Part shown: one piece after another, positions 1 to 28,969 of the stretch
Layout of the letters: the number at the start of each line of letters is the position of its first letter
Numbering within the stretch: position 1 is the first letter of the stretch
DNA from: a virus
Virus record (IMG/VR): IMGVR_UViG_3300037088_001114
Span: 1 to 28,969 of that record
Strand: one strand, 5' to 3'
Length of the DNA: 28,969 nucleotides
Program-made: the position numbers and the translations under genes
The notes under the pieces: generated by a model
Seen by the model: only the letters and a program-made list of their open reading frames with translations
The model's database searches: none
Told to the model about the DNA's origin: nothing

Positions 1-198
1 AATACATATAGATACAGAATTCAAAAAGCTGCTGGTAACCAACAAATGAATCCATCTATAACACAAGTAGTACATATGACGGCAACAGATACGGCAAATA
101 TTGCTGTATATTCATCTGGCGAAGCAGGAAAGACTGACGCAATCTTTGGCAATGCTTCAGATTTTTATACTTTATTTTCTGGACAACTTATCTCCTAA
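1..198 (+). CDS. C-terminal end of a tail protein with a C1q-like fold (partial)
   Basis: An open frame runs from base 1 to a TAA at 196-198, giving 65 residues whose start lies outside the window. The end reads ...SDFYTLFSGQLIS, and the beta-rich segment VHMTATDTANIAVYSSGEAG resembles the last strands of C1q/TNF-like domains that cap phage tail fibres. The similar C-terminal domain in the gene at 1164-1925 supports this. The role is probably host binding. The assignment is by pattern only because just the last third of the domain is present. Confidence 0.6.
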   Translation, partial: NTYRYRIQKAAGNQQMNPSITQVVHMTATDTANIAVYSSGEAGKTDAIFGNASDFYTLFSGQLIS

Positions 199-211
199 TT
201 AGGAAAACAAT

Positions 212-907
212 ATGTCAAGTCAACTTCCTTCTATGAATCCTACAGGTTATGTAGGCGTTCGTCCTCTTAACCCTGGCAACATCACCTTTCACAATCGCGA
301 CCCTAACAACCTCCAAGACGTTAACAACTACCAGCCAGGCGACACCTGGATGAATACCATCTTAAATCGTATTTGGATGCTCATGAGAGACATCAACATT
401 GTTGGTGGCGGGAAACAGGCGGTGTGGGTTCAGATAACAGGTGGTGGTGGGGGCGCTGGGATCCAGAACCTTACAGGCGACAACGCCGTCATCATAAGCC
501 CAACAGCTAACAACTGTAACATCTTTGGGACGACCACACAAGGTATTCAAACAGCTGGAAACCTTCCCAGCACGATGAAAATTACAGCCCTAAACGCTAC
601 CGCTGCTGCTGCCATAGGCCTAGCCCAAAGGGGAGTCTGCGCCTTTAATTCAGCCAACTTCACTGTCGTCAATGGGTTTGTCTCCTCAGTAGGTGGTACA
701 GGGACTATGCAAACTCTTTCTGGAGATGATGCTGTTGCAATATCACCTAATGGGGCTGGGAATACAAAAATCTTAGGTACAGCTGCTCAAGGCGTTGTCA
801 CTAGCGGCGTTCCTCTAAACAATGAAGTAAATATCACTGTCAACAACGCTACAACAGCTGCTAAAGGGGTAGCGTCATTCAACCCAGCGAACTTTACAGT
901 CGCATAA
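212..907 (+). CDS. Tail fibre/adhesin-like repeat protein
   Basis: 231 residues, starting at ATG 212 behind an AGGAAAA ribosome site. The N-terminal 70 residues resemble a virion-attachment or trimerisation segment (PGDTWMNTILNRIWMLM). Two Gly/Ala/Asn-rich repeats follow, each with a core like LTGD(N/D)AV.ISP..N..I.GT..QG, near residues 86-115 and 168-195. Each is followed by a (V/C)A(S/F)FN.ANFTV motif. This pattern is usual in trimeric fibre shafts. The frame ends abruptly right after the second FTV motif, and the next gene looks like the missing C-terminal cap in another frame, so this may be the front part of a frameshifted gene. Confidence 0.7.
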   Translation: MSSQLPSMNPTGYVGVRPLNPGNITFHNRDPNNLQDVNNYQPGDTWMNTILNRIWMLMRDINIVGGGKQAVWVQITGGGGGAGIQNLTGDNAVIISPTANNCNIFGTTTQGIQTAGNLPSTMKITALNATAAAAIGLAQRGVCAFNSANFTVVNGFVSSVGGTGTMQTLSGDDAVAISPNGAGNTKILGTAAQGVVTSGVPLNNEVNITVNNATTAAKGVASFNPANFTVA

Positions 908-918
908 CAGGGGCAGGA

Positions 919-1167
919 GTGACATTAACTCTTCCAGCTCTCGCCGCTGTAGGAACAGTCATAAGAGTCCAGGGCACGTCTCTAGGATGGACTGTGGCTC
1001 AGAATGCAGGGCAAAACATAGTGTTTGATGGAATATTTTCCACAACCCCTGGCGTTGGAGGGTCTGTGGCCTCAGTAGATACCTACGACGGCCTTGAAAT
1101 ATTATGTGTCGTAGCCAACACCACTTGGGTGGCACTCAACATTAAAGGGAATCCTACAATTGTATGA
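919..1167 (+). CDS. Beta-rich fibre-cap domain, probably the out-of-frame continuation of the preceding fibre gene
   Basis: 82 residues if GTG 919 is the start. The product (TLTLPALAAVGTVIRV...GWTVAQNAGQNIVF...GVGGSVASVDTYDGLEILCVVANTTWVAL) resembles a domain usually found at the C-terminus of long phage or bacterial adhesins rather than as a free protein. The frame is open upstream back to about base 865, overlapping the end of the fibre gene, and there is no good ribosome site at 919. Joining the frames between about 880 and 907 would give ...FNPANFTV-xx-TGAGVTLTLP, a natural continuation. Either an indel, an assembly error or real separation is possible. The stop overlaps the next ATG (ATGA). 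Confidence 0.55.
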   Translation: MTLTLPALAAVGTVIRVQGTSLGWTVAQNAGQNIVFDGIFSTTPGVGGSVASVDTYDGLEILCVVANTTWVALNIKGNPTIV

Positions 1168-1925
1168 CGATTAAAACTGTCAATGAACTTGGCAATCAAT
1201 GCCTGAATGATTTCTACGTTTATGGAAATTCAGGGGCCACGAGAGGGGTGTTTGTAAATAATGTTTATAACGTCGTCGCCTCAGACGCCAAGGTTATAAC
1301 AGCTGCTGGAGGCCCTGCAGGAGGGGATGCTTACTATCAGGCTTCTGTTACAGCAGGAGGGATATGGACCTGGGGTATTGATAATTCAGTATCAGATAAA
1401 TTTGTTGTCTCATCAGGGGCAGCACTTGGGACTACTGACGTGATGGAGGTCTATTCCACAGGAGAGATCAATTATCCTCTACAGCCTGCCTTCATGGCCT
1501 ATGCTGATACACAGAATAATGTGTTAGGCGATGGAACATTTTACAAAGTAATTTTCGCAAATCCTGTTTTTGATCAAGGTAGCAATTTTGATGGAGTGAG
1601 TACTTTTACAGCTCCTGTCACTGGCATATATCTTATGGGAACGACGATAGCTATAGGAGCTGCCCCGTTCCTAGTTGGAAACAGCGAACTTGATATCACT
1701 TTGGTTACGACAGGTGGAAGTTTTATATTAAACACTGTCAACCCATTTAATTGTGCTAGTGCAGCGACATTTTATAAATCAACAAATTCTGTTCTAGTTT
1801 ATATGGTGTCTGGAGATACCGCCTACATTAATGTTTTTGTAAATGGCGCAGCAAAGACAGTAAGTATTGAAAACATCACTGCTGTAAATGTTACATGTAC
1901 ATTTTGGGGCCATCTCGTGGCATAA
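1164..1925 (+). CDS. Tail fibre protein with C-terminal C1q-like domain
   Basis: 253 residues, start ATG 1164 overlapping the previous stop by four bases. The N-terminal 100 residues are Gly/Ala-rich with a typical fibre-repeat phrase (SSGAALGTTDVMEVYSTGEI). Residues about 108-253 look like a C1q/TNF-type jelly roll: QPAFMAYADTQNN, then F..G..FTAPVTGIYL and a closing CTFWGHLVA strand. Phage proteins of this type form trimeric tips that contact the host surface. It lies in a fibre cluster with the two upstream genes and probably replaces or complements their receptor-binding tips. Confidence 0.7.
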   Translation: MTIKTVNELGNQCLNDFYVYGNSGATRGVFVNNVYNVVASDAKVITAAGGPAGGDAYYQASVTAGGIWTWGIDNSVSDKFVVSSGAALGTTDVMEVYSTGEINYPLQPAFMAYADTQNNVLGDGTFYKVIFANPVFDQGSNFDGVSTFTAPVTGIYLMGTTIAIGAAPFLVGNSELDITLVTTGGSFILNTVNPFNCASAATFYKSTNSVLVYMVSGDTAYINVFVNGAAKTVSIENITAVNVTCTFWGHLVA

Positions 1926-1936
1926 AAGGGTTTAAA

Positions 1937-2152
1937 ATGAGTAGTTTTGTATTGGTATGCATCGCTGTATTTGCTTCGATTGTTGTTGGCATCGTCTCAA
2001 TCTATTTCTGGGGCAGAGATAATCCAGTAGAAGAGGCTTGTGAGGCCATTATCAAGGAAGAAACAGGAATAAATCTAGATCTCAGCCCTGATTCTGCTCC
2101 TTCAGCCACTAAATCTGTCGACCCCAGTTCTGGGAATAAAGCTTCCTCATAA
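1937..2152 (+). CDS. Small single-span membrane protein
   Basis: 71 residues from ATG 1937, preferred over an upstream in-frame start that would run into the previous gene. Residues 3-27 form one hydrophobic helix (LVCIAVFASIVVGIVSIYF). An acidic tail follows with the phrase NPVEEACEAIIKEETGINLDLSP, a pattern I recognise from small conserved membrane proteins of phages and plasmids but cannot assign a function. With the lipoprotein at 2420 and membrane protein at 2589 it could belong to a lysis (holin/spanin) set; this is inference from position. Its 3' half overlaps the minus-strand gene 2002-2358. Confidence 0.6.
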   Translation: MSSFVLVCIAVFASIVVGIVSIYFWGRDNPVEEACEAIIKEETGINLDLSPDSAPSATKSVDPSSGNKASS

Positions 2153-2358
2153 CGCCTCATGCGCTCTGTCATTTGATGGAGCGCTTCCTCAATCTTTTCA
2201 TTCCTTTCCCTTGCCTCTACTAACTTTTTCTCAAGTTCATCATGCCTACTAAACATGCCCCTACGCACATTCCCAAGGCTCTTTTCTAAATTTCTGATTT
2301 CGTCTTTTAGTCTTTCTGCTTCACTTATTTCGAACAATTCTAGCTGAATGGAGCTCAT
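2002..2358 (-). CDS. Coiled-coil protein of unknown function
   Basis: 118 residues, start ATG at 2358 behind an AGGGAGT-like ribosome site. The N-terminus (SSIQLELFEISEAERLKDEI) followed by a long charged coiled coil to about residue 75 is characteristic of a small phage family often seen near structural genes. The last 45 residues are less helical and lie antisense to the end of the gene at 1937-2152, an overlap of 151 bases. Function unknown; possibly a virion-associated or assembly factor. The N-terminal half looks like a real protein; the C-terminal tail may be poorly constrained. Confidence 0.6.
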   Translation of the reverse strand: MSSIQLELFEISEAERLKDEIRNLEKSLGNVRRGMFSRHDELEKKLVEARERNEKIEEALHQMTERMRRYEEALFPELGSTDLVAEGAESGLRSRFIPVSSLIMASQASSTGLSLPQK

Positions 2359-2419
2359 ATTAATACTCCCTTTGAATTAAGGAATGGAGATGATATATGA
2401 AGAAGAAAAAGGAGTCAAC

Positions 2420-2578
2420 ATGAAAAATCTTTTATTCTTTTTGATCCTGTGCGCGCTTCCATCATGTACAGTAAATATTACAATTGCTGATACTCATGGA
2501 TATGCCAATGATCTTGTCGATGAGACAGCAAAGACAGATGCGCAGGCAGAGGTTGAAGTGCCTGTTAAACCATTATAG
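2420..2578 (+). CDS. Small lipoprotein (possible outer-membrane spanin-like component)
   Basis: 52 residues from ATG 2420, chosen because GGAG sits five bases upstream; a longer reading from 2384 lacks a signal sequence at its N-terminus. Residues 1-17 form a signal peptide ending in a lipobox-like ALPSC, with Cys17 as the putative lipidated residue. The short mature part (TVNITIADTHGYANDLVDET...) is acidic. A lipobox suggests a Gram-negative-type envelope. Together with the single-span proteins on either side this looks like a spanin or lysis group, but no endolysin is seen here, so the role is inferred. Confidence 0.6.
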   Translation: MKNLLFFLILCALPSCTVNITIADTHGYANDLVDETAKTDAQAEVEVPVKPL

Positions 2579-2588
2579 GGGAAAGGTT

Positions 2589-2795
2589 ATGACGATACCA
2601 ACAGTTGCTAAATTTTGGGCTTTGATACTTTTATTAATATTTATAGTTGTGGGCTCAGGATATGCCTATATATTGACTAGGCCATCTACGCCTCAAGCGC
2701 CTACAGCTGAAACGCTAGATAAACATTTACAAGATCTTGAGATAAGGGCGAAAGGAGTTATAGGGCAGGAGCTAGATAATCTGATAACGAAATAG
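2589..2795 (+). CDS. Small single-span membrane protein
   Basis: 68 residues from ATG 2589, with GGGGAAAGG just upstream. Residues 8-29 (KFWALILLLIFIVVGSGYAYIL) make one transmembrane helix, followed by a Pro/Thr linker and an amphipathic helix (DKHLQDLEIRAKGVIGQEL). The topology fits an inner-membrane spanin or a small holin. Its TAG stop (2793-2795) directly abuts the stop codon of the convergent terminase gene at 2796 with no spacer. Confidence 0.6.
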   Translation: MTIPTVAKFWALILLLIFIVVGSGYAYILTRPSTPQAPTAETLDKHLQDLEIRAKGVIGQELDNLITK

Positions 2796-4091
2796 CTAAA
2801 CAAATCTGTTATCAGTTCCTGGTATATCTCTGAATGGGGCTGGGAGGGTTGATCCTCCCATTGCCTCAATATATAGGCGGTCTAAATCCTGGGCCGTCAT
2901 TCTAGACTGCTCTTTTCCAAAGAAGTGCGTATAGAGCGCATATCGCAAGCTATCACAAGCATGGTCCCTGTCTTTCAATGGCTTGTCCTCGCCAGTCTTT
3001 CCACATTTAGGGTCCCACACGTACCCCTGAATCTCTTTGATCAATGATTCGCACTTTCTGCAAATCTTTAATGTCCCATTTGAGAGAAATTTACTCACAA
3101 GTCGAATGCCATCAAGGACTTCATTTTCTGCATCAAATAGGTTAGAAACGCCCTCACGCCCTAGCTCCAGCTTGAAACTAGCTGCTGAAGGGTCAATGTA
3201 TATGGCTTTGATAGGTTTGTCTTTGATGAAGATTTTTAGGTCTTCAGCATATTCTGTATCTGTCTTCTGGCGCTGCTTAACCTTGCTATCCCAGTAGTAG
3301 ACATCCTCCACCCACATATTAGGATATCTGGATCTGTTTATCCCTATAAGAACAAAGGAGCAAGCACAACTCGTACCATAGTCCACCCCCACAATATAAA
3401 ACTCTGCCTGGCCAGGAGGGAAGTCAATAGTGTGAATGGATGTGTCAAAGAAGTCATAAATCGCCCCCTCAGCTTGAACCCATCTACCATCTATAAATCT
3501 CTGGAACCAAATGCCCTTATATTGTCTCTTGAGATAGTCTTTTTCGTCTTCAGTTAGTTCTGGGTTGTCATCAAGGGTGAATTTCCAGCTTTTGACATCA
3601 GGGTTATCTGTCAAAAAGTCTTTCTTCAACCAATGATAAGGGCTATCTGGATTGGTGGTGGCAAAGATTTTAGCACTCTTCATGGCGCATCTGCTAATTA
3701 GCATCCTAAATACGCTTTCTGGAATGATCGTCGCCTCATCAACATAGGCCCCTGAAAATGTAGGGCCCCTTATCTTGGCCTCAGCTCTCTCATCATCAGC
3801 GCCTATAATGTGTATTGTCTTTTTGAAGATGTTCATCTCCCTTTTGCCAGAATAATATCTCACATCCTGGCAGCCAATCATTCTCGTAAGTTGTGGGAGG
3901 AGGTTTCTTTTGAAGGAGTCATAAGTCCTGGTGATCATGCAATATTCACCTGTTGGCCCATAGGTGAGCTCCTTAAGCCACCTCCAAAGACTTATATAGG
4001 TCTTTCCAGAGCGAACAGCCCCTTCCCAGATATTCATCCTTGCGTCTGAATCTTGAAGGGAAAAGAGCTGTTTGTCTGAAAGATTATTCAT
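2796..4091 (-). CDS. terL: Terminase large subunit (packaging ATPase/nuclease)
   Basis: 431 residues from ATG 4091; an extra upstream TTG is less likely because ATG overlaps the preceding TGA (TGATG). The protein powers DNA translocation into the procapsid and cuts concatemers. Visible motifs: Walker A GAVRSGKT at 24-31, Walker B with VDEA at 117-120, coupling motif FATTNPDSP near 143-151, then an RNase H-like nuclease with VGVDYGTS (Asp237), IYIDPS (Asp300) and DHACDSLRY (Asp376/Asp380). Length and motif order fit PBSX/T4-type terminases. It is the last gene of a minus-strand operon and far from the portal, which is on the other strand. Confidence 0.93.
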   Translation of the reverse strand: MNNLSDKQLFSLQDSDARMNIWEGAVRSGKTYISLWRWLKELTYGPTGEYCMITRTYDSFKRNLLPQLTRMIGCQDVRYYSGKREMNIFKKTIHIIGADDERAEAKIRGPTFSGAYVDEATIIPESVFRMLISRCAMKSAKIFATTNPDSPYHWLKKDFLTDNPDVKSWKFTLDDNPELTEDEKDYLKRQYKGIWFQRFIDGRWVQAEGAIYDFFDTSIHTIDFPPGQAEFYIVGVDYGTSCACSFVLIGINRSRYPNMWVEDVYYWDSKVKQRQKTDTEYAEDLKIFIKDKPIKAIYIDPSAASFKLELGREGVSNLFDAENEVLDGIRLVSKFLSNGTLKICRKCESLIKEIQGYVWDPKCGKTGEDKPLKDRDHACDSLRYALYTHFFGKEQSRMTAQDLDRLYIEAMGGSTLPAPFRDIPGTDNRFV

Positions 4092-4576
4092 CAATCATTT
4101 CTCATACAGCAAGACTGAAGGCCAATTCCTACATATATCCCTTTGTTTTCTTTATTCTTTGAACTGTAGATATTTTTGTCTCTACAAGAGTAATTAAATG
4201 ATGAAAAGAACCCATTGTACGGCCTTGGAAGAATGTGTTTTTTGTTGCACCACTCCTCATATTCTTCATAAATCATTGGCTTTTCTATCCTAGATACGTC
4301 ATCAAATACCAATATTTCATTGATAAAGTTTTCGACATCTTGATCAAAGCAGTTAATAATTACTCTCCTTCTCTCTATCCCCCTCTTTCTAGTTCTTTGC
4401 TTTGCTAGCCTTTTCCTAGGGTAAACCTTTCGCTTATTCTCCTGGGCAGGTTCTGGTTTATCAACACAGACATGATGCTCAGGATCTTGACACAAGAAAG
4501 TTAGATGAAAACAGGCGTCAGGAGGGTCTTTGTCCACTCCATTCCATTTAGATTTTATCCAATCAAAAAATCTCAT
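4091..4576 (-). CDS. Unknown protein upstream of the large terminase; primase-C-terminal-like winged-helix end
   Basis: 161 residues, start ATG at 4576 with an excellent AGGAGG site nine bases upstream. The middle is very basic (KRKVYPRKRLAKQRTRKRG). The C-terminal 50 residues (YEEYEEWCNKKHI...FFSSFNYSCRDKNIYSS...GIYVGIGL) resemble the small winged-helix module at the end of D5-like phage primases, a DNA-binding fold. No ATPase or primase motif is present. The stop overlaps the terminase start, implying translational coupling, so a packaging role such as a small-terminase-like DNA-recognition subunit is possible but not shown. Confidence 0.6.
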   Translation of the reverse strand: MRFFDWIKSKWNGVDKDPPDACFHLTFLCQDPEHHVCVDKPEPAQENKRKVYPRKRLAKQRTRKRGIERRRVIINCFDQDVENFINEILVFDDVSRIEKPMIYEEYEEWCNKKHILPRPYNGFFSSFNYSCRDKNIYSSKNKENKGIYVGIGLQSCCMRND

Positions 4577-4599
4577 AGCTTTTCCTCCTATTACCTTTT

Positions 4600-4824
4600 T
4601 TAGAAAGGGACCTCTTCGTTCCTATCATGCATAGTCCTAACTGGAGTGGGGCCATTTGGCTTCTGAGTTTGTTGCATCTGTTGCATTTGATTCTTCGCAA
4701 TGATCTCAATGTATTTGCATATAGTCTTTTGGCTCTCGCTAATCTCCTTGATGTTCCAAGCCATGTATTTAAGGCTGACTTCAATTGGTTGGAGGGGCTT
4801 GTGATCTTCTTGTTGGTATGTCAT
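4600..4824 (-). CDS. Small protein with an SSB-like acidic C-terminal tip
   Basis: 74 residues from ATG 4824, five bases after the preceding stop. Residues 12-46 are predicted helical (IEVSLKYMAWNIKEISES). A Gln/Met-rich linker follows (QMQQMQQTQKPNG) and the protein ends in RNEEVPF. That end resembles the acidic tip of bacterial single-stranded-DNA-binding proteins (for example DDDIPF), which recruits repair and replication partners, but no OB fold is visible. The overlapping frame at 4563-4784 was rejected as its codons look random. Function unknown. Confidence 0.55.
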   Translation of the reverse strand: MTYQQEDHKPLQPIEVSLKYMAWNIKEISESQKTICKYIEIIAKNQMQQMQQTQKPNGPTPVRTMHDRNEEVPF

Positions 4825-4828
4825 ATCT

Positions 4829-5080
4829 TTAATTCTTCTTTTTTGTTTTTTCTTTTTTTTGCTTTAGTTTTTTCTCTTCTAGACCGGCTATTTTTTTTCT
4901 CTTCTTGGCAAATTGGAACGCAACATTTGCTTCTCTAGCGCTATCCTTAGCCATTTCAGGGGCGCCCTCTTTCTTTTCCTCATGCTCTTTTTTCAGAGCA
5001 TATTCACCTTCATGTCTTGCGAGGGTGGAGTACATCTTCTGTCTCTTCACCACGCCTCTTATGTCTGCCGCCCTTTTCAT
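4829..5080 (-). CDS. Small highly charged protein
   Basis: 83 residues, start ATG 5080 overlapping the upstream TGA (ATGA). The sequence is dominated by Lys, Glu and Arg and should be helical throughout; the C-terminus is a lysine run ([14 protein letters not shown]). It could bind nucleic acid, but no family is recognised. The flanking genes are tightly packed and coupled, which supports it being expressed. Confidence 0.5.
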
Positions 5081-5160
5081 TTCTTTTTCTTTCCTTTGGA
5101 CTTGCCAGCAACTGACATCGCTATAGCTACAGCCTGCTTTTGAGGCTTCCCAGCTTCCAT
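5077..5160 (-). CDS. 27-residue basic micro-protein
   Basis: A very short frame from ATG 5160 to TGA 5077-5079. It starts two bases after the previous gene's stop and ends in an ATGA overlap with the next start, so it fits the operon exactly. The product ([20 protein letters not shown] followed by a lysine-rich end) matches a recurrent phage micro-protein theme, GKP.KQAVAIA. Function unknown. Confidence 0.5.
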
Positions 5161-5161
5161 T

Positions 5162-5386
5162 TCAGTCTTGATGTTTTCGCTTACTGCTTTTTTGTTTTTT
5201 CCCTTTACTAGTGGCATCTTCTTCTTCCCCTTTCATTGCTAGGCGAACGCCTATGTTGTAAACTTGATTTTCAATCTCAAACAGGCTTGAGACGATCATC
5301 TTCTCCTGTATTAAAAACATATCTTTTTTTGTCAACACAACTTCGATTATTTTCTCCCCATCCAGGGTTTCGTAGATTATATTCAT
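5162..5386 (-). CDS. Small protein of unknown function overlapping the rusA-like gene
   Basis: 74 residues from ATG 5386, preceded directly by AGAAGAGG. The N-terminus ([20 protein letters not shown]) looks like a folded beta segment, then a helix ([20 protein letters not shown]), and a basic tail. It overlaps the 3' end of the RusA gene by about 110 bases in another frame. Either the overlap is genuine or the RusA tail is non-essential. The downstream micro-gene begins two bases after its stop. Confidence 0.5.
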
Positions 5387-5852
5387 CCTCTTCTAGCTCT
5401 TTAATTTGGTCTGCCTCTTTCTGCAAATCATTTCTTGTAAATGGTTTTATCCTAATTAAAGTTGAAGGCTGAGATGAAAAGACTTTTCTGCAATAGAGAG
5501 TGCATATCTGGCTGTCATCGACAAAGATGAGGTCATTCATACAGTCCAGGACAAACTTTGTAAGGTTGTCTACATCTGGCTTTTTCATATGGTGAAAGAT
5601 GCCATTGATCATTTGGGTCCTCAATGCACCTGACGCCCCTTTTGGGATGGGCATCCTAAATGTTATGTCGATCAAGAGTGGAACAGTGAATTTCTCTTCC
5701 CTAAATTGGGCCATCATCTGCCATTTGACACCCTCTTTTTGTTTTTTTTGTTTGTCATAGATGATACTTACATTCTTTTCCCCATTTCTTAGCATCTTAT
5801 GCCCAGGGCGCTGCCACGCTATTGGAGGACCATCTATCTCTATGTCTATCAT
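5277..5852 (-). CDS. rusA: RusA-family Holliday junction resolvase
   Basis: About 191 residues from ATG 5852 with GAGG eight bases upstream; a GTG one codon earlier is less likely. RusA enzymes cut four-way junctions and help resolve recombined or branched phage DNA before packaging. The N-terminal strand (IDIEIDGPPIAWQRPG) and the diagnostic segment KPDVDNLTKFVLDCMNDLIF followed by VDDSQI carry the conserved acidic residues Asp93, Asp95, Asp112 and Asp113. RusA is usually 120-140 residues, so the last 50 or so residues, which overlap the next gene, are extra. It is the first gene of the minus operon ending in terL. Confidence 0.87.
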   Translation of the reverse strand: MIDIEIDGPPIAWQRPGHKMLRNGEKNVSIIYDKQKKQKEGVKWQMMAQFREEKFTVPLLIDITFRMPIPKGASGALRTQMINGIFHHMKKPDVDNLTKFVLDCMNDLIFVDDSQICTLYCRKVFSSQPSTLIRIKPFTRNDLQKEADQIKELEEDEYNLRNPGWGENNRSCVDKKRYVFNTGEDDRLKPV

Positions 5853-6002
5853 CACATAGCCTCAATTTTAATTTTACCCAGACATATGTGATGGTGTTTT
5901 ATTTAACAACTTTTTTCTTCCTGTTTTTTCTTGCGCATAAATGCGTTAACGAGCTAAGATGTTAGCGTCTTGAAAGAACATTAGGAGAAAATAGGAGATG
6001 AA
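5853..6002. promoter_or_regulatory. Divergent intergenic region with a possible operator
   Basis: This 150-base gap separates the minus-strand rusA-terL operon from the plus-strand recombination/replication operon, so it should hold back-to-back promoters. The plus side contains CGTTAAC (5944-5950) and an interrupted inverted repeat GCTAA-GATG-TTAGC (5953-5966). Related motifs (CGTTAAC, ATGTTAGC) recur at 11729-11743 upstream of another operon, hinting at a shared regulator. No sharp sigma-70 match can be picked with confidence. Confidence 0.35.
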
Positions 6003-6608
6003 ATGGATGAGGAGATAAAGCCAGGATACACAAGAATCACTGAGATCTTGTCGCCCTGGAATAACTTTGAAGGCATCCCAAAGGGTGTTCTCGAAAACAA
6101 AAGATGTATTGGGGTGAGGGTTCACGAATACATCAACCTTTACCTGGAATGTATCCCAGTAACTGTAGACGAAGAGGCTGAAGGGTATTTTGAAAGCTTT
6201 AGGACGTTTATGGTGGAGTCAGAGGCATCTGTAAGAAAAACAGAGGAGAGATACTATGATGACGTGTTGAAGATAACAGGGCAGGTAGACGCCCTTGTGA
6301 AGTTTAAGGCTGAAGATGAATTGATTGTTGTAGATTGGAAGACCTCTGCTTCATACAACAGAAAGACAGGAAGGTCTTGGGCTATACAAGGCGTTCTATA
6401 CCATTATCTCCTTGAGCAAAATGGGGTCGACAATCTTAGTGATAAGATTATTTTCCTTCAGCTTGATAAGGGTGGCGGGCTGCCACACGCAAGGAGATTC
6501 CAATATTCATCGAAAATGATGGCTAGGGCAATGGCTGTCCTAGAAGCATATAGACATTTTAATCCTGTAAATCAAGAGGAGGAAGACGCGTTATGGAGAT
6601 TAGATTAA
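6003..6608 (+). CDS. PD-(D/E)XK nuclease (Cas4/RecB-type exonuclease)
   Basis: 201 residues, start ATG 6003 behind AGGAGA. The RecB-like nuclease core is visible: His41 in VRVHEYINLYL, Asp96 in ITGQVDALVKF, Asp111-x-Lys113 in VVDWKTS, and the QxxxY motif Gln129/Tyr133 in AIQGVLYHYLL. Such enzymes resect or trim DNA ends. Encoded two small genes before an ERF annealing protein, it probably supplies the exonuclease half of a phage single-strand-annealing recombination pair. It is the first gene of the plus-strand early operon. Confidence 0.85.
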   Translation: MDEEIKPGYTRITEILSPWNNFEGIPKGVLENKRCIGVRVHEYINLYLECIPVTVDEEAEGYFESFRTFMVESEASVRKTEERYYDDVLKITGQVDALVKFKAEDELIVVDWKTSASYNRKTGRSWAIQGVLYHYLLEQNGVDNLSDKIIFLQLDKGGGLPHARRFQYSSKMMARAMAVLEAYRHFNPVNQEEEDALWRLD

Positions 6609-6766
6609 AATATGAGTTTTTTGGAGGAAGGCCACTGTATAAGCCAGCTTGTGACTTATCTAAGGCCATCGCTGAGATAAATAACAAAAGGACTTTCTCA
6701 ATAGCTATGATAGAAAGGGCCAAGAAGCTTGGGATTAAGATTGTAGGTCTTGTTCAAGATAAATAA
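6593..6766 (+). CDS. 57-residue unknown protein
   Basis: Starts at ATG 6593 inside the end of the nuclease gene, with AGGAGG about ten bases upstream, and ends at TAA 6764-6766. The product begins MEIRLKYEFFGGRPLYKPAC and contains a helix (LSKAIAEINNKRTFSIAMIE) typical of small DNA- or protein-binding phage proteins. A perfect ribosome site and clean coding character support it. Function unknown. Confidence 0.6.
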   Translation: MEIRLKYEFFGGRPLYKPACDLSKAIAEINNKRTFSIAMIERAKKLGIKIVGLVQDK

Positions 6767-6802
6767 AAAACCCCACACACGCTGTTGTGAGCGTATGTGG
6801 GG
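6765..6802 (-). terminator. Strong hairpin with the U-tract on the minus strand
   Basis: CCCCACA (6771-6777) pairs with TGTGGGG (6796-6802), then a C/A mismatch and a five-base inner stem (6779-6783 with 6790-6794) around loop GTTGTG. On the plus strand six A residues precede the stem and no T run follows, so as an intrinsic terminator it works for minus-strand transcripts only. It lies directly after a plus-strand stop codon. Confidence 0.6.
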
Positions 6803-6841
6803 CACTAGAGTGACAGACAACCATCGAATGGAGAACAAAAG

Positions 6842-7015
6842 ATGATTTCGCACGACAATATACCCAGCCAGGGTATTTCTTACATCGACAATCTTTTCAA
6901 AAGATTCAAAGACATAGATGATGCCATAGGGCTTTTGAAGATTGAGATAGACAAATTCAATAAAGTATTAGATAAGCAAAACTCAGCTCAAAAACAAGAT
7001 ATAAGGAGAAAATAA
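6842..7015 (+). CDS. 57-residue amphipathic protein
   Basis: ATG 6842 follows GGAGAA at a good distance; TAA 7013-7015 directly abuts the ERF start. The product (MISHDNIPSQGISYIDNLFK...) is mostly amphipathic helix (DIDDAIGLLKIEIDKFNKVL) and could be a coiled-coil partner of its neighbours. No family recognised. Confidence 0.55.
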   Translation: MISHDNIPSQGISYIDNLFKRFKDIDDAIGLLKIEIDKFNKVLDKQNSAQKQDIRRK

Positions 7016-7705
7016 ATGAAAGAACTTTGCAAAGCCATGGCAGAAGCCTTTAAAGAGATTGAAGGCGCAGTGAAGGATAAAAACAATCCTTTCTTTAGAT
7101 CAAAATATGCTGATCTTGGGAACGTCGTAGACGCTATCAAGCCAGCCTTATCGAATCATGGGTTATGGTTTATCCAAAAGATTCACCCAACACCTGGCAT
7201 CGCCTCTGTTGAGACAATCATTATGCATGAGTCAGGTGAAAGTATATCATGTGGGGTGACAGCAGTCCCTATAGGAAAATGGGACGCTAAGACTGGGAGT
7301 ATGGTGGGGATTGACGCCCAGGCTATGGGAGCTGGTCTTACATATGCAAGAAGGTTTAGCCTGAGTTCTGCTTTTGGTGTAGCCCCTGAGGATGATGATG
7401 GAATTTCTGCTTGTGGGAAAGACTCAAAAAAGACAGATATGAAGCAGGAAGTTAGGAAGGAAGAAACTCCTGAACCAAAGAAGTTAGGAAGCGCTGAACT
7501 TGCTGAGTTGTCACACAAAATAGCTGACGCAATGATGGACGACCCTACACTAAATTGCGTGATCATAGAAAAAGAGATGGCGGAATTTTTAGCCTCATGG
7601 CAGAATAAGGCGCCCCTTTTTCCAGCTCTTGATCATTTGATCACCAGCAATAGGAAGAAAATCCTGGATTCATTTGTTCAGTGGCAGAATAAATTCGCTG
7701 CCTAG
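7016..7705 (+). CDS. erf: ERF-family single-strand annealing protein
   Basis: 229 residues, start ATG 7016 with AAGGAG upstream. ERF proteins form rings that anneal complementary single strands in phage recombination and circularisation. The family signature covers residues 1-130: AMAEAFKEIEGAVKDKNNPFF..KYADLGNVVDAIKPALSNHGL, then DAQAMGAGLTYARRFSLSSAFGV. The segment after it (PEDDDGISACGKDSKKTDMK) is a flexible linker to a variable C-terminal domain. The adjacent RecB-type nuclease completes the usual exonuclease/annealase pair. Confidence 0.9.
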   Translation: MKELCKAMAEAFKEIEGAVKDKNNPFFRSKYADLGNVVDAIKPALSNHGLWFIQKIHPTPGIASVETIIMHESGESISCGVTAVPIGKWDAKTGSMVGIDAQAMGAGLTYARRFSLSSAFGVAPEDDDGISACGKDSKKTDMKQEVRKEETPEPKKLGSAELAELSHKIADAMMDDPTLNCVIIEKEMAEFLASWQNKAPLFPALDHLITSNRKKILDSFVQWQNKFAA

Positions 7706-7710
7706 GCTTT

Positions 7711-7769
7711 AGCCCTTCTCTTTACTTGATCTGGTGCCCACCGTGCTGGTAGAGATGAAGGGCTTTTTT
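7711..7769 (+). terminator. Rho-independent terminator after erf
   Basis: AGCCCTTC (7711-7718) pairs perfectly with GAAGGGCT (7757-7764), followed by a T run to 7769. The long 38-base loop can itself fold. The 3' strand (AAGGGC, 7759-7764) can alternatively pair with GCCCTT at 7772-7777, so two competing structures exist, as in attenuators. Confidence 0.6.
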
Positions 7770-7839
7770 ATGCCCTTTAATCGCCCCATATTCAATTATA
7801 ATGTTTAAAGGTCTAGGTACACCACCAAAATGGCGATCG

Positions 7840-7878
7840 TCGATTCTAGGGCCGATTCTGTGCGAATTAGAGGTATTC
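7840..7878 (+). repeat. Repeated element, copy A
   Basis: Bases 7853-7878 match 23812-23837 except for one base (CGATTCTGTGCGAATTAGAG core). A weaker match extends to 7840/23800 and includes a second CGATT.TAG. Both copies lie in intergenic DNA about 140-160 bases before a plus-strand gene. Likely a regulatory or protein-binding site. Confidence 0.55.
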
Positions 7879-7888
7879 TGGTGAAGGA

Positions 7889-7958
7889 ATGAAAAAGCCA
7901 GGGCTTTTGACCCTGGCCCAACTTCTAGCTTGACTACCAACTTTAGATTTGGTACAAG
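7889..7958 (+). promoter_or_regulatory. Leader region with hairpin, possible leader peptide and promoter before the replication genes
   Basis: A perfect stem GCCAGGG/CCCTGGC (7897-7903 with 7911-7917) is preceded by five A residues and lacks a T run. A 14-codon frame, MKKPGLLTLAQLLA (7889-7933), has AAGGA just upstream and covers the hairpin. Immediately after, TTGACT (7930-7935), a 17-base spacer and TACAAG (7953-7958) form a plausible sigma-70 promoter for the initiator gene. Confidence 0.4.
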
Positions 7959-8035
7959 ATGGAAAATCTTATAAACCTGAGATAGAAGATCGTGTGCTTG
8001 GCGGCCCTTCTTCTATCCCATACAGGAGAACTTCC

Positions 8036-8830
8036 ATGCCAGGACATGATCGCACAATCCCAGAGTTTATTGCAACACATCCTGATCTCACTGATGGACA
8101 TCGTATGTTCTATGGGCTTTTGACAGCTCTCATGAGGTGGGGATTCTGTTGGGCTAGCAACGCCTATTTATCTGAAGTCTCTGGAAAAACACCTCGCCGA
8201 GTTCAGCAATATCTAGAAAAATTCAAAGAGCTAAACTTGATCATAGTGGAGAGGGATAAGCAATCTCATAGACTCATTTGGACAAAAGCTACTCACGCTG
8301 AAAAAAATCAGCATGTCGCCGCCTGGGAAAGAGCTCATCCTGACATGGATTTTCAAAAATATTTTGGGGACGAAATGAATTTCATGGGGGGGGGACGAAA
8401 TGGATTGCATCCCCCTATATATAAGGTGGATATATGTTCTAATACTAAGAATAAGAAACACATAGAGGCTTGGGCGAAGCCCATCCCGCCAAAAGCTCCC
8501 CCTGCGCCCAGCGCCTCGTCTTCATCTTCATCTTCAGATTCTGAAAGACCAAGGCAACTTCTACAGCAGATGAAAGGGCCACCCCCAACTCCTGGCTCCA
8601 AAGAGATGGCTGACGAAACAGCTGACCTCCTACAGTCTCCCATCAAAATTGGGTCTCAGAGGTTTTTGATGCACCATAAAGACATCGCCTGGTTTCAAGG
8701 GTTTTCGCCAATTATAGTTGGGAAGGCAATAGACATTACCTCACAGGAATCCTGGCATGGAAGGAAGATAGAAGACTTTGTGCCCTATATCTACAAAATT
8801 TGCTGTAACCTGAGGAAAAAACAACGATGA
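8036..8830 (+). CDS. Replication initiator-like protein with helix-turn-helix domain
   Basis: 264 residues from ATG 8036, which has AGGAGA seven bases upstream; a longer TTG reading from 7949 has no ribosome site. Residues about 8-90 resemble the winged-helix domain of phage replication proteins (DGHRMFYGLLTALMRWGFCWASN, then SEVSGKTPRRVQQYLEKFKEL). The middle is a low-complexity Pro/Ser linker (SASSSSSSSDSERP). The C-terminal domain (ILW-like FQGFSPIIVGKAIDITSQES) may contact the helicase. Its stop overlaps the DnaB start (ATGA), the arrangement of lambda O/P or P22 18/12. A run of nine G at 8386-8394 lies in the reading frame. Confidence 0.7.
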   Translation: MPGHDRTIPEFIATHPDLTDGHRMFYGLLTALMRWGFCWASNAYLSEVSGKTPRRVQQYLEKFKELNLIIVERDKQSHRLIWTKATHAEKNQHVAAWERAHPDMDFQKYFGDEMNFMGGGRNGLHPPIYKVDICSNTKNKKHIEAWAKPIPPKAPPAPSASSSSSSSDSERPRQLLQQMKGPPPTPGSKEMADETADLLQSPIKIGSQRFLMHHKDIAWFQGFSPIIVGKAIDITSQESWHGRKIEDFVPYIYKICCNLRKKQR

Positions 8831-10143
8831 GACAAAATGCTAGCTATGAATGTGAAATCCTAGTCCTGTCTGGGATGAATGAAAATACAGAAAACTTGTG
8901 TTTAGGCATCGAATCTCTGAAGGAAAATGAGTTCGCCTTTCTTGATAACCAGATACTTTTCTCTGCCCTCTCAGATATTTACAAATCAGGGGTGCGCCCT
9001 GGCATAGAGAAGGTTGCCAATAAATTGAAGGAAAGAAACCTCTTAGATGGAGTTGGGGGTTATGCCAAACTAGCTACTTGCCTTGGAGGGTATGTGGCAA
9101 GCAGAGAGGATCTGATTGATTATATCAATATTGTCAAGGACCATGCCCTTTTTAGAGAGATTGAATCGTGTTACAAAAAGTTTGGAGCTATTCTTGACCA
9201 GGAAATTAGGAGCCCTTCTAGTGAGATAATTTTAGCTTTCAAGTCTATGATAAATGGCCTTGAAGAAAATATAACAGGAAAGCTTGGGATAGACTTTTAT
9301 GACATGAAAGACTCTTTCTCCAAAGCCCTAGAAATGAAAATGAAAAAGGAGACGCCAGACGCCACCCTAGCCACAGGAATAAAGGGGCTAGACTTCTTAA
9401 TGGGAGGAATAGAGGGAGGAAAACTTATCACTATTGCTGCCAGGCCTGGCATGGGAAAGACCGTTCTTGCTGTCAACATAGCAGTTTCGTTGGCAAAACA
9501 GCACAAGCCTGCTTATTTTTTCTCCATAGAGATGGACTACAAAGAGATTGAAGAAAGGATTTACTCCCAAATATCAATGGTGGATCAGAAGAAAATTCAC
9601 TTAGGTGATCTATCATCTGAAGATTTTGAGAAAGTTTTGGAATCAGCCACCTCAATTGATAAAGGGATGTTGTTGATTGATGATAAGGGAGGAATTAGAA
9701 TTGAAGAAATAGTTTCAAAAGCAAAGAGAGCGAAAGAGATATTTAATATATCAGCGATTTTTATAGATTATCTTCAATTAATTAGCTCAAAAGACAAGCC
9801 TGAATATAGGCATCTGGAAATTGCCAACTATACTAGGGCCTTGAAAACTTTGGCCAAAGACCTAAATATCCCTGTGATTTGTCTGGCGCAACTTTCACGA
9901 AAATGTGAAGAAAGAACTACTCACACGCCAATTTTGAGCGACCTGAAAGAGTCTGGTGCTATAGAACAGGATAGTGACCTTGTGATAGCTATTGACAGGA
10001 GAGACTCATATGACAAATATGATCGCCCTGGTGAAGCCCAAATCTATGTCTTGAAAAATAGACATGGGATAACAGGGGACGTTAGATTAAGATTTGATAA
10101 AGAACACTCTCGATTTTTAGAGATTTCAAATGAAGAAACCTAA
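8827..10143 (+). CDS. dnaB: DnaB-like replicative helicase
   Basis: 438 residues, start ATG 8827. The N-terminal helical domain (LDNQILFSALSDIYKSGVRP, LDGVGGYAKLATCL) and the RecA-like C-terminal ATPase are both present. Walker A ARPGMGKT lies at 205-212, Walker B IFIDYLQL at 311-318, the DnaB loop LAQLSRKCEER near 353-363, SDLKESGAIEQDSDLV at 371-386, and the sensor/arginine-finger strand YVLKNRHGITGDVRLRF near the end. As a hexamer it unwinds DNA ahead of a fork. No primase or polymerase is in the window, so it may recruit host enzymes, with the preceding gene acting as loader/initiator. Confidence 0.93.
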   Translation: MRQNASYECEILVLSGMNENTENLCLGIESLKENEFAFLDNQILFSALSDIYKSGVRPGIEKVANKLKERNLLDGVGGYAKLATCLGGYVASREDLIDYINIVKDHALFREIESCYKKFGAILDQEIRSPSSEIILAFKSMINGLEENITGKLGIDFYDMKDSFSKALEMKMKKETPDATLATGIKGLDFLMGGIEGGKLITIAARPGMGKTVLAVNIAVSLAKQHKPAYFFSIEMDYKEIEERIYSQISMVDQKKIHLGDLSSEDFEKVLESATSIDKGMLLIDDKGGIRIEEIVSKAKRAKEIFNISAIFIDYLQLISSKDKPEYRHLEIANYTRALKTLAKDLNIPVICLAQLSRKCEERTTHTPILSDLKESGAIEQDSDLVIAIDRRDSYDKYDRPGEAQIYVLKNRHGITGDVRLRFDKEHSRFLEISNEET

Positions 10144-10252
10144 AAAACAAAGATCTCCAACTTGGCTTGAAGACGCCATAATGTCTCTTGTCAAGGCTCG
10201 CCTTATGGACAAAATTTCATCTTGGCGAAATTCAATGGCAAAAAAGTTGTAG
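10130..10252 (+). CDS. 40-residue basic protein
   Basis: ATG 10130 overlaps the end of the helicase gene; TAG at 10250-10252. The peptide begins MKKPKKQRSPTWLEDAIMSL and continues as an amphipathic basic helix. Context and coding character are acceptable but the ribosome site (AGAG) is weak. Function unknown. Confidence 0.4.
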   Translation: MKKPKKQRSPTWLEDAIMSLVKARLMDKISSWRNSMAKKL

Positions 10253-10276
10253 CCTAAAATTCTGCCTATCCATAAC

Positions 10277-10308
10277 CTCCTTGGCGTGACTTTCATCACC
10301 TCAAGGAG
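10277..10308 (+). promoter_or_regulatory. Hairpin sequestering the ribosome binding site of the next gene
   Basis: CTCCTTG (10277-10283) is complementary to CAAGGAG (10302-10308), which is the Shine-Dalgarno sequence of the gene starting at 10314. A second stem GTGA/TCAC (10286-10289 with 10296-10299) closes a CTTTCA loop. Folded, the site is hidden; opened by heat, protein or translation it becomes available. No T run follows, so it is not a typical terminator. Confidence 0.5.
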
Positions 10309-10313
10309 AATTT

Positions 10314-10616
10314 ATGGTCAAGATGCTTTCTCTTCTCTCCATAGCCCTGTTACCCTTGTTACCCTTAAGCTTTCTTACCTCTGAAGATTTTTACCAAATC
10401 AAAGTCGATGTCTCTGTGCGAAAAAATGGAGATTTGTTTGTAGCTGTTAACTCCTCTAAAAAATTGAAAGGATACAATTTATCTTTGTATCGAAAAAACA
10501 AAGATGGAAAGCTTTTGTTTCTACCTTTAAAGCAAAACCATTTAAATGTGATTCGCTTTAGAAACAAAAAGCCTTTGCCAATTGAAGCTATTCCCTTAGA
10601 TGAAGGAGAAATTTGA
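10314..10616 (+). CDS. Small secreted protein with signal peptide
   Basis: 100 residues from ATG 10314, with AAGGAGAA five bases upstream inside a hairpin. Residues 1-22 (MVKMLSLLSIALLPLLPLSF) form a signal peptide or membrane anchor. The rest is a basic beta-rich domain (FYQIKVDVSVRKNGDLFVAV). No family recognised. The TGA overlaps the next ATG. Being followed by three more small genes, two hydrophobic, it may belong to an envelope-acting or lysis-associated cluster. Confidence 0.6.
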   Translation: MVKMLSLLSIALLPLLPLSFLTSEDFYQIKVDVSVRKNGDLFVAVNSSKKLKGYNLSLYRKNKDGKLLFLPLKQNHLNVIRFRNKKPLPIEAIPLDEGEI

Positions 10617-10822
10617 TGGAATATGAAAATTCGCAAGAAACCAAAGATTTCATTGACAGTATTAATGACGTCATTAAATCTGGAAGAAAAAACATGCAAA
10701 TGGTAAATTTTCAACACAGGATTGAAGATGAAGAAAGGATTTACTACATGGAGAGTAGGCGACAATATTATCCACTACAGCTCTATGCTTCTCCTCGTCT
10801 CGATGAAATTAATGGCGAGTGA
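10616..10822 (+). CDS. 68-residue unknown protein
   Basis: Starts at ATG 10616 within TGATG of the previous gene, with GAAGGAG upstream. The product is charged and probably helical (ENSQETKDFIDSINDVIKSG) with a tyrosine-rich C-terminal half (RIYYMESRRQYYPLQLY). No family recognised. Confidence 0.55.
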   Translation: MEYENSQETKDFIDSINDVIKSGRKNMQMVNFQHRIEDEERIYYMESRRQYYPLQLYASPRLDEINGE

Positions 10823-10824
10823 CG

Positions 10825-10935
10825 ATGCTTGTGGGAATTGGGATGGTGGGGCTGATTGTGGGGGGAGTAATGAATATGCCCACGATTATGGCTGCGATGG
10901 ACCTAGGGGGAATCCTGGGGGCCATAGCGGCGTGA
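10825..10935 (+). CDS. 36-residue hydrophobic peptide
   Basis: ATG 10825 lies two bases after the previous stop. The peptide (MLVGIGMVGLIVGGVMNMPT...) is almost entirely hydrophobic and rich in Gly and Met, consistent with one short transmembrane segment. The alternative plus frame in this stretch gives a Gly/Asp-rich collagen-like product without a start of its own, and the minus frame is very Pro/Ile-rich. I favour the hydrophobic frame because it follows the operon spacing, but the choice is uncertain. Confidence 0.35.
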   Translation: MLVGIGMVGLIVGGVMNMPTIMAAMDLGGILGAIAA

Positions 10936-11091
10936 ATGAAAGAGGCGCCAATGGGCCTAATCATCTTTGTGCTGTCATCTTCTCTGATGGACCTTCTGTG
11001 TTCGCGGGGTATGATGAGATTGTCAGAGAGAGGGCCTTGGAAGCTCAAGGGGCTAATGGACCTTCTGGACCTTGTGGACCTTCCTAAGTAG
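10936..11091 (+). CDS. 51-residue protein with hydrophobic N-terminus
   Basis: ATG 10936 immediately follows the TGA of the 36-residue peptide. The N-terminal 18 residues (MKEAPMGLIIFVLSSSLM) could be membrane-inserted, followed by a basic and then Leu/Asp-repeated end made from tandem GGACCTT units. In a shifted frame the same repeats encode GPSGPCGPS. Coding status of this frame is uncertain. Confidence 0.3.
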   Translation: MKEAPMGLIIFVLSSSLMDLLCSRGMMRLSERGPWKLKGLMDLLDLVDLPK

Positions 11092-11096
11092 ACAAA

Positions 11097-11115
11097 GGGG
11101 GCTTTGTGGGCCCCC
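11097..11115. terminator. GC-rich hairpin between convergent genes
   Basis: GGGGGC (11097-11102) pairs with GCCCCC (11110-11115) around a seven-base loop. On the minus strand it is followed by TTTGTC; on the plus strand by AAGGTCTT. It sits between the plus operon ending at 11091 and a minus gene ending at 11127, where a terminator is expected, but the U-tracts are weak. Confidence 0.4.
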
Positions 11116-11126
11116 AAGGTCTTAAT

Positions 11127-11387
11127 CTATTCCTCAACTTTACCAAAAAGTAATTCTACTGTTTGAGCGACTGTAATTCCTATTGCCTTTGGCCAAAAAC
11201 TTCTTTCACTTGTATTGTGAATTGATAAAGCCAATACAGTGTTTATAGAATTCAGAACAATGTTCCTTTTTTCTATTATTCTTTCAAGAGATAGATCTTT
11301 TTCATTATCTTTCTCCCAAAATTCTTTCAATACAAAATCAAGCTTTCTTGTTAATATATTGATTTCTTCAAGATTTTTCTGTTCCAT
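11127..11387 (-). CDS. 86-residue unknown protein
   Basis: Start ATG 11387 with AAGGAGG seven bases upstream. The protein is mainly helical (NLEEINILTRKLDFVLKEFW) with a C-terminal, slightly hydrophobic helix (KAIGITVAQTVELLFG). No family recognised. It follows the minus gene at 11402 with a 14-base gap, so the two are probably co-transcribed. Confidence 0.6.
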   Translation of the reverse strand: MEQKNLEEINILTRKLDFVLKEFWEKDNEKDLSLERIIEKRNIVLNSINTVLALSIHNTSERSFWPKAIGITVAQTVELLFGKVEE

Positions 11388-11401
11388 GTCCTAACCTCCT
11401 T

Positions 11402-11632
11402 TTACATTCCCACACTTTTTGCATATTCTTTAGACTGAATAATCTTAATAGGATGGCCTAGCTTCTCTAGCCATTCATAAATCTTGTCAAACTTAGTTTC
11501 GTTCAGCATACCTTGACTTGCCCCAAGGAAGTCCATGACCTCCCAAGCATCTGCATTAGCTGGTTCGTAGTAAATTTGCCCTGAGTGAGTATACTCTTCT
11601 GAGAATTTGATTTGGTCCATATTTTGCTCCAT
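11402..11632 (-). CDS. 76-residue unknown protein
   Basis: Start ATG 11632; a downstream ATG five codons in is an alternative. The acidic product (FSEEYTHSGQIYYEPANADA...DKIYEWLEKLGHPIKIIQ) has balanced composition and looks folded. No family recognised. First gene of a short minus-strand pair transcribed away from the 11633-11846 intergenic region. Confidence 0.55.
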   Translation of the reverse strand: MEQNMDQIKFSEEYTHSGQIYYEPANADAWEVMDFLGASQGMLNETKFDKIYEWLEKLGHPIKIIQSKEYAKSVGM

Positions 11633-11728
11633 TTTTTTGTTGTCATATCACTTTTCTAGTTTTTCTACAATTCAGTCAGCCCACAACGGCTGAAGATTTA
11701 AAGTGTCTGGTTTTTTTCGATGCCACAA

Positions 11729-11821
11729 CGTTAACATGTTAGCTTATTAACTAGCAAGCTTTTTGCTCTCAATTCCTGAATAAAAATAAATGCTTGACAT
11801 AATTCATATCTTGAGTATGCT
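11729..11821 (+). promoter_or_regulatory. Promoter and possible operator
   Basis: TTGACA (11794-11799), a 16-base spacer and TATGCT (11816-11821) form a good sigma-70 promoter 26 bases before ATG 11847. Upstream, the perfect palindrome TAACATGTTA (11732-11741), embedded in GTTAACATGTTAGC, resembles the motifs at 5943-5966 and may be an operator. Confidence 0.55.
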
Positions 11822-11846
11822 CTGAAATATAGCTTGAGGGCATAAA

Positions 11847-12218
11847 ATGGCTAGACCTAAATTGGATCTTGACGAAGGACAGATTTTCAAATTGGCGAGT
11901 ATTCAATGCACGATGGGCGAAATCGCTGCTGTAATGAAATGCTCTGTAGATACATTGGAGAATCGTTATTCGGAAGTTATTAAGCGTGGTCGTGAAGATG
12001 GCAAGAGCAGTCTTCGAAAGGCACAGTTTAAAAAGGCTTTGGAAGGCAATGCTACGATGCTTATTTGGCTTGGGAAATTCTACTTAGGTCAGAAAGAGGA
12101 GATCAACTTTACCTCATCAGAGCCTGACGTGAGGGCATTGCTCGAGAAATGGGAAGTGACAGCCAAGAAGAAAGGTAGTTATAAGTACCCTGGGAAGTCT
12201 GAAAAGCCTGGGGAATAG
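11847..12218 (+). CDS. Helix-turn-helix protein, small-terminase-like
   Basis: 123 residues, ATG 11847 with GAGG upstream and its own promoter. The sequence MARPKLDLDEGQIFKLASIQ, CTMGEIAAVMKCSVDTLENR, then GREDGKSSLRKAQFKKALEG and MLIWLGKFYLGQKEE belongs to a widespread phage family with an N-terminal helix-turn-helix. Some members sit beside large terminases, so DNA recognition for packaging is plausible. Here it stands alone, about 8 kb from terL. It could instead be a regulator. Confidence 0.7.
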   Translation: MARPKLDLDEGQIFKLASIQCTMGEIAAVMKCSVDTLENRYSEVIKRGREDGKSSLRKAQFKKALEGNATMLIWLGKFYLGQKEEINFTSSEPDVRALLEKWEVTAKKKGSYKYPGKSEKPGE

Positions 12219-12233
12219 CCTTTGTTACAAAGA

Positions 12234-12338
12234 CCTTGCTCATAAGGAGCACAAAAAGTCGGCCAGTTCCGCTGAGCCGGAGCCAGGAAAATCCGAGAAG
12301 GGATCCATCGAAGAGGATGGCCGATCTTATGAGCAAGG
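12234..12338. repeat. Nested inverted repeat, possible structured RNA
   Basis: CCTTGCTCATAAG (12234-12246) is perfectly complementary to CTTATGAGCAAGG (12326-12338). Inside, TCGGCCA (12259-12265) pairs with TGGCCGA (12318-12324) after a 12-base one-sided bulge. Two small hairpins (TCCG/CGGA, ATCC/GGAT) can form in the apical part. It occupies the 123-base gap between convergent genes and lacks a T run on either side, so it is not a plain terminator. Confidence 0.45.
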
Positions 12339-12341
12339 CCG

Positions 12342-12587
12342 TTACAAAACGCTCAGGTTTTCAGCTAGGGTATTTAGCGCATCATTTGCCTCATCCTCAG
12401 TTCCAAACCAGATTACATAGACCTAGGAACGTTTGGAACTACCCAAGTCTTCGTTCATGAAGTTATGTTCTGCCCTTAAGATCCAAATAGTATCACTGCT
12501 ATTCGAAGTCACATAAATCTTTGTGATGTTTTGTAGATTGACAATGCAGTTTGTCTGCGTTCTGATAAATTTAATATCCTTCTTCAT
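12342..12587 (-). pseudogene. Small conserved-type protein interrupted by an in-frame TAG
   Basis: From ATG 12587 the frame gives 54 codons, then TAG at 12423-12425, then 26 further codons in the same frame to TAA 12342-12344. Front (FIRTQTNCIVNLQNITKIYV) and back (VYVIWFGTEDEANDALNTLA) together look like one small phage protein family that starts with (F/I).RT..N.IVNL.NI and ends with FGTEEEA..AL. The back part has no start codon of its own, so either it is a nonsense mutant or the TAG is read through. TAG ends other genes here (for example erf), so full recoding is unlikely. Last gene of the tRNA-containing minus operon. Confidence 0.6.
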
Positions 12588-12596
12588 TCTTTTATC

Positions 12597-12995
12597 CTAA
12601 TTTCCTGCTTCTGGATAGAAATCCGAAGCTTTTTTTAAAACAAATTCTTTAAATTTTTCTATTCTACTTATAGGATTTACGTCGATATCTGTTCTATCGT
12701 TTGGATCGAGCGATTCTCCAGATAATATTTTGACTAGATTAAATAAATGTTCTTTACTATAAATCTCTCTGATTTCAATTCCATTTTTGATCTGACCTCC
12801 CAGTACATAACAGCTTTCGTTTAGCATGCGGGCAAATATTGCCAATAAAAGTGTTTGAATTTCATTTTCTGAAACATTATATTTATCCCTAATTTCCTGC
12901 ATAACCCTCATCACTGCTAATTTAAAATAACAGTGTACGAGCTCTGAAAACTCTGCATTATCTTTTTCTCTACTCAGCTTCTGTATCAAATTCAT
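12597..12995 (-). CDS. 132-residue unknown helical protein
   Basis: Start ATG 12995 (MNLIQKLSREKDNAEFSELV). A longer reading to 13139 was rejected because its N-terminus is only translation of the two tRNA genes. The ribosome site GGAG lies at the 3' end of tRNA-Asn, so maturation of the tRNA could affect its translation. The protein is largely alpha-helical (YFKLAVMRVMQEIRDKYNVS, NEIQTLLLAIFARMLNES) with no recognised family. Confidence 0.55.
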   Translation of the reverse strand: MNLIQKLSREKDNAEFSELVHCYFKLAVMRVMQEIRDKYNVSENEIQTLLLAIFARMLNESCYVLGGQIKNGIEIREIYSKEHLFNLVKILSGESLDPNDRTDIDVNPISRIEKFKEFVLKKASDFYPEAGN

Positions 12996-13006
12996 TGTTT
13001 CCAATT

Positions 13007-13078
13007 CTCCTGCTAATGGATTCGAACCACTGACCAACTCGTTAACAGCGAGCTGCTCTACCTCTGAGCTAAGCAGGA
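13007..13078 (-). tRNA. tRNA-Asn (anticodon GUU)
   Basis: On the minus strand the cloverleaf is complete: acceptor TCCTGCT (13078-13072) with AGCAGGA (13014-13008), D arm GCTC/GAGC, anticodon stem GCTCG/CGAGT with loop CTGTTAA, and T arm with GGTTCGAATCC. Discriminator G at 13007; CCA is not encoded. It is nine bases downstream of nothing but the tRNA-Thr gene, within the same minus operon, and probably compensates for codon demand in late genes. Confidence 0.92.
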
Positions 13079-13081
13079 ATA

Positions 13082-13154
13082 TGCTGGAAAAAGGAATCGA
13101 ACCCTTGACAGGCAGTTTACAAAACTGCTGCTCTACCAACTGAGCTATTCCAGC
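13082..13154 (-). tRNA. tRNA-Thr (anticodon UGU)
   Basis: Minus-strand cloverleaf: acceptor GCTGGAA (13154-13148) with TTCCAGC (13089-13083), D arm GCTC/GAGC, anticodon stem GCAGT/ACTGC with loop TTTGTAA, and T arm containing GGTTCGATTCC. CCA is not encoded. It reads ACA codons, which are common in the beta-rich virion genes of this window. It lies directly after the gene at 13155. Confidence 0.93.
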
Positions 13155-13403
13155 CTACTCGCTCCACTCGAGCGCATCTATAATAAGACTATCCTGAACT
13201 ATTTTGCCAAACATTTCCCACATGACTCTGGCATCATTGCCTTGCATGATCATCTCTCCAATGGTGTAACCTGTCATGCGAGCTAATGCATTCAGTTTGG
13301 CTATACATTCTTTGTCGTCATCTAGTTTCGCTGTTAATAGCTCAATTCTATTGAAAATATTAATGATCTCGTTTGATCTTGATACTATTTTGTCGAAAGT
13401 CAT
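13155..13403 (-). CDS. 82-residue unknown protein
   Basis: Start ATG 13403 (MTFDKIVSRSNEIINIFNRI) is preferred over a 126-residue reading whose extra N-terminus only shadows the upstream gene. Helical, with KLDDDKECIAKLNALARMTG and EMIMQGNDARVMWEMFGKIV. The stop abuts the tRNA-Thr gene. No family recognised. Confidence 0.5.
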   Translation of the reverse strand: MTFDKIVSRSNEIINIFNRIELLTAKLDDDKECIAKLNALARMTGYTIGEMIMQGNDARVMWEMFGKIVQDSLIIDALEWSE

Positions 13404-13434
13404 GTCGAACTCAGCACAAATGTATGGGTCTATG

Positions 13435-13776
13435 TCATGGTTGGGTGTCAACAATCGATCCTTCTGCTTCTGGAATGGCCTTGTACGCTTCCCTTGGAGC
13501 TTCTTCCACGGTAAGTAAAATTTTATCAAGGGCATCTATATGATCTGTCAACACGGTGCATAAGTCATCAATGTTCCCAGTTATCGAAGTTATTATACTC
13601 AATGTAATCGCTGCCAATGCACTGAGGGCAGCTGTCGCCTCAAGAGATGCCCTGTCTGATGTCTTGTCAATGTTTTGAAGTTCTTTGTTGTAGGCTTCAG
13701 TTGCAGCTGAAATGTAAACTGCTGCTCTTGCAGCTATGAAGTCGATCTCTTCTTCTGAAAATTCTTTCTTATCCAT
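13435..13776 (-). CDS. 113-residue Ala-rich helical protein
   Basis: Start ATG 13776 overlaps the end of the PnuC-like gene. Composition is Ala/Thr/Ile/Asp-rich with long amphipathic helices (EEEIDFIAARAAVYISAATE, ASLEATAALSALAAITLSII). It could associate with membranes or form a coiled coil. No family recognised; operon position is the main support besides the well-formed frame. Confidence 0.5.
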   Translation of the reverse strand: MDKKEFSEEEIDFIAARAAVYISAATEAYNKELQNIDKTSDRASLEATAALSALAAITLSIITSITGNIDDLCTVLTDHIDALDKILLTVEEAPREAYKAIPEAEGSIVDTQP

Positions 13777-13984
13777 TTTTTCTCCAAGTTTTAAGGCCTT
13801 TGATTGCTAAAAAAAGGTAGGCCGTGAATAAAGCGCTCATAGCATATTGGCTTAGGAGAAAGTTAACAATAGCGAATCCTGTATTGCTCACCACCCAGAA
13901 CCAAAAACCATCCCTTTTACCCTTGGCATTTAGCCAAGTTCCTCTCAAGGCGATGGCGACTAATGCCCAAGTTATGAAAAACAT
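13769..13984 (-). CDS. PnuC-like small membrane protein
   Basis: 71 residues from ATG 13984, with GAGG upstream. The pattern ALRGTWLNAKGKRDGFWFWVVSN, then NFLLSQYAMSALFTAYLFLA and KGLKTWRK matches the core repeat of PnuC nicotinamide-riboside transporters (GTWLN..K...GF..W..SN...). PnuC proper has about seven helices in roughly 220-240 residues; this protein has about three, so it would need to oligomerise or is a reduced version. It overlaps the NadR-like kinase gene by 13 bases, suggesting a joint role in NAD precursor uptake. Confidence 0.65.
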   Translation of the reverse strand: MFFITWALVAIALRGTWLNAKGKRDGFWFWVVSNTGFAIVNFLLSQYAMSALFTAYLFLAIKGLKTWRKNG

Positions 13985-14586
13985 TTTGAATAAATCCTCT
14001 TTACTGTGGTTAAGGGATCATCAAATACCTCATCAGAATTTATGATAATGATTTTATCATCATCAAGATCTAGACTATACTCTTCCTTGGCACGATAATA
14101 ACTATCCAAGGCTTCGTCTAATTCTTCTGAAAACCAGTTGTGAATCTTTTCCTGAAACTCTTTGTTCGTATCTCTGAATCCATCTGATTCTATTGACTTT
14201 CCTGTTGGCTGGACGAAATAGAGAACGTCATAGGCGAAGAGAAAGTTTGTTGTGAAGTTTCTAAGGCCTCTATGGAGGTGCATTTCTCCCTTGCCATAAT
14301 CTTTCCTTGTCATATCAAGATAGATCATAGGGTCGAAGAAGGATCTATCACAGACTATGAGGTCTGGGTTTTTTCTTTCGGCGTCTCTTTCTCTTAAGAC
14401 CTGTGTCATCACAATCCATTCAGCGGCCTTATAGCACATGCCAGCATTGATGGGATAAGGGCATGCTCTTACCACCTCGCCAACGCATTCTACATGCTTG
14501 CCTTGCGCCTTTGAGTATTCAGACAAGCTTTTGCACAACGTCGTCTTTCCAACGCCGTGTGTGCCTATTACAGCGATTTTCTTCAT
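13972..14586 (-). CDS. NadR-type AAA ATPase/kinase
   Basis: 204 residues, start ATG 14586 with AAGGAGGG upstream. Walker A GTHGVGKTT lies at residues 8-16. Further family features: CVGEVVRACPYPINAG, EWIVMTQVLRERDAE, and a Walker B-like LIVCDRSFFDPMIYLD. This arrangement fits the AAA_28/NadR C-terminal kinase group, in which NadR phosphorylates nicotinamide riboside to NMN. The adjacent PnuC-like gene strengthens that reading. Other members of the fold phosphorylate different small substrates, so specificity is inferred. First gene of the minus operon. Confidence 0.75.
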   Translation of the reverse strand: MKKIAVIGTHGVGKTTLCKSLSEYSKAQGKHVECVGEVVRACPYPINAGMCYKAAEWIVMTQVLRERDAERKNPDLIVCDRSFFDPMIYLDMTRKDYGKGEMHLHRGLRNFTTNFLFAYDVLYFVQPTGKSIESDGFRDTNKEFQEKIHNWFSEELDEALDSYYRAKEEYSLDLDDDKIIIINSDEVFDDPLTTVKRIYSKCFS

Positions 14587-14868
14587 AAGCCCTCCTTTCT
14601 GCCAGGTTTGTTGTTTCTATTGCTAGCTGTTCAACATTCTATGAACAGCGCTCCTGAGTGAACAGGTCATAGCTATGAACAATATCCACAGCCCCTGAAG
14701 ATGAAGAGTAAGTATATATACTTCATCTTCTATACATCGCTGTTGAAGTTGTTCATAAATTCTGCACCTTGCCTCCACGCAAATTTATTTTCAAGAGAAA
14801 TCCCTAGCCCTTTGAAAAAATCCTTCTAAGCTAGTATTGTAAAGAAAATAATACAACTGGCAGGTCTT
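14587..14868. promoter_or_regulatory. Divergent region with TGAACA boxes, a palindromic hairpin and a promoter
   Basis: Five copies of TGAACA or its complement occur (14628, 14642, 14659, 14676, 14750). TATGAACAA (14674-14682) and TTGTTCATA (14749-14757) form a perfect nine-base inverted repeat. Between them GAAGATGAAG/CTTCATCTTC (14697-14706, 14721-14730) flank a TA-rich palindrome, and ATATCCACA (14682-14690) is one base from a DnaA box. TTGAAA (14812-14817), a 17-base gap and TATTGT (14835-14840) make a promoter for the portal operon. Regulatory region or replication origin. Confidence 0.5.
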
Positions 14869-16974
14869 ATGACTCTCTTTCCCCAACTTTCAGATACTTA
14901 TTATGTTGATAATGACCATAACATCTTAAAGATGATGGACAACACTTACGCTAAGTTCATAACAATTAACCAAAGCTTTTGGAGCGAGAGTGATATCGAC
15001 CACAGATTTGTAGCGGGCGACCAGACGATCTACAACGACATCTATGGCAGCATGCCAGCCTTTCGACGAAGGCAATTCAATTTTAATAGGATGCGTAGAA
15101 TTGTCAACATGATCACAGGGTATCAAAGGCAACACAGAAAAAGCACCATGGTCACGCCTATAGAGCAAGGAGCTCAGCAGACCTCTGATCAATTCACAAA
15201 GCTACTCTATCATGTCAACACTCATGGCAACGTGCTAGAAACGATTTCAGAGGCTTTTGAAGGCGCTGTCATAGGAGGCATGAATCTCCTTTCAACTTAC
15301 ATTGACTACACAGCAGACCCTGTAAATGGGGACATCAAGGTTGACAACGTAGGATACAATGCCTATCTCATCGATCCTTATTTCAAGAAGAAAGACCTAT
15401 CAGATTGCAACGCTCTTTGGACTAGAAAATATTTAACTCGCAATCAGATTATGACATTGCTTCCAGGACGAGAGGATGAAATAAAGAATTTAGCAGGATG
15501 GGGGAATAGAGACGGCAAGTTTATGTTTATGCCAGAGTCTTATGCCTATGGCCAGCAGGACTTAGTTCTCTATGACGAATTCTGGTATATGAGCACTCGA
15601 AGCCAGCAGGTGATAGTTGACACAGAGACTGGCGAGACCATTGAATGGAAGGGCGATGAGGAAGACTTAAGGGATTTCCTTCACATGTATCCTCAGACTA
15701 TTGTCATGAAAAATGAAATCCCTTCTGTAAAACTAGCCATTGTGGTTCAAGGAAAGGTTATGTATCACGGCCCTAACCCTATGGGCATTGATCAATATCC
15801 TTTCGTGCCTGTATGGGCCTATTATATGCCAGAAATACCATATTTTCCTTGGAGAGTCCAGGGCGTAGCTAGAGGCATTAGGGATGCCCAATATCTATAT
15901 AACAGAAGGGTTATCACCTCTCTAGATATCCTCGAGAGCCAAATTAACTCTGGATGGAAATACAAAGAGAATGCACTAGTTAATCCAAAAGACGTATTCA
16001 TGCAAGGACAAGGTCGTGGATTAGCTTTGAGGGCTGAATCTCAAATGACTGACGTAGAGCAGATATTGCCTCCACAGGTTCCACCAAGCATGTTGCAACT
16101 TTCTGAGATGCTTGGTAATGAATTACAACAGATCTCTGGCGTCAATGAAGAGCTTCTAGGCGCTGCTGTAGACGAAAAAGCTGGCATTCTATCTATGTTG
16201 AGGCAGGGGGCAGGCCTAGTGACCCTTCAAGGCTTATTTGATAACCTTGATATGTCTCAAAGGCTTTTGGGCAAGCTTCATCTCGAAATGATTCAGGCCA
16301 ATTGGACTCCTGGCAAGGTGTCGAGGATAATCAACGATGAGCCCTCACAAGAGTTTTACAATAGGGCTTTTAGTAAATACGACTCTGTGGTTGAAGAAGC
16401 ACCTCTTACTGCTACTCAAAAGCAATTAGCTCTTCAACAACGGCTTTACCTGCTTGAAATGGGCGTACCAATACCTATGAGCGATGTTCTAGAGTATGTT
16501 CAATTCAGTGATAAAGACAAAACAATGGAGACCATTCAAAAGCAGCAGGAGCAACAAGAGCAACAAGAGCAAGCTATGGCCCAGGCCCAGATGCAGGCTG
16601 CACAAGTTGATAACGAGACCAAGTTAGGCTTTGCAGATGCGCAACATGCCCAAGCCCAAGAGCGTCTAAATAAAATTAGACTAGACTCAGCAGCGGCTAT
16701 AGAAAAGATTGAGAAGGCCGACACTGATAAGATAGAAGGCGTTTTGAAATTAATACTTGCTTCAAAGCAAATTGAGGGCACAGATATTGACCAGATCATG
16801 AAGGTCATGACACTAATGCATACTCAGGAGCAGGCAAAGCAGATGACAAATATGCAAAACCAGGAATTGCAGATGAAACAGCAGCAGATGGCAGCTTCAC
16901 AGCAACCTCAGCAAGAATCATCGCAAATACCACAGCCACAGCCTCAGCAGCAGCCACAACAAATAGCTCAATAA
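14869..16974 (+). CDS. Portal protein (P22-like)
   Basis: 701 residues from ATG 14869 with CAGG upstream and a promoter 29 bases away. Portals form the dodecameric DNA gate at one capsid vertex and the base for scaffold-directed assembly. N-terminal RRRQFNFNRMRRIVNMITGY and QRQHRKSTMVTP, plus the central YPFVPVWAYYMPEIPYFPWR and VARGIRDAQYLYNRRVITSL, are typical of P22-type portals. The length also agrees. After about residue 560 the sequence becomes a Gln-rich coiled coil (QEQQEQQEQ) like the C-terminal barrel/tail of this family, encoded by tandem GAGCAACAA repeats. Followed by small genes, scaffold and coat. Confidence 0.9.
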   Translation: MTLFPQLSDTYYVDNDHNILKMMDNTYAKFITINQSFWSESDIDHRFVAGDQTIYNDIYGSMPAFRRRQFNFNRMRRIVNMITGYQRQHRKSTMVTPIEQGAQQTSDQFTKLLYHVNTHGNVLETISEAFEGAVIGGMNLLSTYIDYTADPVNGDIKVDNVGYNAYLIDPYFKKKDLSDCNALWTRKYLTRNQIMTLLPGREDEIKNLAGWGNRDGKFMFMPESYAYGQQDLVLYDEFWYMSTRSQQVIVDTETGETIEWKGDEEDLRDFLHMYPQTIVMKNEIPSVKLAIVVQGKVMYHGPNPMGIDQYPFVPVWAYYMPEIPYFPWRVQGVARGIRDAQYLYNRRVITSLDILESQINSGWKYKENALVNPKDVFMQGQGRGLALRAESQMTDVEQILPPQVPPSMLQLSEMLGNELQQISGVNEELLGAAVDEKAGILSMLRQGAGLVTLQGLFDNLDMSQRLLGKLHLEMIQANWTPGKVSRIINDEPSQEFYNRAFSKYDSVVEEAPLTATQKQLALQQRLYLLEMGVPIPMSDVLEYVQFSDKDKTMETIQKQQEQQEQQEQAMAQAQMQAAQVDNETKLGFADAQHAQAQERLNKIRLDSAAAIEKIEKADTDKIEGVLKLILASKQIEGTDIDQIMKVMTLMHTQEQAKQMTNMQNQELQMKQQQMAASQQPQQESSQIPQPQPQQQPQQIAQ

Positions 16975-17112
16975 CCAGCTTTTGCCAGCGCCAATTTTTA
17001 AGTTTTTGTTAAATGTTCTAAGCGCTATATGTTAATCAGTAGTGAAGAAAATACCTCGTATGATTATGTATGGAGCCTTCTTGTAAATTCCAAAAGTTAG
17101 GAGGATGAAAAA

Positions 17113-17226
17113 ATGGTTAATATAATGACGACATTAGAAATGGTGTCAATGATTACAATGAATTTTTTGATGGCATCAATAGCCTTCGCTTCCATTTGTT
17201 TTGGCATCAAGCTTGTTGAAGAATAA
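17113..17226 (+). CDS. 37-residue membrane peptide
   Basis: ATG 17113 has a perfect AGGAGGA seven to eight bases upstream; TAA 17224-17226. The peptide begins MVNIMTTLEMVSMITMNFLM and is hydrophobic through residue 31, ending in KLVEE. It could be one transmembrane segment. Function unknown. Confidence 0.5.
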   Translation: MVNIMTTLEMVSMITMNFLMASIAFASICFGIKLVEE

Positions 17227-17258
17227 AAAACCTGGCCAGTACAGATGAACTGGCCAGG
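17227..17258 (-). terminator. Perfect hairpin with U-tract on the minus strand
   Basis: CCTGGCCAGT (17231-17240) pairs perfectly with ACTGGCCAGG (17249-17258). Six A residues precede it on the plus strand and no T run follows, so it would terminate minus-strand transcripts. It lies directly behind the stop of a plus-strand gene, the same odd arrangement as at 6765-6802. Confidence 0.55.
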
Positions 17259-17429
17259 CGAAGGTATCTACATGAACAAATCTTAAAAACCTCCAGCATT
17301 GCACTGGCTTCTTATATCTATTAACTACGGACCCTTGGCGTTCAAAATATTTTTTTTGTTGCTTCTAGATCCCGAGCCTGGGTAGGATGGAATAAGAAAA
17401 GGAAAGATCTACCAGATACTGTCCCGCGA

Positions 17430-17471
17430 TGCCCGTTACACTTAGCCGTGTAGCGGGCACTTCTTTTTTCA
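17430..17471 (+). terminator. Rho-independent terminator
   Basis: TGCCCGTTACAC (17430-17441) pairs with GTGTAGCGGGCA (17448-17459), twelve pairs with one U-G, followed by CTTCTTTTTTC. It closes the portal transcription unit. The rest of the 17227-17521 gap holds no gene that I can see. Confidence 0.85.
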
Positions 17472-17521
17472 TCTTCTTTGGCTTTCTGTTATCGCCCTCT
17501 CATCGCTATCAAAGTTGTCCT

Positions 17522-17926
17522 TTATCCTCTACAAGCATTGCATTTTTTAAGGGCTGAGTCTGATGGTTTGTCTCCTAGTTCATAAAACATCTGCATTCTT
17601 AGATTTTGGTACTTTCTTTTTTTGTATGCGTGTTCTGCCCATTTTTTGTTTAATTTTAGAATCTTATCTTCATTTCTACAAATATCTGAACAATATTTTA
17701 CTTTTATATATATAGTTTTGAATTCTCTATTGCATTTCCTACATTTAATTATAATAAGTGGGTTCTTCTGCGCTCTCTTCATTTCTTCTCGATATTTCTG
17801 GGCTTTTTCTCTGCACTCTCTGTTGCAATAAATTTGTACATCGTTTTTTGGAAGAAAGTATTCATTGCAATATCCACATTTTCTTCTAACCTCATTTTTT
17901 GTTAGCCACCATTTATGCTTACCCAT
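17522..17926 (-). CDS. Zinc-finger protein with repeated Cys pairs
   Basis: 134 residues, start ATG 17926 with AAGGAGG upstream region. Two similar units, CGYCNEYFLPKNDVQIYCNR followed by EC, and CRKCNREFKTIYIKVKYCSD followed by IC, each carry C-x2-C...C-x3-C. A third C-x2-C (CNAC) ends the protein. These are treble-clef or zinc-ribbon-like folds, often in nucleic-acid-binding proteins. No HNH or other catalytic motif is visible, so a nuclease role is not supported. It is a single minus-strand gene inserted in the plus-strand late region, as seen for mobile or moron-type genes. Confidence 0.65.
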   Translation of the reverse strand: MGKHKWWLTKNEVRRKCGYCNEYFLPKNDVQIYCNRECREKAQKYREEMKRAQKNPLIIIKCRKCNREFKTIYIKVKYCSDICRNEDKILKLNKKWAEHAYKKRKYQNLRMQMFYELGDKPSDSALKKCNACRG

Positions 17927-18048
17927 TCCTAAGCCTCCTTTTTTTTGAAAAATAGATAAACTGTCAAAAATTGTCGATAGCCAAAAATTTCTTTATTTAC
18001 TAGACTCCAAATTGTAAAACAAAAATATTCCTTAGGAGGAATAAGGCT

Positions 18049-18243
18049 ATGGCAAAATCAACGATGAAAGACTTTGGGCATGATAAAAAATCATTTGCAA
18101 ATCTTCCCCAAGACGTGACCATGAAAGAGTTTTCGAAGATTTCTCACGAGAACTCTGAATTGGATGACACGATTGAAGGAATTGACGAAACAATTGACAA
18201 GAGCGTTGGCAAATCAAAAAAGCACCTTTCTAATCAACATTAA
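18049..18243 (+). CDS. 64-residue unknown protein
   Basis: ATG 18049 follows AGGAGGAATAAGGCT. Product: MAKSTMKDFGHDKKSFANLP, then an acidic helix and a lysine-rich end. First of five tandem, closely spaced small genes between portal and scaffold. No family recognised. Confidence 0.6.
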   Translation: MAKSTMKDFGHDKKSFANLPQDVTMKEFSKISHENSELDDTIEGIDETIDKSVGKSKKHLSNQH

Positions 18244-18257
18244 CCTTTAGGCTTACG

Positions 18258-18389
18258 ATGGTTGGCTTAAGGCCAGGCGGCAAGGCTCAAAAAATTGCTG
18301 AAAAAGTAATGAAGAACAAGGGCGTTGTAATTCCTAAAAAGAAAAAGATGGAAAAAACTGTCTTAACAGGCCCATATCTCCAACATTAA
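18258..18389 (+). CDS. 43-residue lysine-rich protein
   Basis: ATG 18258 to TAA 18387-18389. Product begins MVGLRPGGKAQKIAEKVMKN and ends KTVLTGPYLQH; strongly basic in the middle. Ribosome site weak (TTTAGG). Second of the small-gene run; function unknown. Confidence 0.5.
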   Translation: MVGLRPGGKAQKIAEKVMKNKGVVIPKKKKMEKTVLTGPYLQH

Positions 18390-18397
18390 GGACAAAA

Positions 18398-18577
18398 ATG
18401 AAAGGTCACGACGACGCTGCTGCTGACAAAAAAATGTTCAGCAAGATGCTAAAAAAGGCAATGCCAGGCAAGAAAGTTGAAAAACATCTTGTCAAGGATA
18501 TGAAAGAAGAAAAACAGGCCTATAAAGAAGATAAAAAACTTATGGGCTCAATGAAAAAGGGAAAAAGAGGCTGCTAA
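18398..18577 (+). CDS. 59-residue lysine-rich protein
   Basis: ATG 18398 with AAGGA six bases upstream; its TAA overlaps the next ATG. Product (MKGHDDAAADKKMFSKMLKK...) is helical and about one-third lysine. Possibly nucleic-acid binding; no family recognised. Confidence 0.55.
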   Translation: MKGHDDAAADKKMFSKMLKKAMPGKKVEKHLVKDMKEEKQAYKEDKKLMGSMKKGKRGC

Positions 18578-18753
18578 TGGCAAAGAAATTCATTCAAGAG
18601 GCTATCAAGCACCCTGGCGCTCTTCATAAAGAGATGGGCGTCCCCATGGGAAAGAAAATCCCAGCCAAGAAATTAGCTGCTGCTGCAAAAAAGCCTGGGA
18701 AGTTAGGCAAAAGGGCGCGGCTTGCTGAAACCTTAAAAGGGTTTAAACATTAA
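18577..18753 (+). CDS. 58-residue basic protein of a phage family with unknown role
   Basis: ATG 18577 (TAATG overlap). The pattern FIQEAIKHPGALHKEMGVP, then GKKIPAKKLAAAAKKPGKLG and KRARLAETLKGF resembles a recurrent tiny phage protein family (KPGALH..LG.P.GKKIP..KL) usually found near head genes. Function unknown. TAA overlaps the next ATG. Confidence 0.6.
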   Translation: MAKKFIQEAIKHPGALHKEMGVPMGKKIPAKKLAAAAKKPGKLGKRARLAETLKGFKH

Positions 18754-18896
18754 TGGCAAAAGCAACGTCTTTACCAATTCATAAGAGAATAAGAACTGCA
18801 AAACTTCCTACTATCAAGGACTTTAAGCCTGTTAGTGGGAAGTTTGGGCAGAAGATCAAGGCTCACAAGGCTCCAAAGCCCTCAAAATCCTACTAA
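18753..18896 (+). CDS. 47-residue basic protein
   Basis: ATG 18753 overlaps the previous stop, with AAGGG ten bases upstream. Product (MAKATSLPIHKRIRTAKLPT...) is basic and Pro-containing, unlikely to form a large fold. Last of the lysine-rich run. Confidence 0.5.
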   Translation: MAKATSLPIHKRIRTAKLPTIKDFKPVSGKFGQKIKAHKAPKPSKSY

Positions 18897-18909
18897 CTAG
18901 GGTGACTGC

Positions 18910-19428
18910 ATGTCTGACGTCTCTTCTGTTATCTACGATTATGATCGTTTTGGGAAAAAGGGAAAGAGGGTAGGGCAGGCGGTCTATGACATCCTCTCAA
19001 AGCCCCAAGCAGTCCAAACTGTTGGCGATACACTCGATGCCTTTGGGCCTGACTATGCTAAGTTTATGCAGGAGTGCATAGAGGATAATCAAGGTAAGTA
19101 TAAAAATCCATTTTACATCTTCGTGCTCACTAAAAAAGAGTTTTGGGCAAATAACGTCCTCAGGGACTGGTTCATTGCAAGACAAACGCCACCTCACGCA
19201 TTTGATATGATGGAACAGTATAGTAACTATACTAAAACATTATATCTTATTGATTCAGAGAGAGGAAGTCTTAAATGTTTGTGGTCATTGCCCTCATGGG
19301 ATGATTGCATAACAATAGCAAGAGCCCCACAGCAATATGATTCAGAGCTTGTGAAATGGGTCGAGGAATGCTTTACAAGGCGTTTGGACAAGGATTCTTA
19401 TACATTTGATTGGGCTGTTGGTCAATAA
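18910..19428 (+). CDS. 172-residue unknown protein
   Basis: ATG 18910 after AGGGTGA. The product is acidic/aromatic with mixed structure (VYDILSKPQAVQTVGDTLDA, IEDNQGKYKNPFYIFVLTKK, FIARQTPPHAFDMMEQY). It looks like a well-folded protein with no motif I can name. Lying between portal and scaffold it may be a morphogenesis factor. The frame is clean and codon use resembles its neighbours. Confidence 0.6.
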   Translation: MSDVSSVIYDYDRFGKKGKRVGQAVYDILSKPQAVQTVGDTLDAFGPDYAKFMQECIEDNQGKYKNPFYIFVLTKKEFWANNVLRDWFIARQTPPHAFDMMEQYSNYTKTLYLIDSERGSLKCLWSLPSWDDCITIARAPQQYDSELVKWVEECFTRRLDKDSYTFDWAVGQ

Positions 19429-19531
19429 GTCATGAGATAGATGCCAAAGAATGCAGGCAGTGCTACATAGGGCGACGAGTGGAAATAACTAAAAGAATTA
19501 CCAACGCGAGAATGTGTGACTCCTTCCTTTC

Positions 19532-19768
19532 TCACTCTAACTCTGGTGTTTCTGGAATCTCTATCCAATGCGTCACAGCGATTGCATCTTGGAACTCCCC
19601 AGTCGCAGGATAAAAGATGCCTATATCTGGTTCATAGAAACATATTCTCATTCCATTTGCCCTGAGAGTTGACAGCCACTTATTATGGAAAGTTATACAA
19701 TGGCATTTATGAACTGGAAGGCCTTCAGAAGCCCTGTTCCAGGCGAGATCCTTGCTTTTCTTCTTCAT
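19532..19768 (-). CDS. DUF551-like small protein
   Basis: 78 residues from ATG 19768, which follows the stop of the gene at 19771 by two bases; a longer start at 19792 would overlap it. The phrase KCHCITFHNKWLSTLRANGM and the end ATGEFQDAIAVTHWIEIPETP resemble DUF551 proteins, which finish with a VTHW.P.P.PP motif. Function unknown. Confidence 0.5.
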   Translation of the reverse strand: MKKKSKDLAWNRASEGLPVHKCHCITFHNKWLSTLRANGMRICFYEPDIGIFYPATGEFQDAIAVTHWIEIPETPELE

Positions 19769-19770
19769 GA

Positions 19771-19956
19771 TTATACAGTCCCAGGGTCCCACGTATCAAC
19801 TACTGTAGGGCGCGTATGAGGGTCATTCACATCCAATGGTGGCGACCAAAGATAATCCCCTGGAAATAATTCTATAACATTATTTTGTGTTTCTTGCTGA
19901 GCAGGCTCAGCGACATAAGTAGGTTGTGGCGCTGGATTTCCAATAGGCATGCTCAT
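19771..19956 (-). CDS. 61-residue Pro-rich protein
   Basis: Start ATG 19956, chosen because AAGGAG lies six bases upstream; further in-frame ATGs follow. The product (MSMPIGNPAPQPTYVAEPAQ, then NVIELFPGDYLWSPPLDVN) is acidic and Pro-rich, probably extended. Co-transcribed with the DUF551-like gene. Confidence 0.5.
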   Translation of the reverse strand: MSMPIGNPAPQPTYVAEPAQQETQNNVIELFPGDYLWSPPLDVNDPHTRPTVVDTWDPGTV

Positions 19957-20049
19957 ATACACTCCTTTTCCCTGTTTTGTGTGTATAACAATGCTCTCAT
20001 ATCCAAATTTTGTCTATGTAAATTTATGTGGGAAGCTAGAAATGGTTTC

Positions 20050-20141
20050 AAGATAGAACAGGAACGCCGACTGCATGCTGAAACATGAGTCGGCGCATAA
20101 GATAACCAGCAGGCAGCTGTTAGTCTTTCCTGTTCCATCTT
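20050..20141 (+). ncRNA. Candidate structured RNA (three-way junction)
   Basis: AAGATAGAACAGGAA (20050-20064) pairs with TTCCTGTTCCATCTT (20127-20141), 14 of 15 positions. Inside, CGCCGACT/AGTCGGCG (20065-20072, 20088-20095) extends through a one-base bulge to CATG/CATG with loop CTGAAA. TAACcAGC/GCTGTTA (20103-20122) makes the third arm. A TTTTTT run follows at 20154-20159. The 367-base gap 19957-20323 holds no convincing gene. The fold is drawn by hand; expression is unknown. Confidence 0.45.
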
Positions 20142-20197
20142 ACAGGATTTGGATTTTTTGGCCATTTCAATTCGCAATTTCTAATGTAAACAATTAT

Positions 20198-20282
20198 TTG
20201 ACAGAATTCTCCCTTTCAGCTATCAAACAAATTGTTGAGTTAAAAATATTCGTTGACCACGAAAGGTCTCTCTCAACAATTT
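20198..20282 (+). promoter_or_regulatory. Promoter and leader hairpin of the scaffold/coat genes
   Basis: TTGACA (20198-20203), exactly 17 bases, then TATCAA (20221-20226) is a good sigma-70 promoter. Immediately downstream AAATTGTTGAG (20229-20239) and CTCAACAATTT (20272-20282) form a perfect 11-base inverted repeat around a GACC/GGTC hairpin. The repeat overlaps the start of transcription and could be an operator or 5' leader stem. Confidence 0.5.
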
Positions 20283-20323
20283 ATCAATAGGCGTAACGAG
20301 GGTCCCTACCCTAAGGAATGCTA

Positions 20324-21037
20324 ATGGCTGAAGAAGTAGAACAGAGCGTGAACCAGGAAGTCGCTCCCCCAACTGAATCAGAACAGCAGGACGTCCTGCA
20401 AGACACCCCTACAGTAGCTCAAGAGCCCCTGATCAGTGATCAAGAGCACAACTGGAGAGAAGCTCGCAGGAAGATGCAAGACCTCGAGCGTCGTGCAGAA
20501 GAACAGCAAGAATTAATTTCAAGATTACAAAATCAACAATCGCAGCCTGTCGAGGAAGACGACTTAGCAAAACTGGCCGATGATGACATTGTCACAGCAA
20601 AGCAGGCAAGGCGCCTAGCAGAAAATATGGCCAGACAAGTTGCTGACGAGGCTATTCGCGAGCGAGAAGCTTCTACTGTTGATGAGCGATTGAAGAATCG
20701 ATTCCCTGACTTTGACGACGTTGTAACTCGAGACAATATAGAAACATTGAAATCACAAGACCCAGAACTAGCAATGTCTTTATATGCCTTGGCGCAAGAT
20801 CCTTACGCCCAGGCCGTTGCAGCCTATAAATTGCTTAAGAAACAGGGGATAGGGGATATGGCAAAATCACAGCCTCAAAAAGCGAAAGCTTTGGAAAACT
20901 CTAGAAAACCTGTTTCAGTCCAAAGTGTGACAAAATCCAGCGCTATAGGCGAAGTGCATAAGTTTGAAAACGGCCTCACACCAGAGCTTCGAAAGGAGTT
21001 ATGGAAGGAAATGCAACAAGCTATCAAGAGTGCTTAG
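20324..21037 (+). CDS. Scaffolding protein
   Basis: 237 residues from ATG 20324 (AAGGA seven bases upstream; an ATG two codons earlier overlaps that site). No enzyme motif; strongly charged and helical: a Glu/Gln/Pro-rich N-terminus, coiled coil REARRKMQDLERRAEEQQEL, then helical segments and a basic C-terminus. Position directly between portal-side genes and the coat gene, plus size and composition, identify it as the assembly scaffold that guides coat polymerisation and then leaves. Identification rests on context more than sequence. Confidence 0.75.
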   Translation: MAEEVEQSVNQEVAPPTESEQQDVLQDTPTVAQEPLISDQEHNWREARRKMQDLERRAEEQQELISRLQNQQSQPVEEDDLAKLADDDIVTAKQARRLAENMARQVADEAIREREASTVDERLKNRFPDFDDVVTRDNIETLKSQDPELAMSLYALAQDPYAQAVAAYKLLKKQGIGDMAKSQPQKAKALENSRKPVSVQSVTKSSAIGEVHKFENGLTPELRKELWKEMQQAIKSA

Positions 21038-21072
21038 TTTCTGAGTCTTTTTTTTAACAAAAGATTCAAAAA

Positions 21073-21636
21073 ATGACTATAACAACGACTGCAACTTTGC
21101 CAGCTCCTGTCCAGCAAAGTTTTAGTTTTAAGTTGCTGTCAGTTCCTGTGCCGTACATGATCCACAAGATCCCAGCCGAACTGAAAGCGATGCCACGTAA
21201 TGGTGGTACGACCCTTCGTATGCGTAGGTATAACCCCCTCGCAACAGCTCCTGTGCCCCTTGGGAATACAGGTGTGACCCCAGCGCCTCAGAATTTGACA
21301 GCGCTGAACATTGACGCACAAATGGATTTTTACGGTACCTACGTATTGCTCAACGAGCAGGTTACCTTACAAAATCAAGATCCTGTTTTAAACGAAGCTG
21401 CTCAGCGTCTTGGTGTCTCCCTTCGTCAAACTGAAGACCAGTTGATGAGAGACATGCTCGCAGGAACAGCGACATTTGCGAACTGTGTTGGTGGTGGTGA
21501 TGGGGATAACCCAACAGAAATCACTCGCACAGACGTAGACTTCGTTGTCAGAACGCTACGTGGGAATAATGCGTTAACGAAACTAGCGCATTCAAAATCT
21601 TTGGTAATTGACTTGGAGGTCCTTCAAGCTGCATAA
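21073..21636 (+). CDS. Exon 1 of the coat gene read into intron 1 (truncated product)
   Basis: Contiguous frame of 187 residues. Residues 1-167 are the coat N-terminus (for example AELKAMPRNGGTTLRMRRYN). The last 20 residues come from intron 1 and include KSLVIDLE, a phrase that also appears after exon 2 (KSLVIDLELLAA) only because the two introns share sequence there. The intron stop codon is 21634-21636. Confidence 0.6.
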   Translation: MTITTTATLPAPVQQSFSFKLLSVPVPYMIHKIPAELKAMPRNGGTTLRMRRYNPLATAPVPLGNTGVTPAPQNLTALNIDAQMDFYGTYVLLNEQVTLQNQDPVLNEAAQRLGVSLRQTEDQLMRDMLAGTATFANCVGGGDGDNPTEITRTDVDFVVRTLRGNNALTKLAHSKSLVIDLEVLQAA

Positions 21637-22583
21637 GCTGAGGATAACAAGGGGCAAGCGAAAGCAGCCTGAACGACTAAACCCAGAGACCCCTTCGGGG
21701 GATTCGATAGTCTGAACCACGACTATATATAAAATCGTGGAGGATAGGCCGAAGAGCCTTTCCCGCTTACCAAAAGTTGCGAATAAAAGCTATGGATACA
21801 CTGATAATTAAAAAAATAAGACTAGCCATGAAAAGGCATGAAAAAAAATTTTCCATATAATCCCTCTTTTGTAAGTCTTAAAAGTAACAGAATTGATAGT
21901 TTTCTTACAGGCGTCGAAGGCGAAAATAGATTTGGAACCGCGCCTAAAACGTATGGGCGCGTTAAATCTTTGGTAATTGACTTGGAACTCCTCGCGGCAT
22001 AGGCCAAGGACAACAAGGGGCAAGCGAAAGCAGCCTGAACGACTAAACCCAGAGACACCTGACAAAGGTGATTTGATAGTCTGATCTCATAGGCAACTAT
22101 GAGAGGGTGGATCGAAGAATCCGCCCCGCCAACTATAAGGAAATTCCTAACAGTTGGTCACATAAGTAACAGAATTAAAAAAAAATGGTACGCGATTCTT
22201 ACTTTGGCCTTGGCCACACTAACCTAATTGGTCAGTTGGACAACGTCAATGGATTCATTCAAAAATGGAACTATCCAAATCAACAAAGCACATTAGATGC
22301 AGAATGGGGAACAGTTGCCAACGTTAGATTCTTACTATCTAGCATTGGTTCTGTAACTCCTAATGCTTCTATGCTTGGGGCTGATGTCTACAACATATTC
22401 TGTGTAGGGCGTGAGTCCTTCGCAGCTATTGAACAAGATGGATATTCTGCACAGTTTATCTATCGACCACCCATCTATGATGGGCCACTAGCCCTTAACG
22501 CAAGTGTAGGGTATAAATTCGCTGAAGTACCTAGAATACTCAACGATCAATGGCTTCTAAACTTACGATGCACTTTGGCATAA
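21073..22583 (+). CDS. Major capsid protein, gene split by two group I introns
   Basis: Proposed join: 21073-21574, 21896-21945 and 22188-22583, giving 315 residues. Exon 1 ends ...VVRTLRGNNA plus one base; the split codon T|AT is Tyr; exon 2 encodes SFLTGVEGENRFGTAP; exon 3 continues VRDSYFGLGHTNLIGQL. The restored junction G.GTAPVRDSYFG matches the G.GT(S/A)P(I/V)R.SYVG signature of N4-gp56-family coats, with the usual 13-residue distance from the NNA motif. The protein would assemble the HK97-fold shell around the scaffold. The start ATG lacks an obvious ribosome site. Unspliced message gives a 187-residue truncated product. Confidence 0.85.
21575..21895 (+). ncRNA. Group I intron 1 in the coat gene
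   Basis: 321 nt. P1: exon AATGCGT (21568-21574) pairs with GCGCATT (21586-21592), the last exon U opposite G. P10: AAACTA just before it pairs with TAGTTT at the start of exon 2. P7: GACTA (21675-21679) with TAGTC (21708-21712). P8 CCCC-TTCG-GGGG, P9 CCACGA/TCGTGG (21717-21722, 21735-21740) and AGGC-CGAAGA-GCCT follow. The GAAA-capped P5 sits in a 45-base block identical to intron 2. The last base is G (21895). A 3' extension contains only a 22-codon frame, so no homing endonuclease is encoded. Confidence 0.85.
21896..21945 (+). other. 50-nt internal exon of the coat gene
   Basis: Lies between the two introns and encodes the second and third bases of a Tyr codon plus SFLTGVEGENRFGTAP. Its first bases serve as P10 partner for intron 1 and its last seven (CGCGCCT) as P1 partner for intron 2, so nearly half the exon is involved in splice-site recognition. 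Confidence 0.8.
21946..22187 (+). ncRNA. Group I intron 2 in the coat gene
   Basis: 242 nt. P1: exon CGCGCCT (21939-21945) pairs with GGGCGCG (21955-21961), U-G at the splice site. P10: CGTAT before it pairs with GTACG, the first five bases of exon 3. P7 GACTA/TAGTC at 22041-22045 and 22077-22081; P8 CACCT/AGGTG; P9 CTCATAG-GCAA-CTATGAG; GGAT-CGAAGA-ATCC; and CCAACT/AGTTGG near the 3' end. Each differs in sequence from intron 1 but keeps pairing. Terminal G at 22187. No ORF. Confidence 0.85.
22188..22583 (+). CDS. Exon 3 of the coat gene
   Basis: 131 codons plus stop. An ATG at 22185-22187 makes it look like a separate 132-residue gene, but there is no ribosome site before it (only an A run) and the ATG overlaps the intron's terminal G. 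The sequence (VRDSYFGLGHTNL, then GRESFAAIEQDGYSAQFIYR) is the C-terminal 40% of the coat protein. Confidence 0.7.
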   Translation, partial: VRDSYFGLGHTNLIGQLDNVNGFIQKWNYPNQQSTLDAEWGTVANVRFLLSSIGSVTPNASMLGADVYNIFCVGRESFAAIEQDGYSAQFIYRPPIYDGPLALNASVGYKFAEVPRILNDQWLLNLRCTLA

Positions 22584-22596
22584 GGAGGAAATAACT

Positions 22597-23574
22597 ATGA
22601 GTACACCTATTAATGCCATCTTAAGTGGCACATTTACTACGCCAGGAACCCTGGTTCCTGTAAACATTTCTCTGCCTTCAGGGGCCACAGAAATTAAGAT
22701 CAGAAATGAGACTGACTATACAGCGCATGCTGCAGCTATTATTGAAGCATCAGGCTGGGCCTCTTCACTTGCAAATAGTGCAGAAGTTAAGACAGGAAGT
22801 GGCGCAAATCCTAACGTGATTACCGTCACTGATCTTTTGACTGGGGGTTTTACCTTTATCAATGATAGTGCAAGTGTAGGGCTTGGACCATTGGTTGCTA
22901 ACATTACAGCGATCACCAATGCTAATCCTGCTGTTGTTTCTACAATCACACCAGCTCCTCTTGGGAGTGTTGTGAGGGTATATAACACGACAGGGATGCT
23001 TCAAATTGGTGGATGGGACTTTACCGTCACAGCTGTTGGTGTTGGTGCGACAATGACCTTTGGCTACCTTGATGCTTTAGCAGCGAATGGATTTGCTGCT
23101 GCTGCAACAGGCGGAAGCTTTAGGGTTGTCCCGTTTGATCCTCGATATTATCCTGTCAATAGAAGGATAACTTTGATCACACAAGCCGCGTCAGCTGTCA
23201 TCACAATGTCAGTCACGCATGGCTTCACTGTTGGTCAAAAGGTCAGGATTGTAGTTCCTCCTGCGTATGGTATGATTGAAATGAATAATCAATTAGTTAC
23301 AATCACAGCCATTAACACAGCGACAAACACAATTACTGTGAATATTGACTCTACAGGATTTACAGCCTTTTCATTCCCATCAAGTGCTGCTGCAGCGCTT
23401 GGTGTTTTGGTGCCAGAGGTTGTTCCTGTTGGCGAAGCTGCAACAGCTCCGTACCAAAATCTCCTTGATGATCGCACACGCAATGTGTCGTTCAATGGGG
23501 TAATTATAGATCCTGCTATTTTGGTAGCTAGCAAAACCTATTCTTGGATCGCCAAGAAAGGAATTTCTATCTAG
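22597..23574 (+). CDS. Virion protein of unknown role, possibly capsid decoration
   Basis: 325 residues, ATG 22597 behind a perfect AAGGAGG. Rich in Ala, Thr, Val and Asn and nearly all beta. Two Ig-like modules carry the pattern ITAITNANPAVVSTITPAPL and VITMSVTHGFTVGQKVRIVV...NNQLVTITAINTATNTITV, a type of small beta domain common in phage tail and decoration proteins. It directly follows the coat gene and precedes a terminator, so a head-decoration or structural role is likely. The strong ribosome site suggests high expression. Confidence 0.65.
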   Translation: MSTPINAILSGTFTTPGTLVPVNISLPSGATEIKIRNETDYTAHAAAIIEASGWASSLANSAEVKTGSGANPNVITVTDLLTGGFTFINDSASVGLGPLVANITAITNANPAVVSTITPAPLGSVVRVYNTTGMLQIGGWDFTVTAVGVGATMTFGYLDALAANGFAAAATGGSFRVVPFDPRYYPVNRRITLITQAASAVITMSVTHGFTVGQKVRIVVPPAYGMIEMNNQLVTITAINTATNTITVNIDSTGFTAFSFPSSAAAALGVLVPEVVPVGEAATAPYQNLLDDRTRNVSFNGVIIDPAILVASKTYSWIAKKGISI

Positions 23575-23585
23575 CTCTGATTCAT

Positions 23586-23648
23586 CTATATCATTACTGA
23601 TATAGTCTGATCACTGGGCCTCTCTTTCTGGGAGGCCCTTTTTTTATT
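23586..23648 (+). terminator. Tandem hairpins ending the coat operon
   Basis: First hairpin CTATATCA-TTAC-TGATATAG (23586-23605), then GGGCCTC (23616-23622) with GAGGCCC (23632-23638) followed by a run of T. The second is a classical intrinsic terminator; the first may stabilise the message end. Confidence 0.85.
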
Positions 23649-23652
23649 CTTA

Positions 23653-23682
23653 AAATATTCGTAAATATTCGTAAATATTCCT
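23653..23682 (+). repeat. Three tandem 10-base repeats
   Basis: AAATATTCGT twice and AAATATTCCT once, head to tail, in AT-rich DNA just after the terminator. Possibly iteron-like binding sites or simple repeat. Confidence 0.5.
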
Positions 23683-23799
23683 ACTTCTTATGAGGGAAAT
23701 ACTCTTAAATACACTTTCAAATCGTATATTTACACATTAATTTGACCTACACTGCACGATCTACTTATAGACGTGCAAATACATGTCTAATGAAGAAAA

Positions 23800-23837
23800 T
23801 CGATTGTAGCTCGATTCTGTGCGAATTAGAGGCATTC
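23800..23837 (+). repeat. Repeated element, copy B
   Basis: Matches 7840-7878, almost perfectly over 23812-23837. It lies 137 bases before the next gene. Downstream in the same gap, TTGCCTA/TAGGCAA (23872-23892) is a perfect seven-base inverted repeat that may be an operator for the tail-gene transcript. The remaining 23575-23973 gap holds no gene. Confidence 0.55.
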
Positions 23838-23973
23838 CTCTAACAACCAACTATTTCCATTTTGGAAACACTTGCCTAGAAATGTTAGGCAAATCGTGTA
23901 AAGTAAAATATTTCTTTCACTAATAACTAATATTTGAAATATTGCGCTTGAAACCTAAAACAAGAGGTGTTTC

Positions 23974-24513
23974 ATGGCGCGTCCAAAAAAAGTAGTAGAA
24001 AGCAAACCTGCAGAATTAGAAAAACAATCTTCACAAGCTGTTGAAGAAATGAAAGTAACTGATCCAGTTACTAAAAAAGAGGAGATCATACTCATAGCTC
24101 CTCCTAGTCCTAAGCAACTTTCTAAAGAAAAACTCAACAAATTCATCGAAGAGGAGACTAAGCTTGTCAAAGGGCGATTTCGTAATTATGAGACTCCAGG
24201 TGGGAATCTGAGGGTCCAGATAAGAAAATACCCAGGAATCCCCCCATTTGATAAAATAATGATTGATAACGAAATGTACGAAGTTCCTCTATATGTGGCA
24301 CGACATCTCAATGGCATTGACGCAACAGCTGGAGGGGGTACTACAAAAATTAACACTTGTAGTTGGCCCACTCATGGTTTCAAATGGGATCGCGATAAGC
24401 CTATGCCAGCTAGTAGGGAAGGTGATTCTGGCATCCCAGTTCCTATTATTGGGATTTCCAGGTGGAATCGTAGATTTGGCTTTGAAAGCACTGCTTTTGA
24501 TCCAGAAGGTTAA
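23974..24513 (+). CDS. Conserved-type virion protein of unknown role
   Basis: 179 residues, ATG 23974 with AGAGG upstream. Basic/charged N-terminal 60 residues (MARPKKVVESKPAELEKQSS) are probably disordered; a folded part follows with YEVPLYVARHLNGIDATAG, CSWPTHGFKWD and IGISRWNRRFGFES. This resembles a protein often found between coat and adaptor genes in podovirus-like genomes. Function unknown; likely a head or neck component. Confidence 0.55.
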   Translation: MARPKKVVESKPAELEKQSSQAVEEMKVTDPVTKKEEIILIAPPSPKQLSKEKLNKFIEEETKLVKGRFRNYETPGGNLRVQIRKYPGIPPFDKIMIDNEMYEVPLYVARHLNGIDATAGGGTTKINTCSWPTHGFKWDRDKPMPASREGDSGIPVPIIGISRWNRRFGFESTAFDPEG

Positions 24514-24519
24514 ACTTAT

Positions 24520-24978
24520 ATGACCCTCCCTGACTACTTTTATCCAAATCAGCAGGATATATCTGCCATCTCCCAGACAAATCCTGCAGTAATAACTACA
24601 TATAACGCGCATAATTACAAAGATGGATTAGTAGTCAGGGTTTACATCCCTTCCACTCAAGAGCCTGCTCCATACAAATCAACTTTTCCTTCGCTTGGGA
24701 TGCCACAGATTAATGGGGCTGTTGGAATAATTTCAGTAATTAATACTAATATGTTTTCCATGGCCATAGACTCTACAAATTTTGATCCTTATGTACCTGG
24801 CCTCGCTCTTCCAAAGGATAAGGCGTTTATTGGCCAAGTGATTCCTGTGTCTGAAGATGCGCTAACCCTCACAAGCGCCACTATAAACAACAGAAATATA
24901 ACTCCAGAGATCTTTGGCACGTCGCCATCACCAAATTATCCTTTAAACCCTGTAATCATTCCACACATAACCCCTTAA
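24520..24978 (+). CDS. Beta-domain virion protein
   Basis: 152 residues, ATG 24520 six bases after the previous stop. Core ISAISQTNPAVITTYNAHNY, then INGAVGIISVINTNMFSMAI and DSTNF repeats the same small beta module seen in the genes at 22597 and 26177. Probably a tail or neck structural protein. Confidence 0.5.
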   Translation: MTLPDYFYPNQQDISAISQTNPAVITTYNAHNYKDGLVVRVYIPSTQEPAPYKSTFPSLGMPQINGAVGIISVINTNMFSMAIDSTNFDPYVPGLALPKDKAFIGQVIPVSEDALTLTSATINNRNITPEIFGTSPSPNYPLNPVIIPHITP

Positions 24979-24984
24979 GGTATT

Positions 24985-26112
24985 ATGTCAGTCCCTTTTA
25001 CGCTATTAGACATCAGAAACAAAGTAAGAAGAATAACAGGGCGTCCTAATGCTGCCCAGATTACAGATGCTCAAATCGATCAATACATCAACACGTATTA
25101 TCTATTCGACCTCAGTGAGCAACTTCGATTAGAGAGTTTTAGATTTAACTATCAATTTATCACCAACGCCAATACTCCAGTCTATGACTTTCCTAAGGAA
25201 TTGTATCTCACCAATATGCCTCCAGTCTATATTGGAGGGTATCAAAGCTACATGACGCAATCTAGAGAAAACTTCTTTAGGATCAATCCTCAACTTAATC
25301 TCCTTCAACAGCAGGTGGCGACAGGGAATGGAACTGTAGGTCCATATGTGTTCACTTTAACGAACACTCCTGTGATGCCTGGATTTAAACCAAATCCTCC
25401 TGGAGCCTATACTCCTTCAGTTGCTTATGTCATAGGCACCCCATCCACAGACATCCCAGCATCACAAATAATGTGGAACGTGCTCATAAGCGGTAAGGAT
25501 GCCAATGGAAGGAGCATTACACTGATTGATGATGGCGGTAGTTCCATTAATGGACACAATAATGTTGGGCTTCTATTTGCTGCGACTGACAATTCAACCT
25601 TAGCAGCCAATGCTAGGGGCACAATCAACTATATCACAGGGCAGGTGACAATTAACGCTGCTCCAGGCTTTACAACAGCCATTGCGGCAGGGAACCCCAT
25701 CAACTGCCAATACATTCCATACGTGGCTAGCAGGCCCCAAAGTGTAGTCTTCTACCAAGACCAATTCATCCTTTATCCTGTGCCAGATCAGGCCTATACG
25801 GTCAGCTTCGAGGCCTATAAATATCCTACTGCTTTCTTGGCTGTAGCCCCTGCCACTGCTGGTGATGACGCCCTAGTTCCCCAACTTCGAGAGCTTTGGC
25901 AACTCCTCGCCTATGGAGCGGCAGATAAAATATTTTCTGACGCAGGGGATATAGAGTCTATGACAAAATTTAGGCCCCTCCTAGAGGAGCAATTAAAACT
26001 TTGCCAGAGAAGGACTATCGTTCAGCAGACGAGTGAAAGGGCATCGACAATCTACACAGAGCAAACTGGCCTGTCGCAATGGCCATTTGGCAACCTATAT
26101 GGTGGTTTCTAG
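24985..26112 (+). CDS. Head-tail connector / tail accessory protein (P22 gp4-like position)
   Basis: 375 residues, ATG 24985 with AAGG four bases upstream. N-terminus FTLLDIRNKVRRITGRPNAA and AQIDQYINTYYLFDLSEQLR is helical, like adaptor proteins that bind the portal. A large beta insertion occupies residues about 100-250. The C-terminal helices (DALVPQLRELWQLLAYGAAD, FRPLLEEQLKLCQRRTIVQQ) again resemble connector proteins. Gene order (coat, small proteins, this, large tail protein) parallels P22 gp4-gp10. Assignment is moderate. Confidence 0.55.
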   Translation: MSVPFTLLDIRNKVRRITGRPNAAQITDAQIDQYINTYYLFDLSEQLRLESFRFNYQFITNANTPVYDFPKELYLTNMPPVYIGGYQSYMTQSRENFFRINPQLNLLQQQVATGNGTVGPYVFTLTNTPVMPGFKPNPPGAYTPSVAYVIGTPSTDIPASQIMWNVLISGKDANGRSITLIDDGGSSINGHNNVGLLFAATDNSTLAANARGTINYITGQVTINAAPGFTTAIAAGNPINCQYIPYVASRPQSVVFYQDQFILYPVPDQAYTVSFEAYKYPTAFLAVAPATAGDDALVPQLRELWQLLAYGAADKIFSDAGDIESMTKFRPLLEEQLKLCQRRTIVQQTSERASTIYTEQTGLSQWPFGNLYGGF

Positions 26113-26176
26113 TCTTTATTTGAAATCCTAGAGCCTTTATATTGCAGATAAGTAAATAAAATCTTTAGGACACCAC

Positions 26177-28462
26177 ATGTCATACCAGCCATATTACATT
26201 ACGCAATACGAGCAAGAAACTGGCCTAGAAAACTACTTCCAAAGCTTCTTGCTCCCAGAAAAGGCCTTCCCTGTCATCGAGGATGCCTATTGCTGGAGAG
26301 GCAGGGTTAAAAAACGAGGTGGGGTCTTCTTGCTTGGTAGACTTCGTCGTATCCTCACTGGCATAACATTGACCAACGCTGCCATTGGTGGAAATTATGC
26401 CGTAGCTGATCTTCTGGCAGATGCAGCCTTAGGCTTGAGGGCCACAGAGCCAAATGCTGAGATTGAGGCGGGATCATTAGTGGTAGCGATTGGGGCACTC
26501 ACTCTCACAGATGATGGGCTTGGAAATTTATCAGATGGTCTAGGTGATGTAGGAACGATAAATTACGTTACAGGAGCTATGGTCCTGGTTCTCAATCCAC
26601 CTCTTGGCTTTGCTACTCCTGTCAAGGTGACATTTAGCTATTTTCCTGCCCTCCCTGTCATGGGCCTTAGAAATAGTTTGGTTCCTGGAATTAATTATGA
26701 ATATCTTATTCCATTTGATCAAAAATATGCTTATGTCTACGACTATACAACAGATGAGTTCATAGAGTTACCTTCAACAGCAGCTACAACTTGGACTGGT
26801 AATACTGCTCAATTGTTTTGGACTACAAATTACAATGTAGCAGGAGCGACTACGATTATTTGGGCTACTAACTTCAATGGGGCAGTAGGTGGAGATCCCA
26901 TCAGATATTATAATGGTACGACATGGACAGCCTTCACTCCACCTATCGACCTAATACCAAACTATCTTCATGGCTGCCTTGCAATGCTTCCATTCAAAGA
27001 GCGGCTTGTTTGTTTTAACACATGGGAAGGCCTGGGAGGAATGGCGCCCACATCTGTAAACTTTGCACAAAGGATTAGATGGAATACAGCCTTAAGCGAT
27101 CCTACTGTTGTGGCAAATTGGCTCGCAGTGCCAGGGGAAGGTGGATTTTTTGATATTCCCACTGATGAACCAATAATTTCAGTGGAGTATTTAAAAGACG
27201 TTATACTAATTAAGTGCGTAAATTCTTCATGGAAGTTGTTATATACTGGAGATCAGGTCGCCCCATTTACAGTGCAAAAGATCAATACAAACTTTGGGGC
27301 TTCTTCACCATTCAGTTTAATTCCATTTGATGATGGCGTGTTCTCTTTTGGACGACAGGGGATTACAACAGACGATTCAACTGCTGTTGATAGAATTGAC
27401 TTAAATATTCCAGATGAATACTTAAGCAATCAACCAGCGCCTTTTAGAACTTATGGTATAAGAGATTATATTAATGAGTTAGCGTTTTGGTCTTATACCT
27501 ATCTTCCTCTTAATATAGAAGATCCAGTCAATCCAAATTTCAACAATCAAGTAATGGTTTTTAACTATAGAAACAATAGTTATGCAAGATTTAATGACTC
27601 TTTCACATGTTTTGGAAAATTCTTTATTGAAACTCCTACCGCCAAATTCCCTCCCTCAGTGCGGGTTGACTCTACAAATTTTATAGCAGGTAATCAGCAG
27701 GGATTTGTAGAAATGTTGAACGTACAGGTTCTCAACAGCCCTTCCCTGGCCATAACTGCTATCACATCAGGCGCTCCAGCCATCATCACTGTTCCAAATC
27801 ACAATTTCAACACTGGGATTGCTGATTACTGGGTTAGAATTACAGGGATTATAGGGACAGGGGCTCCAGGGACCAACCCTACAATCTTAAACACATCAAC
27901 GACACAAGATGCCTATCACCTATTCTCTATAGCCCCTAATCTCAATACGTTCTTTCTTGAAACCTGGGATCCTACTACCAATGCGTTTATCCCTGTTCCA
28001 TTGATTCCTGGAGGGACATATTTAGGAGGAGGAAAGATAACTATTGTTCAAAATTTCGATATAATGACTAAGGTTTTTTCTCCATTTTATGAACAAGGAA
28101 AACAAAATCTTGTTCCTTATATAGATTTTCTTTTAGACACCACCACTGATGGGCAACTCTCTTGTGTATTCTATGAAAATGAGAACCCTCTATCCATAAA
28201 TGACCCTCTTGTAGCAAGTAACCAAGGTCTTTTAGGTAATAATGACCTTTTCACTTCAGCAGAAAACACAATCCTTTATCCCAATCAAGGTAGCCAAACT
28301 AAAATATGGCATAGGTTTTTCTCACCTTTTATCTCACAAAACTTCCAACTCCAGCTAAAAATGGACAATATCCAGATGTCCTCCTACGATATTACCAACA
28401 GTGATTTTGTGATGCATGCCATGACCCTCTACCTTTCACCAAATGCAAGGATGACAGCTTAA
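26177..28462 (+). CDS. Large tail/stabilisation protein (P22 gp10-like position)
   Basis: 761 residues, ATG 26177 with TTTAGGA upstream. Begins MSYQPYYITQYEQETGLENY and carries EDAYCWRGRVKKRGGVFLLG, a pattern typical of proteins that line the tail hub in short-tailed phages. The middle is WD/beta-propeller-like (CLAMLPFKERLVCFNTWEGL, ISVEYLKDVILIKCVNSSWK, FSFGRQGITT), as in P22 gp10 relatives. Residues about 520-600 repeat the beta module of neighbouring genes. Its stop overlaps the next ATG. Confidence 0.65.
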   Translation: MSYQPYYITQYEQETGLENYFQSFLLPEKAFPVIEDAYCWRGRVKKRGGVFLLGRLRRILTGITLTNAAIGGNYAVADLLADAALGLRATEPNAEIEAGSLVVAIGALTLTDDGLGNLSDGLGDVGTINYVTGAMVLVLNPPLGFATPVKVTFSYFPALPVMGLRNSLVPGINYEYLIPFDQKYAYVYDYTTDEFIELPSTAATTWTGNTAQLFWTTNYNVAGATTIIWATNFNGAVGGDPIRYYNGTTWTAFTPPIDLIPNYLHGCLAMLPFKERLVCFNTWEGLGGMAPTSVNFAQRIRWNTALSDPTVVANWLAVPGEGGFFDIPTDEPIISVEYLKDVILIKCVNSSWKLLYTGDQVAPFTVQKINTNFGASSPFSLIPFDDGVFSFGRQGITTDDSTAVDRIDLNIPDEYLSNQPAPFRTYGIRDYINELAFWSYTYLPLNIEDPVNPNFNNQVMVFNYRNNSYARFNDSFTCFGKFFIETPTAKFPPSVRVDSTNFIAGNQQGFVEMLNVQVLNSPSLAITAITSGAPAIITVPNHNFNTGIADYWVRITGIIGTGAPGTNPTILNTSTTQDAYHLFSIAPNLNTFFLETWDPTTNAFIPVPLIPGGTYLGGGKITIVQNFDIMTKVFSPFYEQGKQNLVPYIDFLLDTTTDGQLSCVFYENENPLSINDPLVASNQGLLGNNDLFTSAENTILYPNQGSQTKIWHRFFSPFISQNFQLQLKMDNIQMSSYDITNSDFVMHAMTLYLSPNARMTA

Positions 28463-28926
28463 TGACATCCACATACCTTCCTACTTATGTCAACTTCCCT
28501 GTTCAAAAGCCTCCTGAGCTTGAAAGGGTCCTTGTTAAAGCTTACACAGATATTGCTCTTCAACTTAACCTGAAAGAAAATGCACAATATGAGACTTTTG
28601 AGACAAATGATGGGCAGCAATTTTATGATTTAGTCAATCCTAAGATTAAAAGATTTGTTTTCAGGAAGGTAATTGAAACTGGGCCTATTGCTACAGGGGC
28701 TGTCGTAAATATTGCTCATGGCATCGTTGGCATGACTGATTTCGCCAATATTTATGGCACTGTAGCCACTGATGCTCCAGACTGGAGGCCTGTGCCCTCT
28801 GTAGGGCCATGGGGGACTGATCTTTTATCTGTTTGGGTGACCACTGTAAATATACATATTGAGTCTGGGCTTACATTTCCAAATATCCTATCTGGGCGAG
28901 TCATTCTAGAATATTTCAAGAATTAA
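28462..28926 (+). CDS. Tail protein of unknown role
   Basis: 154 residues, ATG 28462 in an ATGA-type overlap (TTAATG). Begins MTSTYLPTYVNFPVQKPPEL and includes IALQLNLKENAQYETFETND and ISPG-like beta strands (VVNIAHGIVGMTDFANIYGT). The pattern is frequent in proteins encoded between the tail hub and fibre genes. Function unknown; 43 bases without a gene follow to the window end. Confidence 0.6.
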   Translation: MTSTYLPTYVNFPVQKPPELERVLVKAYTDIALQLNLKENAQYETFETNDGQQFYDLVNPKIKRFVFRKVIETGPIATGAVVNIAHGIVGMTDFANIYGTVATDAPDWRPVPSVGPWGTDLLSVWVTTVNIHIESGLTFPNILSGRVILEYFKN

Positions 28927-28969
28927 AAAATTTCCTTTCTGTTAGCATACAGAAAACTTGAGGTTATAT

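Follow-up and report, generated by a model that had tools for sequence, protein, structure and literature searches.

The stretch of DNA analysed here (hereafter the window) is the IMG/VR virus record IMGVR_UViG_3300037088_001114, which is 28,969 bases long, is classed as linear and is possibly a fragment. According to the reading-frame analysis of the window, its coat gene (21073-22583) is open only when two stretches are cut out of it. The question raised by this locus is what the two stretches are and how a coat protein would be made from such a gene. The first-pass annotation, made from the sequence, had proposed two group I introns on either side of a very short exon. This observation is correct, and the reading of the two stretches as ribozymes is very likely. 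We consider it almost certain, from the sequence evidence, that the coat gene is split by two complete, compact group I introns, which would excise themselves to leave the mRNA of a 315-residue coat of the N4-gp56 family. The features of the locus are collected in Table 1.

Table 1. Positions in the window of the coat exons, of the two introns with their parts, and of two further phage genes
Feature	Position	Strand	Basis
Terminase	2796-4094	-	Pfam/PHROGs searches
Portal	14869-16974		Pfam/PHROGs searches
Coat exon 1, 502 nt	21073-21574	+	frame reconstruction, profile match
P1 exon strand, intron 1 (guide 21586-21592, U.G at splice site)	21568-21574	+	sequence
Group I intron 1, 321 nt, CDS position 502	21575-21895	+	frame, model R1, splice-site mapping
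P10 strand, intron 1 (partner exon 2 nt 21897-21903)	21579-21585	+	sequence
Intron 1 core, P3-P8 and start of P9	21597-21740	+	R1, 114.1 bits
P7 5' strand, intron 1 (3' strand 21708-21712)	21675-21679	+	sequence, alignments
Coat exon 2, 50 nt, codons 168-184	21896-21945	+	frame and alignment to relatives
P1 exon strand, intron 2 (guide 21955-21961, U.G at splice site)	21939-21945	+	sequence
Group I intron 2, 242 nt, CDS position 552	21946-22187	+	frame, model R1, splice-site mapping
P10 strand, intron 2 (partner exon 3 nt 22188-22192)	21950-21954	+	sequence
Intron 2 core, P3-P8 and start of P9	21966-22109	+	R1, 113.8 bits
P7 5' strand, intron 2 (3' strand 22077-22081)	22041-22045	+	sequence, alignments
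Coat exon 3 including stop codon, 396 nt	22188-22583	+	frame reconstruction, profile match

Anatomy and Product of the Coat Gene

Joining of the three exons (502 + 50 + 396 nt, sizes that had been given correctly in the first-pass annotation) resulted in one open frame of 315 residues. The spliced coat matched the NCBIfam model TIGR04387 (N4-gp56 major capsid) at 8.7e-45 with 153.4 bits (cut-off 60); the two unspliced pieces, taken separately, matched it at 5.8e-25 and 7.5e-14. A match to phrog_1357 at 1.5e-29 was obtained for the spliced coat in the PHROGs search. The first coat piece reached no more than a sub-cut-off match in Pfam, to Phage_capsid_4, and a search of the window record with PF13252 gave no match, the controls being equally silent. 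In the alignment to related coats that the annotation had proposed as a check, 59 of the 62 intronless (single-piece) relatives aligned to the spliced window coat without a gap. The junction residues Y168 and V185 were kept in 56/62 and 59/62 of these relatives, respectively.

Exons 2 and 3 are located 3' of in-frame stops in the unspliced RNA. Selection on the exons was analyzed by comparison with a related coat gene (L001), which shares 77.5% DNA identity with the window over the coat coding sequence. A dN/dS of 0.046 was obtained in exon 1, of 0.045 in exon 2 and of 0.037 in exon 3, with synonymous sites near saturation and dS not computable for several comparisons; exon 2 contributes 17 codons, in which 7 changes are synonymous and 2 nonsynonymous. 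By these values, purifying selection acts on all three coat exons, also downstream of the intron stop codons.

Splice-Site Pairings

At both 5' splice sites a 7-bp P1 closes in a U.G pair. P10 comprises 7 bp in intron 1 and 5 bp in intron 2, and the last base is G in both introns, so that the three features by which the introns had originally been defined are all present in each of them. P1 runs of at least 6 occurred at 3.9% (444/11,399) of control T positions, a background to be read together with the weight that the junction finder itself gave to P1 and with the fact that both window sites had been named beforehand. The P10 strand of intron 1 pairs 7 nt with its own 3' exon and 2 nt with that of the other intron; the corresponding numbers for intron 2 are 5 and 3. 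Folding of the regions after P7 was beyond that of dinucleotide shuffles in the two window introns (z of -2.97 and -6.59), as was folding of the two P1 regions (z of -3.32 and -2.19).

The short exon had been proposed to serve splice-site pairing for both introns, and it does so through separate segments. Nucleotides 2-8 of exon 2 are the partner in P10 of intron 1, and its last 7 nt are the partner in P1 of intron 2. Since different parts of the 50-nt exon serve the two introns, the two pairings do not compete.

On the basis of these pairings, guanosine would attack the 5' splice site held in P1 by the U.G pair. The freed exon would then attack after the terminal G, with P10 aligning the 3' exon for joining. 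Both introns would leave the late mRNA in this manner to give a single message for the coat.

No ORF of more than 70 codons, and no homing endonuclease ORF, was found on the + strand of either window intron. Without a recognisable endonuclease gene, each of the two resembles a reduced form of a once mobile intron, and the mobile ancestors look like the kind that repeatedly colonises the coat gene in related phages.

Identification as Group I Introns

Rfam release 15, whose models cover the general group I family, gave no group I match in the window, either at the gathering threshold or at E up to 10, and no match in six other loci of the intron family, L112 and L103 among them. A family model was therefore built. 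Viral contigs were scanned for a 29-base core pattern, which was found in at least 119 stretches. The model R1 and the alignment A1 were made from 52 non-redundant cores of other phages, the window and the identical locus L140 being left out. R1 matched the window in exactly two places (E of 2.2e-33 and 2.8e-33), with no others at E up to 10. The covariance search proposed in the annotation was thus negative with Rfam and positive, at both introns, with the family-built model. The silence of Rfam reflects a gap in library coverage rather than a missing defining trait.

The paired cells in A1 amounted to 97.5%, as against 38-47% when slid, and pairing as high was reached in 0 of 500 shuffles. 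Changes on both sides were found in 15 of the 30 pairs (P3, 7/7; P8, 4/4; P5, 3/4; P4, 1/4). P6 and P7 are invariant in A1 because the search pattern and the filter on the 3' strand of P7 fixed parts of them. In A2, P6 and P7 vary with compensation; its 33 matches are fitted to the model, which calls for caution, but P7 is not part of that model. P7 in A2 is GACUA/UAGUC, with GACUG/CAGUC in 4 rows, GAGCA/UGCUC in 1 and GACUU/AAGUC in 1, two ORF-bearing rows being misaligned at P7. The P3-P8 core with the P3/P7 pseudoknot is present in the family and is supported by compensatory changes. It was also seen by eye that columns 10 and 85 of A1, which immediately precede P4 and follow P7, respectively, tend to change together (G/G, A/A); such a co-change without Watson-Crick pairing is perhaps a tertiary contact.

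The Coat Gene as an Intron Hotspot

R1 was run on the whole of the best 80 of 137 coat-similar records, 1,480,693 bases in all. A match was found in 20 of these 80 coat-selected records, and 36 of the 38 R1 places fall inside the coat gene by coordinates. Counted by lineage, the coat gene holds 14 of 15 introns, and uninterrupted coat genes would account for 5.1% of the bases; a rough binomial for this enrichment, with the lineages grouped by eye, is 1e-17. Splice-site mapping gave at least 20 distinct intron positions in the coding sequence when coats sharing about 65% identity or above are counted, and about six further positions in distant coats. Several coat genes have 2-5 introns, five being the maximum. 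The coat gene of this clade is, by these maps, an intron hotspot. The rarity that the first-pass annotation had ascribed to a twice-interrupted coat gene is not supported within this phage group.

A P1 run of at least 6 was present in 32 of 32 mapped introns (near-duplicates counted) versus 3.9% of the controls, P1 having had weight when these introns were chosen. The introns of L133 and L199 at 899, where P1 is only 3 bp, were left out of the P1 counts, and the L199 site was moved by eye to near 887.

The largest number of introns was found in L205 (JAJFUZ010000398.1, 3590-6877), in which five coat introns are located at 38, 143, 432, 502 and 831. Position 502 is also that of window intron 1, and the spliced L205 coat has 316 residues with 266 identities. 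Three introns, at 23, 38 and 920, interrupt the coat gene of L070 (1546-4379); the exon that separates those at 23 and 38 measures 15 nt, and the spliced coat has 315 residues. A full-length coat was obtained after splicing in 19 of 27 loci. The spliced coats of L072, L074, L115, L125 and L134 stop at an insert at codon 88, which is described below. Other incomplete cases are L152, with a frameshift near codon 125, and L175, a partial contig; L199 was spliced with its second intron left in place.

Kinship of the Introns

The two window introns could be the closest relatives of each other, copied within the gene. A 34-row tree united them at 98/96, and a 67-row tree united them with a support of 72. 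In a 44-row tree with ten introns added (the L204 intron at 143 being absent), however, the L205 intron at the shared position 502 and three further introns joined intron 1 in a group with 99/98 support, and the L205 intron at 831 came out as the partner of intron 2 (98/90). The sister relationship, strong in 34 rows and weak in 67, is gone with the 44 better-chosen rows, and we rejected it as improbable. Site labels on the 44-row tree required 30 changes, as compared with a mean of 36.8 and a minimum of 34 in 200 shuffles; genome labels required 37 changes, as compared with 37.5 when shuffled. On this tree, the introns track site more than genome, as would be expected for homing or for descent at a site.

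Among the relatives, ORFs were found within the longer introns, and their location in the P6 loop is the clearest. These ORFs are LAGLIDADG-like, some of them antisense, or small and Cys-rich. The LAGLIDADG cut-off of Pfam was passed by one of ten intron ORFs of the relatives, and 3 more were weak matches. LAGLIDADG-like ORFs antisense to the coat gene were seen in the introns at 312/314 of L074, L125, L134 and L199, and small Cys-rich ORFs fill the P6 loop in introns of L065, L071 and L070. The L152 introns at 192 and 783 have nearly the same core and P6 ORF, and they are unresolved on the 44-row tree.

Alternative Explanations for the Window

The window record is linear and possibly partial, and the interrupted gene might be non-functional or misassembled, with the coat made from another locus. 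A second record, of 39,337 bases, contains L140, which matches the window with 100% identity along 8,555 nt, a stretch that takes in the two introns, although the samples are possibly not independent. An intact second coat gene was one of the findings that the annotation had named as counting against it; no other coat gene was found in the 39,337 bases of this record at E up to 10. With purifying selection in every exon as well, a relic or an artefact is hardly credible. It is less far-fetched, but still rather unlikely, that a substantial fraction of the transcripts skips exon 2, with exon 1 joined directly to exon 3. Such exon skipping is known from Twort orf142 and SIOphi (PMC11878797), and the conserved core is common to both window introns. 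In the window gene, however, skipping would shift the frame and lead to a stop after 178 residues, and intron 1 has a P10 strand that can pair over 7 nt with exon 2 but over no more than 2 nt with exon 3.

It was also considered that the yield of coat is limited by how efficiently the introns are spliced, and that this yield varies with GTP, Mg, host state or translation of the pre-mRNA. An unspliced coat mRNA would give a truncated product of 187 residues, and environmental sensing is one proposed, though unproven, role of phage introns (PMC11878797). On the other hand, the 59 single-piece relatives with gap-free alignment have no intron, the intron positions vary among relatives, and the variation of the core is mostly compensatory. 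These facts suggest elements that come and go and not a conserved switch. A regulatory role of the window introns seems highly improbable, and the tie of coat output to GTP, Mg or host state, as first suggested, is unsupported. We retain the reading that two group I introns, very likely self-splicing and probably of no regulatory significance, interrupt the coat gene.

Core-less Mini-inserts after Codon 88

Short inserts were found in relatives of the window, not in the window itself, after coat codon 88 (CDS 264). The first seven loci had inserts of 38-56 nt with stops, L072/L073 and L125/L177 being near-duplicates. A coat-specific pattern scan for such inserts gave 98 stretches, and the P1-compensated pattern TAT/ATA gave 4; the mismatched pattern TAC/ATA, the sole mismatch version scanned, gave 0. 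Pooling resulted in 83 distinct mini-inserts of 28-59 nt from 104 loci, with L250, which has a long intron at 264, left out of the counts. A terminal G is present in all 83, read-through runs into a stop in 80, and the length is not a multiple of three in 65. Opposite the third position of the Thr89 codon, 82 of 83 inserts carry the base that forms a Watson-Crick pair with it (36.6 expected if independent), L312 being the exception to this P10 rule. P1 was set by the scan pattern, while the third base of P10 and the last base were free. P1, P10 and the terminal G are kept in the mini-inserts under sequence change. Since 28-59 nt is too short, no catalytic core fits within them.

A second break of the coat frame lies 26-86 nt 3' of the insert in 82 of 82 readable cases. 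Its positions are about 290 (58 cases), 312 (5), 314 (14) and 350 (5); for the first of these classes the automatic finder spread the next splice site over 278-306, and the value of 290 was taken from those loci in which a P1 could be recognised. A full R1 core begins within about 140 nt 3' of the insert in the eight loci checked by coordinates (L115, L220, L307, L235, L227, L255, L239 and L232). A helix between the 3' half of the insert and the exon, which we call PX, has a run of at least 7 in 70 of 82 cases. In 69 of these 70, a distance of 7-9 nt separates the end of PX from the following 5' splice site, though that site varies. Since the exon of the 290 class is just 26 nt long, the 312, 314 and 350 classes are the informative ones. 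Within the 290 class, PX is in register at exon nucleotides 10-18 in 47 of 58 inserts, and a run of at least 7 is absent in 12 of 58. Five of the nine PX pairs of this class vary strongly yet pair, for example in 47/47 rows versus a shuffled mean of 25.4, the 47 in-register rows having been picked for at least 7/9 paired and being biased towards pairing. When own exons were compared with swapped ones, separation was partial in the 314 class (13/14 versus 0.35) and absent in the small 350 class (2/5 versus 0.40). These swaps, like the 12 inserts that lack a PX run and the L312 exception, speak against the mini-intron reading.

Two other interpretations of the mini-inserts were rejected. An in-frame protein insertion at codon 88 (L074, L115, L125, L134, L177, L072/L073) does not agree with the stops and the intron-like ends. 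Translational bypass of the T4 gene 60 type does not agree with the insert ends, 0 of 83 of which are GGN, the take-off codon being GGT. The start of the long intron of L250 at 264 resembles the mini-inserts, and this intron is possibly their ancestor.

We favour, with moderate confidence, the interpretation that the mini-inserts are natural core-less group I mini-introns, excised via PX by the core of the next full intron. The mini-intron would have kept the features of a substrate, namely P1, P10 and the terminal G. Catalysis would be lent by the full intron that follows at a distance of 26, 48-50 or 86 nt. PX would bring this core near by pairing the insert with the exon just ahead of the 5' splice site of the neighbour.

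Gene Neighbourhood and Hosts

The protein encoded just upstream of the coat (20318-21037) has no Pfam or PHROGs match and occupies the usual place of the scaffold gene. Adjacent genes for tRNA-Asn(GTT) and tRNA-Thr(TGT) were noted on the minus strand at 13006-13154 of the window. Named phages reach up to 28% coat identity among the matches listed.

In one genome collection, the coat was found in 3 loci, two of them within Chlamydiota bins. It was present in 8 of 232 Chlamydiota genomes versus 1 of 228 genomes of another phylum, that one being the query genome. Removal of the already-known genomes left 6/230 versus 0/227 (p 0.03). With stricter filters, R1 introns were found in 4 of 232 Chlamydiota genomes, always on the coat contig. 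The hosts of the clade are perhaps Chlamydiota, the presence of phage-length contigs in a bin being weak evidence of a host. L203-L211 are phage-sized contigs with the window type of coat in Chlamydiota bins, L205 being binned as Parachlamydia, and they are possibly tailed phages of amoeba-dwelling Chlamydiota.

Comparison with Known Systems

Group I introns in phage capsid genes, several per capsid gene and with small exons, have been published (PMC3706429, PMC7886860, PMC11878797), as have exon skipping between phage introns (PMC11878797) and intron-packed phages (PMC12363816). In LittleE, of the cluster J mycobacteriophages, a group I-like intron interrupts the gene of the most abundant virion protein (PMC3706429). 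Splicing was demonstrated there by RT-PCR and N-terminal sequencing. LittleE has one intron with a bottom-strand endonuclease ORF, whereas the window has two introns without such an ORF, and the coat contexts are unrelated (PMC3706429). The MCP gene of the crAss-like Zeta phages is in five pieces, with group I domains in three of the four gaps (PMC7886860). These are large gut phages whose introns were recognised by endonuclease domains (PMC7886860), while the introns of the window clade are mostly 200-800 nt long, in phages of about 39 kb, with base-exact sites. Twort orf142 and phiNIT1/SIOphi combine several group I introns per gene, a small exon and exon skipping (PMC11878797). These introns lie in other genes, and this source raises the question why the introns of its phages have settled only in genes of nucleotide and DNA metabolism, whereas the coat gene is targeted in the window clade. 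The Jug phages have 2,513 compact introns with a mean of about 206 nt, of which metatranscriptome reads support 37 of 76 tested (PMC12363816). The split genes named in the part of that paper considered here are terL, nrdD and polymerase genes, not the coat (PMC12363816).

The window by itself indicates that two ribozymes are affordable to a phage even in the gene whose product is most in demand. Its clade amounts to an experiment set up by nature, with a 948-nt gene, many intron positions, intron-free alleles, and copies with and without endonuclease genes. It makes the spread of endonuclease-free group I introns to new sites directly testable; for the reverse-splicing route, direct evidence is lacking according to the review PMC3984707.

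The clade-wide hotspot together with the mini-introns is a stronger result than the window alone. Introns in N4-gp56 coat genes and core-less group I mini-introns were not found in the open-licence literature searched, nor was a natural group I core serving another intron. The closest likeness is to the spliceozymes, engineered group I ribozymes that excise introns in trans (PMC4094466); the likeness lies in a core that acts on a foreign intron, and the spliceozymes are laboratory constructs. Should the core-less mini-introns prove real, they would be a case of a self-splicing intron that has come to depend on the ribozyme of its neighbour, a step long imagined towards splicing by shared machinery. 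The group III introns of Euglena are degenerate group II introns, likewise served by a core not their own. As a non-autonomous form, the mini-intron would then stand to group I introns as group III introns stand to group II introns.
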